Assembly: GCA_026625165.1 (NCBI GenBank)
Contig: CP112999.1
Span: forward strand, 1,426,001-1,490,000
Direction: 5' to 3'
Source of the DNA: Methanoregula sp.
GTDB taxonomy: Archaea > Halobacteriota > Methanomicrobia > Methanomicrobiales > Methanospirillaceae
Length of the DNA stretch: 64,000 nucleotides
Positions 1-64,000 of this stretch are shown in pieces; the first letter of the stretch is position 1; the number at the start of each line of letters is the position of its first letter. Position numbers and translations under genes: made by a program. Under the pieces are notes generated by a model. It saw nothing but the letters and a program-made list of their open reading frames with translations. It was not told the DNA's origin and did no database searches.

Positions 1-2
1 TT

Positions 3-3000
3 GTTATAACGGTTAAAGATTATTTTGAACGCTATAATGATGAAAAATTCAAGATATTTTTACAAAAAATCTTTGACGAGAAAACCATTTTATTCATAGG
101 ATATGGCCTGAATGAATTTGAAGTATTAGACTTTTTAATCACAAAATCAGGAATCCCCGTCTCGAAAGAACCCAAACATTTCATTTTACTTCCGTATTAT
201 AGAGGTGAAGATAACATTCTCGAATTCGAGGAACAATATTTTCGACAAATGGGGATTTCGGTCATACCCTACATGAAAGATGAAAAAGGATATGGCCAAT
301 TGTTTGATGTGATAAAAAAATGGAACCAGGAAATTATTCTTCAATCCAGATTTTTACACGCTACTCATGAGGAATTAAAAAATGCAGCAAATAATTACAC
401 GCCCTCAGTTGAAGGAAAAATATTTCAGTTGATAACCAATGATAAGACTCTTGAATTTGAATTTTTTAGACAACTGTCCAAGACAGAAAATCCGTTTCCT
501 TGGGTTATACCACTGAAAAATTCCGGCTATTTTAATCCCAAAAACAATCCTTCCACAACTGAAGGTTTTGGATCCTATTGGATTATTATGGCGGTTCTGG
601 AAAATGTCGCGAAATTGAATAGTGAAAAACCTTCAGAAGAAATCACTGGAGAGATCATTCAAATTATCGACTCAATAATTGAATATCGTGATGAAAACAA
701 CAATCGTATTGAAAATATATTTACAGATCGCCATGTGGTTCGAATCATTTTTTTACTTCCGTTCGATTCAATCAATGCGAATCATTTAGATTTCATAAAC
801 ACTTGCCTGCACTCATACCACGACCGGATTCTTATTGCGGGAGAAATTGGAGACACAATTATTCCCCGCCTTCTCGCACATAATAATAAAAGTCTCTTAC
901 TCAAAATTCTGGAAATTTTATTAGATTTTGAAAAGAGTAAAAAACCTACTTTCGAGAAGTATCCCTCTGTACTGGGTGAATATTACCTTCAGGTCGTGAT
1001 GGAAAAATATACTATAAAGATCCTCACGACTTGTGGGATTGAATGTATCGATGTAGCAATAAGAAAAATCGAATCCGTTGTGCGAGAAGATCCTTCGCAA
1101 TTCCATGAAGTATGGCTACCCTCAATAACCGAAAAAAGCGACGTAAAGGAACGATATGACACTCAAATAATTCATTTCATATGGATTGGTTTCAAACTTT
1201 TAGGTCCAACACAGATCAGAGACCATGTATCAGAATTATTGAAGAAAGAACACTCAATTTTCAAACGATTAGCAATTAGTGCTATCAATGAATATTACCC
1301 CGAACTCAATGATCTTTTCTGGAGTATTGAACATAACCCTCTAAATGAATTTCATGTTAAGCATGAATTGTACGAATTACTGAAACAACATTGTAACAAA
1401 TTCTCGGATCAACAAATTAAGAAAGTGATTGAGTGGATTGAAACTCAAACATATCATGAAGATAAAATATCTGATGATCCACTCGTTCAGGGAAAATATC
1501 TTGCATATCACAAAAAAGAATGGCTTTCTGCATTACTACCAAAAGGTGATCCACAGGTCGAAGATCTTTTTGCAAAATATCAATCAATCAATCCAGCGGA
1601 ACTTAAACACCCAGGACGAAGTTTTGTTATTGAACATTTTTCAGGACTTCCAAGTCCGATCCCCAAGGAAGATCTCCTCAATAAAACTAACGTAGAAATC
1701 GTTCAGTATCTCAACAATTTTCAAGGTGACGAATATGGCCCAGAAATTTCAAGGCATTCTCTTTGTGATATTTTTCGGGTATGCATCATAGAAAATCCCC
1801 AAAAATTTTTACAAGATTTAGATCCCTTCCTGAATCTCAATAGGCTGTATCAATATGAATTGCTCATTGGATTGTCAGAAGCATGGCGAAAAGAGAATAA
1901 TTTCAAATGGGCGGGAATTTTTAAATTTATTAATTCTATTCTTGAATCTGAAGAATTTTGGACGGAAGTCTACAATGAAGGTGAATCAAATTACAGAAAT
2001 TGGATAATCTCTCGCATTGCAAATTTAATAGAAGAGGGAACAGTAAAGGATTCGCATTTATTTGAATTACATCTTCTTCCCGAAGCCGAGAAAATATTAT
2101 TGTTACTCGCCCGAAGAGCTGAATCTGATCTTTTCACGGGGGGAGATCTCGTCAATTCTGTGTTAAATTCGAATAAAGGTAGTATCTATTCTGCAATTGT
2201 GAACTATTCGTTGTGTTATGGCCGTCACTATCGGAAAGACTCTGATATCCGCTGGCCCGAATCAATAAAGAAAGAGTTTGAACAGCGCCTTGATCCAAGC
2301 GTTGAGCCTTCAGTAGAATTTTCAGTAACACTAGGAAAATATTTACCGTATCTTTGTTATCTGGATAAGGAATGGGTACGGCGAAATATTAACCGGATTT
2401 TCCCTAAAGACAATGAAATTCACTGGAATGCCGCCTTTACTGCATATTTGTTCTATTCAAAAATCTTCAAAAATATTTACAGCATGCTTAAGGCAAATGG
2501 CCATTATTCGAGGGCTATTAACACGGAATTCAAAGATCCCCACATTAATGAAAATCTCGTTCGCCATATCTGTATTGTTTATATTGAGGATATTGAAAAA
2601 ACCGACGACGGGCAAAGTTTAATTTCTCAACTACTCTTTTCGTGGAATTTTACGCAAATAATAGAACTGATACACTTTTTAAAATGGTATGGACAGAAAG
2701 TGACCCCGGAAAAACGACAGATGGTTTTACCATTGTGGGAAATAATATTTTCAAAAATCGTTTCAGATGAGAAAAATCCCGATAATATACGCTTATTATC
2801 AGGATTAAACGATTGGATATGTTTAATTGATGATTTATCCGATGAGATCTGCGAACGATTGAAGGTCTCTGTCAAATATATCAGATCTCATGATTTTGGA
2901 TTTGTTGAAGAGCTGATCCGTCATTCTGATAAAAAACCAAAATGTGCCGGTGAAATTTTTCTGAATATGATTGAAGCCGGTCATTTTTTTGATTATCAAC

Positions 3001-3137
3001 AGGAACTTATCAAAAAATTTGTCACAATTCTCTATGAAAAAGGGGAAAGAAAAATTGCCGATGCGATATGTAATCAATACTTGCGTGTCGGATTTGAGTT
3101 TCTCATTCCTATCTATGAACAAAATCAAAATCCATGA
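3..3137 (+). CDS. SIR2-like domain protein, 5' end outside window (putative defence protein)
   Basis: The reading frame is open from the first bases of the window, so the start lies upstream. The visible N-terminus contains LFIGYGLNEFEVLDFL and a following PYYRGED/LEFEEQYF segment, which matches the end of SIR2-like domains of prokaryotic anti-phage proteins, where the domain acts as an NADase. The catalytic Asn/His residues would lie upstream and cannot be checked. The remaining 900 or so residues are a long alpha-helical region with no recognised catalytic motif, probably a sensor or repeat region; the last 100 residues may correspond to the SIR2-associated DUF4020 type. AT-rich codon use sets it apart from the GC-rich genes beyond 5.5 kb. 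It sits next to a restriction-modification system. The SIR2 assignment is good; the defence role is inference. Confidence 0.75.
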   Translation, partial: VITVKDYFERYNDEKFKIFLQKIFDEKTILFIGYGLNEFEVLDFLITKSGIPVSKEPKHFILLPYYRGEDNILEFEEQYFRQMGISVIPYMKDEKGYGQLFDVIKKWNQEIILQSRFLHATHEELKNAANNYTPSVEGKIFQLITNDKTLEFEFFRQLSKTENPFPWVIPLKNSGYFNPKNNPSTTEGFGSYWIIMAVLENVAKLNSEKPSEEITGEIIQIIDSIIEYRDENNNRIENIFTDRHVVRIIFLLPFDSINANHLDFINTCLHSYHDRILIAGEIGDTIIPRLLAHNNKSLLLKILEILLDFEKSKKPTFEKYPSVLGEYYLQVVMEKYTIKILTTCGIECIDVAIRKIESVVREDPSQFHEVWLPSITEKSDVKERYDTQIIHFIWIGFKLLGPTQIRDHVSELLKKEHSIFKRLAISAINEYYPELNDLFWSIEHNPLNEFHVKHELYELLKQHCNKFSDQQIKKVIEWIETQTYHEDKISDDPLVQGKYLAYHKKEWLSALLPKGDPQVEDLFAKYQSINPAELKHPGRSFVIEHFSGLPSPIPKEDLLNKTNVEIVQYLNNFQGDEYGPEISRHSLCDIFRVCIIENPQKFLQDLDPFLNLNRLYQYELLIGLSEAWRKENNFKWAGIFKFINSILESEEFWTEVYNEGESNYRNWIISRIANLIEEGTVKDSHLFELHLLPEAEKILLLLARRAESDLFTGGDLVNSVLNSNKGSIYSAIVNYSLCYGRHYRKDSDIRWPESIKKEFEQRLDPSVEPSVEFSVTLGKYLPYLCYLDKEWVRRNINRIFPKDNEIHWNAAFTAYLFYSKIFKNIYSMLKANGHYSRAINTEFKDPHINENLVRHICIVYIEDIEKTDDGQSLISQLLFSWNFTQIIELIHFLKWYGQKVTPEKRQMVLPLWEIIFSKIVSDEKNPDNIRLLSGLNDWICLIDDLSDEICERLKVSVKYIRSHDFGFVEELIRHSDKKPKCAGEIFLNMIEAGHFFDYQQELIKKFVTILYEKGERKIADAICNQYLRVGFEFLIPIYEQNQNP

Positions 3138-3193
3138 TCATTTTGTGAATGTTATGAAAACCTAATTAAGACAAAAGGAATTCTAAGAATATT

Positions 3194-3820
3194 ATGCTTG
3201 ATTATCAAGATTATATCCTCCCGAATATTTTAGAGACAAGTGTCATTCAGGAAGCAATTGATTTTTTCACAACGCGTCAAATGATCGATCTGCCACTTAC
3301 CGATTCATTCACAGATGTAGGTGTTTATGCCCTGTATTATTTCGGCGATTTCGAAAATTATCGTCCGATATCAACAATAAATAAGGATGCTAAAACTCTG
3401 GATGCTTTTTTTCCCATCTATGTAGGGAAAGCAGTACCTCAAGGATCAAGAACGGCAAGAACGAAAAAATCTATAAAGAAATCTTTGTTCAATAGACTGG
3501 AAGAGCATTCCAAAAGCATCCAAAGTGCCTCCAATCTTGATATCAACGACTTTAAATGCAGATTTACGATTTTAAGAGACAATGAAATTGATCTGATTGT
3601 CCCTCTCGAATCGGAGTTAATCCGCCGGTATGCACCGTTGTGGAATTCATGCGTGTCTGGATTCGGGATACATCACCCGGGATCTGGAAGATACAAACAA
3701 AAGAAATCCGAATGGGATACTCTTCATCCTGGTAGATATTTTGCTGATAAACTGACGGGAAAAGAATTGAATCTTGATGCAATAAAGGACAAGATTTCAG
3801 AATATACCAAAAAATTATGA
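3194..3820 (+). CDS. Eco29kI-type GIY-YIG restriction endonuclease
   Basis: A 208-residue protein of the size of the GIY-YIG type II endonuclease Eco29kI. The GIY-like strand is GVYALYY (residues 43-49) and the YIG-like strand is IYVGKA (75-80). Arg101 and His105 lie in NRLEEH, Glu139 in PLESEL and Asn151 in LWN. As I recall the Eco29kI active site (Tyr49, Tyr76, Arg104, His108, Glu142, Asn154), the spacing R+4=H and E+12=N is preserved exactly, so the enzyme looks intact. It should cleave double-stranded DNA at a specific site, CCGCGG if specificity is conserved. The gene starts 56 nt after the SIR2 gene and runs tail to tail into the methyltransferase gene with a 6-nt overlap. Family confidence is high; specificity is unproven. 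Confidence 0.85.
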   Translation: MLDYQDYILPNILETSVIQEAIDFFTTRQMIDLPLTDSFTDVGVYALYYFGDFENYRPISTINKDAKTLDAFFPIYVGKAVPQGSRTARTKKSIKKSLFNRLEEHSKSIQSASNLDINDFKCRFTILRDNEIDLIVPLESELIRRYAPLWNSCVSGFGIHHPGSGRYKQKKSEWDTLHPGRYFADKLTGKELNLDAIKDKISEYTKKL

Positions 3821-5203
3821 TTTTCTTAATTCAACGACAGCCTCATACAACCTGTGTCCCTTGGTCGCCTTTGAAACCCTGACCTCCGACTGGATAATGC
3901 TATTACCAATTCTTTTAGATCTTGGAATATGAATTTCAACAATCTCAAGACCCACTGACTCTGCGATTTTTGCAAAATATTCATCGGTCGGAATCGTGAC
4001 ACCCTGCAATATACTGTTTCCGATTACAACGAGTGCGGTTCCTCCTTTTTTCAATGTGAATTCTATTCCTTTTGAAAATCTATAACAATCATTGAAATAT
4101 GATATGGCATAATTTGCCCAGCCACTCCCGCCATATACTCCTTTTTCGGGATTAATTTTCTTAATTTGCGCCAATTTGTCCATTAAATCAATCTTGGGAA
4201 GATCGAAGATTAGACCGATTTCTTCTTTGTCCCTGACCGTCTGCCAGAAATTTCCGAAATTGGATTCCTCTAATGGTTTCATATCCTTGGGGCCATGGGC
4301 GAAACCAAGCCAATAGATCTGAGGGCGTGTGTTCCGGTTGTAATGATAATTATTCAGGTAAGGTGGTGAAGTGATGATGAGATCAATCGTTTTCCTCGAC
4401 AGGTATTTTTCGTAATTGAAAAATGAATCATTAATTATCGTCGATGTTGGAATTCTCTGGTTAGCCAATGTCTTCTTGATCCATGCGATGTCTTTTAGAA
4501 ATTCAAGAAGTTTTTGAACCGTGATATCTCTTACGTCGTAATCCTCGATATCCGCTTTGCCCGAACCTCTTCGGGTTCCCAAGCTGGGCTCGTATGAATA
4601 ATTTGAATATTTCACCATCGTGGAAGTGAAAGCAAGTTTGAACAGATCCGAGATGTTTTGATCTTCAAGTGTCTGAATAAAATCCATTAAAATCAGGACT
4701 TTCCGCAGGACTTTTGGGCTGTAAAAGTCAATCTTTGTTTTAAAGCCATCCGGCACCGTGCTCTGAACATGATATTTCGAATTCAGATTTTTCAGATAAT
4801 ATGAGGAGAACCGCTCGATTTCGTCATTGAACCTTTCTTCATTTATCTGGAGGCTGTTAATTTTGGTTTTGCAGGCAAAATATGCGTACGGGTTTATCTC
4901 AAATCCGATAGAATCATTTCCGGTTATATGAGATTCAACAAGTGTTGTTCCTACACCCGCGAAAGGATCTAATATGGTTCCCTTTTCCTCGATATACTTG
5001 TGAATCGAATCATTAACGAATTCTTTCGAAAAGCCAGCGATCCATGGAACCCAGCGATGAATGGGTTGAGTCTTATTACTGGAAAAGGCAGGATCGGAAA
5101 AATTTGAATGATTGTTTCCGTTTATTTGAGGAGCCCCCGCATTCGATACAGTTCCGCCTAAGAATCTATCTAATGGGTAATTTACAGTAGGGATGGATCT
5201 CAT
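3815..5203 (-). CDS. DNA amino-methyltransferase (N4-cytosine or N6-adenine), RM partner
   Basis: A 462-residue SAM-dependent DNA methyltransferase. The SAM-binding motif I is DPFAGVGTT (residues 79-87) and the catalytic motif IV is TSPPY (278-282), the (S/T/D)PP(Y/W) type used for exocyclic amino groups, not the PC motif of C5 enzymes. About 190 residues lie between motifs I and IV, probably including target recognition. It overlaps the restriction gene tail to tail and is preceded by a small DNA-binding gene with a one-base stop/start overlap, the usual layout of a type II system. It presumably protects host DNA from the Eco29kI-like nuclease. The amino-type chemistry is notable because the Eco29kI partner is, to my knowledge, a C5 enzyme. 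Confidence 0.85.
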   Translation of the reverse strand: MRSIPTVNYPLDRFLGGTVSNAGAPQINGNNHSNFSDPAFSSNKTQPIHRWVPWIAGFSKEFVNDSIHKYIEEKGTILDPFAGVGTTLVESHITGNDSIGFEINPYAYFACKTKINSLQINEERFNDEIERFSSYYLKNLNSKYHVQSTVPDGFKTKIDFYSPKVLRKVLILMDFIQTLEDQNISDLFKLAFTSTMVKYSNYSYEPSLGTRRGSGKADIEDYDVRDITVQKLLEFLKDIAWIKKTLANQRIPTSTIINDSFFNYEKYLSRKTIDLIITSPPYLNNYHYNRNTRPQIYWLGFAHGPKDMKPLEESNFGNFWQTVRDKEEIGLIFDLPKIDLMDKLAQIKKINPEKGVYGGSGWANYAISYFNDCYRFSKGIEFTLKKGGTALVVIGNSILQGVTIPTDEYFAKIAESVGLEIVEIHIPRSKRIGNSIIQSEVRVSKATKGHRLYEAVVELRKS

Positions 5204-5400
5204 TATTTTTCCTCGTGAGTTCCATTACTTCCCATGCGTTGCTTGACATTTGTTGAGATGAGAGATTTCTCTGCAAGCCAGGCTAACACGATATTTCTGA
5301 CGATATCTGCATCGCCTTCACCAAATTCCCCCCGTAATTGTGAAATTAGCTCCCACTGGCCCGGAGTGAAGACAACTTGAACCCGTTTCTTGTCATTCAT
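5203..5400 (-). CDS. Small RHH/CopG-like protein preceding the methyltransferase
   Basis: I place the start at the ATG giving MNDKKRVQVVFTPGQ, which yields 65 residues and puts the gene directly at the front of the pair; the longer frame adds 14 hydrophobic/cysteine residues unlike the family. The body is a short strand (RVQVVFTPGQ) followed by two helices (WELISQLRGEF and ADIVRNIVLAWLAEKS), the arrangement of archaeal ribbon-helix-helix DNA-binding proteins. Its stop shares one base with the methyltransferase ATG, implying translational coupling. A controller-like role in the restriction-modification operon is plausible but inferred. Confidence 0.6.
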   Translation of the reverse strand: MNDKKRVQVVFTPGQWELISQLRGEFGEGDADIVRNIVLAWLAEKSLISTNVKQRMGSNGTHEEK

Positions 5401-5512
5401 CTGTGTCTCCCAAAACACACTTAAAACACATATGGAAGACATTTGAAAATAAAGTTATTGATTTGATCCTCAATTTCTCCCAAGGTTCAGTCAAGGCTAA
5501 GCCCTGAGAAAC

Positions 5513-5524
5513 ACGATATATAAT
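5513..5524 (+). promoter_or_regulatory. TATA-box promoter of the 5560 gene pair
   Basis: The sequence CGATATATAAT is a good archaeal TATA element. It lies about 40 nt before the ATG at 5560, which would put transcription start near 5545 and leave a short leader containing GGAGC. It marks the switch from the AT-rich defence island to the GC-rich backbone. Confidence 0.5.
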
Positions 5525-5559
5525 CAGCCCGAGGGCCCGAGGGCAGGAGCCATGAGACA

Positions 5560-6063
5560 ATGGCAGATTTCGTACAGAGTTCAGAAAGCAAGAACGCGGT
5601 TCGCGAACTTGCGACCCCGATTCCGGACGTTGCGACGTTCAACACGATCGTCCAGTCGGTCATCACCGACAACCCGTTCGAATGTGTAGGATATATGACT
5701 GCCGGGGTTACCCATGACCCCGTGGAAAAGATCCGTGAGAGCTACACGGCCAAGGTCGTTTACCAGGACACAGAGGCCAGGACTGTGGGCAACGACTCCA
5801 GTAAGTTCAACTCGGTTGCCGGGTTCAACGCCGGGGCCGCTGCACTGCTCGCCGACGCAGCACTCGCGGCTGCACACGGCGGGACCGCCGTGCGGGACAC
5901 CGAGAACGAGTCCTTCAGTGCGACCCTCCGGTGCCACGACGCCAACGGTGAACTGTACAACCTCACGTTCACCCGCGACCGGGTTACGCTCCAGTCCTAC
6001 TCGGACGATGCAATCCGGACCAATGTCGAGACCTGGGCGGACACCGTGGCAGCACTCGCGTAA
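5560..6063 (+). CDS. Conserved-looking hypothetical protein, 167 aa
   Basis: I do not recognise the family. The protein is soluble, without signal peptide or membrane segment: MADFVQSSESKN at the start, an Ala/Gly-rich helical centre (GFNAGAAALLADAALAAA, residues 88-105) and a beta-rich C-terminal half (SFSATLRCHD, YNLTFTRDRVTLQSY). Codon use is strongly GC-biased and regular, as in a well-expressed gene. It has its own TATA box and is followed after 27 nt by a 45-residue membrane protein gene, so the two form one operon. Function is unknown. Confidence 0.75.
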   Translation: MADFVQSSESKNAVRELATPIPDVATFNTIVQSVITDNPFECVGYMTAGVTHDPVEKIRESYTAKVVYQDTEARTVGNDSSKFNSVAGFNAGAAALLADAALAAAHGGTAVRDTENESFSATLRCHDANGELYNLTFTRDRVTLQSYSDDAIRTNVETWADTVAALA

Positions 6064-6090
6064 GCGGGAGCAAGGCAGAGGTGAAACGCA

Positions 6091-6228
6091 ATGGACAACG
6101 AGATCATCGTCACAGCGCTCTTCTTGGGCGCTGGGTTGCTCGCCTACGTTGTGATCCCGGGCCTGCTCGTCATGTGGGACCGGGTGCTCGACTATATGGG
6201 CAACTCCGGAAAGAACGAGGAATACTGA
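6091..6228 (+). CDS. 45-residue single-span membrane protein
   Basis: The short frame starts MDNEIIVTALFLG and has a hydrophobic span at about residues 5-28 followed by a charged tail (WDRVLDYMGNSGKNEEY). A strong ribosome binding site (GAGGTGA) lies 6 nt before the ATG. The 27-nt distance from the preceding gene implies co-expression. It was too short for automatic calling, but the signal, codon use and predicted membrane topology all support a real gene. It may anchor or accompany the 167-residue partner at the membrane; that is inference. Confidence 0.65.
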   Translation: MDNEIIVTALFLGAGLLAYVVIPGLLVMWDRVLDYMGNSGKNEEY

Positions 6229-6640
6229 CGGGGGAGGCAGATCCTCCCTCTCTGTCCGGCCCTGTTTTCACCTCCCCAACCCCCTTTTCCCACCCCTTCC
6301 CGACGAGGGGAAAATACGCCCAAATCAGGCCCTTTTTCACGTCGGAAAGGGAGACCAGATACCGGAAAATCCCGTAAAATCATCCGTTTCTGTTCGTGTG
6401 GAAACGGGGGCAGTATTGCGCCCTGATTGCCGAAACGCGACAGGATTGCACCTCGCCTAATGGCTGCCAAAGCCCATAGAATCGAGGTCAATTTTACCCC
6501 ATACTTTAACCCATCCGACAGGAGAAAGTCGATTCTAGGCCCTGTTTTGAGGGTTATTTTTTCTGAGTATCGAACCCAAAAATGGGTGAGATACGAGAAG
6601 ACCGAAGGTCTTCGACGGAGATCCCGGAAAAGTGGTGTTT

Positions 6641-6700
6641 TGTCGGGATTGTCAGGAAAATGTCGGGATTGATGGCGGGTTTGGCGGGATTATGGCGGGT
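6641..6700 (+). repeat. Ten-base-periodic G-rich repeat
   Basis: TGTCGGGATT occurs at 6641 and 6661, and then GATGGCGGGT, TTGGCGGGAT and TATGGCGGGT follow as consecutive decamers, so GGCGGG recurs exactly every 10 bases (6674, 6684, 6694). Four GGG runs with 7-8-base loops could form a quadruplex. The function is unknown. Confidence 0.5.
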
Positions 6701-6747
6701 TCGCGGCTGGTTTAGGAGATTTTGGAAAAAGGGAATTTTCAGAAATC

Positions 6748-6815
6748 CGGACCTGTCGATTGCATCGACACATCGCCCGGACTTGTCGAAAAAACCTGAA
6801 AATTTCGACACATCG
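6748..6815. repeat. Two adjacent TGTCGA inverted repeats
   Basis: TGTCGAT (6754-6760) pairs with ATCGACA (6764-6770), and TGTCGAA (6784-6790) pairs with TTCGACA (6804-6810); both are preceded by CCGGAC(C/T) and followed by CATCG, so the unit is duplicated. It lies 3' of the nucleotidyltransferase gene and could be a transcript-end hairpin pair or protein sites. Confidence 0.5.
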
Positions 6816-6866
6816 TTACCGGCCAGTTGTTACTTCAGAGAGATAAGGAGGGTATATTGTCCGCAA

Positions 6867-7619
6867 TCATTCGATGAGCAGGAGCAGCCTCTCAACAACA
6901 TCGCGGGCCTGCGCCGGATCCATCCGGCGGTACATTGCCACGGCATCCATATCAGGCGGGATCTCCCGCAGCGTCCCTGCAAGGAACGGGAACTCACGGA
7001 GCCGCTCACCGAAATACTGGATATCGATCTCCGTGCCACCTGCAGCCGGGTCAAGGAGTGCTAGGATATCGGCGCGGTCCTTGCGCAGCTTGCCCTGCTC
7101 CCATTCCTCATCGTATGACGTGCCACCCCGAATCCTTGCCAACCGGTCCCATGCCGCTTTCAGCTTGAAGACCAGGAGCAGCGTCCGTTCCGGCACCACA
7201 ACCGGAGAACCGGCGCGGATCTCCCGCACCTCAGTACGGCCATCGAGCAGGGAGAACGGGCACTCCTCGGCTCTCCCCTCAAACCGGCAGACATCCTCGC
7301 GGGACCCGAAATCGATCAGGATCTCGCCTTCCGGGATGTGTTTCACGACCGTATTGGGGATCATCGGGTGCCGCTTGTGGACAAAACCGCGCTCGTCCCG
7401 CAGGTACTTCATAAGGTGCTGCCGGGCCCTGCTGTTGGTGATGAGGTCGATATCCACCGATCCGTACCACGGGTTGTAGATGTATACCGCCCAGCCACCG
7501 ATGAGGACGGTGAGAGGATACCGCTCATCCTCGATACGGGCCTGCACCCACCGGAATATCTCGATCAGCTCGTCCCGCGACGCATCGATGACCGTGCGTG
7601 CCGCGTTATAATCCACCAT
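6867..7619 (-). CDS. AbiEii-like nucleotidyltransferase (putative type IV toxin)
   Basis: A 250-residue minimal nucleotidyltransferase. The signature is GGWAVYIYNP (residues 41-50) followed by SVDIDLI (54-60), i.e. GG plus the DxD metal ligands. A conserved Lys lies in FKLKAAWDR (near 152) and a KDRAD segment (near 180) resembles the AbiEii K-D-D motif. AbiEii proteins are toxins that transfer nucleotides to target RNA or protein and are neutralised by the cognate AbiEi. The start overlaps the preceding antitoxin-like gene by 14 nt, as in AbiE operons. It is shorter than many AbiEii toxins. The family call is good; toxicity is inference. Confidence 0.7.
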   Translation of the reverse strand: MVDYNAARTVIDASRDELIEIFRWVQARIEDERYPLTVLIGGWAVYIYNPWYGSVDIDLITNSRARQHLMKYLRDERGFVHKRHPMIPNTVVKHIPEGEILIDFGSREDVCRFEGRAEECPFSLLDGRTEVREIRAGSPVVVPERTLLLVFKLKAAWDRLARIRGGTSYDEEWEQGKLRKDRADILALLDPAAGGTEIDIQYFGERLREFPFLAGTLREIPPDMDAVAMYRRMDPAQARDVVERLLLLIE

Positions 7620-8625
7620 AAATCTCCACCAGTTTCTGCGTCAGGTCGCGGCCCGCGTACCCGAGGCCGGCACAGTCGAGGAGCGCCTGTGAGGGTGAGA
7701 CCAGCCAGACACCGTTTACAGAAAACGTCCTGCGATCCTTGAATACGTCACGGTCCGGTGCATAGATCCGCACCGCGATTCCCCCTTCTGTCCGCACATC
7801 GAACATTCCTGCAAGCGCTGCGATGTATTTCTTTTCCAGATACAGGTACGACGAATCGTGCCGGGCGCTGTAACCGGTGTAGATCTCGCCAGCCGTGAAA
7901 CTCGTGAACGCACACATAAGCCCCTGCTCTTCACAGACAAGGCAGATCTCCTGGGCGAGCGCAACGGGGCCGTCAGCAGCAATCCGGATCTCCTGAGCAA
8001 AGAGCCGCTCGAATGGGCGCTCCCACGCGACACCGTTGAGGAGTTTGTTGATGTCGCTGATCTTCACGTAGCCACCAGTAGTTGATACAATCCCTTTTTC
8101 CGTAAGGGCCCGGACGGTTGCATGAGCCCAGCCATACGAGACCTTGGACTCGATCGCGAGCTGCCGGATGGAGGTCTCGTTCATCTTCAGGAGATACGAG
8201 ATGACCTGCCAGGACTTGGGGGACGTGAGTTTCACCGGTACGGCCCCGGCTTTATCGTGGGCAGCCTCAGCCACGTTCACCTCAGCGGGCAACCTGATGA
8301 GCCGCATGCCGGTCTTCTCGGCGGCATCTGCGGCTTCCTTTGTGATCCGTTTTCCCACGATGACAAATTCAGTATTGCGGGTGCTCATATTGTCCGCATC
8401 CAGGAGCAGTTTCAAAAGCCCGAGCTGCGAGAGTTCGGCGAGCCGGACGACCCGCTTGAGTTCGACGATGAACGTCTTGTTGCCATCCTCGATGATCAGG
8501 TCAAACCGCATGGGGTAGTTGTCGTTGAGCGTACTCTCCTGTTTTATTATCGCGTCATCGCCAAATCCCAGCTCTGTGCGAAGCAGCGTGATCAGCTGAG
8601 GATCGTTGGGTGAGAGCATTGTCAT
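7606..8625 (-). CDS. AbiEi-like antitoxin with N-terminal PD-(D/E)XK-type domain
   Basis: Three parts are visible. Residues 1-120 look like a restriction-nuclease fold: RFDLIIEDG then FIVELKR, giving Asp42, Glu55 and Lys57, the D-x12-ExK pattern, with a later strand TEFVIVGKRIT. Residues 135-200 form a winged helix (SIRQLAIESKVSYGWAHATV). The remainder resembles the AbiEi C-terminal domain and ends SPSQALLDCAGLG. The gene overlaps the nucleotidyltransferase gene by 14 nt. A TATA box (TTTATAAA) at 8652-8659 puts transcription start near 8629, so I chose the ATG at 8625 and not 8637; the mRNA may be leaderless. Several palindromes upstream suggest autoregulation. Whether the nuclease-like domain cuts is unknown. 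Confidence 0.65.
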   Translation of the reverse strand: MTMLSPNDPQLITLLRTELGFGDDAIIKQESTLNDNYPMRFDLIIEDGNKTFIVELKRVVRLAELSQLGLLKLLLDADNMSTRNTEFVIVGKRITKEAADAAEKTGMRLIRLPAEVNVAEAAHDKAGAVPVKLTSPKSWQVISYLLKMNETSIRQLAIESKVSYGWAHATVRALTEKGIVSTTGGYVKISDINKLLNGVAWERPFERLFAQEIRIAADGPVALAQEICLVCEEQGLMCAFTSFTAGEIYTGYSARHDSSYLYLEKKYIAALAGMFDVRTEGGIAVRIYAPDRDVFKDRRTFSVNGVWLVSPSQALLDCAGLGYAGRDLTQKLVEIYGGL

Positions 8626-8641
8626 ATGCTCTATCATTATT

Positions 8642-8719
8642 TACTGATATGTTTATAAAGTTATCAGTGATATGCAGATATCAGTGGTTTGTGATAGTAT
8701 AGGGGAAGTATCAGTGATA
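8642..8719 (-). promoter_or_regulatory. Promoter and palindromic operator-like sites of the AbiE-like operon
   Basis: TTTATAAA (8652-8659) is the minus-strand TATA box. The palindrome TATCA-G-TGATA occurs perfectly at 8662-8672 and 8709-8719, with a degenerate copy TATCAGTGG at 8679-8687 and a half site CTGATA at 8644-8649. The first site abuts the TATA box upstream, where a repressor would block TBP/TFB. AbiEi antitoxins are known to repress their own operon through inverted repeats, so these are good candidate sites. Confidence 0.6.
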
Positions 8720-8820
8720 GGCCCGTATTGTGTCTCAACGGGGATACACAAGAAGCGGTTGTGTACCATTTTTTCCAGTTTGTGATACACAAGAAAGGAC
8801 TATCCGGAAAGAATTGGAAA

Positions 8821-9125
8821 GCCGGTCCGCGGAGCGGGTGCGAGCATGGCAGAGCTGTGCGAAGCATGCGGAGCGGGCCGGCGATACATATGCAGGGAGG
8901 ATCTTCAGTTCTTTGGTCGGGACGCAGTACGGTCGAGACTGTTCGTCTCCGCTGCACTCCGGCTCGCTGGCGCTCCCCTCCGTTCCGCTCCGCTCACAGA
9001 CTCGCCCTGCTCTTTTCTCCGGTTGATCTGACACGATGACGCCCCCGGCTTGTCACTTCGTTCCTGCGCCGGCGGCTGCCCCGGCACGCTCCTCGCACCA
9101 TGCTTCGCATCGTGCTCGTCGCTGA
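8821..9125 (+). repeat. Dispersed intergenic repeat, copy A
   Basis: This GC-rich block begins GCCGGTCCGCGGAGCGGG and ends CATCGTGCTCGTCGCTGA. It is nearly identical over long stretches to copy C (14562 on), including the run from GGGACGCAGTACGGTCGAGA to the CCGGTTGAT core, and shares its second half with copies B and D. It contains many short inverted words (GAGCGG/CCGCTC). Open frames across it on both strands are artefacts of GC bias. The preceding 8720-8820 holds two GATACACAAGAA words and no gene. Confidence 0.8.
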
Positions 9126-9267
9126 CATCGGGATGATAGGGGATCCTCCTCGTCGCTATTATCCTCCTTGAGTGTACGAAATGTTGAACCGAGCGGGATG
9201 TGGTTCCGGTTACGGAGCACCCGCTGAGTGGAGCGGGGACATGGATGCATTCAGGAGAACGAGATCT
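9126..9267. other. Gene-free spacer after repeat A
   Basis: I see no gene, tRNA or clear terminator in this short GC-rich stretch between repeat A and the end of the CPBP-like gene. Confidence 0.4.
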
Positions 9268-10155
9268 CTATATCGGTGGTATCTTCTTCCGAATATACAG
9301 ATAGTCAATTCCTGCGAATACTAGGAATGATAGTACAGCCATTCCAATCACCGGTACAAGTGGCCGGGAATATGCAGTAAGGAGCCCTGATGCAGAGAGG
9401 GATTGCATGACTCCGATACATCCGAAGAAATTATGGAAAACTATCGTAGCATACACATCCCGTCCGATGAAATAAACCAGCCCTGTCACAAGTCCGATGA
9501 TGGTAAGAAATCCAATCATGGCGGGTTGATTGAAGGGCGGGCTGTGAGCGAAGTGGTATATCCCGAAAAGAATACTTGACAGGAGAATGCCGCTCATGAC
9601 AGCAATACCTTTTCCTTTTTGTGAAAGAACTCCTTCGATGATTGATCCGACAACGATCCAACACACCGCGATTTCGGCAACGGTTACCGTGAACACCTGG
9701 GCATAGATATTCAGGAAAACGACAGGATCGAGAGATGCCGGGTGCTGGAGAAGCAGTACCAAAACACCGAGAATTAATCCAATCACAACTGCGACGAGAG
9801 TTCGTCGCAACGGTTGGAATCCTCCGGAATTAAGGGAAATGATCTCCGTGGTTATTCCATGGCGAACGATAAGAAGTGCCAGGACGGAACCTATCATGAT
9901 ATTCGCAATAATCGTGTATACAATCCGATCGATGGCCGCTTCAGGTCTGAGCAGGGTAAGAATCCTGCCTTCCAGCAGGAATGTTACGGTCACCCACAGA
10001 AAATAGGTGACAAATGCAAGACACAGGATCCCTTGAGGCCGGTCCAGAAAACCGTATTTCACCTGCATTCCTACCAATGTTATGTCTCCATTTATTCTAC
10101 GATAATCTTTCGAATGTTCATTTGGGAGGATATTTCCTTGTCTTGTAAATGTCAA
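9268..10155 (-). CDS. CPBP-like integral membrane protein
   Basis: A 295-residue protein with about eight hydrophobic spans starting near residue 40. The second and third motifs of the CPBP intramembrane protease family are visible: FGIYHFAH (near 200) and FHNFFG (near 242), which would supply His ligands. The first motif EExxxR is not present; the matching position reads AEIAVCWIVVGSIIEG. It may therefore be a non-proteolytic relative. CPBP proteins process prenylated or small peptides, for example in bacteriocin immunity. The N-terminal 29 residues may be leader sequence: a second ATG at 10068 begins MQVKYGF. It lies alone between repeat copies A and B. Confidence 0.6.
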   Translation of the reverse strand: MTFTRQGNILPNEHSKDYRRINGDITLVGMQVKYGFLDRPQGILCLAFVTYFLWVTVTFLLEGRILTLLRPEAAIDRIVYTIIANIMIGSVLALLIVRHGITTEIISLNSGGFQPLRRTLVAVVIGLILGVLVLLLQHPASLDPVVFLNIYAQVFTVTVAEIAVCWIVVGSIIEGVLSQKGKGIAVMSGILLSSILFGIYHFAHSPPFNQPAMIGFLTIIGLVTGLVYFIGRDVYATIVFHNFFGCIGVMQSLSASGLLTAYSRPLVPVIGMAVLSFLVFAGIDYLYIRKKIPPI

Positions 10156-10245
10156 TAAAACTGAGTCAAAGAGAATTTATCCCTGATATACTGCCACTGT
10201 GCTATGAAGGACACGAAGGAATAAGGTTGCGTTAGCCGAGTTGCA

Positions 10246-10508
10246 GACACTCGGTCATGTTCGCTCGCCCTCGCGGGCGCCAGCGACCAACAAATCCGCG
10301 CCCGCTCGTTCTCGCTTCACATCACCTCGCTGCTCTTTCCGGTTGATCTGACATGATGACGCCACCGGCTTGTCACTCTGTTCCCGCGCCGGCGGCTGTC
10401 CCGGCCCGTTCCTCACACCATGCTCTGCATCGTGTTCGTCGCTGTTTATCCTTGCATGTAGTACGCTCGGTGACTCGCTCGCATCCGCTCGCTCGGGCCG
10501 CTGCGGCC
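10246..10508 (+). repeat. Dispersed intergenic repeat, copy B
   Basis: The block starts GACACTCGGTCATGTTCGCT, contains CAACAAATCCGCGC, CTTCACATCACCTCGCTGCT and CCTTGCATGTAGTACGCTC, and ends CTCGGGCCGCTGCGGCC. It is the same element as copy D (17494-17766) in the opposite orientation, and its centre from CCGGTTGAT to CATCGTGTTCGTCGCTG matches copies A and C. With 10156-10245 and 10509-10558 it fills a 400-base gene-free interval. Confidence 0.8.
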
Positions 10509-10558
10509 ATCATTGCAGAACCCCGGCAAGGGGAATCTCCGCGCCTATCCGGGCTGAT

Positions 10559-11314
10559 TTACATCCTCTTCGGCATGGTCTTCTTGTGCAGAACCATCGT
10601 GATGGCGGTAATTGCCAGCGTGAAAACCGCGAGTGCCATGAGATCGGCCCAGACCGGGAAGAAGTGCGTCCCGGTAAACGAATACCGGACAAGATCGGTG
10701 AAGTAGGTAAGTGGGGAGATGACGGAGAGTACGATGCCCCAGAACGGCATCTGCTCCAGCGGGACGAAGATGCCCGAGATGAAGACAAGCGGGAACTTGA
10801 CGAGCGACGAGAGCATCATGATGTTTGAGGGTGTGTTCGTCGGGGGCACCGCGAGCAGCATACCGACAGCTGAGAAGCAGATGGCGGCGATGACGATGGC
10901 TGAAAGCAGCGTAAGGCCGTGGAGAAGCGGCAGCCCGAGCGCGAATCCGATGAGAACGGTAATCAGCGTAATCCCGATCCCGAAGAGGAGGGACGCGATC
11001 ATGTCACCGAGGACAATCGCTTCGACCGTAACGGGACATGACGCGAGTCGTTCAAGTGTTTTTGCCGAGCCCTCCCATGGGAAGATGGCCGGGGATACCG
11101 CAGTGGCCGTAAAGAACAGGGTCATCCCGACCAGCCCGGAAATGAGGAACGAGAGCGGGAGCTGCCGGCCCCCCATCAGGAACGCAAGGAACATAAAGAG
11201 CGGCATGAAGACCCCGAAGATGAGCACCGGGCCTTTCATGTAATAGATCCGGATATCCTTCTTTGCGATCGCCCAGGACCGCCGCACCTGTTCCGATAAT
11301 CCCGCGGGATTCAT
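10559..11314 (-). CDS. ABC-2 type transporter permease
   Basis: A 251-residue ABC-2 permease with six predicted membrane spans, including PVLIFGVFMPLFMFLAFLMG, LISGLVGMTLFFTATAVSP and FAGLALAVFTL-like C-terminal helices. The segment WEGSAKTLERLASCPVT is typical of the coupling region of drug/antibiotic-type exporters. Its ATG overlaps the stop of the ATPase gene by 4 nt, so the two make one exporter. The substrate cannot be read from sequence; polyketide, peptide or lipid-like substrates are common in the family. Confidence 0.85.
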   Translation of the reverse strand: MNPAGLSEQVRRSWAIAKKDIRIYYMKGPVLIFGVFMPLFMFLAFLMGGRQLPLSFLISGLVGMTLFFTATAVSPAIFPWEGSAKTLERLASCPVTVEAIVLGDMIASLLFGIGITLITVLIGFALGLPLLHGLTLLSAIVIAAICFSAVGMLLAVPPTNTPSNIMMLSSLVKFPLVFISGIFVPLEQMPFWGIVLSVISPLTYFTDLVRYSFTGTHFFPVWADLMALAVFTLAITAITMVLHKKTMPKRM

Positions 11315-12240
11315 AGTTTTCCTCCCTTTGTCAGCCGGAGAAACGCTTCATCGAGCGACGGGGCCAGCGTGTTCAGCGTGACGATACCTGCACCCTGCTG
11401 CCGGCTGAATTCCACGAGCGAACGGATAACGACATCCCGGTTCTCTGCGGTAACCTGCCACTTGTCCCCGGTCCGCTCCGCACTGGTCACGCCGGCAATT
11501 CCTGCAAGGGCATCTGCAGGCACCTCACGGTTAAAGCTCACTTCGATGGTGTGCAGCCGGTTGATCGCGGCTTTGAGTTTCTCCGGTGCATCGATAGCCG
11601 CCATCGTCCCAGCCCGGATAATGCCGACCCGGTGGCAGAGCCGGTTTGCCTCCTCCATGTTATGCGTGGTGAGAAAAATTGTCGTGCCCTGTGCGTTCAG
11701 GTCGCGGAGCAGGGCGAGGATCATCCGGGTGCTCTCGACATCGAGGCCGCTCGTGGGCTCATCGAGGAAGAGGAGTTCCGGTTCATGGATCAGTGCCATT
11801 GTGAGGATGAGCCGCTGCTTCATGCCTTTGGAGTACGCCTCCACCTTCTGGTCCTTGCGTTCATGGAGCCCTACCATGCCGAGCAGGTCGTTTGAACGCT
11901 TCTCTGCCCGGGTACGCGGAAGACCGTACAACTCGCCCATCAGCATCAGGTTCTGCCATGCGGTCAGGTCCGCGTAGGCGTTCGATGTCTCCGGCACGAC
12001 GCCAAATCCCTGTTTTGCCAGGACAGCCTCGGCCCGGATGTCATGGCCGAGAATGGTGGCGGACCCGGCATCGGGCGGAATGACACCGGTCAACATCCGT
12101 GTCGTCGTGGTCTTGCCCGCCCCGTTCGGGCCTAAAAAGCCGAAGATCTCTCCCTTCCTGACATCGAACGAGATATGGTCCACGGCAGTGTTCCTTCCAA
12201 AACTTTTCGTCAGCCCTGAGGCGTGGATGACATCGCTCAT
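11311..12240 (-). CDS. ABC transporter ATP-binding protein, DrrA-like
   Basis: A 309-residue ATPase of the DrrA/CcmA class. Walker A is GPNGAGKTT (residues 38-46), the signature is YSKGMKQR in place of LSGGQ, Walker B is LLFLDEPTSGLD, and the H-loop is TTHNMEEA. The C-terminal 90 residues are the extra domain common in this class. It drives the ABC-2 permease encoded next and overlaps it by 4 nt. The preceding cupin gene ends 15 nt upstream, suggesting that cupin, ferredoxin and DUF6448 genes belong to the same transcription unit. Confidence 0.9.
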   Translation of the reverse strand: MSDVIHASGLTKSFGRNTAVDHISFDVRKGEIFGFLGPNGAGKTTTTRMLTGVIPPDAGSATILGHDIRAEAVLAKQGFGVVPETSNAYADLTAWQNLMLMGELYGLPRTRAEKRSNDLLGMVGLHERKDQKVEAYSKGMKQRLILTMALIHEPELLFLDEPTSGLDVESTRMILALLRDLNAQGTTIFLTTHNMEEANRLCHRVGIIRAGTMAAIDAPEKLKAAINRLHTIEVSFNREVPADALAGIAGVTSAERTGDKWQVTAENRDVVIRSLVEFSRQQGAGIVTLNTLAPSLDEAFLRLTKGGKL

Positions 12241-12255
12241 GGTTCGTTCATCGCC

Positions 12256-12552
12256 TTATACGTCCTCGCGGATACCGAGCAGGACCATCCGCTGATCACA
12301 CCGGATCCCCCGGTTCTCATCCTTTTTCACTGAGACGAGATTGTGGGGTTTGACAGGATGCTCTGTCGTCCCTGCAGTGATGACGCCCTTGCCCTGCAGG
12401 ACAACGAATACAACAGCATACGGTTCCGGGTGGGGCGCGATAACCTGACCGGTCTCAAGGCCGACGATGACAAGGTTCGAACCTGCGGTCTTCATCAGGT
12501 CTTTTTTGACCGGGCCTGTAGCGGAAAATTCCGCCAGTGAGCATAAATCCAT
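12256..12552 (-). CDS. Small cupin-fold protein
   Basis: Start at the ATG giving MDLCSLAEFSATG, preceded by GTGGTGA; the longer frame adds 43 unlikely residues. The 98-residue protein has the single-domain cupin pattern: GLETGQVIAPHPEPYAVVFVVLQGKGVITAG and HPVKPHNLVSVKKDENRGI. Metal-binding residues are reduced (His48 and His70-region), so it may be a binding protein and not an enzyme. It sits between the ferredoxin and the ABC ATPase genes on the same strand. A second cupin of a different type lies at 14207. Confidence 0.7.
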   Translation of the reverse strand: MDLCSLAEFSATGPVKKDLMKTAGSNLVIVGLETGQVIAPHPEPYAVVFVVLQGKGVITAGTTEHPVKPHNLVSVKKDENRGIRCDQRMVLLGIREDV

Positions 12553-12622
12553 TCTTTTCACCACAATGCTATAGCAAGGTAATTTACAGCACACCTGAAA
12601 TATCCTCACATTGAAGACTTCG

Positions 12623-12850
12623 TCAGAGTACTTCAATTTTGATGATTTGCACAGGGCAAAGATCCGCAGCATCCCGCGCACAATCGTTCAGATCCGCCGG
12701 AGGATTACCCTGTGCAGGATCCCCGTTGAACCTGAATCTCTCAATTACCTGGCTGAACGTATCGTCAGGGTTCTGCTCGAAGAAGCCCGGGCAGGTGTCC
12801 CAGCAGGAGCCGCAGCTTACGCAGGTTGATCGATCAATGGTGACGATCAC
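12623..12850 (-). CDS. Single-cluster [4Fe-4S] ferredoxin
   Basis: A 75-residue ferredoxin. Cys10, Cys13, Cys16 and Cys20 lie in CVSCGSCWDTCP and further cysteines in DCARDAADLCP (Cys57 and Cys65). This is the layout of archaeal and sulfate-reducer ferredoxins with one cubane cluster: three ligands come from the N-terminal motif and the fourth from the C-terminal CP, with the other two cysteines free for a disulfide. It would carry electrons in the cytoplasm. It lies 22 nt after the DUF6448 gene and may serve the divergent sulfite reductase-like protein. Confidence 0.85.
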   Translation of the reverse strand: MIVTIDRSTCVSCGSCWDTCPGFFEQNPDDTFSQVIERFRFNGDPAQGNPPADLNDCARDAADLCPVQIIKIEVL

Positions 12851-12871
12851 GACGCCCCTTTCCTGAAAAAA

Positions 12872-13423
12872 TCAATGGTGGTGGGAGCCCCCTTCCCCGG
12901 TCTGGTCTTCGCCATGGCCGTTCCCGCCTTTTACATTCATGTAAAGGTGATGGGAATAGACGACCCATCCGATGAATGCCTCGATGAATTCCCGGCCTGC
13001 AGCAACATCGTCCACATCGTAGTTCTTCTTCTCCATGACGTGGCGGAAACGATGGGTCAGATCTTCCTCAACGGTCTTCAGGATAACGTCAATTGTCTCC
13101 TTGGGATTGCCGGTCTCGATTGCCTTCTCCGCTTTCGGTACGACCGGGCCCTCGCTCAGTCCCGCGGGTTTCATTCCGGTATATGATGCGCCCTCGCCGG
13201 CACGATGGAGGCGGATGGCGGTCTCGAAGAACCAGTCATCGGCAACATCCTGTGCATCCTTCCCGGCTTTTCGTGCACGCAGGGTCCGGGCAAATACCTC
13301 TTTCAGTTCCTTCTCGGATTCCCTGGGAATCCAGATCAAAACATAGTTGAGATTCCCGGTCTCCAGCGCTTTCTTTGCGGCCTTGACAACAGGCCCGTCC
13401 CTGGTATCGCAATGTGGTGGCAT
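12872..13423 (-). CDS. DUF6448-type protein with His-rich tail
   Basis: The start MPPHCDTRDGPVVKAA is preceded by a perfect GAGGAGGT ribosome binding site, so the longer frame is rejected. The 183-residue protein shows the DUF6448 pattern: CDTxDGPVVKAAKKALETGN at the start, RLHRAGEGASYTGMKPAG in the middle, RFRHVMEKKNYDVDDVAAGREFIEAF near the end. The C-terminus GNGHGEDQTGEGGSHHH suggests metal binding. Function is unknown. It leads the ferredoxin-cupin-ABC operon and is divergent from the sulfite reductase-like gene across 89 bases. Confidence 0.75.
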   Translation of the reverse strand: MPPHCDTRDGPVVKAAKKALETGNLNYVLIWIPRESEKELKEVFARTLRARKAGKDAQDVADDWFFETAIRLHRAGEGASYTGMKPAGLSEGPVVPKAEKAIETGNPKETIDVILKTVEEDLTHRFRHVMEKKNYDVDDVAAGREFIEAFIGWVVYSHHLYMNVKGGNGHGEDQTGEGGSHHH

Positions 13424-13512
13424 TTTCTCATACCTCCTCAGGATCACCCGTTCATGGGTACCCGGACACAATAAAGATAATCCCAAACGGAGAAGGGGAT
13501 CGTGAAGGTGGG

Positions 13513-14205
13513 ATGAACATGGCAGATCCAAAAGGAGCGATCCGGCAACGGGACGGGATGACCTATGCGGTCACAACCCGGATCCCGGCAGGAATTGTGA
13601 CCCCGGATGACCTTGAGACAATCGCAAGGGCCGGGCGGAAGTATAAAGTACCGATGCTCAAGATCACGAGCGGCCAGCGGATCGCGCTCATCGGCCTTGA
13701 ACCGGACGATGTGGAGAGGGTGATTGCGGATCTCGGCACCCTTGCAAAACCCGAGACCGCACCCTGCGTCAAGTTCGTACAGGCGTGCCTCGGCACAGAT
13801 ATGTGCAGGTACGGTAACCAGGACTCCATCAGCCTTGCCAAATCTGTCGATGAATTGTTCAAAGAGCAGACCTTCCCGGCTAAGATCAAGATCGGCGTCT
13901 CGGGCTGCCCCCGGTGCTGCGGTGAGAGCCATACCCGGGACATCGGGATTATGGGGACGAACCGGGGCTGGACAGTCTTCTTCGGTGGCAACGGGGGGAC
14001 CCGGCCGCGGTTTGGCAACCTGATCACCAAAGGCCTCACTGCAACTGAAACGCTGGACTGTGCGCAGCGGCTCGCGGAATATTACCGTTCTAACGCAAAA
14101 TCGCACGAGCGGACGGCCCGGTTCATGGAGCGTGTCGGTATGGAAACGCTCAAATCCGAACTGCTGACATTACTTCCCTATATTCAGGTTGAGAAGGCGA
14201 AATGA
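13513..14205 (+). CDS. Small siroheme/4Fe-4S sulfite (nitrite) reductase-like protein
   Basis: I start at MNMADPKGAIRQRDG, with GAAGGTG upstream. The 230-residue protein covers a half-size sulfite/nitrite reductase unit: a ferredoxin-like half (TYAVTTRIPAGIVTPDDL, residues 17-34) and the siroheme/4Fe-4S half with Cys92-x5-Cys98 (CLGTDMC) and Cys132-x3-Cys136 (CPRCC), the ligand pattern of the family. Methanogens carry such dissimilatory sulfite reductase-like proteins with unknown reactions, distinct from the F420-dependent enzyme Fsr. A reductase on a sulfur or nitrogen oxyanion, fed by the divergent ferredoxin, is the simplest reading. Confidence 0.8.
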   Translation: MNMADPKGAIRQRDGMTYAVTTRIPAGIVTPDDLETIARAGRKYKVPMLKITSGQRIALIGLEPDDVERVIADLGTLAKPETAPCVKFVQACLGTDMCRYGNQDSISLAKSVDELFKEQTFPAKIKIGVSGCPRCCGESHTRDIGIMGTNRGWTVFFGGNGGTRPRFGNLITKGLTATETLDCAQRLAEYYRSNAKSHERTARFMERVGMETLKSELLTLLPYIQVEKAK

Positions 14206-14206
14206 G

Positions 14207-14545
14207 ATGAAAATCACTGAAGTTGCAAAGGTCGTATCAGGCCCGAACCCGCACCATGTGGATGCACGGAAGATTTATGACACACCGCACGCGATGGCGG
14301 TGGTCATCACGCTCAAACCCGGAGAATCGTTGAAGAAGCACATCACACCTGTTGATGTCTTCTTCTATGTGCTGGAAGGGACCGGCATTGTCGAGATCGG
14401 CAACGAGCGGGCAGCGTGCACGAAGGACATGCTGATTGAGAGCCCGGCGAAGATCCCGCACCGCTGGATCAACGAGAGTAAAGCGGTCTTCCGGGTCCTT
14501 GTCGTGAAGGTCCCGAAGCCGACAGAAGAAACGAAACTGCTCTGA
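14207..14545 (+). CDS. Cupin domain protein
   Basis: The ATG lies one base after the stop of the sulfite reductase-like gene, with GAGAAGGCG upstream. The 112-residue protein is a classic single cupin: motif 1 KPGESLKKHITPVDVFFYVLEGTG and motif 2 MLIESPAKIPHRWINE, with His ligands in both. It may bind a metal and a small carboxylate or sugar. Coupled expression implies a role with the reductase, perhaps in metal or substrate handling. No specific enzyme activity can be assigned. Confidence 0.8.
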   Translation: MKITEVAKVVSGPNPHHVDARKIYDTPHAMAVVITLKPGESLKKHITPVDVFFYVLEGTGIVEIGNERAACTKDMLIESPAKIPHRWINESKAVFRVLVVKVPKPTEETKLL

Positions 14546-14561
14546 AGAAACACCTTTTTAA

Positions 14562-14905
14562 GCCGGTCCGCGGAGCGGGTGCGAGTGCGCCAAAGGTGCA
14601 CGAAGCAAGCGCAGCGGGGCGGCGATCGATATGCGGAGCCCTTTGGATTCGGGCCGGGACGCAGTACGGTCGAGACTGTTCGTCTCCGCTGCACTCCGGC
14701 TCGCTGGCGCTCACCTCCGTTCCGCTCCGCTCACAGACTCGCCCTGCTCTTTTCCCCGGTTGATGCGACACGATGACGCCCCCGGCTTGTCACTTCGTTC
14801 CTGCGCCGGCGGCTACCCTTTGCCCGCTCCTCGCATCATGCTTCGCATCGTGCTCGTCGCTGCTGATGCGACAACCTCAGACGCTCGGTGACTCACTCGC
14901 ACGAC
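14562..14905 (+). repeat. Dispersed intergenic repeat, copy C
   Basis: It begins AGCCGGTCCGCGGAGCGGGT 17 nt after the cupin stop and follows copy A almost base for base through GGGACGCAGTACGGTCGAGA, CGCTGCACTCCGGCTCGCTG and CTTCGTTCCTGCGCCGGCGG to CATCGTGCTCGTCGCTG. After that it continues with a GACGCTCGGTGACTCACTCGC segment, which copy A lacks and copies B and D have. Confidence 0.8.
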
Positions 14906-15408
14906 GCACAGGGGCTCGGACTCGCTGCGTCGCAGCTCGTTACCTTCGCGCCCTGTCGCGGTGCTCGTTCGGGCCGCTGGGCCGTATTTCCCCGCCGCCC
15001 GTGCTTTGTTCGCTTGCGGGGATGGGCAAGCATCCCCCCGCTCACAACCCTCCGGGCCGCACTCCTCCCGCCCCTGAGGGGACGGGCAGTCGGGTACGAG
15101 AGCCCTGCCTCCGGCAGCAGGGAGCGGGTCCGGGAGGGGAGGACAAAGCGACGGTTACCGAACGCCTCAGCGGGCGGTCGCTCGCTTTGTCGGGCGGGTC
15201 CTGTTCTGGCGATCGCGGGCCGGCAGGACACCGGGGATCTCCTGCAGGCGCGGGCGGGTCATGGCCACACGGCGCGGTTACAGGGCGTCCGCGACGACCT
15301 GTCGCGCTGTGTGCCCGGGCGGGCCAAGCGTGAACAATTCTGCGCAAAATCGTTATTTCGTAAATCGGACAACGCAGCGCCTTTACTTTCACCATGCGCA
15401 CGGCGGTG
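14906..15408. other. GC-rich gene-free stretch with hairpin words
   Basis: No gene is supported: the open frames here run through repeat sequence and lack ribosome binding sites. Local inverted repeats are visible, such as GGGGATGGGCAAGCATCCCC near 15020 and CCCTGCCTCCGGCAGCAGGG near 15105. The interval ends with one of two 32-base direct repeats. Confidence 0.5.
15276..15307 (+). repeat. 32-bp direct repeat, left copy flanking the ArdC cassette
   Basis: CGGTTACAGGGCGTCCGCGA plus GACGACCTGTCGCG-type ending; it matches 17780-17811 at 30 of 32 positions (differences in CCGC versus GGTG). It lies before the ArdC cassette and could be an attachment-site or recombination scar. Confidence 0.55.
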
Positions 15409-15443
15409 GCTTATAAGCGCTCACGTCGATAAATGTATGGTGA
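15408..15443 (+). promoter_or_regulatory. Promoter and ribosome binding site of the ArdC operon
   Basis: GGCTTATAAGCG (15408-15419) is a strong TATA box at the right distance for transcription start near 15440. GGTGA at 15439-15443 precedes the ATG at 15452 by 8 bases, which decides the start of the first gene against the in-frame ATG at 15437 that overlaps the binding site. Confidence 0.5.
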
Positions 15444-15451
15444 AAAACACC

Positions 15452-15835
15452 ATGAGACCAACAACACAAGAAGATGTGACCTTCGAGCACATAGGGGCTG
15501 CGCGCCTCTACAACGGCTCGGTCCGTATCGATGTCAAGACCATGCAGGCGGTTATCCCCGCCGGTGAGATCCGCAGGCTCGAAGAACGCTGGCCCGCGAC
15601 GGTCTACGACATCTCGGACGTAATGAAGAACGTGGACGCGGCCCCGGTCGGGAAGGCATGGATCACCCGGTCCGGCAAAGCGGTGATGATCCTCATCAAC
15701 GATGTGCAGTATGTCTCCCCGCTCGCACAGGTAAAAGGCATGCTCAAGGGGGAGCGGAAATATGCGAATGTCTCGGCCATGCGCAAGGCCCGGACTCTCA
15801 CAGCCTCACCCGGGCCGGAAGGGGTGCCCGCATGA
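15452..15835 (+). CDS. Hypothetical protein encoded before ArdC
   Basis: A 127-residue protein of unrecognised family. It has a beta-rich N-terminal half (GAARLYNGSVRIDVKTMQAVIPAGEIRRLEERW) and a second segment (GKAWITRSGKAVMILINDVQYVSPLAQVKGML) reminiscent of small beta-barrel or single-strand-binding folds, then a basic C-terminus. The start is set by GGTGA 8 nt upstream. Its stop overlaps the ArdC start by ATGA, so the two are translationally coupled, and a role with ArdC on transferred DNA is plausible. Confidence 0.65.
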   Translation: MRPTTQEDVTFEHIGAARLYNGSVRIDVKTMQAVIPAGEIRRLEERWPATVYDISDVMKNVDAAPVGKAWITRSGKAVMILINDVQYVSPLAQVKGMLKGERKYANVSAMRKARTLTASPGPEGVPA

Positions 15836-16743
15836 AGGCCGCCGATGTGAAAGCACAGATCAACGAGCGGATCATCAAGGCGCTCGCCGAAGGAAAGATC
15901 CCCTGGCTGAAACCGTGGACGGAGAACGGCCCGCGCAACCTCTTCAGCGGCAGGGCATACACCGGGCTGAACCGGTTGATCCTCGGGCTCATCCCCTATC
16001 CTCTCCCCTTTTGGGCAACCTACCGCCAGTATCTCGCCGCAGGGCTGCAGGTCCAGCGGGGAGAGCACGGATTCGGGATCATCTACGCAGGCCGGACGGT
16101 CAAGACCGAGACGGCGACCGATGAGAATGGCGAGGAGACCGAGAACAAGAAACAGATCCGGTTCCTCAAAGCCTTCGTGGTCTTCAATGTCGCCCAGACC
16201 GATTACAAGGAGAGGGGCTACAAACTCCCCGAGGTAAAGGACAAACCGCAACTCCTCGGCTGCAATGCCGTCATCCAGGGCTATACCGGCCGGGAAAAGA
16301 TCCCCGTCACCGCAGGCGACCGGGCCGCATACAGTCCGGGGACGGATGCGATCACCTGCCCGGAGATCGGCCGGTTCAGGACCTCCGAGCACTATTACGC
16401 GACGATGTTCCATGAGTGCATTCATTCGACCGGGCCCCGGCTGAACAGGTTCAGGCGCACCGATCCGGTCTGCTTCGGCTCCGACACTTACGGCCGGGAG
16501 GAACTGGTCGCCGAGATCGGGAGCGCCTACCTTGCGGCCCTCACCGGGATCGACTCCTCGGCCGTGATCCGCAATCAGGCAGCCTACCTCCAGAACTGGG
16601 CAGCCGCGATCAAGGCCGATGCCGATCTCGTGATGTATGCGGCGGGCCGGGCAGAGAAGGCAGCGGATTTCATGATCGGGGCCCCGGCCCCGGTCCCTGC
16701 CGGGGCAAGCGGGACAGATGCAGCGGGAGGGGCAACGGCATGA
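15832..16743 (+). CDS. ardC: ArdC-like antirestriction / polyvalent metalloprotein
   Basis: A 303-residue protein of normal ArdC length. The N-terminal domain (MKAADVKAQINERIIKALAEG, then PWLKPW and NLFSGRAYTGLNRLIL) is the ArdC single-strand DNA-binding domain. The C-terminal metallopeptidase-like domain has MFHECIHST with His194-Glu195-x2-His198 and a further acidic ligand in REELVAEIGSAYL (near 223-229). ArdC proteins travel on plasmids and phages and protect incoming DNA from restriction. It is coupled by ATGA overlaps to genes on both sides. Its presence marks this interval as a mobile or once-mobile element, about 11 kb from a restriction-modification system. Confidence 0.85.
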   Translation: MKAADVKAQINERIIKALAEGKIPWLKPWTENGPRNLFSGRAYTGLNRLILGLIPYPLPFWATYRQYLAAGLQVQRGEHGFGIIYAGRTVKTETATDENGEETENKKQIRFLKAFVVFNVAQTDYKERGYKLPEVKDKPQLLGCNAVIQGYTGREKIPVTAGDRAAYSPGTDAITCPEIGRFRTSEHYYATMFHECIHSTGPRLNRFRRTDPVCFGSDTYGREELVAEIGSAYLAALTGIDSSAVIRNQAAYLQNWAAAIKADADLVMYAAGRAEKAADFMIGAPAPVPAGASGTDAAGGATA

Positions 16744-17012
16744 TTAAAACCATTTTTGATGCCATGCCGGTCAAGGTCCTCGAAGAACTCGAACGCATCG
16801 AGACCGCGATCCCTGACATGGAGCACAGGGCATTTGTGCTGCAGGCCAATGCGCAGGATCTCCGCATGCAACACGATGAGATCATCGCATCGTGGAGGGC
16901 ACGGGCCGAGCGGGAAGGGCTCGACAACCTGATCGCGGAACGGCAACGGCTGGAGATGATCGCATGGGCCTGCGATCCCCTGCCAGCAGGGATCCGCACA
17001 GCGGGGCCGTGA
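16740..17012 (+). CDS. Hypothetical helical protein encoded after ArdC
   Basis: A 90-residue protein whose ATG overlaps the ArdC stop (ATGA). The sequence is mostly helical with heptad-like spacing (KVLEELERIETAIPDMEHRAFVLQANAQDLRMQ, ARAEREGLDNLIAERQRLEMIAW), so a coiled coil is likely. I do not recognise the family. Operon position ties it to ArdC. Confidence 0.6.
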   Translation: MIKTIFDAMPVKVLEELERIETAIPDMEHRAFVLQANAQDLRMQHDEIIASWRARAEREGLDNLIAERQRLEMIAWACDPLPAGIRTAGP

Positions 17013-17021
17013 GGCGATGGC

Positions 17022-17147
17022 ATGCGGATCAGCAACAAGATGCTCAAGCAGCACCGGCGCAACCAGATGACGCTTCCCGGGATGCTGAAAAGCCTGTGGC
17101 GCTGGCTGCGGATGGGCCTGAAAAGAGTCTACCTGCGCTATGTCTGA
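17022..17147 (+). CDS. Small basic protein, last gene of the ArdC operon
   Basis: The 41-residue frame MRISNKMLKQHRRNQ starts 9 nt after the preceding stop with GAGG at 17011-17014 as ribosome binding site. The product is rich in Lys/Arg with interspersed Trp and Leu (KSLWRWLRMGLKRVYLRYV), an amphipathic basic helix that could bind nucleic acid or membrane. It is short and unconfirmed. Confidence 0.4.
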   Translation: MRISNKMLKQHRRNQMTLPGMLKSLWRWLRMGLKRVYLRYV

Positions 17148-17493
17148 ATGGTGGCCCGGACAGGGACACCATGAGACCAATCAAAGAGCCCTGCCGGGTT
17201 AGTACACTATCGACGCCCGGCAATATCTTTCTTGGCAACGTCGGCCCGCCCGGCCTGCCTGCGACGGGCCGCGATCCCGCGTCCCGTACCCGCGTCAGGC
17301 CCGCCCGCCCATCGGTTCATCGGGGCCTGCTGTACGCTCGTCGCGTCTGCGGACTCGTCCCTACGGACTCGTCTCCGGCCGCTCCTCGCTGCCTCTCACT
17401 GATCCCGCGGACGGGCGGAGGGACGAGCACGGCCGCATGCTCCCAGAAGGGAGCCTCTCGCAATAATCAGCGAAGCCTCAGCTGAGCTGGCCC
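17148..17493. other. GC-rich gene-free stretch downstream of the ArdC operon
   Basis: No supported gene. The sequence is GC-rich with CGGGCGGG/CCCGCCCG-type complementary words and CTACGGACTCGTC repeats. A CACCATGAGACCAA word at 17169 repeats the start region of the 15452 gene, but the frame that follows has no ribosome binding site and runs into repeat sequence, so I do not call a gene. Confidence 0.4.
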
Positions 17494-17766
17494 GGCCGCA
17501 GCGGCCCGAGCGAGCGGATGCGAGCGAGTCACTGAGCGTACTACATGCAAGGATTAACAGCGACGAACACGATGCGGAGCATGGTGTGAGGAGCGGGCCG
17601 GGGCAGCAAGCCCTGAAGCGAGCGAAGCGAGTGAAGGGGTGCGTCTCCGTCTGCCCGATCAACCGGGAAGAGCAGCGAGGTGATGTGAAGCGAGAACGAG
17701 CGAGCGCGGATTTGTTGGTTGTGCGCCCGCGAGGATTCGCGAATATGACCGAGTGTCAGTATATCA
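17494..17766 (-). repeat. Dispersed intergenic repeat, copy D (inverted)
   Basis: Read on the minus strand it begins GATATACTGACACTCGGTCAT, continues through CAACAAATCCGCGCTCGCTC, CACATCACCTCGCTGCTCTT and CCTTGCATGTAGTACGCTCA, and ends CTCGGGCCGCTGCGGCC. It matches copy B closely but replaces part of the centre by CGGGCAGACGGAGACGCACC and a CACTCGCTTCGCTCGCTTC stretch. Copies B and D form an inverted pair around 7 kb. Confidence 0.8.
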
Positions 17767-17779
17767 GCGAGGGAGGCCC

Positions 17780-17811
17780 CGGTTACAGGGCGTCGGTGAC
17801 GACCTGTCGCG
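17780..17811 (+). repeat. 32-bp direct repeat, right copy flanking the ArdC cassette
   Basis: CGGTTACAGGGCGTCGGTGA plus the CGACCTGTCGCG ending, 30 of 32 identical to 15276-15307 and in the same orientation. The two copies are 2.5 kb apart and enclose the whole ArdC operon. Confidence 0.55.
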
Positions 17812-18232
17812 GGCCGACCGAAGCGCCCTGGACACCGAAGGTCTTTGCAGGGCCCGGGGGTAAGTCTAGGGAAGCCCACGCGGCAAGGGGCGGGGCCCCG
17901 TTAAGCGTTCCGTAAAACGTCCGAAATGACACCCTGTTCTGAATGACCGGAAGAAGTTTAAAATTGCAGAGCGTATAGTAAAACAAGTAATCACTATCGC
18001 GAAATTTCCTCAAAAGCGCGATTAGTGTCGGATTTGAACATAAAGTCCCAAATCACGGCTGGGGCTTAAACTAAAATCAGATGTTTCTGAATGCGGTACC
18101 TGTTGAGGCCAATTTCTCTCTAATCCCTTTTTCCCGTAATCTGCTTCACCCAAGCCAACCTTCCTAATTTATATCCTCGTCCGGTATTCAGGGTAGATTA
18201 TTTCCGCTTGACAGAACAACATTTTCTTATAC
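17812..18232 (+). promoter_or_regulatory. Composition boundary and promoter of the glycan locus
   Basis: No gene is seen. Base composition changes sharply near 17930 from GC-rich repeat sequence to AT-rich DNA, the left edge of the glycan locus. AATTTATAT (18166-18174) is a TATA box that would start transcription near 18200, leaving a leader of about 35 bases before the ATG at 18233. Confidence 0.45.
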
Positions 18233-18634
18233 ATGATCTTTGAAAAATTGCCACGTGTAAAGCATGTGCGGGATGATGGCTGGCTGTGTGAGCTGATCTC
18301 CATGAACTATCATGACCAGCCTTTTTCTGATATTCATTCCTACATCGTATCTATAGTTCCACACCAGACAAGGGCAAACCACTACCATAAAAAAAAAGAG
18401 GAATGGATTGCTCCTGCAGCAGGAAAAATTGAGATCGCTCTTGAAGATATCCGCTCCAAAGAAACTCAACAGATTGTGCTGGATACAAAAACAAAAGATT
18501 ATTCAATAATTCATATCCCTCCTTTTATTGCACACTCAATCAAGAACACCGGGAACTGCGAAGCAAGCATTATCGTGTTCAGCAAAACCCCTGAAGATAA
18601 AAATGATACCATTCCCTACGAGGTCAAGGAATGA
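18233..18634 (+). CDS. Cupin protein of sugar ketoisomerase/WxcM type
   Basis: A 133-residue single cupin. The N-terminus (RVKHVRDDGWLCELISM) and the motif NHYHKKKEEW (residues 49-58), followed by DYSIIHIPPFIAHSIKNTG, resemble WxcM/FdtA-like and RmlC-like sugar-nucleotide cupins. It is the first gene of a unit in which its stop overlaps the aminotransferase start by ATGA. A role as isomerase or epimerase acting on the 4-keto sugar that the aminotransferase uses is likely; the exact reaction is open. Confidence 0.65.
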   Translation: MIFEKLPRVKHVRDDGWLCELISMNYHDQPFSDIHSYIVSIVPHQTRANHYHKKKEEWIAPAAGKIEIALEDIRSKETQQIVLDTKTKDYSIIHIPPFIAHSIKNTGNCEASIIVFSKTPEDKNDTIPYEVKE

Positions 18635-19752
18635 TCCCTTACGGACACCAATCGATTGAACAGGATGATATCGATGCAGTTGTCAGGGTCTTGAAAAGTG
18701 ACTGGCTGACTACAGGACCGGCAGTGGATGAATTTGAAAAAAAACTCTGTTCATATACCAAGGGGAAATATGCAGTTGCCGTCAATAGCGGGACAAGCGC
18801 GCTCGATGTTGCAGTCCAGGCACTGCAAATCCCACAGGGATCTGAAGTAATTTCGACCCCATTCACATTTGCTGCGACAAACAATGCCTTGCTTTACAAC
18901 GGTCTGAAGCCAGTGTTTGCGGATATCCGGAAAGATACACACAACATAGATCCTGACTGTATTCGCAAAAAGATTACCCCCAAGACAAAAGCGATTATTT
19001 TTGTCGATTTTGCAGGACACCCATGTGACATTGACCAGATACAGGAGATCGCACAGGAACACGATCTCTGTCTTATCGATGATGCCTGCCATGCTCTTGG
19101 TGCATCATATCATGGTAAAAAGGCCGGCACATTTGCAGATGTCAATGTATTCAGTTTCCACCCGGTGAAAGCGATTACCACCGGTGAAGGGGGTGCAATA
19201 CTGACGGATAATCCTGATCTTGCTGAACGGATGCACCTGTTAAGAAGTCATGGCAAAAAAGACTTCAAGGAGCAGGAGAATGAGGAGCAGGCCTGGAAAT
19301 ATGATATGGTCCTCCTTGGGAAAAATTACCGGATGAATGATATTCAGGCAGCTCTTGGCATATCTCAGTTGGCTAAACTTGACCGGTTCATTAAGAGAAG
19401 AAATGAACTTGCATCCCGTTATAACAAATTACTCAAAGAAATTTCATTCATTGATCTGCCGGAAATAAAAGAGGGAGTTATCCATGCATGGCACCTTTAT
19501 ACAATTTTACTCAATAGTGTCGACAGGGACACGTTTTTCAGATTCATGAGGAGAAATGGAATCGGCGTGAATGTCCATTACATCCCGACATACCGGCTCA
19601 CGTATTACCAGAAACTACTCCATACAAATCCGAAAAAATTCCCGGTTTGTGAAGACGTATTTCACCGGATTATCACCTTACCATTATATCCTGGCATGAA
19701 TGAGGATTCGCTTGAATATGTGACCGAAAGAATTCGCACGTTCAAACTATAA
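18631..19752 (+). CDS. pseC: PLP-dependent sugar aminotransferase, PseC-like
   Basis: A 373-residue DegT/DnrJ/EryC1 aminotransferase. The start MIPYGHQSIEQDDIDAVV with LKSDWLTTGP is characteristic of PseC, which transaminates UDP-2-acetamido-2,6-dideoxy-4-keto-altrose at C4. The PLP Lys is Lys180 in FHPVKAITTGEGG, Asp150/151 in LIDDACHALGA contact the pyridine nitrogen, and SGTSAL (53-58) binds phosphate. Its PseB, PseG, PseI and CMP-transfer partners lie elsewhere in the window. It is translationally coupled to the preceding cupin. The tail runs 38 nt short of the convergent radical SAM gene. Confidence 0.8.
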   Translation: MIPYGHQSIEQDDIDAVVRVLKSDWLTTGPAVDEFEKKLCSYTKGKYAVAVNSGTSALDVAVQALQIPQGSEVISTPFTFAATNNALLYNGLKPVFADIRKDTHNIDPDCIRKKITPKTKAIIFVDFAGHPCDIDQIQEIAQEHDLCLIDDACHALGASYHGKKAGTFADVNVFSFHPVKAITTGEGGAILTDNPDLAERMHLLRSHGKKDFKEQENEEQAWKYDMVLLGKNYRMNDIQAALGISQLAKLDRFIKRRNELASRYNKLLKEISFIDLPEIKEGVIHAWHLYTILLNSVDRDTFFRFMRRNGIGVNVHYIPTYRLTYYQKLLHTNPKKFPVCEDVFHRIITLPLYPGMNEDSLEYVTERIRTFKL

Positions 19753-19790
19753 ATTTACGGACTGATAGATATTTTAAAAGTCAAAGAAAT

Positions 19791-21320
19791 TTATCCGTCT
19801 GAAGAGATCTTCACCGTCCCTTTTTTATTGAGTTCATAATCAATAGTTGCTTTCCTGTACATTGGGATTATTTTCCCCAGAAACCTGCGCAGATCGAAAT
19901 ATCCATTATATAAAAATGGGACAAGCCTATGATGCACTATCGCCCGGATTATCGGAATATGATAATTACTATCAATTTGTCTCTTGTTATCCTCAAGGGC
20001 ATTTTCAACCACGATTTTCATCATTTTCACAATAACATCTGGATATGGGGTGAAATTGATGCTCAGTTTCACCGCGTCTCGATCTGATATAAAATCAAGA
20101 TAGGCATCCTCGTTTCTGATCAGCCCGTTTTCAATACACCAGCGGAACAGTCTTGACCCCGGGTATGGAGTGGTGATAAATACTGCACTATCGGTGATGC
20201 GAGCGTCCCTGATTGCATTTATTGTATCTGCAATCGTTTCACGCGTCTCACCAGGACTGCCAACCATGAAAGAGCATGCAGGAGTAATATCTGAAGCACC
20301 AATTAGTGAATAAGCACGGATATTAATATCCCGGGTCATGCGTTTACCCAAGATATTGAGAATATAATCGTTGCCGGATTCAAATCCGTATCCCAAGGTG
20401 AAGCAGTTGGAATTTTCCAGAATTTGGATCAGTTCCGGAGTGATGTAATCTGCTCGGGTGGAACACTGGAAATATGCATCAGGAAAATTACTGTTCATTG
20501 CCTCAACGAATTCCTTAGCCTGTTTTGTATTGAATAGGAAGAGGTCCTCCCCCATCTGGAATATTCTCACACCATAGGTGTTGTAAAGGACCTCAATATT
20601 TTTCATGATATAGTCAATTGAATGAACGTGGAAGCCCTTGTGCTCAAATTCATGAACACAGAATGAACAATGATCAGTGCATCCTCTCGCACCGATAACG
20701 ACCAGCGCCCGCATCGGAGGGGAGGTTTTCTTTGTTTTTTTCAGGAATGCATCCAGCTTTGGGAATTTTTTGGTGACCGTGACATAATATTTCATATCAA
20801 CAAGATCATAGGCCGGAAGTGGAATTTCATCGATTTTTTTGAAAAAAAGATCTCCGGGATTTGAAATAATTTCTCCATTTCTTTTATAAGACAAGGCAGG
20901 GATTTTTCCAACAGGGAATTCACCTGATAGATGATCAACCAGACCTGCTATTTTCAGTTCACCATATCCGGTAATTACATAATCCACCCCGACATGGTTC
21001 AGAAGCAGGTTAACATTATCAAGAGCGATATGCCCCCCAATGACAACCGGAACTGACGGGAATGACTGTTTTAAACCTTTTACCAGTTTTTTTACAAAAC
21101 GGTACGCGGTAATGATCGCACTGACCCCGATTAAATCCGGATTAAATATTTTCAGTTCTTTAATTGTACTCTCATTTGACTGACGGGTTTTTGCAATATC
21201 GATTATTTTTATTGTATGACCCAGATTTCTAAGGTGCGATGCCAGGTACATGATACCAAGCGGAGGAATGTAGTTTGGGGCATAGGTGCGAGAGGGGGTG
21301 CTGATGAGAACAATTTTCAT
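19791..21320 (-). CDS. B12-binding-domain radical SAM protein
   Basis: A 509-residue protein. Residues 1-140 form a cobalamin-binding Rossmann domain (VLISTPSR, PPLGIMYLASHLRNLGH, NPDLIGVSAI, VIGGHIAL). The radical SAM core follows with Cys214-x3-Cys218-x2-Cys221 (GCTDHCSFC). A C-terminal region of 120 residues is of unknown fold. The B12 domain lacks the DxHxxG signature, as in many class B enzymes. Such enzymes methylate or rearrange unactivated carbons in lipids, sugars or natural products. The gene is monocistronic, convergent with pseC. Its place in a glycan locus suggests modification of the glycan or its lipid carrier. Confidence 0.8.
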   Translation of the reverse strand: MKIVLISTPSRTYAPNYIPPLGIMYLASHLRNLGHTIKIIDIAKTRQSNESTIKELKIFNPDLIGVSAIITAYRFVKKLVKGLKQSFPSVPVVIGGHIALDNVNLLLNHVGVDYVITGYGELKIAGLVDHLSGEFPVGKIPALSYKRNGEIISNPGDLFFKKIDEIPLPAYDLVDMKYYVTVTKKFPKLDAFLKKTKKTSPPMRALVVIGARGCTDHCSFCVHEFEHKGFHVHSIDYIMKNIEVLYNTYGVRIFQMGEDLFLFNTKQAKEFVEAMNSNFPDAYFQCSTRADYITPELIQILENSNCFTLGYGFESGNDYILNILGKRMTRDINIRAYSLIGASDITPACSFMVGSPGETRETIADTINAIRDARITDSAVFITTPYPGSRLFRWCIENGLIRNEDAYLDFISDRDAVKLSINFTPYPDVIVKMMKIVVENALEDNKRQIDSNYHIPIIRAIVHHRLVPFLYNGYFDLRRFLGKIIPMYRKATIDYELNKKGTVKISSDG

Positions 21321-21605
21321 TAAATGATATTATCGTGCCAGCGTATACCTTTTTTTGGTTTTTCAACCCGGGCATCAGCAGTTTCAACCTGCTCGAAAAT
21401 CATGAATATAAAATTTGAAAAACAATACTCCGCTGATGACCGGCTCTGAATCCATGCCATATCCATTATTTAATTAGTCAACAGGTTTAATAGTAAAACA
21501 ATACGTCAGCACCACATACCCGCTTGCTGTATTCCTGACGGTTGCCATGAACCTGAGTATTGAATCAGAAACATTTTGAAATAATCAAAACAAACGGGAT
21601 GCCGG

Positions 21606-23405
21606 ATGGATACTGATCAGAAATCGTTTTCTGTAATCTGGTATTTTCTTTCACCAAATAAGTTGAGGTTATTCGGTCTTTTCATTATCGGAATAATCGC
21701 TGCCCTGTTAGAGTTTGTCAATATCGCCCTGCTCTACCCGATGCTCTCGATCAGCACAAACCAGCCGTTCCCGCAGGATAGCTTAATATTCAGGGCTCTT
21801 TTCATTTTGGATAGCGTATTTGCGTATATACTTCCCGTCAGGGACCAGCTGGTCGAGATTTGTATTCTATTCATAATTTTTGCAATATTTTCATGGCTGG
21901 TTGGCCTACTCTATATAAAGTACTCATCAAACCTGATCGCCGATATCACGGTAAATACAAAGACACAGGTGTTCAACTCGATCATTGATGCCGATTACCA
22001 GTATTTTGTTGATCACAAGCAGGGCGATATCATATTCAAGACGCACCGTGCTCCGGCTTATGTTAGTGAGGTACTGAGCAACCTGACAAAACTGTCAATC
22101 GATATCCTCCTTTCAGTCTCCACATTCCTCCTGCTCGTATCGATCTCGTGGAAAGGGGCCTTTGTGCTTCTTATCGGTGGCGTCATCTATTATTTATTTA
22201 CCCGATATCTGAGTTTGAAAATTTCTTATCTGACCGGGCAGGGGAGGTATATTCTTGGCCAGAGAGAGACGGTGATCCTGAACGAATCGATTTCCGGCTC
22301 TAAACAGATCAAGGCATTTGATGTCACGGGAGTCTGGAAGAACCAGTTTAAGGAGACATTAACAGATTTTTACAACCTGTGGAAAAAAGATTATTTCTGG
22401 TCGCAGATCCCATCGATTACACTGTATTTTTTAATTTTTTTTACCATCGGTGGTGTAATAATTATTATCAAGATCTACTATACGTATGCATTCATTGATT
22501 ACCTGCCCCTGTTGGGCACATTTTCATTAGCAGTGCTCAAATTATTGCCACGAGTTGCGAATTTTGGCAATTACCAGATGGGGATCATGGGTGCCCTTCC
22601 GAACCTGGTTGAAGTGAAAAAGGTTCTGGAGGATCAGTCATATTTTACAATTAAAAACGGCAAGCGCCCGTTCAGTCAAAAAAACCCCGGTATTATTTTT
22701 AATGATGTCAGTTTCAGCCATAAGAACAGGGATGAAATATTCAAGGGATTGCACCTCTCCATTGAGCCAGGTAAAACCACGGCGGTTGTTGGTCCTTCCG
22801 GTTCCGGCAAATCGACCCTGATAGATCTCCTCTTACGGTTATATGACGTTGATGCCGGGGCGATCACAATTGACAATATCAATATCAAGGATTATGACCT
22901 GCATTCTCTGCGGGGAAAAATCGGGTTCGTCAGTCAGGAGACCTTCATATATAACGCGAGCGTGAAGGACAACATCACCTTTGGACAGGAATACAAGGAT
23001 GATGAAATCATACAAGCCTCACGCCTTGCCAATGCTTATGAATTTATCCAGCAATTGCCTGAAAAGTTTGACACGCTGGTCGGGGACAGGGGCGTAAAAT
23101 TATCCGGTGGCGAGCGACAGAGAATTGCAATCGCCCGTGCAATGATCAGGGATCCGGAAATATTAATTCTCGATGAAGCCACAAGTTCGCTCGATAACGT
23201 GTCTGAAAAGGTAGTACAGGATGCCATCAACAACGTGGCAAAAAAATGCACTACAATAATCGTCGCTCACCGGCTCTCGACAGTAAAAGATGCAGATATT
23301 ATTTACGTTCTTGAAAATGGCAGGATTGCAGAGAGTGGGACACATGATGCCCTGATGAGCAATAAAGGAAAATACTGGGAGTTATATACCCGACAGGTTG
23401 AATGA
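21606..23405 (+). CDS. ABC exporter (fused membrane and ATPase domains), probable glycan flippase
   Basis: A 599-residue half transporter of the MsbA/PglK type. Six membrane helices occupy residues 20-300. The ATPase domain has Walker A GPSGSGKST (396-404), the Q-loop in VSQETFIYNASV, signature LSGGERQ (499-505), Walker B ILILDEATSSLD and H-loop IVAHRLST. It works as a homodimer in the cytoplasmic membrane. In this setting it most likely flips a lipid-linked oligosaccharide, like PglK of the Campylobacter N-glycosylation pathway; this substrate is inferred from context. Confidence 0.85.
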   Translation: MDTDQKSFSVIWYFLSPNKLRLFGLFIIGIIAALLEFVNIALLYPMLSISTNQPFPQDSLIFRALFILDSVFAYILPVRDQLVEICILFIIFAIFSWLVGLLYIKYSSNLIADITVNTKTQVFNSIIDADYQYFVDHKQGDIIFKTHRAPAYVSEVLSNLTKLSIDILLSVSTFLLLVSISWKGAFVLLIGGVIYYLFTRYLSLKISYLTGQGRYILGQRETVILNESISGSKQIKAFDVTGVWKNQFKETLTDFYNLWKKDYFWSQIPSITLYFLIFFTIGGVIIIIKIYYTYAFIDYLPLLGTFSLAVLKLLPRVANFGNYQMGIMGALPNLVEVKKVLEDQSYFTIKNGKRPFSQKNPGIIFNDVSFSHKNRDEIFKGLHLSIEPGKTTAVVGPSGSGKSTLIDLLLRLYDVDAGAITIDNINIKDYDLHSLRGKIGFVSQETFIYNASVKDNITFGQEYKDDEIIQASRLANAYEFIQQLPEKFDTLVGDRGVKLSGGERQRIAIARAMIRDPEILILDEATSSLDNVSEKVVQDAINNVAKKCTTIIVAHRLSTVKDADIIYVLENGRIAESGTHDALMSNKGKYWELYTRQVE

Positions 23406-23500
23406 GGATAAAATGGAAAAAACGAATGATAATTGTCCATCAGGTCTTTATCTGAGAGTGAAGATTACCATAGAGAGATAGATACCGCGTGAAATTACCT

Positions 23501-24418
23501 ATGATTAAAATTCTTATTACCGGATCAAATGGGTTTCTTGGTTCGAATCTTGTCAGTTATTTCTCACAAAAATCAAATTATAGAGTGTTTTCAACTTCCC
23601 AGAAACGATCTGTTGACCCGGAACTGAATGATTTTATTCAGGGAAATCTGTTGGATATATCATTTGTTAATCATCTTTTTTCTACGGTGCAACCGGATAT
23701 CGTAATTAACACTGTCAGCCTTGTTAATGTGGACCAGTGTGAAGAGAATCCGGATCTTGCAAATGCTGTAACGGTGGTCACAGCAGAAAACATTGCACAG
23801 GCATCAGATCGCTATCGCTGCCGCCTGGTATACATATCGACAGATCATCTGTTTGATGGTAAAAAATCGATGTATACAGAGGGGGATATTCCGGCGCCGG
23901 TCAACATATATGGGAAAACCAAACTCCTTGCCGAAAGGAGGACATTGAAGCATGTTGCAGACACGGTCATCGTCAGGACAAACTTTTTTGGATGGAGCCC
24001 ACCTGAACACCCTCCAACATTCGGTGAATGGGTGTACAACAACCTGAAGGAAAAAAAGCCTATGACCCTCTTTACCGATTATTATTTCACTCCAATAGAG
24101 GTCACATATCTTGCGGAAGCAATTGAGACCGTTGCAACATCATCCTTCTCAGGAATCATCAATATTGCCGGATCCGAGCGATGTTCAAAATATGAATTTG
24201 GGATTGCGCTCGCTGAGGAGTGCGGTTTTGATTCTGGTCCGATTACGCCTGCCACCATTGAATCAGATTCGTTCAAAGCCCCACGTCAGCAGGATTTATC
24301 GCTTTCAACAGAAAAATTCAGAAAATTATTTAATAAGGAATTATTTGCGTTGCGTCAAAGTATCAAAAAATTCTGCAGGGACAGAGAAAACAAGGATATG
24401 CAAAATAATAAATTATAA
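23501..24418 (+). CDS. RmlD-like NAD(P)-dependent sugar reductase
   Basis: I prefer the ATG giving MIKILITGSNGFLGSN over the one four codons earlier, since it begins the first strand directly. The 305-residue protein is an extended SDR of the RmlD (dTDP-4-dehydrorhamnose reductase) group: nucleotide motif GSNGFLG (8-14), active-site VYISTDHLFDG and YGKTKLLAE, and the RmlD-like PVNIYGKTK segment. It would reduce a 4-keto deoxy sugar nucleotide. The C-terminus ends 4 nt from the convergent pseI gene. Confidence 0.75.
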   Translation: MIKILITGSNGFLGSNLVSYFSQKSNYRVFSTSQKRSVDPELNDFIQGNLLDISFVNHLFSTVQPDIVINTVSLVNVDQCEENPDLANAVTVVTAENIAQASDRYRCRLVYISTDHLFDGKKSMYTEGDIPAPVNIYGKTKLLAERRTLKHVADTVIVRTNFFGWSPPEHPPTFGEWVYNNLKEKKPMTLFTDYYFTPIEVTYLAEAIETVATSSFSGIINIAGSERCSKYEFGIALAEECGFDSGPITPATIESDSFKAPRQQDLSLSTEKFRKLFNKELFALRQSIKKFCRDRENKDMQNNKL

Positions 24419-24422
24419 GGTG

Positions 24423-25472
24423 TTATTCAACCAAATCCCATGACAATGGTGTGCCTCTTTTAATATCTTTTTTTGCCTTCTTTCCGATAATCTGATCCTG
24501 ATATTTTGGAGGTAATCCATGTCCTGGCCGTATCGAACGTACATTATGTTCAGAGAGAATTTCTCCTCTGGCAATATCCCGGACCACAAAAAGCGATCTT
24601 CGGTATAACCGGCTCGCTTTTTCGTGTTCAGTCACTTCATATGAGACTTTTCCAAGTGCACTTTGGGTTGTCCGCACCGCATCAACCATTGCCTTGAATT
24701 CCTGCGGTTCAAGAGAGAATGCACTATCCGGTCCCGGTGTGCTCCGGGAGAGGGTGAAATGCTTTTCGATGATGCAGGCACCAAGCGCAACTGCCGCTAA
24801 CGGAACAGCAATTCCCAGCGTGTGGTCGGACAACCCAACCGGAACATCGAAGTATTCTGCCATGTGGGGAATAGTGCGCAGGTTCATCTCTTCCGGAGAA
24901 GCAGGATATGCACTTGTGCATTTCAGGAGGGCGATTTGGTTATTCCCCGTCTCGCGGACTGCATTGACAGCGTCCTCAATTTCCAATAACGTTGCCATCC
25001 CGGTTGAAATGATGACCGGTTTACCGCAACCGGCAATTTTTTTGATTAAAGGGATATCAACAACTTCAAATGATGCAACCTTGTATGCGGGTACATCCAT
25101 TTTTTCGAGAAAATCAACAGATGTTGTATCGAACGGTGTAGAGAAGAGATCGAGCCCGATATTATTTGCGATTTTTTTCAGTTCCGGTTGCCATTCCCAT
25201 GGCGTGTAAGCTTCATTGTAAAGTTCATAGAGATTCTTACCTTTCCAGATTAAACCATCACCGATCTGAAAATAATTTTCTCTACAATCAATAGTCATCG
25301 TATCGGGAGTGTAAGTCTGAATTTTTACTGCATCAGCTCCGGCATCCTTCGCACTCCTGATCAATTTTACGGCTTGATCGAAATCCTGATTGTGGTTTGC
25401 AGATAATTCGGCGATGATATAGGTCGAAGTCCCGGGTCCAACCAATTGTTTGTTTATTTTTAATGCATTCAT
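24423..25472 (-). CDS. pseI: Pseudaminic acid synthase-type NeuB-family enzyme
   Basis: A 349-residue NeuB/SpsE-family synthase. The barrel domain starts YIIAELSANHNQDFDQAVKLI and holds AGADAVKIQTYTPDTMT, STPFD, KVASFE, ISTGMATLLEIEDAV and the metal-ligand segment IEKHFTLSR. An antifreeze-like SAF domain follows (SLFVVRDIARGEILSEHNVRSIRPGHGLPP). The ANHN and TYTPDTMTID segments are closer to PseI than to NeuB or legionaminate synthase. The enzyme condenses phosphoenolpyruvate with 6-deoxy-AltdiNAc to give pseudaminic acid. It is the last gene of a minus-strand operon starting at 32775. Confidence 0.85.
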   Translation of the reverse strand: MNALKINKQLVGPGTSTYIIAELSANHNQDFDQAVKLIRSAKDAGADAVKIQTYTPDTMTIDCRENYFQIGDGLIWKGKNLYELYNEAYTPWEWQPELKKIANNIGLDLFSTPFDTTSVDFLEKMDVPAYKVASFEVVDIPLIKKIAGCGKPVIISTGMATLLEIEDAVNAVRETGNNQIALLKCTSAYPASPEEMNLRTIPHMAEYFDVPVGLSDHTLGIAVPLAAVALGACIIEKHFTLSRSTPGPDSAFSLEPQEFKAMVDAVRTTQSALGKVSYEVTEHEKASRLYRRSLFVVRDIARGEILSEHNVRSIRPGHGLPPKYQDQIIGKKAKKDIKRGTPLSWDLVE

Positions 25473-25496
25473 ATCAACACAATGCCGCTTCTTTTC

Positions 25497-26531
25497 TCAG
25501 GTTTTATCATATTTCTGTTTTTCCGGCATCCATTCAGGAATAGTTTCAAATCCATTTCCAAAATCGATAAGTTCGGATATATATCTTTTAAAACGGACTC
25601 TTCGGGTGGATGATCTCCCGATATCCACTGATCCCTTTAAGACGAGATCCAATGACCATTCAACATCGTTAAACCCGCAAATAGCTCTTGCTGCAGTCAG
25701 ACTTGAAAATCGCGGATTTACTTCAAGTAATTTCACGCCTTTGGAACTTTTCCGGACCTGAATGTTGATACTGCCATGCGGTGAAATGATCCTTGCGATG
25801 TTTTTTCCGTACTCCAGAACATCAGGATCATCGCAGGTTTCCGCATACCATGATGCCCCGGTCAACCCGAGTGATCTCCGAAAGGCTATAGCTTGGATCT
25901 GTTGATCATCTGAAAAAATTCCAATAGAATATTCACCGAAATCATCATCTATGTATTCCTGAACAAGGGGGAGATCACAGTAAAGGAGGGCAGTTTTCAA
26001 TTCTTCCGTATTATTCGCAATATGCACTGATTTTGATCCTCGTGAAATCCGCTCTTTAACAACTACCGGGTATCCGGTTTTTTGAATCAGTTTTGATACA
26101 GCCCGAATATTTTTTCCATCGGCATACAATGCAATGTTGATTTTTTTATCCAGGGCTTGCATGCTTCGGAGTTTATCACCGTATGTTCGTATGATCGATG
26201 CATTCTGACAAATGAACGGTATTCCATTAGGTAATTGTTGTATATTCCCGAATTTACTTAAAAAAGAGATTTCCTGTTCACTGGCAGGAATGAATGTATC
26301 GATACAAAGATCCGAACAAAGCCCGTCAATTTCTTTGACATAACTTTGTTCCGTGGCTGGCGGAACAACCTGAAATGAATCAACAAATAATTTTCCGATC
26401 CCGTTATCTTCAATGTCACACCCGTGACATGCAATTTTTCGTTTGCTTAATTTTAAGGATTTTACAATGGCCTGCCCGACATCCCCCCCGATTGCACTTA
26501 CCAAAACCTGAAGTTGGGATTTATCTTTCAT
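25497..26531 (-). CDS. ATP-grasp enzyme (carbamoyl-phosphate-synthase-like)
   Basis: A 344-residue ATP-grasp protein. A Rossmann-like N-domain begins VLVSAIGGDVGQAIVKSL, the ATP-binding centre contains YPVVVKERISRGSKSVHI and LVQEYIDDDFGEYSIGIF, and the metal-binding end is VKLLEVNPRFSS. ATP-grasp ligases of this type join a carboxylate to an amine. In nonulosonic-acid loci they are candidates for attaching amino acids or other acyl groups to the amino sugar, but that is inference. Its start overlaps the metallophosphoesterase stop by ATGA; it lies between that gene and pseI. Confidence 0.75.
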   Translation of the reverse strand: MKDKSQLQVLVSAIGGDVGQAIVKSLKLSKRKIACHGCDIEDNGIGKLFVDSFQVVPPATEQSYVKEIDGLCSDLCIDTFIPASEQEISFLSKFGNIQQLPNGIPFICQNASIIRTYGDKLRSMQALDKKINIALYADGKNIRAVSKLIQKTGYPVVVKERISRGSKSVHIANNTEELKTALLYCDLPLVQEYIDDDFGEYSIGIFSDDQQIQAIAFRRSLGLTGASWYAETCDDPDVLEYGKNIARIISPHGSINIQVRKSSKGVKLLEVNPRFSSLTAARAICGFNDVEWSLDLVLKGSVDIGRSSTRRVRFKRYISELIDFGNGFETIPEWMPEKQKYDKT

Positions 26532-27214
26532 TGAAGTACCTGAACCAGATATGCATTCTCCGGATCATGGATCCGGGCATCCTCTATTACCTGCCGTGGA
26601 TCGTATGAAACCCTGAAAAACTGTACGTCTCGTGAAGATATATCAAGTTCTGCAAAACACGCACCTTTTTTTCCATCACGGGGCTGTCCGACCGACCCGG
26701 GGTTGATGATTAGCTTTCTACCGATATGTTTAACCATGGGATAATGAGTATGCCCAAGCAGGATGATGTCATCATTGCAGGACTCGAACCGGTTCCAATC
26801 GGAAAAATCAGGATAGACACGTCCATTGAGAGGATCCCAAGGAGATCCGTGTATGAGGGCCAGGGATACTCCGTCAATGTTGAGATGCAATTGCACCGGG
26901 AGAGCAAAAAGCCTCTCTTTTGAAGTTACAGACAATTGCTCTGCCGAACGCTTCAGAGCGGAACCGAATGCTCTTTGATAATCATCAGGGAGTGAGTCTG
27001 AAGATAATAAGTCAAGAAGGATCTGATCGTGATTTCCACGGACACTAGTCACCATATCTGCTGGCATCATTTCTATGCATTCGTTAACAAAGGAGTAATA
27101 ACCTGCAAAATCCCCCAGAAAAAGGATACGATCCACCCGCTCAATCAGACAGTCAAGCACTACCTTTAACGCGGAAGAATTCCCATGAATGTCAGAGATC
27201 AGACCCAATTTCAT
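26528..27214 (-). CDS. YfcE-like metallophosphoesterase
   Basis: A 228-residue calcineurin-like phosphoesterase with all metal-ligand motifs: SDIHGN (7-12), FLGDFAGYY, RGNHDQ, LIHGSPWD, LLGHTHYP. The compact size and motifs are those of the YfcE/MJ0936 group, which hydrolyses phosphodiesters. It is coupled by ATGA to the ATP-grasp gene and follows a methyltransferase gene in the pseudaminic operon. It could hydrolyse a sugar or cofactor phosphate in the pathway; the substrate is unknown. Confidence 0.8.
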   Translation of the reverse strand: MKLGLISDIHGNSSALKVVLDCLIERVDRILFLGDFAGYYSFVNECIEMMPADMVTSVRGNHDQILLDLLSSDSLPDDYQRAFGSALKRSAEQLSVTSKERLFALPVQLHLNIDGVSLALIHGSPWDPLNGRVYPDFSDWNRFESCNDDIILLGHTHYPMVKHIGRKLIINPGSVGQPRDGKKGACFAELDISSRDVQFFRVSYDPRQVIEDARIHDPENAYLVQVLQ

Positions 27215-27227
27215 TTCAAAGTCCCGT

Positions 27228-28163
27228 TCAGTGTGTGTCCGTATTTTTCAGTTGTGCATATACCAAACAGCACCGTCCAAGAGAATGCTGTGCAAAACAG
27301 GAATACAAATTGCGTCGCAGCGAACATGGTATAGCCATTTCAAATAATTTTCTTTTCTGATGACACATGGATCCAACTTTTGGATCTCTGATATAATTGT
27401 CCCCCATCAGAAGGAACAATTCCATAGGGAAGTCTGTTGTCTTTTCAATTACAGAAAAATCCTGTGATTCAAGAAATTTTTGAAGAGAATCCATTGAGAA
27501 ATAGTTAATGTGGTCGGGAATGGACGGCCACCAAGGGTCTATTTCGAGATTTTCCTGCGCAGTCATCTGAAAAGATGAAAAATCATTTGGTACATTAACG
27601 AATACAATTCCACCAGTTTTTAATAGTCTTTTGACGGTATTCATCATTTTCTGTGGATTTGTAGCATGTTCAAGAACCCCAAACAGGGTCACAACGTTAA
27701 AGAAATGCTGGTAATTCGGGTACTCCGCAATAAAACCATCAAGCGTACTATTGAATACCTTCATATTCTGGATTTCATATGCAGCATTCTCAGAAGGTTC
27801 AATACCGACACAGTCCCACCCCATCTTGTTCATGTATTTTAAAAAATAGCCTGATCCACAACCGATATCACAGATTTTTCCTGATCCTTCTGGAAGATAT
27901 TTGGAAAGTATTTCATTAACATCATTGTAAAGGGTGGCATTCATCCACTGCATTTCTGAATCTGCTTCATCGCCACCATCAAGGTAGTGTTTTAAATTCC
28001 TTCCTTTCGCCCCCCGCCTTATCTGGTCAAAATAAGTCCTCTTATAATAATCATCGATGTCCTGATCTGAGGGGATGGGATCAAGATGTTTATAGCCACA
28101 GACATTACAATCGATGATTTTCTGACCATTTTTCTGATAAATAATGGTACCTTCATGAGGCAT
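27228..28163 (-). CDS. SAM-dependent methyltransferase
   Basis: GGTGA lies 5 nt before the ATG that gives MPHEGTIIYQKNG, so I start there and not eight codons upstream; this start is 11 nt inside pseG. The 311-residue protein has half a zinc ribbon (DCNVCGYKHLDPIPS) with the first CxxC missing, then a class I methyltransferase domain with motif I ICDIGCGSGYFL and FGVLEHATNPQ. The architecture is that of sugar C- or O-methyltransferases of surface-glycan loci. The target sugar is unknown. Confidence 0.75.
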   Translation of the reverse strand: MPHEGTIIYQKNGQKIIDCNVCGYKHLDPIPSDQDIDDYYKRTYFDQIRRGAKGRNLKHYLDGGDEADSEMQWMNATLYNDVNEILSKYLPEGSGKICDIGCGSGYFLKYMNKMGWDCVGIEPSENAAYEIQNMKVFNSTLDGFIAEYPNYQHFFNVVTLFGVLEHATNPQKMMNTVKRLLKTGGIVFVNVPNDFSSFQMTAQENLEIDPWWPSIPDHINYFSMDSLQKFLESQDFSVIEKTTDFPMELFLLMGDNYIRDPKVGSMCHQKRKLFEMAIPCSLRRNLYSCFAQHSLGRCCLVYAQLKNTDTH

Positions 28164-29199
28164 TTCGTTCACCAGTAATACATTCAATTACACGCTTACT
28201 GCCACCACCGTCAACCAGAATCCTTCCTTTCTCTGCCATTTGCTTACGCAAATCTTCTGACTTAATAACATCCATTAGTGCCAATGAGATATCATCTGGT
28301 TTTAGTTTTTCAAACCAGCCGAGATTCTTAATAACACCGAATTGATCTAGTATTTCCGAATTTAAAACTTGGTTTTGTGCATGATTAATTGTGATACCTG
28401 GCAGACCCATAAACGCCAGTTCAAGATTTGTGCTTCCCCCTGCAGATATCGCAAGATCTGCCCATGACATCAGTTCTGGCATATCTCTGGCATTCACAAT
28501 TAGATCTCCAGTGAAGTGACTCGAAATGATTTTTTGTTGCATTTTTTGATTGTTTGGATTATTTTTTGCAACTATTACTTTTACCTCAATCCCATTAACA
28601 GTTACACTTCCCAAGGCGTCAAGTACCATTGATGTCACATTTTCTGGGTCTGAACCACCCAGAGAGACGAGGATTTTTTTTGCTATCCGGGGTATACGCC
28701 GGTGCCAATTTTTCCATTTTAAAAATTCCTTTCGGATTAAAGCAAATTGCGTACCGAGGATCAATTTTGTATATACCGCTCGTTTTTTGTAGTAAGTATC
28801 ATTTGCATATATATTCTGATTCAAAACAAGATCAGCAGAATAATAATCAGCATGCCCAAAATCATCAATGAAAAGAATTTTAAGTCCATTATCCTTTAAT
28901 AAACGCTGAAATTCTGCATCAAAAAGATATCCATCAACAACAACCCACTCTGCTCCGTTCTGCTCTGCAATTTTACCGGTCTTGTAAGCATCTTCATGAC
29001 TTCCGGCCTTGGTTGAATGATAGATAATGTCCATACCATCAGCATTGATCGACTCTTCTGCTGAGGGGGTGGTGCCTGCCATAACAAATGTCACTTTCCC
29101 ACCCTGCTCCTGCCATCCCTGTGCCACTGCAAGACACCGCATCACATGCCCGGTGCCAATCGCTGTGCTGGCATCTGCACGGATAATGAGATTGCTCAT
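28153..29199 (-). CDS. pseG: PseG-like UDP-sugar hydrolase
   Basis: A 348-residue GT-B fold hydrolase. The start IIRADASTAIGTGHVMRCLAVA contains the GxGHxxR signature of PseG/SpsG, with His in GTGHVMRC as catalytic residue. WVVVDGYLFD, LVSLGGSDPEN and ISAGGSTNLELAFMG are further family segments. PseG removes UDP from UDP-6-deoxy-AltdiNAc before PseI acts. It overlaps the class III aminotransferase gene by ATGA and the methyltransferase gene at its 3' end. Confidence 0.85.
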   Translation of the reverse strand: MSNLIIRADASTAIGTGHVMRCLAVAQGWQEQGGKVTFVMAGTTPSAEESINADGMDIIYHSTKAGSHEDAYKTGKIAEQNGAEWVVVDGYLFDAEFQRLLKDNGLKILFIDDFGHADYYSADLVLNQNIYANDTYYKKRAVYTKLILGTQFALIRKEFLKWKNWHRRIPRIAKKILVSLGGSDPENVTSMVLDALGSVTVNGIEVKVIVAKNNPNNQKMQQKIISSHFTGDLIVNARDMPELMSWADLAISAGGSTNLELAFMGLPGITINHAQNQVLNSEILDQFGVIKNLGWFEKLKPDDISLALMDVIKSEDLRKQMAEKGRILVDGGGSKRVIECITGERNAS

Positions 29200-30512
29200 G
29201 TCAATCGGTGGAACCCGGAATGTGCCGCAGGTCCTTTAAGCATACTCATAAGTGTGCCTTTATCTAGAGCTTTAGAAATGGAGATCATCGTATCCCCGGT
29301 TTCATCGAGATACCTCTGGATATGTGCATCCGTGTGAGCGTAACTCGCATCGTATGATTTTCCGGCAAGGAATCCCTTCTTTAGCATATTCTGAGTGAAC
29401 AAAGTCTGTGCAGCCAGACTCTGGTCGCATTTAAATGAAAAATGACTTAAGGGGGGAATGCCCCCCACATCCAGTTCAAGTCCTGCAACTGCAGCCGCCT
29501 TCTTCCAGCCTTCCTGCACTTTCCTTCCGGATTGTATCAGCTGGTCCGGAACATTGCACCGCTGATATTTTGCTATCGTTGCCAATGCAGCAACCGGTCC
29601 GATGCGCTCTGTCCAGTAAGTGCTGCTGATGAAGGTGTCCTGAGCTGCCTGCATAGTATCCTCCTTTCCGATGATTGCCGCCATCGGATACCCGTTACTC
29701 ATTGCCTTTGCGAATACAGCAATGTCGGGTTTGAGGTTATACAACATATGCGCACCACCGGTTGTCAGCCGGAACCCTGCAGAGACTTCATCAATAATTA
29801 ATACCGCCCCTGATTCTTCTGCAACTTCCCGGACTTCTTTTAGAAAGCCCGGATCGGGTTCGTGGTCCTTGGTGGGTTCCATAACGATCGCCGCCAGTTC
29901 ATTGCTGTTCTGTGACTGTATTGCACGCAGTTCCTCAGGATGATTATAGCGGAACGGTAAGGAAGTCCCTAAAAGTCCACGGGGAACCCCGGACGGGTCC
30001 AGTCCCGGGAGAAGATGCCCGTCAAGAGCGCGGTCGTTTGCAAGATTTGCAGAAAGGTACCAGTCATGCCACCCGTGGTAACCGCAGAATGCAATCTTAT
30101 CTTTTCCCGTTTGGGCACGTGCGATCCGTACGGCAACCGCCATCGCCTCCCCACCACAACGGGTATAACGGACCATTTCCGCCCAAGGATGGAGTTTAAT
30201 CAACACTTCAGCAAGTTCCACTTCCTCAGGGCAGTTCAGGGTGCACATAGACCCGTTTTTTATTGCTTCCGTCACAGCTGAGTCAACATCGTCATCGGCA
30301 TAACCCAGCGGGCAGGCACCAATGCCCATGATACACATGTCGATGAAGTGATTCCCGTCAAGATCCCAGACTTCATCCCCCTTGGCACGCTGGTAATACG
30401 AAGGCCATAAATCCGGCAGGAACTGTTCGCTGCGTTTGGACAGGAGCTGGTTCCCGCCGGGGATTATTTGCTTTGCTTTTTTCCAGAGTTCCGGACCTTT
30501 ATTTAAGTGCAT
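29196..30512 (-). CDS. Class III aminotransferase, glutamate-1-semialdehyde aminomutase-like
   Basis: The ATG at 30512 is chosen because GGTGA lies 6 nt upstream; the codon before it is GTG. The 438-residue enzyme resembles HemL: KQIIPGGNQLLSKR, VWDLDGNHFIDMCIMGIGACPLGY, IIDEVSAGFR and PLP Lys in FAKAMSNGYPMAAIIG. It is not the haem enzyme by context; homologues occur in nonulosonate and spore-coat-type glycan clusters next to SpsF cytidylyltransferases. It may add an amino group to a sugar or a C3/C4 unit used in decorating the sugar. It is coupled to both neighbours. Confidence 0.75.
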   Translation of the reverse strand: MHLNKGPELWKKAKQIIPGGNQLLSKRSEQFLPDLWPSYYQRAKGDEVWDLDGNHFIDMCIMGIGACPLGYADDDVDSAVTEAIKNGSMCTLNCPEEVELAEVLIKLHPWAEMVRYTRCGGEAMAVAVRIARAQTGKDKIAFCGYHGWHDWYLSANLANDRALDGHLLPGLDPSGVPRGLLGTSLPFRYNHPEELRAIQSQNSNELAAIVMEPTKDHEPDPGFLKEVREVAEESGAVLIIDEVSAGFRLTTGGAHMLYNLKPDIAVFAKAMSNGYPMAAIIGKEDTMQAAQDTFISSTYWTERIGPVAALATIAKYQRCNVPDQLIQSGRKVQEGWKKAAAVAGLELDVGGIPPLSHFSFKCDQSLAAQTLFTQNMLKKGFLAGKSYDASYAHTDAHIQRYLDETGDTMISISKALDKGTLMSMLKGPAAHSGFHRLT

Positions 30513-30514
30513 CA

Positions 30515-31792
30515 CTATTCACCGGTTTTGTCCTTGGTATTTAATATACTCATTATGAATTTCTCTCGATCAGGGGCAGCATTGACGCCTGTCAGAGGTT
30601 CGGTCTTTTCAATACCGAAACCGGCATTTTTATAGCAGTTGATTGCTGCCATATTCTCTGATACCACCCCCAGGCAGATTTTATGAAGATTCATTGTGGA
30701 AAATGCATAATTTACAACAGATTTCACTGCTTCTGTGCATATGCCTTTGCCCCACCACACCGGATTTCCAATCATAATCCCGATTGTTGCCTCCTTTTTA
30801 TCAAAAAATATTGGTTCAAGTTTGACATTTCCTATATGAATATTTGTTTCCTTTAAAAAGATTCCAAAAAAAACACATTCTCGACTTTTCCACTTTTCAG
30901 CAATATACAGTTTCAGTTCATTTACCGATGTGTGCTTGGTTTCCAGAAACCGGTTTACTTCCGGGTCATTCAGCCACTGACAATAGGTCTCAGAGGCGTC
31001 TGTGGGCAGAAGCTGTCGTAAATACAGGCGATCTGTCCGCAGTACAACACTTTTTGCATCATCAATCAAGGATATGAAATATCCTTCATTTGATGCAATA
31101 TGCTGATTGATGGTGAGAAGATCCGGATGCGTATTAAGATAATCGAAAATATCCTCCAGTCCGAAAATATCGGTTCCTATTCCTTCGAATAGTTTACTGA
31201 TAAACAAAAAATCTTCACGGGTATCCAGAGTGAACCGGTAAATCGGATATTTTTTTGGAGCATACACATTTTTCTTTTTCATGGAAAGACTATTGCGGAT
31301 ATATGGGGTTACGTGCTCCCTTTCAGAGCCCAGTTTTGCATTTTTCCAGGCATCCTCAAGGGATTGAAATGAGAACACCTCAATGTCAAGACCATCTGGA
31401 TAGGTATATTCCAGTGTGTTCGTAACATAATCATACCCCCCTTTACGGTATTCCCCGATAACATAATCGATAACCCGGGGGTCATGCAATGGACAGTCTG
31501 CCGTTACCCTGACAATTTCGCTGATGGCATACGATTTTGCACATTGGTAAAAACGGTCAAGCACATCATTTTCCGACCCCCTGAAAACTGGGATTTTCTG
31601 GCGATTGCAAAAATCAACTATTGCATCATCTTCGGATTTTTTTGTCGTGGCAACGATTGTTTTATCAAGATATGCAGCTTTTGAGACGCGTGATATCACG
31701 TGCCAGAGAACCGGCTTGCTATGAAGATCCAGCAGCACTTTTCCCGGTAGCCGGCTGGATCCCATCCGTGCCTGGATAATTGCACCGATCAT
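30515..31792 (-). CDS. SpsF-type cytidylyltransferase fused to GNAT acetyltransferase (PseF+PseH-like)
   Basis: A 425-residue two-domain protein. Residues 1-240 are a nucleotidyltransferase: IIQARMGSSRLPGKVL (4-19), SENDVLDRF and VTADCPLHDP, the pattern of SpsF/PseF-like CMP-sugar synthetases. Residues 255-415 are a GNAT domain: LRTDRLYLRQLLPTDAS, IGIMIGNPVWWGKGICTEAV, and CYKNAGF. In separate-gene systems PseH acetylates the 4-amino group and PseF makes CMP-pseudaminate, so one polypeptide could supply both missing steps of this locus. It starts inside the end of the oxidoreductase gene (ATGA) and precedes the class III aminotransferase. Confidence 0.8.
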   Translation of the reverse strand: MIGAIIQARMGSSRLPGKVLLDLHSKPVLWHVISRVSKAAYLDKTIVATTKKSEDDAIVDFCNRQKIPVFRGSENDVLDRFYQCAKSYAISEIVRVTADCPLHDPRVIDYVIGEYRKGGYDYVTNTLEYTYPDGLDIEVFSFQSLEDAWKNAKLGSEREHVTPYIRNSLSMKKKNVYAPKKYPIYRFTLDTREDFLFISKLFEGIGTDIFGLEDIFDYLNTHPDLLTINQHIASNEGYFISLIDDAKSVVLRTDRLYLRQLLPTDASETYCQWLNDPEVNRFLETKHTSVNELKLYIAEKWKSRECVFFGIFLKETNIHIGNVKLEPIFFDKKEATIGIMIGNPVWWGKGICTEAVKSVVNYAFSTMNLHKICLGVVSENMAAINCYKNAGFGIEKTEPLTGVNAAPDREKFIMSILNTKDKTGE

Positions 31793-32775
31793 TTGGGGAA
31801 TACACCCTCACTCATACTCTTTGCTTCAAGAGCAATTTTTAAAATTTTTGCAGCATTGACGATGTCGGATTCCGGAATGGTTCTGTTTCTGATACACTGC
31901 ATAAACATCTGAATTTCCTTAATATAGAGATCATTGATATCAAAGCGATCCTTATACGAGAATATATTTTCTTCACCATTCTTGAAATCCACAACCCGGT
32001 CGCCAAATACCCACTCGGTGGTACTACCGTCCCGGTAACATATTTTACATTTTCTGGAGTATCGTTTCTGCAGGTAATCCGAATGAATCGTCACCAGTTT
32101 ATCAGCATATCTGAAATGAAATGACGCGGTATCTTCTACATCGATCTCAAAGTTGCTGTACTGCCCGAAAGTGCAGAGCACTGAGTCCGGATAGCCAAAA
32201 AGCCAGCAGGCATAATCAAGTTCATGCACATCGTCAAGGATAATGCCTCCACCCATGGATCTGTTTGCGCTGTATACTTTCCGGTAGTCAACTCCGGGCC
32301 TCCAGGTCGGCATGTGCGATCCTGACTCAATCTGGGCGAATGCAACTTTTTTTGGATCTACGTTCTCTTTTAAAAATACGAGTCCTGATTCAAAACGGAG
32401 ATTAAAACCCCCCATGGTAATTAATCCCTGTCTCGATATGGAAGTGAGCAGCTCCGGCACTCCTTCGTAAGTGTGTGACAGTGGTTTTTCAATAAAAAAA
32501 TCCAGACCCGCATCGACGACCTTCTGCGCAACAGGGATATGCAGGTGATTCGGGGTGCAGATGAGTGCCGCATTATAAGATTCGTGCTTCAATGCTGCAT
32601 CGAGATCATAGACCGGGGCATATCCCTTATCCCTGCAAAGTACGGTCAGATTTTCACGTGCCACATCATGAATGCTGACTTTTGCACCCAATTGGGCACA
32701 ATTTTGTGCATGACGGCGCCCAATCGAACCGGCACCGATGATCAAAATTTTTGGCCTGTCTTGCTGTTCATCCAT
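31789..32775 (-). CDS. Gfo/Idh/MocA-family oxidoreductase
   Basis: The start MDEQQDRPKILIIGAGS is preceded by GAGGAATCA at proper distance; an ATG five codons earlier lacks a site. The 328-residue protein has the NAD-binding GAGSIGRRHA motif, FFIEKPLSH with the catalytic-region EKP, and GGGIILDDVHELDYACWLFG in the C-terminal domain. It would oxidise or reduce a sugar or sugar nucleotide. It heads the pseudaminic operon, with 176 nt to the next upstream gene on the same strand. Confidence 0.8.
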   Translation of the reverse strand: MDEQQDRPKILIIGAGSIGRRHAQNCAQLGAKVSIHDVARENLTVLCRDKGYAPVYDLDAALKHESYNAALICTPNHLHIPVAQKVVDAGLDFFIEKPLSHTYEGVPELLTSISRQGLITMGGFNLRFESGLVFLKENVDPKKVAFAQIESGSHMPTWRPGVDYRKVYSANRSMGGGIILDDVHELDYACWLFGYPDSVLCTFGQYSNFEIDVEDTASFHFRYADKLVTIHSDYLQKRYSRKCKICYRDGSTTEWVFGDRVVDFKNGEENIFSYKDRFDINDLYIKEIQMFMQCIRNRTIPESDIVNAAKILKIALEAKSMSEGVFPK

Positions 32776-32951
32776 CGAATGATTCCTCATGAAGATAACA
32801 ATATTCAGATTCTATTTTGGTTTTTCTCAACAGTACATTGACGGGTTTTGTCATAAATTAATAGCTGGGAAAAATTATAGTGAAAAAACCTATGACGATA
32901 AGTCATTTTATCAACCAAAAGTAAGGTTGATAAAAAACAAAGAGCGGCAAA

Positions 32952-33902
32952 TTATGCCTTCCTGAAATTTTCATCCACTTGCACAAGATCGCCGCGAATA
33001 ATATGATAAATCCCTTCAAAATTCCCCCGCGCAACCAAGAAACCATTCCGGTTCCTCTCCCACACGCTTTGTAACAGGTTGAGCAGAACCTCGCCAATTG
33101 CAGACCAGTAAAACAGCACTACTGACAATTCGGGATTTTTCTTCACAAAGTGATAGCGGTTGATGACTGCCATTTTTCCCAGCGTTATATTCTTCGCGGG
33201 GTTAAACGGCGGGGGGTTATGTGTGACCCTTGCTTTATGAACAACGAATAATTGGTATTTTTTAAACACACGATAACTAAACTCTGCGTCCTCATGATAT
33301 GCCCAGCCGGAATACCATTCGTCATATTTATAACTGTTCAGGATTTCCCGCCTCCATATTGTCGCTCCGCCGCAGAGCCATTCACATGGAATATCCTGGC
33401 TGGCTGGAAAGGCGCTGGTGCAGAACCCGGACCTGAGCACTTTTCCTGATACAGGGTTACCAATGCAAAATATTCTCCGGATTATCCCTGACAGCGGCTT
33501 CTTTTCCGGAATATTGATTATGTTGAATCCGACCCCCCCCGTATCCGTTGGACACTGCTCCCAGAAACTGAGCATTGCTTCAATTGCACCCGGTTCAAGC
33601 TCAATGTCGTCGTCAAGGTAACCGCTCAGCGTGATATCGTCATGCAGTTGTTTTATCCCTTCATTCCTCTGTCTGGTCAGCGATGGCGGGGAGACATGAA
33701 TATAGGTATCATCGCTGGAAAGATACTCCCGGATCTGTGATTCTACCGGCTTATCACTCCCGTCGACGATCACCACTTGGGAGGGCCTGATCTCCTGCGC
33801 ATTGATCGTTTTTAATAATTTAATCAGTAATTCCGGCCGGTTCCTCGTAGGAACAATCAGGGCCAGCCGGTGTCTGAAATCGGTCTTATTAGGAATATTC
33901 AT
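32952..33902 (-). CDS. Family 2 glycosyltransferase
   Basis: The ATG giving MNIPNKTDFRHRLALIV has AGGATGG upstream and is preferred over a TTG four codons earlier. The 316-residue GT-A enzyme shows LIVPTRNRPELLIKLLKTI, VVIVDGSD and the metal-binding LDDDIE motif (near 98), then EWLCGGATIWRREIL and EDAEFSYRVFK. A C-terminal helix pair may attach it to the membrane. It is the last gene of the operon starting at 44027 and probably adds one of the sugars made there. Confidence 0.8.
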   Translation of the reverse strand: MNIPNKTDFRHRLALIVPTRNRPELLIKLLKTINAQEIRPSQVVIVDGSDKPVESQIREYLSSDDTYIHVSPPSLTRQRNEGIKQLHDDITLSGYLDDDIELEPGAIEAMLSFWEQCPTDTGGVGFNIINIPEKKPLSGIIRRIFCIGNPVSGKVLRSGFCTSAFPASQDIPCEWLCGGATIWRREILNSYKYDEWYSGWAYHEDAEFSYRVFKKYQLFVVHKARVTHNPPPFNPAKNITLGKMAVINRYHFVKKNPELSVVLFYWSAIGEVLLNLLQSVWERNRNGFLVARGNFEGIYHIIRGDLVQVDENFRKA

Positions 33903-33929
33903 ACCATCCTGCAATTTGATTAAAAGAAT

Positions 33930-35744
33930 TCACATGAGGAATTCCTGAAGCCGGTCATCAGTGATCCTGGCAATATACCGGTCGATAAATTCCTGGGATG
34001 CCCGGAGTTTTGGTATGTATTCTGCCGGGTCCATTGCGTACATCATTGTGATGGCGTCTGCTAATTCCTTTTCTGTGCGAACGGTCCATGTAAGGCCTGA
34101 AAAATCGAACAGAGGATTGACACTGATGATGTCAGACTGTGCCACATAGAATACCGGTATTCCCATTTTCAAAGCTTCCAGCGCGAGTGTGCTCCCACGG
34201 TAAATTACAGCATCAGTGGCGTCAAGATCCGCCCGAACCGAATCGTTTTTTGAGATTGAGAAATTGCTGCACACCCCAGCATCAAAGACAAGATTTTTTT
34301 TGAAATCCCGGTAAGGCAGCGCCGGGTGGGGACGGATGACAACCTGTATAGTATCGTTGTCGTGTAGTGCTTTAAAGGCAAAATCTGAAAGATTTACGGA
34401 TTCGGTGAGGACTCCTTCCGGGGTTACAAGCACGGAGTTATGGCGGATCCGTTCTTTTGCAGCAAGGGAAAACAGATGAGCAAAGCGAAGCCCGCAGCCG
34501 GCTTTCACCCGTTCTGGATCAAAATTACCTTCATGGATCAGGAATTCACGGGTCACGTCACCAACCGTAACTATCCGATCCGGCATGGGGATGAAATCCT
34601 TTTCCCGGCTGCTGATAATCATGTTTAGGGAGGATTTCGAGAGTGCCGCGTGCTGGTAGCCGATAATTTTTGTAGCAGGAGAAATGTCTCTCAACGTCCC
34701 AAAGCACACTTTTTCCCATGGATTGTTCTCATAGGTTGTTGTAAATGTGTCAACCGTTATCGTTTTCACAAGTCCTGTAATAATCGAAGAATAAATATAC
34801 TGTTCAAAGATGTGAAGACGAAACTCCTTTGCCAGTTCCTGTCCGACAACCCCGGTCACATCAAAACCACAACACATGATCCGATCAGTGAGCACAATCC
34901 GGTTTTTCCTGATTGCGAGGAGGGCATGGATGGGATCTGCAAATGATAAAAAATATTCTTCAGGAATGATAAGATGATCCTGCTCACCGGCAATTTTCCG
35001 TGCAATTTCACGGTAATTGCCGATTGCTCCCGCGAGAATGAGCACGTTTTTATAGCGGGAAATGAAATCGGGAAGCGTCCCGAAAAATGAATCATGGTAT
35101 TTACTTCCCATGATTGAACGTTCGTAAAATCCGGATCGGACTACGTAATATCGGCCGTCCCTGTCGATCTTTTCCCGTACGCGACGGGAAAAATACCATC
35201 TCGAGATGAGGATCTTTCCCCATATCCTGAATACGAACCGGACCCGGCTTGTGATCCCGGAGAATGCATCTGCAGCTGCATGAAAAAAGGATTCAAAAAA
35301 ACCGGTATGACGGATAAACCTTCTTGAGTGCTCTTGGCAGTACAGTTCAAGAGAGGGAAGAATTGTCGGGGGCGGGTTGATGATAATCAGATCCCTGTCT
35401 TCTCTCTTTTCTAAAAACCGTAATAGAGATACAAGAAAAAAGATGTCGGGCAGCAGCTGCGAGATGAACTTGTTCTTTGACGAAACAAATGTCGCCCACC
35501 AGGTGCGGGAATGGTATTGTTTCCCCAAGCCGCCGATAAGGTCAATATAATTTTTCACATATTCCTGCCGGAACTCCTCATTCTGGATCAGATCAAGGGG
35601 AACCTCACGGGCACCGCCCGATGCAAGCAGCGTGATGAGCGGTGCACTTTTTTCGCCGGGATACAGAAAATCTGGATTTTTGTACCTGCCCAGTATATCC
35701 TTTACTTCCCGTTCATTTCGTGCAATTATTACATCCATATGCAT
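33930..35744 (-). CDS. Putative surface-carbohydrate transferase, unassigned family
   Basis: A 604-residue protein that I cannot place with certainty. Its C-terminal third resembles GT-B transferases of the CDP-glycerol/Kdo and LIC12162 kind: VVIRPHPALPYRDFKK, then AVIYRGSTLALEALKMGIPVFYVAQ, a donor-binding segment. The N-terminal half contains WWATFVSSKNKFISQLLPDIFFLV and LILAGAIGNYREIARKIAG. No signal peptide is seen. It follows the dehydrogenase gene in the Kdo-like operon, which makes it the best candidate for transferring the CMP-activated acid sugar from that operon; this is inference. Confidence 0.6.
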   Translation of the reverse strand: MHMDVIIARNEREVKDILGRYKNPDFLYPGEKSAPLITLLASGGAREVPLDLIQNEEFRQEYVKNYIDLIGGLGKQYHSRTWWATFVSSKNKFISQLLPDIFFLVSLLRFLEKREDRDLIIINPPPTILPSLELYCQEHSRRFIRHTGFFESFFHAAADAFSGITSRVRFVFRIWGKILISRWYFSRRVREKIDRDGRYYVVRSGFYERSIMGSKYHDSFFGTLPDFISRYKNVLILAGAIGNYREIARKIAGEQDHLIIPEEYFLSFADPIHALLAIRKNRIVLTDRIMCCGFDVTGVVGQELAKEFRLHIFEQYIYSSIITGLVKTITVDTFTTTYENNPWEKVCFGTLRDISPATKIIGYQHAALSKSSLNMIISSREKDFIPMPDRIVTVGDVTREFLIHEGNFDPERVKAGCGLRFAHLFSLAAKERIRHNSVLVTPEGVLTESVNLSDFAFKALHDNDTIQVVIRPHPALPYRDFKKNLVFDAGVCSNFSISKNDSVRADLDATDAVIYRGSTLALEALKMGIPVFYVAQSDIISVNPLFDFSGLTWTVRTEKELADAITMMYAMDPAEYIPKLRASQEFIDRYIARITDDRLQEFLM

Positions 35745-35790
35745 TCCGGTAATCTGGACAGATTTGAGATTGTGTTTGGCCGTCGGCAGC

Positions 35791-36729
35791 CTACCGCCAA
35801 ATCGGCAGGTTAAGGTTGTTTAAGAGATTTTCAACCGACTCACGCTCCATTTCAGCCCGGGACTCCTCCGTCAGGGTTGATATATGCGGGGTGAGTACCA
35901 CATTTTTAAGCGTGCGGAGCGGACCATCGTAGGGTTCATTTTTAAAAACATCCAATCCGGCACCACCAAGTTGCCCGGAACGGAGATTTTCATAAAGGGC
36001 GGTTTCATCAATGACCTGTCCCCTGGACGTGTTGATAATAATTGTCCCTTTTTTCATTGTTAAAAACTCTGACGGTCCCAACCTGAACGGGTTTTCAGAT
36101 GAGAGGGATACATGGAGACTGATCACATCGCTTGTTGTGATTAGGGTTTTTAGATCCACGATCCGTACTCCGTGCAATTCAGCCCATGAATGATCCGGGT
36201 AGAGATCATACCCCATGACATCCGCATGGAAAAGCCTGATATATTCTGCCACCTTTTTTCCGATTCTTCCAAGCCCGATAATACCGATCTTCCGGCTTGA
36301 AAGGTTATGCCCGGCCTGTTTATTCCATTGCCCGGACTGAACGACTGCCGTATGGTATGTCAGGAGGCGCAGAAGATCAAAGATCATGGCAATTGTCATT
36401 TCAGCAACGGGTTCGACCACAACACCGGGTGTATTCAGGATGGTAATTCCCTGTCTGCGTGCATACTGCTGGTCGATAGTATCCGTGCCAACACCGCTGC
36501 GGCTGATGCATTTCAGCTCGGGCAACTGCTCGAGAACTTCACGGTCATAGGGTTCAACACCGGCAATAATTCCCTGGCAGCCATGTGCAAGCTCAATTAT
36601 TTCATCACGGTTGAGCCGGTGGCCCTTTCTGTTGTACACGATTTCTGCACCGGACTGTTCAAGCATCCTCACCGGCATGTCTGAATACTCCCCGAAACTC
36701 TGGAGTGCCACGAGAATTTTCACGGTCAT
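35791..36729 (-). CDS. D-2-hydroxyacid dehydrogenase (SerA/PGDH-like)
   Basis: A 312-residue NAD-dependent D-2-hydroxyacid dehydrogenase. Motifs: CISRSGVGTDTID, GIIGLGRIGKKVAEYI (Rossmann), NTSRGQVIDE with catalytic Arg region, LDVFKNEP with Glu and TPHISTLT with His. It is close in length to the catalytic part of phosphoglycerate dehydrogenase without ACT domain. Context argues against serine synthesis: it is ATGA-coupled to a KdsB-like gene. It may reduce or make a 2-oxo acid used by the aldolase, or act on the sugar acid. Confidence 0.8.
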   Translation of the reverse strand: MTVKILVALQSFGEYSDMPVRMLEQSGAEIVYNRKGHRLNRDEIIELAHGCQGIIAGVEPYDREVLEQLPELKCISRSGVGTDTIDQQYARRQGITILNTPGVVVEPVAEMTIAMIFDLLRLLTYHTAVVQSGQWNKQAGHNLSSRKIGIIGLGRIGKKVAEYIRLFHADVMGYDLYPDHSWAELHGVRIVDLKTLITTSDVISLHVSLSSENPFRLGPSEFLTMKKGTIIINTSRGQVIDETALYENLRSGQLGGAGLDVFKNEPYDGPLRTLKNVVLTPHISTLTEESRAEMERESVENLLNNLNLPIWR

Positions 36730-37496
36730 AGGGAGAGGATCCTTTCGTAATATTCACGCTGCACAGGATCAGTCCTGAGAACATGTTCGACGACCGCAAC
36801 ATCATCCGGTCGGTCCACTCCATGTGTCTCGTCGTTGATTATTACGCTCCGGATTGAAAACCCATGTTCCAGAATTCTCAGGAAGTCAACTGATTCGGCA
36901 ACCTCCAGCTGAGTCGGTGACAATGCCGTAAAGGTTGACAGGAAACTGCGGGAAAATGCAGAAACCCCTGTCTGTCGGTAGCAGGGGGCATGGTTATCGA
37001 CACGGAAATAGGGTATGGGAGCACGGGAAAAAAACATGATGTTTCCCTGCAGGTTGACTGCAGCCTTGACGATATCAACATCATTGAGATCGTTCCGATC
37101 CCTGATCAGTGATATCAGGTTGGTGCAGTTCACGGACGGATCGGAAAAAAACGGATCAATGAGTTGCCTGATAACCCCGGGCATGAACAGGGGCTCATCC
37201 CCCTGTATCATGACAATAATGTCGGCGTCCACACCATGGGCCGCTTCTTCAACCCGGTCCGTGCAGCGCTCATGGGTTGATGCTGTCATGATCGCTTTTC
37301 CCCCGTACCGGTGAACTGTATCCATGATTTCATGATCACAGGTCGCAACATATACTTCATCCACAGCATCTGAAAGCAGTACCCGACGCCGAACATGCTC
37401 GATCATGGGCAGATCGAGGATACGGGAAAGCGGTTTGCCGGGAAACCTTGAGGCAGCCATCCGGGCGGGAATAATCACCGCGACCTTTTTACTCAT
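36726..37496 (-). CDS. KdsB-like CMP-sugar-acid synthetase
   Basis: Start MSKKVAVIIPARMAASRFPGKPL overlaps the preceding SDR stop by ATGA, which decides it against the ATG six codons upstream. The 256-residue enzyme has the KdsB landmarks: IIPARMAASRFPGKPL, ATCDHEI, MIQGDEPLF, RAPIPYF and QTGVSAFSR. KdsB activates 3-deoxy-octulosonates with CTP. It differs from the SpsF-type enzyme of the pseudaminic operon, so this locus activates two different acid sugars. It is central to the Kdo-like operon together with the aldolase and phosphatase. Confidence 0.85.
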   Translation of the reverse strand: MSKKVAVIIPARMAASRFPGKPLSRILDLPMIEHVRRRVLLSDAVDEVYVATCDHEIMDTVHRYGGKAIMTASTHERCTDRVEEAAHGVDADIIVMIQGDEPLFMPGVIRQLIDPFFSDPSVNCTNLISLIRDRNDLNDVDIVKAAVNLQGNIMFFSRAPIPYFRVDNHAPCYRQTGVSAFSRSFLSTFTALSPTQLEVAESVDFLRILEHGFSIRSVIINDETHGVDRPDDVAVVEHVLRTDPVQREYYERILSL

Positions 37497-38245
37497 TGCG
37501 GCAGCACTCCGCAATCAACATTGATGCACTGGCCGGTAATCGCGGATGCCGCGTCAGATGCCAGGAAAAGACATGCTTTGCCGATCTCCTCACCAAGCGG
37601 AAGCCGCCTGAGCGCAGCATTTTCAAGGGCGAACTTTTCCAAATACGCCTGAATATCCCCACCTGCAGCCGGAGAATGTGCATCCTGCAGGGCTCCAAGA
37701 AGACCCGGCGTGGAAATATATACCGGGCAGACCGCATTAACCCGGATTCCCCGCGGCCCGATTTCCTTTGCCAGTGCCTGGGTAATTCCGTTGACACCGA
37801 ATTTCGACGCGCAGTATACCGAGTTGTTAGCACTCCCGCGCTTTCCGGCAATACTTGAGATATTGATGATGGACCCGTTTTTCTCAAGGTGACGGGATGC
37901 TACCTTACAACCAAAAAATACACCTTTGAGATTGGTATCGATCATGGTATTCCAGAAATCCTCGTCCACTTCCCCGACCGGGCGCCATGCAGAAAATCCG
38001 GCACAATTGATATACGTATCAAGCTGCCCGGTCCATGCAAGGGTCTTTTCCACAAGCCGGATTATTTCGGATTCAGATCTGACATCCGTTTTAAAGAACC
38101 GTGCCCGTTTACCAAGCTTTTCAGCAATCCTGGTATCTGTTTGGGCACCAATCGTCACATGATATCCATGCTCATAAAAAACCCGCGTGATACTCTCCCC
38201 GATTCCCCGGTTTCCACCTGTGATAATAGCTGTTTTTCCTGTCAC
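37493..38245 (-). CDS. Classical SDR oxidoreductase
   Basis: A 250-residue short-chain dehydrogenase. Motifs: GGNRGIGE (9-16), NCAG, NISSIAGKRG and YCASK with catalytic Ser-Tyr-Lys. The C-terminus GQCINVDCGVLP is typical. It resembles 3-oxoacyl-ACP reductase/gluconate dehydrogenase-type enzymes. It is ATGA-coupled to the KdsB-like gene and follows another SDR, so the two may oxidise and reduce neighbouring positions of the sugar acid. Substrate not determined. Confidence 0.8.
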   Translation of the reverse strand: MTGKTAIITGGNRGIGESITRVFYEHGYHVTIGAQTDTRIAEKLGKRARFFKTDVRSESEIIRLVEKTLAWTGQLDTYINCAGFSAWRPVGEVDEDFWNTMIDTNLKGVFFGCKVASRHLEKNGSIINISSIAGKRGSANNSVYCASKFGVNGITQALAKEIGPRGIRVNAVCPVYISTPGLLGALQDAHSPAAGGDIQAYLEKFALENAALRRLPLGEEIGKACLFLASDAASAITGQCINVDCGVLPQ

Positions 38246-38260
38246 GATCTATCGCTTCCT

Positions 38261-39037
38261 TTAAATCGTCATCGCGGTAAATCCGCCATCCACCGTTATC
38301 TCGGCACCCGTCACGAAGGTCGCTGCTTCTGATGACAACCAGAGAACGGCCCCGCACAGTTCATCCGGCCTGCCGTACCGTTTCATGGGCGTATGCCCGA
38401 GAATCGCCCGGTTCCGGTCTTCATCGATGAAATGCCTCCTGCTCCATTCCGTGGGAAAAAATCCAGGCCGAAGGGCATTGACCCTGACATTGAACGGGGC
38501 CCATTCACGGGCAATATTCTGGGTCAGGTTCCTGATGCCGGCCTTTGCCACAGAATATGTGAACGCTTTTGAGAGCGGCGGACCGGCCGAGGCTGAAGAG
38601 ATATTAATGATCGATCCTTTCTTCTGGTCGACCATGTATCTTCCAAAGACCTGACAACCGAACAATGTCCCTATAAGATGGACATCAAGAATGGCATGCC
38701 ATTCCTCAGCAGTTATGTCAAAGAAGGGTGTCGGTGCATTGATCCCTGCTCCATTAATCAGGATATCAACATCGTCAAACTCAGATAGGATTTCTGCCAG
38801 CACGGATTCATGATTTTTCTTGTCCGTTACTTCAAGAAGGAATGGTGAGGCGATCCCCCCCCATGACCGTATGTCATCCACAACCGCATTGATACTTTTA
38901 TCGTCACGGTCAAGGATGGCCACCTTTACTCCAGCGTGTGCAAGGGAGCGTGCCATTTCGCTACACAGGTACCCACCGGCCCCGGTGATTGCGGCAACCT
39001 TGCCTTCAAGCCCGAATAATTCTGTCAGATAATCCAT
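38261..39037 (-). CDS. Classical SDR oxidoreductase
   Basis: I choose the ATG giving MDYLTELFGLEGKVAAITG, with GGTGG upstream; an ATG four codons before is possible. The 258-residue enzyme has GAGGYLCSEMA as nucleotide loop, NGAGIN, NISSASAG and the catalytic YSVAK, ending ITVDGGFTAM. Its 5' end overlaps the HAD gene by about 30 nt. Paired with the SDR at 37493 it suggests a two-step redox change of a hydroxyl in the Kdo-like pathway. Confidence 0.8.
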   Translation of the reverse strand: MDYLTELFGLEGKVAAITGAGGYLCSEMARSLAHAGVKVAILDRDDKSINAVVDDIRSWGGIASPFLLEVTDKKNHESVLAEILSEFDDVDILINGAGINAPTPFFDITAEEWHAILDVHLIGTLFGCQVFGRYMVDQKKGSIINISSASAGPPLSKAFTYSVAKAGIRNLTQNIAREWAPFNVRVNALRPGFFPTEWSRRHFIDEDRNRAILGHTPMKRYGRPDELCGAVLWLSSEAATFVTGAEITVDGGFTAMTI

Positions 39038-39689
39038 CGCGACCACCATTCATCAGGTTTTTTACGATATATGCTTTTATTTCATATAAATCCTTGAAAC
39101 ATAGAGCTGGGACATCGTGGAAGTCATACCCGCTGATCCTGCCGATGAAAATGCACCCAGATTCCCTGGCCGAAATGTAATCCTCCCTGCTGTCACCAAT
39201 GAACAGGATCTCACCGCAAAAGGCATTCTCCCTGCGTGCAATTTCTTTTAACATGATTGCCTTTTTCATCGGGGCCCCGTACACTTCCTTAAATATACCG
39301 GCAATACCTCTTGCAGAGAGAATCCGGGATAATTCATCGAACGGCGTCGCTGATGCGAGATAAAATGGAATTATTTTATTAAGGTCTGTTATCATATCGA
39401 GAGCCCCGTTCACGTAGGGGCATTTGGTAATTTTCTCCCGGGTCATACGTGCATATTCATCAGCCCATTCCGCTGCCAGATTCGGGGAATAGTGCTCGTG
39501 CATTATGTGTTCCATGATGTAGCGGAATTTTTCATGACGGCCAACCGCATTATGTGCCCTGTGATATTCCATCACCTGATCATAAAATTCGGGATATGCA
39601 GAAAAAAGATCAGAAAAAGCCTGATGCTTTATCTGGTTTGATTCGACAACAACACCGTCAAAATCGAGTACAATTGCCCGGATTGCCAT
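39006..39689 (-). CDS. HAD-family phosphatase/phosphomutase
   Basis: Start MAIRAIVLDFDGVVVESN places the first strand at the N-terminus; the longer frame adds 31 unlikely residues. The 227-residue protein has HAD motif I LDFDGVVVES, motif II in LASATPFDELS, Lys in PMKKAIMLKE and motif IV GDSREDYISA, with an alpha-helical cap between I and II as in phosphoglycolate phosphatase. KdsC of the Kdo pathway is a capless HAD, so this would be a different solution for dephosphorylation. It lies 16 nt after the aldolase gene. Confidence 0.8.
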   Translation of the reverse strand: MAIRAIVLDFDGVVVESNQIKHQAFSDLFSAYPEFYDQVMEYHRAHNAVGRHEKFRYIMEHIMHEHYSPNLAAEWADEYARMTREKITKCPYVNGALDMITDLNKIIPFYLASATPFDELSRILSARGIAGIFKEVYGAPMKKAIMLKEIARRENAFCGEILFIGDSREDYISARESGCIFIGRISGYDFHDVPALCFKDLYEIKAYIVKNLMNGGRDGLSDRIIRA

Positions 39690-39705
39690 GAAGCCCTGAT
39701 TCTCG

Positions 39706-40509
39706 CTATTGTGCCTGCCTGATAATGTTCCCCATATTTTCACTCCATTTCCAGAGCAGGAATACATCGGACGCAAGGACAATTAATGTGTAGCCGGCGT
39801 CTTTTGCAGTCTTTATAGATTTCAGATCGGGTTCTGTAAGCTGGGTTCCACAGGCTTTATTGTGCCCTTTACAGGCTGCAATAACCTTTTTTCCTGCGGC
39901 AGTCACGAGGGGGTTGTCCAGTTGTCCTGGAATCCCCAGTGATCCTGAAAGATCGTAGGGACCTATCATCGCCCCATCAACCTGATCGCAGGAAAGGATC
40001 TCGTTAATGTTATCGACTCCTTCAATGGATTCAATCTGGACAATGACAGTAGATGCAGAATTCCATGAGTTTACATATTCATCAAAATCAAACCCATAAC
40101 CCTGCGCACGTGAGATCCCGAAACTGCGCTTCCCCAGAGGGGAATACTTGGACCAGCGGATAATGTCCTCAACGTCCTGCGGTGTATCAACCATGGGAAC
40201 AATGATGCCATCGGCTCCCGAATCGAGCAATCGCTTGATCATCTCCATATTATGGGAGGCAATCCGCGGAAGACAGAGAACCCCGTTTGCATGCGACGCT
40301 GCTATGATCCTCTGGGACTGTTCCTGACTGATGGTGCTGTGCTCTATATCGATTCCGATAAAATCAAATCCCGCACGGGTCATAATCTCGGTGATCTGGG
40401 GATGTGCAATAGAGGTCCATCCGCCAAAAACACATTTATTGGTGCGTAATTTCGATTTGAATGTTGCACGGGCTTCATTCAGCTGTTTTAAGGTATTCAT
40501 TGCTTTCAT
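39706..40509 (-). CDS. HpcH/HpaI-family pyruvate-type aldolase
   Basis: A 267-residue class II aldolase of the HpcH/HpaI family. All hallmark residues are visible: His in GIDIEHSTIS, Arg in CLPRIASHN, Glu in VQIESIEGV and the metal/phosphate segment MIGPYDLSGSLGIPG. Family members join pyruvate or oxaloacetate enolate to an aldehyde and give 2-keto-3-deoxy acids, usually in the cleavage direction in catabolism. Next to a HAD phosphatase and a KdsB-like enzyme, a biosynthetic role making a 3-deoxy-2-ulosonate is likely. No Kdo8P-synthase homologue is present in the operon. Confidence 0.85.
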   Translation of the reverse strand: MKAMNTLKQLNEARATFKSKLRTNKCVFGGWTSIAHPQITEIMTRAGFDFIGIDIEHSTISQEQSQRIIAASHANGVLCLPRIASHNMEMIKRLLDSGADGIIVPMVDTPQDVEDIIRWSKYSPLGKRSFGISRAQGYGFDFDEYVNSWNSASTVIVQIESIEGVDNINEILSCDQVDGAMIGPYDLSGSLGIPGQLDNPLVTAAGKKVIAACKGHNKACGTQLTEPDLKSIKTAKDAGYTLIVLASDVFLLWKWSENMGNIIRQAQ

Positions 40510-40532
40510 GATTATCAGAGAGAGAACAAATA

Positions 40533-41213
40533 TTAGAATTCATTTTTCGCAGCATCGCGGAGAAACATCTGTACAGTCTCTTTTGAGTAAGGGTGCACAA
40601 TCATTCCTTTGATGATATCAGGAGTGACAGTGACGATATCTGCCCCGGCTTCTAACCATTCGATCACATTGAGCACTTCGCGGGTCGAACCAATAATAAT
40701 CTTTGCGGGTAGCTTCTGATAATCGAGAACTTTTCGCAATTTCCGAATCTCGTCACAGCTGCTATATCCCATATTGTTCACCCTCCCGCCAAAGAGGGAG
40801 ACATATGTTGCACCGGCCATTGCGGCAAGCAGGCACTGCTGGGCACTCATCATGGCAGTGGCATTCACTGGGATTTTGTAATGTGACTGGAGTTCATGAA
40901 TTGCTGCAAGATTTTCCAGCTCTCCCTCGGGGCCATGGATGGTAATTTTTACATTGATATTTTTTGCCCACCCAGCATATTCCCGGGCCTGCCGGATCAT
41001 CTTTTCGTAATCGTTCGTGGTGACCTCAACAGAAAGTGGATATGGATCAATTAAACGGGCAATTTCGATCGAACGCTGTTTTATGGCTTCCTTCCCGCCG
41101 GTTATCCCGTCCTTTATGAGGATGGTCGGGTTGGTTGTCACTCCCCGTATGATCCCCATTTTCATATATTTCTCAATCTCACTGATGGTCCCGGTATCCA
41201 GAAATATTGCCAT
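40533..41213 (-). CDS. Transaldolase / fructose-6-phosphate aldolase-like enzyme
   Basis: A 226-residue TalC-type class I aldolase. MAIFLDTGTISEIEKYMKMGIIRGVTTNPTIL is the family start, the Schiff-base Lys is in NVKITIHG (near residue 90), followed by VNATAMMSAQQCLLAAMAGATYVSLFGGRVNNMG and the phosphate-binding IIIGSTRE. Such enzymes transfer or split dihydroxyacetone units. In this operon it could assemble the aldose phosphate acceptor for the pyruvate aldolase. It is 24 nt upstream of that gene. Confidence 0.85.
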   Translation of the reverse strand: MAIFLDTGTISEIEKYMKMGIIRGVTTNPTILIKDGITGGKEAIKQRSIEIARLIDPYPLSVEVTTNDYEKMIRQAREYAGWAKNINVKITIHGPEGELENLAAIHELQSHYKIPVNATAMMSAQQCLLAAMAGATYVSLFGGRVNNMGYSSCDEIRKLRKVLDYQKLPAKIIIGSTREVLNVIEWLEAGADIVTVTPDIIKGMIVHPYSKETVQMFLRDAAKNEF

Positions 41214-41321
41214 ATTTAAACCTCTCGTTTCATTAGTATTTTTATAGCATTGTTAAATTATTTTCCGGTAAAGAACGTTCATAATAAAAATCAGGAAGAT
41301 ATTTACGATTTACAAAGGAAA

Positions 41322-41927
41322 TCAGGCTTTTTTCTGGGTTGACTCCCACTTGTTTTCGATCACTTTCATACGGGGATCCGAGGCTATAAGATGCCACAAC
41401 ACTCCCTGGAATGCCTCTGAATGAGGGGTGATCGTCTCGGGATTAACCGTAGGAATGATGACACACGCATCAGCAACCTTTGCGGTATAACCACCATTTC
41501 TTCCAACTATTCCGAGAATCTTTGCTTTCTTCTGTTGTGCATACTCAAGGGCCCGGACAATGTTTGCACTGATATTTTTCTCAAGATTGCCACCACCAAC
41601 GGAAAAAACGAATACTGCATCACTGGATCGCAGGTTGCTCCCTTTAAGCCATTCTGAAAAAACCGTATCCCATCCTTCATCATTGGTCCGTGCCATCAGC
41701 TCAGATACGTTGTCAACCGGAGAATATGCTTCAAAACCAGCAAGTTTCCTGAAATCATTCACTGCATGGGATGCATTTCCGGCACTGCCACCCACACCAA
41801 TGAAAAAAATGCGCCCCTTCTCTTTACGAACCGTTTTTAAAACCCGGATTATTTTTTCAATTTCTGCGGTATCGATCCTATCGACAATCTGTTTGACTTC
41901 ATCAAGATACTGTTCTGTGTAGGACAT
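41322..41927 (-). CDS. SIS-domain phosphosugar isomerase, GmhA-like
   Basis: Start MSYTEQYLDEVKQIVD has GGGTGTGA upstream. The 201-residue protein is a single SIS domain with IFFIGVGGSAGNASHAVNDFRKL (near 40-60), DAVFVFSVGGGNLEKN and VVIIPTVNPETITPHSEAFQGVLWHLI, the order of sedoheptulose-7-phosphate isomerase GmhA. KdsD, which makes arabinose-5-phosphate for Kdo, also has a SIS domain. It would supply an isomerised sugar phosphate. Five bases separate its start from the methyltransferase stop. Confidence 0.8.
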   Translation of the reverse strand: MSYTEQYLDEVKQIVDRIDTAEIEKIIRVLKTVRKEKGRIFFIGVGGSAGNASHAVNDFRKLAGFEAYSPVDNVSELMARTNDEGWDTVFSEWLKGSNLRSSDAVFVFSVGGGNLEKNISANIVRALEYAQQKKAKILGIVGRNGGYTAKVADACVIIPTVNPETITPHSEAFQGVLWHLIASDPRMKVIENKWESTQKKA

Positions 41928-41931
41928 TATT

Positions 41932-42966
41932 TCACACCCCCTTCTTTTTTGCAGCAATTCGTACAAACGAACTGAGCTTATTGACCTGGAGGAACGTCTG
42001 GAAATCCTTTTTTAATTGTTCATCATCGCGATCGAACATCGTTTTAATGAAACGGGGGAATCCTTTGTTAGGATCCCTGCGGTACGCCTCCTCAACGATG
42101 TTAAAATCCAGCATTCCGGGTGTGCTGAACTCGATGAGCTCAAATCCATGGCGTTTGAAAATTATCTGCAGCCCTTTCTGGGATAACACGTTGATCCGAT
42201 CGAGTGGAAACACACTTTCGGAATGGTTCCAGAGCACCTGAAGATCAAAACCGCTAATCGAAATAGTTGTGATAAAACAGAGTCCGTTATCACTGATCAT
42301 TTCACGCATCCGCGTCATCAGCGCATCCACATCGCTTGTGTAATCAATCACTTCGAAGGCTGTGATGATATTGGGTTTCTGTCCCGGCTCTTTCTGCATA
42401 TCGTCTTCCCGCACAATCCTTGTGTTATTTTCAGGGCTGGTATACTCCTCAAACTCTTCCGGGTCAAAATAGGGGTTGACGATTATCTTGCCGGAAAAAT
42501 TTTTGTTTTTTGCAAGTTCACGGCTGTAACTGATATTTTTTGAATTGATATCCGCAACAATTTTCTTTCCGGACAGATATTCGTCGGCCGTATCAAGGAT
42601 CCACTGGAACCTCGGGATGTAAATCTTCTCCTTTCTTTTTTTGTCCGTGGTCTTTGTCAGCGTTTCCTGCCAGTAATGCGATGATCGGGATGCAAGGAAG
42701 TGGTTCCTGATCTCACGGTCGTCCGGTCGCGGGGACATATATACTGTACCACAGTTGCCGCATTCAAGGTACCCGAACCCAAATTTTTTAAAGGCCTTTT
42801 TTGTTAAACCGGATCTGCATGCCGGGCAAACGACATTTTTAAGACTTTTTTTGTTTTTGAACTCTGATTTCAGATCCGCCATGTTCAGTGAGAGGTACTG
42901 CTCAAATATCCGGTCTGGTTTGAATTCTCTCTCCTTAGCAGTATCAGTGAAAACTACATTTTTCAT
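41932..42966 (-). CDS. Zinc-ribbon methyltransferase-like protein with degenerate SAM motif
   Basis: A 344-residue protein. A four-cysteine zinc ribbon (VCPACRSG, residues 45-52, and LECGNCGTVYMSPRP, 68-82) precedes a methyltransferase-like domain. The usual GxGxG loop is replaced by KIVADINSKNISYS, although later segments AFEVIDYTSDVD and LCFITTISISGFDLQVL follow the family. It may bind a different cofactor or be an inactive partner. It overlaps the Gfo/Idh gene by ATGA. Substrate unknown. Confidence 0.65.
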   Translation of the reverse strand: MKNVVFTDTAKEREFKPDRIFEQYLSLNMADLKSEFKNKKSLKNVVCPACRSGLTKKAFKKFGFGYLECGNCGTVYMSPRPDDREIRNHFLASRSSHYWQETLTKTTDKKRKEKIYIPRFQWILDTADEYLSGKKIVADINSKNISYSRELAKNKNFSGKIIVNPYFDPEEFEEYTSPENNTRIVREDDMQKEPGQKPNIITAFEVIDYTSDVDALMTRMREMISDNGLCFITTISISGFDLQVLWNHSESVFPLDRINVLSQKGLQIIFKRHGFELIEFSTPGMLDFNIVEEAYRRDPNKGFPRFIKTMFDRDDEQLKKDFQTFLQVNKLSSFVRIAAKKKGV

Positions 42967-44027
42967 ATGGTTTTATCCTCCTTTACGCTAATGGCATTCC
43001 CGTCAACAATTTTCTCATCCCGGTAAAGGGTATCGATCAACTCCATCACCCGCAGGGCATCATATGATGAGCTGTTATCGACTTTCTTGTTCCGGAGGAT
43101 ATATTCTGAAAACTGTTCCACCTCAATGGACCAGGACAGATCCTGGTCGAAATAAATCACCTCTTCACGGGGATTACCCAGAGCAAAAGATTCATCCTCG
43201 AACTGCCGTTTGCCGACAACAAGGGTTTCTCTGCCGTAACTGCCGGTTTTTGAGAGCAGCCCTTGCACAATCAGGTAGGCCTGCTCGAGAAATATTTCAA
43301 TCTTGAAGCAGTGCTTCCATAAGGTAGCTGATGAATGGAGGGTGGCCACCTGACCATCCGAATTCCTCATGAACACAAACGCGTTATCCTCGACATCTGC
43401 TTCCCAGAACATCCGCGAGAGAAATCCCTTAATCTCCTGATAATCCCCGCAGAAATAACGGAAAAGATCGAGCATGTGGATTCCCTGGTCAAGAAGAATG
43501 CCACCACCGGATATCTCTTTCTGGTTGCGCCACGATGAAAGGTAATTTTTCCCACCGGATTTGCCATATGTGCCTTTCAGGAAGAGTATCTTCCCAAGCC
43601 GGCCGCCTTCAATCATCTTCTTTGCTTCAAGAATTCCCGGATGATAACGGTGATTGAACCCGAACATCAGTTTGAGATCCGGATTATTTCTCTCGGCTTC
43701 GATCATCATCTTAATATCATCAAGATTTTTCCCGGGTGGCTTTTCACAAAAAACATGCTTTCCGGCATTCAGGCTTTCGACAACAATGGTCGGTGAAAAC
43801 GAGTTAGGAGTACAGATAAAGACAAGGTCAATGTCCGTTTTTAACAATTTTTTATAATCGGCATATCGTTTACATTTTATCGTATCATCCGTGGCCATCA
43901 GATTCTTGTTGGTATCACAGATTCCCGCAAGCTGGAGTTTAGGATTCTCTTCGACAATTTTTTTTCGGATTTTACCCATATAGCCGTAACCAACGATCCC
44001 GGCTTTGAGTTTATTTGATTTAGTCAT
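42963..44027 (-). CDS. Gfo/Idh/MocA-family oxidoreductase
   Basis: A 354-residue NAD(P)-dependent oxidoreductase: GIVGYGYMGKIRKK, FICTPNSFSP, FCEKPPGKN and GGGILLDQGIHMLDLFRYFCG. It is the first gene of a twelve-gene minus-strand operon ending at 32952 and shares an ATGA with the next gene. A second family member heads the pseudaminic operon, so each acid-sugar operon begins with one. It likely oxidises a sugar (phosphate or nucleotide) early in the pathway. Confidence 0.8.
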   Translation of the reverse strand: MTKSNKLKAGIVGYGYMGKIRKKIVEENPKLQLAGICDTNKNLMATDDTIKCKRYADYKKLLKTDIDLVFICTPNSFSPTIVVESLNAGKHVFCEKPPGKNLDDIKMMIEAERNNPDLKLMFGFNHRYHPGILEAKKMIEGGRLGKILFLKGTYGKSGGKNYLSSWRNQKEISGGGILLDQGIHMLDLFRYFCGDYQEIKGFLSRMFWEADVEDNAFVFMRNSDGQVATLHSSATLWKHCFKIEIFLEQAYLIVQGLLSKTGSYGRETLVVGKRQFEDESFALGNPREEVIYFDQDLSWSIEVEQFSEYILRNKKVDNSSSYDALRVMELIDTLYRDEKIVDGNAISVKEDKTI

Positions 44028-44043
44028 CAGAGATGGATACTCT

Positions 44044-44224
44044 CCATTTTCTAGTATATTTTAGTGCGACATTATTTTAGGTTTGTGAGACTTCCTGTTT
44101 TGAATGCGACATAAAAGGAGAATGTCCTAATAGCATCTTGATAAGGATTGTGGTTACTCAAAAGATTTTAAGTTGCGACAATCATATGTGAGATAGATTT
44201 CAGATCCAGGGGGATTCTCTGACC
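44044..44224. promoter_or_regulatory. Divergent promoter region with repeated TGCGACA words
   Basis: AAAATATACT on the minus strand (about 44054-44065) is a TATA candidate for the operon starting at 44027. TGCGACA occurs three times in the same orientation (near 44074, 44105 and 44173), twice followed by an AT-rich segment, and could be a regulator site. GGGGGAT before 44225 is the ribosome binding site of the plus-strand gene. Confidence 0.35.
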
Positions 44225-45160
44225 ATGTACGATGCCATTTTATCAATATTGTATGATAAATATTTTCTTTCGTTTTCCGGACATTCAGAGGTCACATCGA
44301 GTCACTGGCAGCAGGTTGGATCTCAGCAGGTAACAAAGGACAAGGATCTCTGGCTCGTCAAAGGTCAAGGATTTGGGAATTTTCTGGACAATAATATAAC
44401 GAACCAAATCTTTCACGCACCGGAACTGATCCTCTCGGCAAGACTGTTGCAAACCCACCATTGTCCTCAGAAAATCTTTCAGGCAGGAAAAAGGGTTGCA
44501 GATTCACAGAATCGCCTATGTGAATTTGATTGTGTCAAACAGATGCTTTCGGTGTCCGCGATTATACAACAACTGAAAATTGACCTTTCATCCGAACATC
44601 CCTTTACTGATAAGGGAATAACGGTTGCCTGTGTCATTGGCGATGGTTATGGATACTTCACTTTACTTTTAAAAGCCCTTGACCCGGATCTAAAAATCAT
44701 CACGGTGAACATTGGGAGAACATTGTTGTTTGATGTCCTGTTTGTAAAAAAAGGGCTGCCACAGGAAGAATCGCGCCTGATTGATGCCTTAAACTCGATG
44801 GATCCACTGGTTTCCCTGAATTTTTGTGAAGCGGAACAGTACGAGCTCTTACACGGTATGCCTATCGATCTGTTCGTCAACATCGCATCCATGCAGGAAA
44901 TGAATCCTGTTGTAATAAATACCTATTTTGAGTACATGAGAGCGAGCAGGTCTGAAAAGGTATTTTTTTATTGCTGCAACCGGATTAAAAAAAATCTTCC
45001 GGATGGCACCATTACCCAGTTTTCTGAATACCCGTGGGGTGATGCCGTCATTCTTCTTGATGAACTATGCCCGTGGTACCAGGAATTTCCGGTGACAACT
45101 CCCCCATTCTGGAAAAATTTCGACGGCCCCACCCAGCACCGGTTTGTCAGATTAAAATAA
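44225..45160 (+). CDS. Putative sugar O-methyltransferase (NanM-like)
   Basis: A 311-residue protein resembling the putative sugar O-methyltransferase family found in glycan loci. The SAM-binding region is VACVIGDGYGYFTLLL (near 134-149), followed by IITVNIGRTLLFD, and the C-terminus carries CCNRIKKNLPDGTITQFSEYPW, a segment I associate with that family. It is monocistronic, divergent from the Kdo-like operon, and its stop lies 6 nt from the end of the convergent methyltransferase gene. The role would be methyl-capping of a glycan residue; substrate unknown. Confidence 0.6.
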   Translation: MYDAILSILYDKYFLSFSGHSEVTSSHWQQVGSQQVTKDKDLWLVKGQGFGNFLDNNITNQIFHAPELILSARLLQTHHCPQKIFQAGKRVADSQNRLCEFDCVKQMLSVSAIIQQLKIDLSSEHPFTDKGITVACVIGDGYGYFTLLLKALDPDLKIITVNIGRTLLFDVLFVKKGLPQEESRLIDALNSMDPLVSLNFCEAEQYELLHGMPIDLFVNIASMQEMNPVVINTYFEYMRASRSEKVFFYCCNRIKKNLPDGTITQFSEYPWGDAVILLDELCPWYQEFPVTTPPFWKNFDGPTQHRFVRLK

Positions 45161-45166
45161 GGGTGC

Positions 45167-46066
45167 CTATTTTTTTTTCATAACAGAACGGATCCACCAC
45201 CTGTCAGGACCTTCCTCATCAAACCGGTAGGTTTCGAACAATTTTTTCCTCATAAAATCATCTGATTTTTCAGGAAACAGTGCCGTAAATAACCGGGACT
45301 CTGCTCCGGAAAGGAAGTTACGGATATCTTTAACAAGTTTTATCCCGTCCTGTTCTGCAATCAACAAATCCCGCAGCTGGCCATAACCCGTCTGATGAAT
45401 GACCGAAAGACCGGTTTTATCAGCAAGTGCTAAGAGGCTTTTTTCAGTGTACACCACGACATGCGGTTCAAGGAGTGATTTAAATGTGTCATCCCGTTCG
45501 GGAAGATCAATGAATACGTACCCGCCCGGTTTGACATGGCTGATAATGTCTGACAGGAACGGCAAGGGATCAGGAACATGCTCCAGGACATAACAGATAG
45601 TCACAAGGTCAAATTGCCGGTCCCCAATACTGGCAATATCGGGAAATCCTGAAATCCCCCTCTTTTTTAACCGCTCAAGATTTTCCGGGCTGGGATCAGT
45701 TGCAAAAAAAGCAATCTGATCAAATCCCTGTTCTTTGAAGGCTTCATAGAGGAGACCATGCCCGCTCCCAACATCCAGAATTTGCGCATCGCCAGGGAGA
45801 CGAATATGCCGCGTGATATATCTGACTCGTTCTTCTGCCTGGATCTTGTAGACAATCCCCACATCTTCAGATGTCGTCCAGACTGTTTTATAGTAAAGAT
45901 CGAGATCCGACTTGGACGGCATCGGATGGATAAAAATCAGCTTGCACTCCGAGCATTCGTAAAGATCCCTTTCTCCAAAGAGAGGATTTTGGTTTTTATA
46001 GTGGGAGATATAATCAACCCGTGTCTTCTTCTCACACAACGGACAATAAAGATGCATCAATTTCAT
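45167..46066 (-). CDS. Zinc-ribbon class I methyltransferase
   Basis: A 299-residue protein with a complete N-terminal zinc ribbon (YCPLCEKK, YECSECKLIFIHPMPS) and a class I methyltransferase domain with motif I ILDVGSGHGLL, ICYVLEHVPDPLPFL and GGYVFIDLPE. This is the architecture of sugar C-methyltransferase-like proteins of O-antigen loci. It follows the radical SAM gene by 33 nt. Its end and that of the 44225 gene are only 6 nt apart. Confidence 0.75.
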   Translation of the reverse strand: MKLMHLYCPLCEKKTRVDYISHYKNQNPLFGERDLYECSECKLIFIHPMPSKSDLDLYYKTVWTTSEDVGIVYKIQAEERVRYITRHIRLPGDAQILDVGSGHGLLYEAFKEQGFDQIAFFATDPSPENLERLKKRGISGFPDIASIGDRQFDLVTICYVLEHVPDPLPFLSDIISHVKPGGYVFIDLPERDDTFKSLLEPHVVVYTEKSLLALADKTGLSVIHQTGYGQLRDLLIAEQDGIKLVKDIRNFLSGAESRLFTALFPEKSDDFMRKKLFETYRFDEEGPDRWWIRSVMKKK

Positions 46067-46099
46067 TCTGGCTTCTGCATGTTTTTTGCTTTGATCCTG

Positions 46100-47665
46100 C
46101 TACTTTGTTGACAGATAATGTTCTTTAAATTTTAAAGAGAATGTTTTGAAATCCCTCTTCTTTAGATAATTAAGAGCGCTGATAGTATGCGAAACAATCA
46201 GGGGTCGTCCTACACCAAATATTTTATTGAAAATAATTGATTTGATATTCAGATAATTAAGAAGGATTTTTGATGTGAATGAATCCGAAAAAACGGCTTT
46301 TTTTACAAGCGTTTCGTTTGCATAATTATTGACAATTAACCATATTATGTTTTTCAGAATTTGAAGTCTGGAATAGGGGAATAATCTGGATTTAAAACTC
46401 CAGTTCTTTGTAGTTCTTTCAATTAATGCATCCATATTTGAATCTGATGGTTTTATGTGGTGGTCTTCAATTGCTTTCAGGGTCAACGGGTAATTGGGAA
46501 AATATTGCATTGAGTAAATATTGACCAGCAAGGGATGTGGTAAATCATACAGCAGTTTGATAGTGTCTTCCAAATCTTTCTCTCTTTCGTAGGGGCTATC
46601 CAGAATGAAATCATATTTAACATTTAATTTCCGCGAGGTAAATTCCTTAACAAGAGCAATAATCTCTTCATTTGTTCCGGGTCGATTATATATCTGGTTT
46701 CTTACATAATCCGAACCAGACTGGATCCCGAAAAGGACCGTGTCCAATCCGGCAGTAACAAGTATATCCAATATCTCCGTGTTCAATGATTTGGGATGGT
46801 ACATAACGAAAAAAGGCAATCCGATCTCGTTCTTATATTTGATTGAAAAATCCGACAGCCACACTTTATCAAGCGAGAATCCATCATCAGCAAAAAGAAT
46901 ATATTTTGTATTGCCTTTAGTCTTTGATAAGAATTGCTTGATCTCAGAGATTACACAATCCACAGATTTCCTTCTTGTATAAGAACCCAGAGGTTTATAT
47001 AATGATTTCAAAATACTATTTACACAAAATGAGCATTTCCACGGACACCCGCGGGATGATAAGATATAATAATTCGAATCCAAAAGAGTGGTATCATTTT
47101 TCGAAATATTATCATTATCGATAAAATAGTAATAGTCACTTCCATATAGCGGATACGGCAAAGAGTCCAAGTCCTGGATCAGAGGCCGGAGAGGATTTTT
47201 GATAATTTCGTTGTCCTTTTTAACCCATAAATTGTTGATATGGTCAAAAGATTTTCCATCTCTTATTGCTGTGACAAGATCAATAAATGCCCCTTCTCCC
47301 TCACCAACACAGATAATATCTGTATCATCAACACAACTATCGGGGTATATTGTCGGATGTATCCCCCCCCAGATGATTTTTATTTCAGGATTTTGTGCTT
47401 TTATCAGTCTTGTTAATTTTCGAGCAATTTTTAAATACGGTGACAAAATCGTAAAAGAGACAATCGCAGGATTCAACTCTTTGATCAAATCAAGAAAAAG
47501 GGTTTCTTCTTTTTTGCTGGGGAATTCAAAGGTGTTGGTATCACAATTTTTCAGAAATATTGTATACGGTCTGATTCCATCGATTTTTTCAAGCAATGGG
47601 TGTAAAATCCTGACCGGAAAATTCTGATACCGGTATAATGCTACAAAGACAACAGTAAGTGTCAT
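46100..47665 (-). CDS. B12-binding-domain radical SAM protein
   Basis: GGAGG lies 6 nt before the ATG giving MTLTVVFVALYRYQN, which rejects the 20-residue longer frame. The 521-residue enzyme has a cobalamin-domain-like N-half (NPAIVSFTILSPYLKIA, IIWGGIHPTIYPD, CVGEGEGAF) and a radical SAM core with Cys207-x3-Cys211-x2-Cys214 (GCPWKCSFC). The C-terminal 120 residues are basic and helical. It resembles the BchE/P-methylase-like class B enzymes, probably a methylase of an unknown glycan or lipid substrate. It lies between an acetyltransferase and a methyltransferase gene. Confidence 0.8.
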   Translation of the reverse strand: MTLTVVFVALYRYQNFPVRILHPLLEKIDGIRPYTIFLKNCDTNTFEFPSKKEETLFLDLIKELNPAIVSFTILSPYLKIARKLTRLIKAQNPEIKIIWGGIHPTIYPDSCVDDTDIICVGEGEGAFIDLVTAIRDGKSFDHINNLWVKKDNEIIKNPLRPLIQDLDSLPYPLYGSDYYYFIDNDNISKNDTTLLDSNYYILSSRGCPWKCSFCVNSILKSLYKPLGSYTRRKSVDCVISEIKQFLSKTKGNTKYILFADDGFSLDKVWLSDFSIKYKNEIGLPFFVMYHPKSLNTEILDILVTAGLDTVLFGIQSGSDYVRNQIYNRPGTNEEIIALVKEFTSRKLNVKYDFILDSPYEREKDLEDTIKLLYDLPHPLLVNIYSMQYFPNYPLTLKAIEDHHIKPSDSNMDALIERTTKNWSFKSRLFPYSRLQILKNIIWLIVNNYANETLVKKAVFSDSFTSKILLNYLNIKSIIFNKIFGVGRPLIVSHTISALNYLKKRDFKTFSLKFKEHYLSTK

Positions 47666-47684
47666 GAAACCTCCAGATGCATCA

Positions 47685-48161
47685 TCATGATCTCTCTCCA
47701 ATTTTTTTTGCCGGAACTCCCGCAACTATCGAATATGGTTCAATATTCTTTGTTACCACCGCTCCGGCAGCAACTACAACACCGTTTCCTATGTTAACAT
47801 CCGGAAGAATAATAGCATTTGACCCTATCCAGACATCATCGCCAATGATAATTGTACCGCTTGAATGTCCTTGGTTTATTATTAATTCATCTCGTTTTTT
47901 ATAATTGTGGTTTGCTGCCCGTATTATTACATTTGATGCAATGAGTACGTTGCTCCCTATTATTATCGTTCCTCCACAATCTGCAATAACCATAACATTT
48001 GTACTCAATCCTACATTATCCCCAATAGTGATGACCGCATTTTGCCTTCGTGCTAAAATCCGGCAGAATATATCGTGTCTGAAGTTTTTGCCGACTTTTA
48101 TGTTACCTTCTATCCGTGTGGTCAATTTATCAGCGATTTTTCTTAGGATCGTATCAATCAT
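47685..48161 (-). CDS. Left-handed beta-helix (hexapeptide) acyltransferase
   Basis: A 158-residue hexapeptide-repeat protein of the maltose/galactoside O-acetyltransferase group: repeats such as AVITIGDNVGLSTNVMV, TIIIGSNVLIASNVIIRAANHN, TIIIGDDVWIGSNAIILPDVNIGNGVVVAAGAVV and the end IVAGVPAKKIG. It would form a trimer and O-acetylate a sugar hydroxyl, with His in RAANHN as the likely base. A minus-strand TATA-like AATATACTTGG lies at about 48192-48202. It heads a short operon with the radical SAM and methyltransferase genes. Confidence 0.85.
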   Translation of the reverse strand: MIDTILRKIADKLTTRIEGNIKVGKNFRHDIFCRILARRQNAVITIGDNVGLSTNVMVIADCGGTIIIGSNVLIASNVIIRAANHNYKKRDELIINQGHSSGTIIIGDDVWIGSNAIILPDVNIGNGVVVAAGAVVTKNIEPYSIVAGVPAKKIGERS

Positions 48162-48367
48162 AATCTCACCGGTGAACTGATTATTCCAAGTATATTTATT
48201 ATGGCATCGCGCTATATTTCCACATTTTTTTAGAGAGACTCATTGACATGTATGTGATAATAATAACACTTAAACGGATTAAAACATGTGCGGGGCGGGT
48301 TATTTTTTTCCATCGGCCTCCATTCATATCCAAATAAACCTCTTAGCTCTTCCTAGGAATCATTATT

Positions 48368-50260
48368 TTATGAAAGTAATAACGTCTGCAGCCGATCTAT
48401 CGCTTTCATATCCAGGTACTGGTCAATTTCACCTTTTACGTATCGTTCGAGAAATGCTTCGAACTGCTCATTGGTGATTTCATAGAGCCAGTACCGAACC
48501 AGTTTTTTCAATTCCATGTAATCATGTGCAACAAAATTCGGATAGCGGTTGAAGTAATATTTTCCCCCGATATCACGACCGGCGACATTATAATAAATTG
48601 ATTTTACTTTCGCACCCAATGCCTCAGCATTTGTCGATGTATAGGCAACCGATATTACAAGATCGGAAAATGCAATTACATCAGTTGAAAAAATGCAGTC
48701 AGTTTCAGTCTTTCTCACAACAAGACAACGGGGATGGTTTTCGAGTTTCTCATACACCGGGGCGAGCTCCGGAGTTGCAGATAAGGGCTTTTTTTCCTTA
48801 AAAATTATATTTATATTGGGAAACTCATCAAGAAGCATGAGTATCTCTTCACCAAACCGTATACCATCGCTCACGGTATTAGGTGCCCAGTCTGCAAAAC
48901 TGTTATCAAATATTCCAATGATTGTTCCCTTGAGTCCTTTTGATTGTATTTTTAAAGACAATAAAGAGGGTACTTTTCCTTCACGAATCTCCCTGATCCT
49001 TTGTGATGCCAGCACCCCGACAGGCACATAATACCCGATTGAATTCCGGTTATTTGAAAAATATCGAATTATCTTATTTCCAAATACAACAGCAAAATCT
49101 GATTTCATGAATGTATGAACAGTCGCTATAGGAACGGTTTCATCATATCCGCTGACATAATCGGCCGCGGAATTGTCCGGATATACATACCATGTCCTGC
49201 ATCCGTTCCTTGAGAACAACAGGCTTTTCGAGATCGTATCGGGCAATAAGATTGAAATGTTATTTTTAATTTTATAGCAATCAAAAAAAATATTCCATTT
49301 GATCACATCGGTAAAAATTCGTCGGTTGGTCCGAATTATCACAGCATCTTCACGAAGTGAATGATAAAGGCATCGTATCCAGGCCGGAAAAGTTTTTGTC
49401 AAAAAGGGCATTAAAAATTCTTTTACACTTAATTTCTCTCGTTTGTGTAAAAAATCAAATGTGATAAATCCCTTTTTTTCTATATCTTTGGCAAAACTGG
49501 CATGGGCAGTTTCATCAATGAAAAGACACTGGTCCCGGGGGAAAGCATACCGTTCGTCGATGAGATAATCGATATAATGATGATTATATCCGAAGAGTGC
49601 AGGGAGATTCGCGTTGATTCCCACATGGAACTCTTTTGATGTTTTTTTCCTGAAGGTGAACCATTTGACTTTCCTTATAAGAATTACCATAGGGTAGAAA
49701 AAGATGAAAAAATCCCTGAATTGAGAGATAAAATTCCGGATTTTTACACCGGCACCAGAAACATTAATTATTTTTTGATTTGTAAGTAAAGAAACCGAAA
49801 AATCTGAATATATATGATAATAACGTGCGGGATAAAACGTGACTTCCTGTAAACTCATCTTGGAAATCTCATTGATTCGCAATTGATTGTCATATATTTT
49901 CTGGAGATCAAGAAGCAGCTCCTTTTTATACATATATAAAATTTCATCGGAATTAAAAAGGCGCCGGGAAATTTCGATTGATTTGCATTCTGAAAAATAT
50001 CGATCAAATATATAGTCCAAGTGTTTATGCGCGTATACCCCGGCATCCATAAAAAAAGTATAATTAAAAATCTGTTTTGACAAATTGACCAGTCTTTTCT
50101 GATCAATAGTATCTTTTATTTGAGACTTTTTTACCAGCGCGTCGTCGATTTGAAAATAATAAATACAATATCCATTTTTAAGATACTGTTGCACATAGGG
50201 ATAATATGCATTATTTATTTCCTCAAAAATCACTATTTTTCTGGTTTCTGGATCTGTCAT
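48368..50260 (-). CDS. Large protein of surface-glycan locus, unassigned GT-B-like transferase
   Basis: A 630-residue protein that I do not recognise. It has no signal peptide; one hydrophobic stretch lies near residues 185-200 (DFFIFFYPMVILIRKVKW). The C-terminal part reads IIGIFDNSFADWAPNTVSDGIRFGEEILMLLDEF, NIIFKEKKPL and FSDLVISVAYTSTNAEALGAKVKSIYYN, which resembles the donor-binding end of capsular GT-B transferases (Asp...Ser-Thr-...-Glu). The N-terminal third is divergent. Codon use is very AT-rich. A role as glycosyl- or glycerophospho-transferase is likely from position only. Confidence 0.5.
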   Translation of the reverse strand: MTDPETRKIVIFEEINNAYYPYVQQYLKNGYCIYYFQIDDALVKKSQIKDTIDQKRLVNLSKQIFNYTFFMDAGVYAHKHLDYIFDRYFSECKSIEISRRLFNSDEILYMYKKELLLDLQKIYDNQLRINEISKMSLQEVTFYPARYYHIYSDFSVSLLTNQKIINVSGAGVKIRNFISQFRDFFIFFYPMVILIRKVKWFTFRKKTSKEFHVGINANLPALFGYNHHYIDYLIDERYAFPRDQCLFIDETAHASFAKDIEKKGFITFDFLHKREKLSVKEFLMPFLTKTFPAWIRCLYHSLREDAVIIRTNRRIFTDVIKWNIFFDCYKIKNNISILLPDTISKSLLFSRNGCRTWYVYPDNSAADYVSGYDETVPIATVHTFMKSDFAVVFGNKIIRYFSNNRNSIGYYVPVGVLASQRIREIREGKVPSLLSLKIQSKGLKGTIIGIFDNSFADWAPNTVSDGIRFGEEILMLLDEFPNINIIFKEKKPLSATPELAPVYEKLENHPRCLVVRKTETDCIFSTDVIAFSDLVISVAYTSTNAEALGAKVKSIYYNVAGRDIGGKYYFNRYPNFVAHDYMELKKLVRYWLYEITNEQFEAFLERYVKGEIDQYLDMKAIDRLQTLLLS

Positions 50261-50343
50261 TCTGACTTCCTTTTAACAGAATTATGGACATATCTTTTTC
50301 TGCCATTGATACAGCGTCACCTCTTTTTTTAAAAATACGCTGC

Positions 50344-51279
50344 TCATTGATCTCTGATAAATGCCTTCGTCTTCTCAATCCCTTCATCCAGCGAGGTCTT
50401 TGGCTCCCACCCAAGCAGCCGTTTTGCTTTAGATCGGTCACAGATAAGTTTCGGAATCTCGCTCTGCGGGTGGATGTGCTTAACGTGTTTAATCCTTGAT
50501 TTGTCCTTACAGATCATGGCCGCAAGATCATTGATTGTCACATCTTTTCCGAATCCGGCATTAATGATTTCCCCGGTACACCGGTCGCTCATCGCTGCAC
50601 GAACAACAAAGTCCGCACAGTCTTCCACATACATCAGGTCTCGTGTCTGGGTCCCGTCACCGTATATATTAAGTACGCCTACGTTCAGTTCGTTCTGGAT
50701 AAAAACCGAGACCACGCCACCTTCACCCGTGGTCTTCTGGTAGGGACCATAGGTATTGAAGGGACGGAGAATTACGGTCGGAAGACCATAGGCATGGTAG
50801 TAGGACTGTACCATGTTCTCACCGGCAAGTTTTGCGCCGGCATAAGGAGATGCAGCTTTTGTGGGATGCGATTCGGATATTGCGCTACCGCTAAATGCTG
50901 CAGTGTCGTACACCATGCATGTGCTCATGAACACGAACCGAGCATTGATTTTTTTTACTTCTTCGAGAAGGTTGAAGGTGCCGATCACGTCATTTTCAAA
51001 CACCTTGCGGGGATTGTCAATACTCTCCTGCACGATGATATTTGCAGCAAGGTGGATGACCACATCAAATTTTTGTTTGAAAAGCGCAGAGAGCATCTTT
51101 TTGTTCTTGATATCCCCGACTTTAACTTTGAGATAAGGATTTTTGGAGAATTCAGAAAGGTTATTCAGGCTGCCGTTGGAGAGATCATCGAGCACCCCTA
51201 TGGAATGCCCGTCATCCAATAATCGCTTAACTACCCAGCGACCAATAAAGCCAGCGCCACCGGTTACCAGCACCTTCAT
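50344..51279 (-). CDS. NAD-dependent epimerase/dehydratase
   Basis: A 311-residue extended SDR: KVLVTGGAGFIGRWVV (2-17), VIHLAANIIVQESI, FMSTCMVYD, SPYAGAKLAGE with the YxxxK catalytic pair, and RPFNTYGPYQ. It resembles UDP-glucose/GlcNAc 4-epimerases. The ATG overlaps the stop of the PseB-like gene by ATGA. Possible reactions are C4 epimerisation of a UDP-hexose or C4/C6 dehydration; the Thr/Met triad position (STCMVYD) does not settle it. Confidence 0.8.
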   Translation of the reverse strand: MKVLVTGGAGFIGRWVVKRLLDDGHSIGVLDDLSNGSLNNLSEFSKNPYLKVKVGDIKNKKMLSALFKQKFDVVIHLAANIIVQESIDNPRKVFENDVIGTFNLLEEVKKINARFVFMSTCMVYDTAAFSGSAISESHPTKAASPYAGAKLAGENMVQSYYHAYGLPTVILRPFNTYGPYQKTTGEGGVVSVFIQNELNVGVLNIYGDGTQTRDLMYVEDCADFVVRAAMSDRCTGEIINAGFGKDVTINDLAAMICKDKSRIKHVKHIHPQSEIPKLICDRSKAKRLLGWEPKTSLDEGIEKTKAFIRDQ

Positions 51280-52265
51280 ATGCCTGCCTCATCCAGCAGC
51301 CCTAGGATCTCCCGTTTTGAAAGTGTTTTCATCTGTGCTGAATTTTTTATCGCAGTGATCCGGGAATACCCGGAATAATTAATGTAATCGATCATCTTCA
51401 TCTGCGGGAAGATGACGTACATGTCCTTTCCTTCATATGCCCGTGACATCTCTTCTTCGGTCATGATCTCCTCGTACATCTTCTCGCCGGGCTTTTTTCC
51501 GATAATCTCCTTTTTCGCATTCCCGTACTTTTGGATCATCGCATCGGCAAGGTCATTGATGTTGACTACCGGCATTTTAAAGATAAAAATTTCCCCGCCT
51601 TCTGAGAGGATACCGGCTTTCAGGACGAGATCGATTGCAGTATTCCGGGTAATCATGAACCGTGTCATCGCAGGATCGGTGATAGTGACCTTATGGTCAT
51701 TCTGGATCTGCTGTCTGAACAGCGGGATAACCGACCCGCTTGTGCCGACAACATTACCGAACCTGCAACAGGAAAAGATGGTGGTTCTTGCACCGTAATC
51801 ATTGGCAGCAGTCATCAGTTTTTCAGCGAGCAGTTTTGTAGTACCCATGGTGTTCGAGGGATTTGCCGCTTTATCGGAACTCGTGAAGATCACTTTTTTC
51901 ACGTTCTGGCTGATGGCGGCCTGTATCACATTCGCTGTCCCGATAATATTTGTCTCAACGGCATCAAGAGGATTGTATTCGCATTCAAGGACATGCTTGT
52001 ATGATGCCGCATGAATAACAATATCAATTCCTTTCAGGGCATATTGTAACCGGTTAAGGTTCCTGATGTCCCCCAGAAGGAACCTGACTTTTTTTGCCGT
52101 TTCACCGGCAAACTTCTGTCTTAAGTAAAAAAGGCCGTTCTCATTGTTATCAAACAGCCGTATAACCTTGGGATCATACTCCAGCAGCTTTTCAATGAGT
52201 GCCTGCCCGATACTACCAGCAGATCCAGTGATTAAAATGCTTTTATCCTGATAAAAATTCTTCAT
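51276..52265 (-). CDS. pseB: UDP-GlcNAc 4,6-dehydratase, PseB/CapD-like
   Basis: Start MKNFYQDKSILITGSAGSIGQ is taken because it brings the Rossmann strand near the N-terminus; the 24 residues before it are basic and atypical. The 329-residue protein has TGSAGSIG (13-20), FDNNENGLFYL, DIVIHAASYKHV and IFTSSDKAANPSNTMGTTKLLAE, in which Met replaces Tyr of the YxxxK pair, the mark of inverting dehydratases such as PseB and FlaA1. It would start the pseudaminic pathway from UDP-GlcNAc. It lies 25 kb from the other pse genes but within the same locus. Confidence 0.8.
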   Translation of the reverse strand: MKNFYQDKSILITGSAGSIGQALIEKLLEYDPKVIRLFDNNENGLFYLRQKFAGETAKKVRFLLGDIRNLNRLQYALKGIDIVIHAASYKHVLECEYNPLDAVETNIIGTANVIQAAISQNVKKVIFTSSDKAANPSNTMGTTKLLAEKLMTAANDYGARTTIFSCCRFGNVVGTSGSVIPLFRQQIQNDHKVTITDPAMTRFMITRNTAIDLVLKAGILSEGGEIFIFKMPVVNINDLADAMIQKYGNAKKEIIGKKPGEKMYEEIMTEEEMSRAYEGKDMYVIFPQMKMIDYINYSGYSRITAIKNSAQMKTLSKREILGLLDEAGI

Positions 52266-52365
52266 CGTAAACCTGCGATATGATTTTCTATATGTTTCTC
52301 TGAAATTGATAAAATTCTTTCCTGTGATACATACCAATGGTGGCAGAAATATACTGCATGCCTTA

Positions 52366-53397
52366 TTACCTGATCAGCAACCTGTGGACATTAATCAGCT
52401 GTTCTATCAATATACGGTGATCATACCGTTCAAGCACTGTGATTCTGCCCTGCTTCCCCATCTCTTCGCGCGACTCCGTATTATTGTGTATCCAAACAAC
52501 AGCATCATGCAGGGATTTTACATCCAGTACAGGAACGATAAGTCCGTTTTTTCCGTCTTCAACAATCTCAGGACACCCCCCAACATCTGTGGTTATAGCC
52601 GGGATGCCGCAGGCAAATGCTTCCATCACCGATGTCGGAACCGCCTCTGTGTGAGTGGGTAATACAAGACAATCTGCGGCATTCATCCATGTTCGCACTT
52701 CTTCAGGGATCTTTTCACCGACGAATCTGCAATTATCAGGATACACAGGAACACTCCTACCTGAACCGACAAATATGAACAGGAGATCCGGGCACTGCCG
52801 TGCAACTTTCAGGAGTTCATTGATTCCCTTTGACGGGTGAAGTCTTCCTACGAACAGAAAAATGGTCGCTTCTGCAGGGAGACCAAGAGATTTCCGTGAT
52901 TGTTCTTTAGAGCCGGGTGAGAAGAATTCTGTATCAACCCCGGTATGGATCGCGGAGATGGTCTCAGGGTTACCACCGATATCAATAAGGACACGCCGCA
53001 TCTCTTCACTCGCTGTGACAACATGCGCCGCATGCTTCAGCATGGCGTGGGTGAGTGCCATGTTGAAGCGGTTTTTGAATGGATAAATCCGGGCATCATC
53101 CCCATGGAACTTGAGAACAAGCGGAACATTCTGCCTCCTGAAATAGGCAGGGATCAGGCTGCTATGAGGGATATATTCCGCCTGAAGAATATCCGGAGTT
53201 GTATCCCGTGCCAGAACCATTGACTGATAGTAAAACGGCACATAGCCAATGACTGATGAAGAACTCTTGACGGCTTTTTTTACAGCAATGCCACGGGTTT
53301 CAAGGTCCCTGACCATCTGCCTGATGAAACTTCCCCGCCAATCGCCGTCATATGCCGGATACATGTTCGCAAAGAGGCCGAGAGTGTAGTGTGTCAC
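52366..53397 (-). CDS. Family 4 glycosyltransferase
   Basis: I choose the GTG at 53397 because GGGGTGACC precedes it and the GT-B first strand (YTLGLFANMYPAYDGDWRGSF) begins immediately; an ATG 22 codons upstream that overlaps the methyltransferase stop is the alternative. The enzyme has FLFVGRLHPSKGINELLKV, LLFIFVGSGRSVPVY and the EAFACGIPAITTDVGGCPEIVEDGKNG donor motif of GT4. It builds a glycosidic bond of the surface glycan with a retaining mechanism. Acceptor and sugar unknown. Confidence 0.8.
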   Translation of the reverse strand: MTHYTLGLFANMYPAYDGDWRGSFIRQMVRDLETRGIAVKKAVKSSSSVIGYVPFYYQSMVLARDTTPDILQAEYIPHSSLIPAYFRRQNVPLVLKFHGDDARIYPFKNRFNMALTHAMLKHAAHVVTASEEMRRVLIDIGGNPETISAIHTGVDTEFFSPGSKEQSRKSLGLPAEATIFLFVGRLHPSKGINELLKVARQCPDLLFIFVGSGRSVPVYPDNCRFVGEKIPEEVRTWMNAADCLVLPTHTEAVPTSVMEAFACGIPAITTDVGGCPEIVEDGKNGLIVPVLDVKSLHDAVVWIHNNTESREEMGKQGRITVLERYDHRILIEQLINVHRLLIR

Positions 53398-53459
53398 TTG
53401 GTCACCCCATTGATGCAGATACTTTTTTTGTGTTCCCGCAAGGTGCATTATCCATAAGC

Positions 53460-54161
53460 TCACTTCACCAGAACGAGTAGCGAATATCCGCCAAACATTC
53501 TCACAGTAAAGTCCTGGGCAACTGGAAATAATAACCGCCTCGGGATTTTCAGGAGCCGATCCTTCATACCATAGTCCCTTGGCAGGGAATATCCCGCAGT
53601 ATAGGAATAATCGATTATCTCATAACCGAGATCGCGCAATACCTGCAGTGCCAGATCCTTTGAAAAGAAATGCAAATGACCGACTTTTTTCCTCTGCCCG
53701 AGTAAAAATTTCTGGTGCATCACTGCCAAGACGAACATCTCAAGGGGGATATGGAGAATCTTGTACCGGCTTTTTTGTTTTAATTCGCGGAGGAACTCTA
53801 AATAATCTTCAAGATGTTCAATGAGATCGATGAGCAGAATAAGATCACAGTTAGTTCCCCTTTCCTCTGTGAAATTTTTGAGGCGGAAGCACAATCGTTC
53901 ATTTTTCCGCTGCTGGCACAATTCGTATGCCTGCGGGGAGATCTCGTAACCGGTAAACATGCACGAAGACGGCATCAGTTTCTGAAGCTGGTTCAGTATT
54001 TCCCCGGAGCCGCACCCCACTTCGCAGATGGTCTTTGGTTCGAGCCGGTGCTTCTGAATTATCTTAAAGATCAGGTCCGCTTTCCAGGGAGCATCCTCCA
54101 CATCCCACGTGGGATTGTGTTTTTGGTATTCACCATCAAGGTACATGTCACCGACGTTCAT
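53460..54161 (-). CDS. Class I SAM-dependent methyltransferase
   Basis: A 233-residue methyltransferase with motif I ICEVGCGSGEIL (near 43-54), FTGYEISPQAYELC and LILLIDLIEHLEDYLEFL. No zinc ribbon. It is the first gene of the right-hand glycan operon, 22 nt after the top6A stop on the same strand, so it may be read through from the core operon. Substrate unknown, probably a sugar or lipid-linked intermediate. Confidence 0.75.
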   Translation of the reverse strand: MNVGDMYLDGEYQKHNPTWDVEDAPWKADLIFKIIQKHRLEPKTICEVGCGSGEILNQLQKLMPSSCMFTGYEISPQAYELCQQRKNERLCFRLKNFTEERGTNCDLILLIDLIEHLEDYLEFLRELKQKSRYKILHIPLEMFVLAVMHQKFLLGQRKKVGHLHFFSKDLALQVLRDLGYEIIDYSYTAGYSLPRDYGMKDRLLKIPRRLLFPVAQDFTVRMFGGYSLLVLVK

Positions 54162-54182
54162 CCTGCCTCCCTGAAATTTTGA

Positions 54183-55271
54183 TTAAATTATCCCCATCTC
54201 ACTCAACCGTGCCGGCAGATACTTCTTTGTCACAAAGTCAAGCCCGCGGGCAGCGAACGCCTGCTGTTCTGACTTCAGTCCCATATCAATCTGCAAATTT
54301 ATCTGTTTTTTCCAGTAATCGTTGGCAAACCGTGGATCGGTCAGTTCCGCATTCAATGCTTCCACATCTTTCTCTGACAGTTTATCGGAAGGAAGGTTGT
54401 AGTCACGGATATCGCTCGGCTGTAACCCCAGGAATTGTGCCTTTGGCGTTGCCAGCATCTCTGACATGTGGGCGCTCTTGATCGCCCCGTACGCAACCGA
54501 AGCATAAATCCGGTATGACCACGGGTCCCCATCCGTAAAAACAAGGACCGGGAGGTCCCATGTTGTGCTGATCTTGTTGAGCATTCTCCGGGTTGAGCGG
54601 GCCGGCTGACCTTTCAGGTGGACGAGTATTGCATTGTACTCTTCATCAAACCCGTTCTCGATCAGCCGGTCATACATACCGCCGGTTTCCAGCGCGATTA
54701 CAAACTTCGCATCATGGTCCACAAACTCGATGTTTTCAACATTGTTAGGGATCGTATATCCTGCCTGCCCGACATCATCCTGGCAGTGAATTGATCGCAG
54801 TCCCCTGCGCGTCTCTTCCTTAATCCTCATCGGGCCGTAAATAGACGCCCCATTCTCCTCTGGGTGGAGGTGGAACCCCTCGCGCGGGACCTCGGAGATG
54901 ATCTCGAGGTCTTCGATAAGGAAATTACTTTCCTCTTGCGCGCCGAACTTTGCCCGCTTCCAGCCTTCAGAAATGTAATACATCTCTCTTAACGTTGAAG
55001 AACGGTTCTCGATCAGCTGCTGCTTCACAAAACCGATCACGTACGCCATCTTTAAAAGATGCGTCGCGCTCTTCGCGGTCGCCGCTGTACGCAGGCTCTC
55101 TTTGTCCCCGTACTTCCAGACCTCGCTTGCATCATCGTACTCGATATTGTATTTCGTGCGCGTCGGAAGGGAGATAGAGGGGATCTCACCTGCCTTCATC
55201 TGGTCGTACCATGCCGAGGCAATGGCAAGCAACGCTTTCATCGACTTTTTGTCAAGCTCGTCTTTAGACAT
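54183..55271 (-). CDS. top6A: DNA topoisomerase VI subunit A
   Basis: The ATG giving [19 protein letters not shown] overlaps the top6B stop by 8 nt; the longer frame is an artefact. The 362-residue protein is Spo11/Top6A: the catalytic Tyr lies in [13 protein letters not shown] (near 98-106) and the Toprim metal residues in [14 protein letters not shown] and [15 protein letters not shown] (Glu, DxD). With subunit B it relaxes and decatenates DNA by double-strand passage. Length is normal for archaea. Confidence 0.95.
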
Positions 55272-57066
55272 CGAGATCCACCACCATTTTCTTATTGTCT
55301 TCGATGCCCCTGATGTCCAGCATGCCCCCGCCTTTACCACTGTATGTAACACGCCATATTTTCTGGGGCGGGACAACAACCTTCCAGACTTTTGTAAACT
55401 GTCCTTCCACATCGGTCACGAAGTCAGGTTTGGGGCTTGCACCGGCAGCATTGTCATGCGATATGTCATACACAGAGATCTCACCGTCATGACCGGCATA
55501 GTTTATGACCTCGATGATCACGTTTCCATCGCGCGTCGATTTTTTCGCGATCAGCTTGCGCATGAGTTTTCCTTCAATCGGAGATGTTTCGACAAGTGGT
55601 TTTTCCACAATCTCGCTGACCTTTGCCGCAAGCTCCGGAATGATCGCGCACACCGCACGCGCCCTGTCCTCGGCAAGCTTGTTTTTGTCCCTGCGGGAGA
55701 GGAAATTCTTAAGGTCACGCCCGAGGTCCTGCAGGGCGAGCACGATCTCTTTTTCGATCTCGGGAATGCTCGCGATCGCGTCCTTACTCTCGCTGGTGAA
55801 GGGAACGTTTGTTGATGCGACATGGACAAGGATCAGGATTGGTCCGACTGGCAGGCCCTGCTGGGAAATGTTGTATGCTTTCCAGTTAACATTTGAAATA
55901 CATCCCGTAATCGCGCATGCGCCCTGCTGGTACATGAGGGGAACGCGGTTTGCAAACCGGAGGATTATTGCGTTACCTTCCGGCGGCAGTTTACCCCCGT
56001 ATCCTATTGCTGCCTCAACCATGAACGAATGGCCGGAGAAGACCGAGCTCGGGCGGGTACGGGCAGCAACAAAGTCCATCTGGAACTCCTTATCCAGCCC
56101 GCGGCGTATGAGTTCCTCTCCAATTGGGGAGAGACACTGTGATGACGGGGGGGCGGGGACCGCAACTCCCTGCATTGCCCCATGCAGCGCCTTGAGGTGA
56201 TCAGTTGAAAGCCCCTTTACCTTAACCGTCCCTTTCAGGCCAGCCTTATCACACATCTCCTGCGCGGACTTCTTGCCCACCCGGCTGAAACCCTCCACAA
56301 GGAATTCGAGGAGTTTTTCTTCGCTGGCAGCCGCCATTCGCTTCAGCTGCCCGAACTCAATCCCGTGCGGGTGCGGCTGGATTGCCTCGGGACATGCAAT
56401 CACTTCCTGGCTTACCCGCTCAAATGTGAACGATTCATCATCGAGCTCCACCCGGAACCGCGCGTGGGGGTTCACAATCGAGGTGTACCTGAGATACTCA
56501 AGGAGCTTCTTCTTTGCTGACATTGTGCTCTTGAACTCAATCTGCACACGCGTCCCATGGATCCGGTCCCAGTCATACTGCTTCTCTGAGATGATGTCAG
56601 GTTCGTTGGTCTCGATTTTTATCTGGATCTCGAATCTGGATGCAGGTTCCTTCCCACCAGTGCGCGAGATGACAATCGTGGGAACGCCGCTTGTCAGCTG
56701 AGCGTAGAGCACTGCTGCCGAAATGCCAATCCCCTGCTGCCCGCGCGTCTGCCGGATCTGGTGGAACCGTGATCCATAGAGCAGCTTGCCGAACACAAAG
56801 GGAACCTGGGCAGGCACGATCCCGGGGCCATTGTCTTCCACGATAATCCGGAAGATATCGTTGCCGGTCTTTTTGATGCTGATATAAATATCAGGGAGTA
56901 CCTGCGCTTCCTCGCAGGCGTCAAGTGCGTTGTCTACCGCTTCCTTGATGGTGGTAATTACGCCGCGGGTTGGTGAATCAAAACCCAAAAGGTGTTTATT
57001 CTTCTCGAAAAATTCTGCGACACTGATGCTGCGCTGCTGCTTGGCAAGCTCGTCAGCGAGCACCAT
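55264..57066 (-). CDS. top6B: DNA topoisomerase VI subunit B
   Basis: A 600-residue GHKL ATPase subunit. Start [23 protein letters not shown] is the family N-terminus. ATP site: [15 protein letters not shown] (N-box), [10 protein letters not shown] (G1) and [13 protein letters not shown] (G2). An H2TH region and transducer domain with the switch Lys follow (near IISREGK-like [13 protein letters not shown]). An Ig-like C-terminal domain is present. It overlaps hisS at 5' and top6A at 3', so three core genes are coupled. Confidence 0.95.
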
Positions 57067-58309
57067 GTGCTGACACCTCGGCGATTGCCTCTTTTAGTTC
57101 CATAATTTTCTGCTCGCCGGTCTGAAGGTTCTTCACCGTCACGTTCCCTTGCTCGGTCTCGCGCCTGCCAATAACAACAGCAAAATCAGCCGACTTTGAT
57201 GCATGGGCGATCTGGGCGCCAAGCCCGCGCTCCATCAGGTCCATCTCTGCCCGGATGCCAGCTGCGCGGAATGCGCGGGCAACTTCCAGCGCGCGCTTCC
57301 GGCCCTCATCCGTACAGATAACCGCTACAACCGTGTCTTTTTCGTGCTTTAAATCGCCAAGCGAGACCATGACCCGGTCAAACCCGATTGCAAACCCGCA
57401 TGACGCGGCATCGTCGCCCCCGAAGAGATGAGCAAGGCGATATGCCCCGCCGCCGAGGATCTGGTTCTCCGCACCCAAGTTCGGTGCAAAACATTCAAAG
57501 ACCATTCCCGTATAATAATCGAGGCCCCGAACGATCCCGAAATTCAGGCTGTATTTGACGTCATATGCATCCAGCAGATCGAGTGTCTGCCCGATGCGCT
57601 CTTGTTCCGGGATCATGCCGGTAATCCCCAATACCTCATCGAGCGTCCGGGCTTCTATTAAGTTTTTTAAATTATTTCCGAGATCGTCAAGGAGGTGAGG
57701 GTCATCGGCAGTTTTTTGCAGGGTACGTATCGTCGCTTCCAGCTCGTCAAAGTTCCTCTTGTCAAGGTGCGCCATGATCTGCCGTTGGGCAGTGAGACCG
57801 AGACCATGGAGCAGATTTTTTAATAACGAGAGGTGCCCGACCTTGAGGTCATATGAAACTCCTGTCGCGTTGAGCATATCTGCGGCAAGCATGATCACCT
57901 CGGCATCGGCAAACGCGGTATCCGCCCCGATCAGTTCGACACCGAACTGCCAGAACTGCCGGTACCGCCCTTTTTGCGGGCGTTCGTACCGGAAGCAGTC
58001 GGCATAATAACACCAGCGGATGGGTTTTGGCGCAACCTTCGCCTCGTTGACATACATCCGTATGACTGCAGCCGTGATCTCCGGACGCAGTGCAAGCTTC
58101 CTGCCTCCTTTATCCTCAAACACGTACATTTCCTCAACGATGCCCTCTCCTGACCGCATGGTAAAAAGTTCAAGGTCTTCAAACTCGGGCGTACAGACTT
58201 CACGATATCCCCAGCGGCGCGCAACATCGCGCAGGCGCCATTCGATACTCCTTCGCGTTTCCATCTCATCTGGTAAAAAATCCCGGGTCCCTCGTGGTTT
58301 CTGGAGCAT
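57053..58309 (-). CDS. hisS: Histidyl-tRNA synthetase
   Basis: A 418-residue class II synthetase. Start MLQKPRGTRDFLPDEM is typical. Motif 2 region FRYERPQKGRYRQFWQFGVELIG, histidine A-box GLDYYTGMVFE and motif 3 GFAIGFDRVM are visible, followed by the HGTP anticodon-binding domain (VAVICTDEGRKRALEVARAFR). It charges tRNA-His. It is the first gene of the overlapping hisS-top6B-top6A unit. Confidence 0.95.
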   Translation of the reverse strand: MLQKPRGTRDFLPDEMETRRSIEWRLRDVARRWGYREVCTPEFEDLELFTMRSGEGIVEEMYVFEDKGGRKLALRPEITAAVIRMYVNEAKVAPKPIRWCYYADCFRYERPQKGRYRQFWQFGVELIGADTAFADAEVIMLAADMLNATGVSYDLKVGHLSLLKNLLHGLGLTAQRQIMAHLDKRNFDELEATIRTLQKTADDPHLLDDLGNNLKNLIEARTLDEVLGITGMIPEQERIGQTLDLLDAYDVKYSLNFGIVRGLDYYTGMVFECFAPNLGAENQILGGGAYRLAHLFGGDDAASCGFAIGFDRVMVSLGDLKHEKDTVVAVICTDEGRKRALEVARAFRAAGIRAEMDLMERGLGAQIAHASKSADFAVVIGRRETEQGNVTVKNLQTGEQKIMELKEAIAEVSAHGAR

Positions 58310-58346
58310 TTTTTTAAATCCCTATTGATTATTATTTCCCGCTACA

Positions 58347-58661
58347 TTATTTCTTATTCGCCCTGTTGACCGGTGCACTGCCACAAAAACGCTGGAAAGC
58401 GCCTTGGCCACCCCAGACCTTTTCCCGGAGCATCTTTCCCTGAAGGTAGAGCGCGGCGAGGATCAGCCCGAGGCCAAGCAGTTCCATCATGAATATACCG
58501 CACGCTAACCCGAACATCGATAGAGCCCCGTACGCAACGCCCCGGTATGCAGCTGCCCTGTACCCGGGAAGCCCTGTCCGGTAATAGATGCGTGCGTCGC
58601 GCAGCCATAGGAAAATGACAGCAGCAGTTCCGAGAAATGCCACATAGACGAGGTATGTCAT
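58347..58661 (-). CDS. Small membrane protein, unknown
   Basis: A 104-residue protein with three hydrophobic stretches (MTYLVYVAFLGTAAVIFLWL, AYGALSMFGLACGIFMMEL, LGLILAALYLQ) and a basic, cysteine-containing tail. I do not recognise it. It is 37 nt upstream of hisS on the same strand and 51 nt from the divergent larB gene. Confidence 0.6.
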   Translation of the reverse strand: MTYLVYVAFLGTAAVIFLWLRDARIYYRTGLPGYRAAAYRGVAYGALSMFGLACGIFMMELLGLGLILAALYLQGKMLREKVWGGQGAFQRFCGSAPVNRANKK

Positions 58662-58712
58662 GGCAATGAACTAAATTATTATACGCCACTCCATATCTGT
58701 ATTATTACAACA

Positions 58713-59992
<1,280 letters not shown>

Positions 59993-60047
59993 AATAAATG
60001 TATGAAGGGAGCGGCGCAAAAAGCAACCGACGAATTGGGGGATTTGT

Positions 60048-61343
60048 ATGCTCGAAGGATTGAAAAAGATCTTCCAAAGCAAAAAACCCGACCCACTTAT
60101 CATCAGATTTGAAGATATCCCTGTATATCTTGACAAACGTAACCATGCGATTACCGGAATTCTCCAAAAAGATGCTGATATACCGATGCAGACAATCCGT
60201 GCGGCGGTTCATGACCTCGGGCATATTGTCCAGATGCTGCATGCTGCAGAGTTTAATACCGGGATCCACCCGAAGTTAAAAAGTATCGCAAAAAACACAC
60301 TTCCCCAGTATGCAAAGGCAATGGAGACAGCACTATCAAAACCGCTTCCTGACGATGTTGAAGAGTTCTACACTGCAGCAACCGAGATTCTTAAAGTGTG
60401 CATCAACAGTTCGCACAGCCAGGGAAAATACCTCCAGACCGTATTTCCTGAAGAGATGAAATCCGTCCGGACCGGGATCGACGCAATCGGGCGGGAGATC
60501 AATACGATGACCAGGTCCCTTGCTGCATACCGAAAAGAACTGGCGTTTATTAAGGAGGCAGAGAAAACGCATCGGGCGGTTGTGGATATTTATACCGACA
60601 CAGAAAAATCTCATACAAAAGAGAACCGGATCGTGCAGAGGATCACGGAGATCCAGAACCGGATCGAGACGTGCAGGCAGGAGATCCAGAGTCTGGAAAC
60701 CGATGATGCACAGCATACGATTTCAGAACAGAAGCGCGACCTTGAGATACTGACAAAAGAGAGGGAGAGAATCGTAAGGAGGTATGCGGTTCTCTCCATG
60801 ACTGCGGCTCATGTGCTGCGAAAAGCAGAAAAAATCGCTGTTAAACAACACAATACCCAAGATGCAGTGGTTCTCCAACATTCCCTTGATCTTCTCTCAG
60901 ATCATACAATTCCTGACATCTCCGACCTCACGTCTTCTTTAAGTTCTGCCTGCTCTGTCGCTGAACGCATGATCGGGAAAGGTGAGGTGGTCCTCAAGAA
61001 CAAGGAAGAGCGGGCACTTTTTTCTGACACGGCTGGTTTCGTGACTGAGATCAGTGCCCTTTCAAAAGGATATGCAGAACAGGCACAGCAGTGCGATGCA
61101 GCAGAACAAACACTCCGTGTACACCCGATCATTGTCCGGTCTCAAAATCTCGTACGGGAAAAAAATCAGCTGGAAATTGTCCTAAAAAAAGAGATCCAGT
61201 CCCGGGTAGAACTGGCCAACTGGCGAAACGATCTGGAAAAAAGTATCCCTTCGCTGCAGCAGAGTCTGGAAAAAACGTTAAGGGATCTATCCGGAAGCGA
61301 CGTGCAGCTTCAGTATCCCATGACCATTGCCTCTTCACCGTGA
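60048..61343 (+). CDS. Archaeal coiled-coil protein, unknown
   Basis: A 431-residue protein with a short globular start (MLEGLKKIFQSKKPDPLIIRFEDIPVYLDKR) and long coiled-coil stretches (residues 160-250 and 370-420). No catalytic motif is seen. It resembles hypothetical structural or scaffold-like proteins common in methanogens. It follows the NMN adenylyltransferase gene by 55 nt with GGGGG as ribosome binding site. Confidence 0.7.
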   Translation: MLEGLKKIFQSKKPDPLIIRFEDIPVYLDKRNHAITGILQKDADIPMQTIRAAVHDLGHIVQMLHAAEFNTGIHPKLKSIAKNTLPQYAKAMETALSKPLPDDVEEFYTAATEILKVCINSSHSQGKYLQTVFPEEMKSVRTGIDAIGREINTMTRSLAAYRKELAFIKEAEKTHRAVVDIYTDTEKSHTKENRIVQRITEIQNRIETCRQEIQSLETDDAQHTISEQKRDLEILTKERERIVRRYAVLSMTAAHVLRKAEKIAVKQHNTQDAVVLQHSLDLLSDHTIPDISDLTSSLSSACSVAERMIGKGEVVLKNKEERALFSDTAGFVTEISALSKGYAEQAQQCDAAEQTLRVHPIIVRSQNLVREKNQLEIVLKKEIQSRVELANWRNDLEKSIPSLQQSLEKTLRDLSGSDVQLQYPMTIASSP

Positions 61344-61366
61344 GGGGGCGGTGAAGATAGAGGATA

Positions 61367-61471
61367 TTAATACTCTTCGAATTCGGTTTCATCCGTGAGG
61401 GTGAATTCCTCATCGATGCGCTGGATTAACCGGTTGAGGGTATCACGTGTGATATCTTCTTCAAAGACCAT
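61367..61471 (-). CDS. Possible 34-residue acidic peptide
   Basis: The frame begins MVFEEDITRDTLNRLIQRID and ends FEEY. It is strongly acidic with a helical core, like a small antitoxin or adapter. GGTGG lies 17 nt upstream, which is far. An in-frame stop is five codons before the ATG. It fills a gap otherwise without gene, but support is thin. Confidence 0.3.
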   Translation of the reverse strand: MVFEEDITRDTLNRLIQRIDEEFTLTDETEFEEY

Positions 61472-61560
61472 CTTGGTTATGATTTACCACCTGAATACGG
61501 CCCTGTGTTCTCTGCTTTACAGCCTGCGTTCACCATTTTGCAGCATAAAGATTTTTCATG

Positions 61561-61779
61561 TTATTTATGCGTGAAATCTTCAAGCTCGCGCTGATCATCA
61601 GGGAATTCCGAAGGCCAGCCATAGCAGTCACGCAGCATTCTTGCAATGACATCGCTGATGGTCATCTTCCCCTGTTTCAACGTAAGCAACGCCTCATACA
61701 CGTCGGGGTCAATCTTAATGGATCGCCCCATACCTGCACGAGGCATGATTACCACTGGGTGGTCATCATTTATAAACAT
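61561..61779 (-). CDS. VapB/RHH-type antitoxin-like protein
   Basis: A 72-residue protein. The N-terminal strand GRSIKIDPDVYEALLTLKQ and helix KMTISDVIARMLRDCYG are those of RHH/DUF7557-type antitoxins. An internal ATG at 61746 (MPRAGMGRS) may be the real start. No toxin gene adjoins it, so it appears orphaned or acts alone as a regulator. Confidence 0.6.
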   Translation of the reverse strand: MFINDDHPVVIMPRAGMGRSIKIDPDVYEALLTLKQGKMTISDVIARMLRDCYGWPSEFPDDQRELEDFTHK

Positions 61780-61855
61780 TCCCTAAAACAGGGAAAAATC
61801 AATTGGATCTTAATAATACTCCTCCGTCCTGTCCCTTCATCCGATACATCCATTT

Positions 61856-62605
61856 TCAGATGACCCGGATAAAGTTAAAGGATTTAAAATCAGTAAAAGC
61901 AAATTCCATGTGCTCGCCGGAGCATGCTCCGATACGCATGAGCGACGGCATATCAAGCGACACCTGTGCTACCTGAAGGCCATTGAGATCCTGCCCTCCG
62001 TTCACGACCGCTGAATACTCCAGGGCGGTTTTTTTTATCCCTTCGGGTGTTTTCTGGCAACAGAGGGATGTATGCTGGTGCCCGCAGCACATGTGGACAA
62101 GGCCGCGTGAGCGAAGCGCTAAAAACGCCATCTCGGGCGTGTAATGATAACCGGTAAAGAAATCTCCTGCCACACGATCGAGTCGCTGCCAGCACTTGAG
62201 GTGAAGTGTGGATGAGTCAAGGTCCAGCGGCCCCCCATGTACAAAGAGCATATCGCTGCAAACCCATTCCATCGGGATCCCGGTAAAAATGGAGAGCAGG
62301 GGCGACCCACGGATTTGTTCATGCCGGTAGGTGCTCGCTGCATCGCTCCCGCTCACCTGTATCCCATTCAGGAACGCATGGTCATGGTTGCCCATGATCG
62401 ATACCAGCCGGAATTCTTTTGAGAGCGTGTGGATAATCTCAAGAGCTTCTCCGGGGTGATTACCACGGTGGAGAATATCTCCAAGGTTCACAACGCCATC
62501 GATGGTGCCAAAGTGATTGGAGAACGCCGGTTTTTTGATCCACATACGAAGTGCTGCTATGGCAGATGCATCAGCGTGCACGTCAGAAAATACCACAATG
62601 CCCAT
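61856..62605 (-). CDS. Calcineurin-like metallophosphoesterase
   Basis: A 249-residue phosphoesterase with FSDVHADASA, VNLGDILHRGNHP, IMGNHDHAF, LFVHGGPLD and CCGHQHTS, i.e. all metal-ligand motifs. It is longer than YfcE-type enzymes and has inserted segments between the motifs. Monocistronic, 77 nt from the antitoxin-like gene. Substrate unknown; distinct from the enzyme at 26528. Confidence 0.8.
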   Translation of the reverse strand: MGIVVFSDVHADASAIAALRMWIKKPAFSNHFGTIDGVVNLGDILHRGNHPGEALEIIHTLSKEFRLVSIMGNHDHAFLNGIQVSGSDAASTYRHEQIRGSPLLSIFTGIPMEWVCSDMLFVHGGPLDLDSSTLHLKCWQRLDRVAGDFFTGYHYTPEMAFLALRSRGLVHMCCGHQHTSLCCQKTPEGIKKTALEYSAVVNGGQDLNGLQVAQVSLDMPSLMRIGACSGEHMEFAFTDFKSFNFIRVI

Positions 62606-62821
62606 AACGGTTGATAATTCTTTGGCAGTGCATATTCATATAAACAAGGGATCCGGGATGTGAGACGGGACATCTGCCAATATCATTTTTTTTAAGACGG
62701 TGCAAAACGGATATGTTCATAGCATATGGATTCAAATATTTACTGGAAATATCGATAAACACGGGTAAAAGAGAATATTAAAAATGGTTTATCTGGTGAT
62801 GCACAAGGAGGATCAGATCCC

Positions 62822-63295
62822 ATGGAAGGATTTCTTCGCGATTATATCGAAAGAATAAAACCGGATTTTAAGAATATCTCCCCAAATGTTTCCCACGAGA
62901 TTGCATCCGCTTTCCTCACATTCAAGTTCGGGCTCTACCAGAACACGATAAAGGAATGCAGGCTTGCACTTTCCCAGCTCCCCGATGAAGGGACATTTGG
63001 TGCTTTAAGAAAAGCCCTGCAGATTGTCCAGTTCAACGCAGAAAACCTTGAAAACGGATTGGTTATTGCTGACACCAGGTCATCTTTTTCCGACACCGAA
63101 AAAAAGATTTTGGCGATAAATCCTCCACGGGACAAAATCGAAGATCCCGCTTCGCTGGAACTGGACAACGCCCTTATCCTGATTTACGCCGTAGCAAAGA
63201 ACAATTCAACCGATGATGAACAAGCGCTGGACGAACACCAGAAATTTGTTGTAAAGATCCTTACTTCCTACAAATCAGCGCTTGGCATTGTATAG
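62822..63295 (+). CDS. Hypothetical protein, 157 aa
   Basis: A soluble, largely helical protein: EGFLRDYIERIKPDFKNISPNVSHEIASAFLTFKFGLYQ, then KALQIVQFNAENLENG. The family is not recognised. AGGAGGATCA immediately upstream is an almost perfect ribosome binding site, so the gene is probably well translated. A TATA-like AATATTTA lies near 62735. 63296-63511 has no visible gene. Confidence 0.65.
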   Translation: MEGFLRDYIERIKPDFKNISPNVSHEIASAFLTFKFGLYQNTIKECRLALSQLPDEGTFGALRKALQIVQFNAENLENGLVIADTRSSFSDTEKKILAINPPRDKIEDPASLELDNALILIYAVAKNNSTDDEQALDEHQKFVVKILTSYKSALGIV

Positions 63296-63511
63296 GCCCC
63301 TCGCATACTGGCTGGTATCGGCATCGGGGAAGGTGGCTTTCTTTCATCATCGGAATTTTTCTGCAGGCGACGCTGGTTGCGGTGATGTAGTGGAGCGGCA
63401 AGTGGAAGAAGGTGGTGCTGGGATGAGAAGACGGCACATAAGAACGAGGAATTCCGGAATTTTTTTGAATAGAGCAGTTGTCACAAATTATGTATCCATG
63501 ACCTGAGGAGA

Positions 63512-63787
63512 TCAATAATCCATGCCGGTCTTTTTTCTCCGGATCGAGATCACCTCAATGATCAGCCGGTTGTGGTGGATGAAGAACGTGACCCGGTAAT
63601 TGCCGGAGCGCATCCGGTACCGCGGAATATCTTTTAGCGAATCTTTGACTTTCCGGACATCGTACCGTTTGTAGTCAAGATTCTCTGCGAACCCTTCAAG
63701 GTCGTCCAGAACGCGGGCGATGAGTTCTTTTGGGATAATGGCGATCTGCTTCTCTACGCGGTGCGGGATCCGGATCTCGTACGGCAT
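63512..63787 (-). CDS. RelE/ParE-family toxin
   Basis: A 91-residue RelE-type protein: YEIRIPHRVEKQIAIIPKELIARVLDDLEGF, the central DSLKDIPRYRMRSGNYRVTFFIHH and IIEVISIRRKKTGMDY. Arg residues in RYRMRSGNYRV and the C-terminal Arg-Arg/Tyr match RNase-type residues of RelE toxins. The start shares one base with the stop of an antitoxin-like gene, the standard type II layout. Confidence 0.85.
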   Translation of the reverse strand: MPYEIRIPHRVEKQIAIIPKELIARVLDDLEGFAENLDYKRYDVRKVKDSLKDIPRYRMRSGNYRVTFFIHHNRLIIEVISIRRKKTGMDY

Positions 63788-64000
63788 CAGATCCCCAGCT
63801 CGTCCCTGACAGCCTTCAGCGACTTTACCCGCCCGGCCCTGATATCTTCCAGGCTTGCTTTCATGTCCTCGATCTCCTCATCGGACAGCGGCTCGTCGTC
63901 ATACGCCATCGTCACCAGTCGTCCGATCACATCCTCGTAACTTTCCTTTTTATGATGCTTCAGGTCGTCGAGGAGCTCCTTGGTCTGGTGCGAGATCCTG
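63787..64000 (-). CDS. Antitoxin of the RelE pair, 5' end outside window
   Basis: The frame is open to the edge. The visible 70 residues read RISHQTKELLDDLKHHKKESYEDVIGRLV, then an acidic helix SDEEIEDMKASLEDIR and a basic tail. This is the RHH/DUF7557-type antitoxin pattern, related to the orphan protein at 61561. TGATG couples it to the toxin gene. The start is not visible. Confidence 0.7.
   Translation of the reverse strand, partial: RISHQTKELLDDLKHHKKESYEDVIGRLVTMAYDDEPLSDEEIEDMKASLEDIRAGRVKSLKAVRDELGI

Follow-up and report, generated by a model that had tools for sequence, protein, structure and literature searches.

AbiE-type systems are among the commonest toxin-antitoxin and defence pairs. 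Two kinds are distinguished, in which COG5340 is paired with COG2253 and COG4861 with COG4849, respectively, and in the latter the antitoxin gene comes first and the toxin gene overlaps it or is adjacent (PMC3985639). COG4861 corresponds to Pfam AbiEi_2 (PMC7251935). The COG5340 type, represented by AbiE of Streptococcus agalactiae and by Rv2827c-Rv2826c, combines a winged-helix antitoxin with a DUF1814 toxin, and both AbiEi and Rv2827c act as repressors of their own operons by way of inverted repeats in the promoter (PMC3985639, PMC7319586). In Mycobacterium tuberculosis, Rv0837c-Rv0836c (MenAT2) is a COG4861-DUF1814 pair (PMC3968373). MenT toxins modify the acceptor ends of tRNA by nucleotide addition, and overexpression of MenT2, the toxin of this COG4861-containing pair, caused no detectable toxicity (PMC10435456). 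In the literature that we searched, which included few subscription journals, there is little structural or functional description of the COG4861 half, and its N-terminal domain is nowhere described as nuclease-like. Here, we analysed two overlapping genes in a stretch of 64,000 nucleotides from the genome of Methanoregula sp. (contig CP112999.1), hereafter referred to as the window. The two genes probably make up an AbiE-type toxin-antitoxin operon that belongs to the COG4861 (AbiEi_2)-COG4849 (AbiEii/DUF1814) class. The pair is a divergent archaeal branch of this class, and the models of Pfam, NCBIfam and PADLOC fail to detect it. The features of the locus are collected in Table 1.

Table 1 Features of the predicted toxin-antitoxin locus, in positions of the window.
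Feature	Position	Strand	Basis and remarks
AbiEii/MenT-like nucleotidyltransferase, putative toxin, 250 aa	6867..7619	-	AlphaFold2, Foldseek, Pfam, hhalign
Overlap of the antitoxin gene's end with the toxin gene's start, 14 nt	7606..7619	-	Length exact in 28 of the 32 loci that were scored
Antitoxin gene, AbiEi_2/COG4861-like	7606..8625	-	ORF; start from operator position; hhalign
AbiEi_2-type C-terminal antitoxin domain	7609..8052	-	Residues 196-343 (343-aa numbering); hhalign
Winged helix-turn-helix	8053..8223	-	Residues 139-195 (343-aa numbering, AlphaFold2); precedes the C-domain
N-terminal PD-(D/E)XK-like domain	8284..8625	-	AlphaFold2 topology; Foldseek NucS/EndoMS; Pfam NucS_C/PDDEXK_10 matches in homologues
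Candidate catalytic codons	D 8500-8502, E 8461-8463, K 8455-8457	-
Operator, proximal wide palindrome TATCA-N8-TGATA	8632..8649	.	Half-sites mostly at least 95% conserved, 39 loci
Archaeal TATA box (CTTTATAAACA)	8650..8660	-	Between the proximal palindrome pair; conserved TtTAaAT
Operator, proximal narrow palindrome TATCA-N-TGATA	8662..8672	.
Operator, distal wide palindrome TATCA-N8-TGATA	8679..8696	.
Operator, distal narrow palindrome TATCA-N-TGATA	8709..8719	.

Conservation across the archaeal phylum shows that the antitoxin gene is not a chance reading frame. The frame (7606-8637, minus strand) offers two ATG codons: the first, at 8637, gives a protein of 343 residues, and the second, at 8625, one of 339 residues. 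We favour the second, because the first lies inside the conserved operator palindrome 8632-8649, and because the start at 8625 places the proximal palindrome at -47, a spacing typical of the homologues, most of which have it at -44 to -51. An earlier sequence-only reading had placed the gene at 7606-8625; the frame is confirmed, and its start is the better choice. Alignments and model follow the 343-residue numbering, in which Asp42, Glu55 and Lys57 of the 339-residue form are D46, E59 and K61. Where the overlap with the toxin gene is not the exact 14 nucleotides, the scored loci are broken or gapped. The AlphaFold2 model of the full antitoxin, with 37 natural homologues as input, has a mean pLDDT of 87.7 and a pTM of 0.61, and the relative placement of its domains is uncertain.

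The antitoxin can be described as composed of three domains. In the model, residues 1-118 run in the order helix-strand-strand-strand-helix-strand-helix-strand, which is that of PD-(D/E)XK nucleases and which contains their alpha-beta-beta-beta-alpha-beta core. Helix 13-23 is followed by strands 30-38, 41-51 and 54-64, helix 66-81, strand 89-98, helix 100-109 and strand 112-115. D46 is located on the second strand, and E59 and K61 on the third. The best Foldseek matches in the PDB are NucS/EndoMS (5gke and 2vld, E about 1e-4; 1.4e-4 over 118 columns). Bax1 ranks next, and the CRISPR ancillary nucleases Can2, Card1 and Cdn1 appear lower down. The window protein matches Pfam NucS_C weakly (E 0.15), while 15 of 37 homologues match this family, the best of them with 1.4e-5, and 17 match the NCBIfam NucS model. 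The predicted structure and these matches support a PD-(D/E)XK-like fold for the N-domain, as the sequence-only reading had proposed. The N-domain shares with NucS/EndoMS both the fold and the D...ExK motif. However, the window antitoxin has no other NucS domain, and the N-domain belongs to the antitoxin.

The N-domain precedes the winged helix, the best conserved domain of the antitoxin, in which VSY is invariant and SIRQ, W and H are nearly so. In single-sequence searches of Pfam, NCBIfam, PADLOC and the PDB, the window pair gave sub-threshold matches alone; neither protein scored above the curated thresholds for AbiEi or AbiEii, single archaeal sequences in general stay below the threshold of Pfam AbiEi_2, and profile searches of the PDB gave nothing useful. 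Profile comparison places the antitoxin clearly. Bacterial AbiEi_2 relatives were gathered from plasmids with a short archaeal AbiEi_2 antitoxin (L045) as query, which is of the same family, comes from a related genome and has no N-domain; one further relative was found with the winged helix and C-domain of the window antitoxin. Since the queries matched these two domains alone, the N-domain was not selected for, and all 14 bacterial proteins fetched have about 130 extra N-terminal residues, with the D invariant and ExK mostly present. The archaeal and bacterial AbiEi_2 (PF09952/COG4861) profiles are collinear over 296 columns (hhalign 99.1%, E 1.7e-18). Taken singly, N-domains align with N-domains (82%, E 1.2e-6), winged helices with winged helices (47%, E 3.1e-5) and C-domains with C-domains (97.8%, E 5.2e-12), and all cross-matches between unlike domains are about zero.

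The domain order of nuclease fold, winged helix and AbiEi-like C-domain, on which AlphaFold2 and hhalign agree, is thus as the sequence-only reading gave it. That reading had also taken the protein for an unusual fusion of a nuclease and an antitoxin, and this we reject: bacterial AbiEi_2 antitoxins have the same N-domain, and because they are collinear with the archaeal protein across all three domains, the three-domain layout is ordinary for COG4861 antitoxins. Its premise that AbiEi antitoxins consist of a winged helix and C-domain alone is correct for the COG5340 type and wrong for AbiEi_2/COG4861. With its three domains, the window antitoxin differs from the COG5340 type, which has no N-terminal domain. 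Neither sequence profile searches nor the top Foldseek matches linked its C-domain to that type, and 6Y8Q and 1ZEL gave no PDB profile match and were absent from the Foldseek top 50.

The second gene encodes a nucleotidyltransferase, for which the AlphaFold2 model has a pLDDT of 91.5. Its motifs are GG (41-42), SxDxD (54-58), D103, KLKAxWDR (152-159), which is motif III, and KDxAD (180-184). The locus thus has the arrangement that defines the class, in which an adjacent downstream DUF1814 nucleotidyltransferase carries motifs I-II (hG[G/S]...DhD) and III/IV. Foldseek places the model closest to MenT1 and MenT3, tRNA nucleotidyltransferase toxins of M. tuberculosis, at a sequence identity of 11-18%; the likeness is one of fold and motifs. 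Pfam AbiEii is matched by 11 of 27 homologues. The archaeal toxin profile matches a profile of 12 bacterial COG4849-type toxins (hhalign 92%, E 6e-7), although no match was obtained against one bacterial toxin alone (0.4%). The coupling to an AbiEii-like nucleotidyltransferase, also proposed earlier, is thus borne out by the overlap, the fold and the family matches of the homologues. When compared with the toxins of COG4861-COG4849 pairs, the window toxin is shorter (250 versus about 265-300 residues) and carries an inserted segment between motif III and the KD motif.

The pattern of gene decay fits a second gene that is a toxin. We compared 37 loci in which the antitoxin is intact and the downstream sequence long enough. 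In 12 of them, the second gene is affected by a deletion, a frameshift or a stop, and six of these cases are clear internal deletions or absences. A broken antitoxin beside an intact toxin was not seen in the surveyed loci, one assembly gap apart; because the loci were gathered through their similarity to the antitoxin, the sampling is biased towards copies in which it is intact. Loci that keep the repressor without an intact second gene could also be read as a repressor that controls a housekeeping nucleotidyltransferase, with no toxin-antitoxin pair at all. We consider this very unlikely, as the decay is asymmetric, the fold of the second gene product matches toxins, and the distribution is patchy (28 of the 232 class genomes and 35 of the 393 phylum genomes have a relative). 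The closest relative of the window antitoxin is another Methanoregula copy (84%), but most copies from its own family are more distant from it than those from Methanothrix and other Methanosarcinales (65-71%), and this placement in the antitoxin tree suggests horizontal transfer, which also argues against a housekeeping role. A link to mobile elements was not found: we searched viral contigs, which held no relative, and plasmids, which gave one weak match alone.

Upstream of the antitoxin gene, wide and narrow palindromes alternate around the TATA box. This operator, the main surprise at the locus, lies outside the account of the sequence-only reading. At least one exact narrow palindrome is present upstream in each of 40 usable homologous loci from many genera, and 32 of the 40 have at least two, usually 43 bp apart. 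Exact narrow palindromes number 73 in 6.4 kb of upstream sequence and 3 in 207 kb of other sequence from the same loci. Alignment of the loci on the proximal palindrome shows that conservation extends to the wide half-sites and to the TATA box. A later phylum-wide draw found the narrow palindrome in 28 of 30 loci; its loci comprise the window itself and several that nearly duplicate earlier ones, and it partly overlaps the earlier set. Upstream of one antitoxin homologue (L041), the operator is expanded to tandem 43-bp repeats, at least three of them with TATCAGTGATA. As read from these alignments, the operator is almost unchanged across distantly related archaea. Its conservation implies, as the natural reading, that the antitoxin would repress its own operon, because no other domain of the antitoxin is as well conserved as the winged helix, and because self-repression through inverted repeats is known from AbiEi-type antitoxins; in this respect the window pair is predicted to resemble AbiE and Rv2827c-Rv2826c. 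The archaeal branch thus has a conserved operator of its own, as seen in the archaeal loci compared, and may differ in this from the COG4861-COG4849 pairs described before.

In the 2.17-Mb genome there are only six such operator sites, two of them at this locus. The four others comprise two exact TATCACTGATA and two TATCATTGATA. One of the TATCACTGATA sites lies inside a coding frame, and the other is a single exact TATCA-N-TGATA (L062:1081-1091) about 6 bp upstream of a response-regulator gene, which may be due to chance or may be a second antitoxin target. Given what these two sites are, we do not claim a wider regulon.

The surroundings of the pair contain other genes of note. A DSR1-like protein is encoded at 249-3137 (plus strand; PADLOC Dsr1, 1015.6 bits for the part within the window); its frame begins upstream of the window, at L060:1960, and the window holds the C-terminal part. 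Segment 3194-5203 encodes an Eco29kI-type restriction endonuclease (Pfam RE_Eco29kI, E 1.2e-59) and, convergent with it, a DNA methyltransferase (N6_N4_Mtase, E 5.2e-13), which form a small defence island about 1.7 kb from the toxin gene. An ArdC-like anti-restriction protein is found at 15658-16743 (plus strand; ArdcN E 3.6e-27, zincin-like peptidase E 2.8e-27), in a GC-rich stretch at 16-18 kb (63% GC), which hints at a mobile element. It is followed by a long gene cluster (18631-58309) that resembles those for surface-sugar synthesis and has lower GC over most of its length. The cluster includes NeuB (24423-25472, E 6.5e-96) and aminotransferases and glycosyltransferases assigned by reading, and is perhaps a pathway for a sialic-acid-like sugar.

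The candidate catalytic triad is complete in the window antitoxin, and its conservation was surveyed in 52 non-redundant archaeal homologues (less than 95% identity). Of these, 51 retain D46, 46 retain E59 and 39 retain K61, and the canonical triad is present in 36 (69%). The triad changed at least 12 times on the tree of homologues, with K or E lost in many of these changes, and several loci that lost the lysine or the glutamate retain an intact toxin. In those lineages, the antitoxin can therefore function without catalysis, and the cutting site has decayed repeatedly among the relatives of the window copy, in contrast to the conservation throughout a family that is expected of an active PD-(D/E)XK nuclease and to NucS/EndoMS itself. 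The sequence-only reading had suggested that a nuclease module could give the antitoxin a defence activity of its own or a sensing role; nuclease activity of the window copy is possible, because its triad is intact, but it is not general in the family. That reading had named a lack of conservation of the catalytic residues among homologues as evidence against itself, and the survey shows this in part.

The N-domain might be an active nuclease in the window and in most members, so that the antitoxin would in addition be able to cleave DNA or RNA, such as invading DNA or the tRNA ends extended by the toxin. The triad counts, the retention of D and ExK in most bacterial relatives and the closest fold, that of an active endonuclease, speak for this reading. 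It is nevertheless unlikely, given the repeated losses beside intact toxins, the low conservation of the N-domain (36% mean pairwise identity versus 55-59% for the other domains) and the related antitoxin that lacks it entirely. A narrower proposal, that the antitoxin is a working NucS-like nuclease where the triad is kept and neutralises partly by trimming the nucleotides added by the toxin to tRNA 3' ends, is highly improbable; if true, an eraser would oppose a writer within one operon. D46 and E59 are among the most conserved positions of the N-domain, and it is not obvious why a purely structural role should preserve D46 almost invariantly and the canonical triad in 69% of homologues. The domain could instead be a catalytically dead sensor, in which binding of foreign DNA or RNA frees the toxin. 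Its fold suits nucleic acid, D46 is retained while K decays, and the window locus lies near the DSR1-like and Eco29kI-type defence genes; we regard this as doubtful, though less so than an active nuclease.

We therefore return to the toxin-antitoxin operon as the best explanation. The 250-residue nucleotidyltransferase would be the toxin and, by analogy with MenT, would probably block translation through nucleotide addition to tRNA 3' ends. The 339-residue protein would be the antitoxin. Its winged helix is predicted to bind the TATCA/TGATA half-sites on both sides of the TATA box and over it, repressing the operon, and its C-domain to neutralise the toxin, probably with help from the N-domain. 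The latter is a PD-(D/E)XK fold that the antitoxin class as a whole has inherited, and its most likely use is in nucleic-acid binding, dimerising or toxin contact; its nuclease chemistry is dispensable and has decayed in many lineages. Current defence-finding models miss this pair. The repeated loss of the active site in the archaeal branch opens the role of the N-domain to a comparison of natural variants, and the sharply conserved operator predicts the DNA target of the antitoxin.
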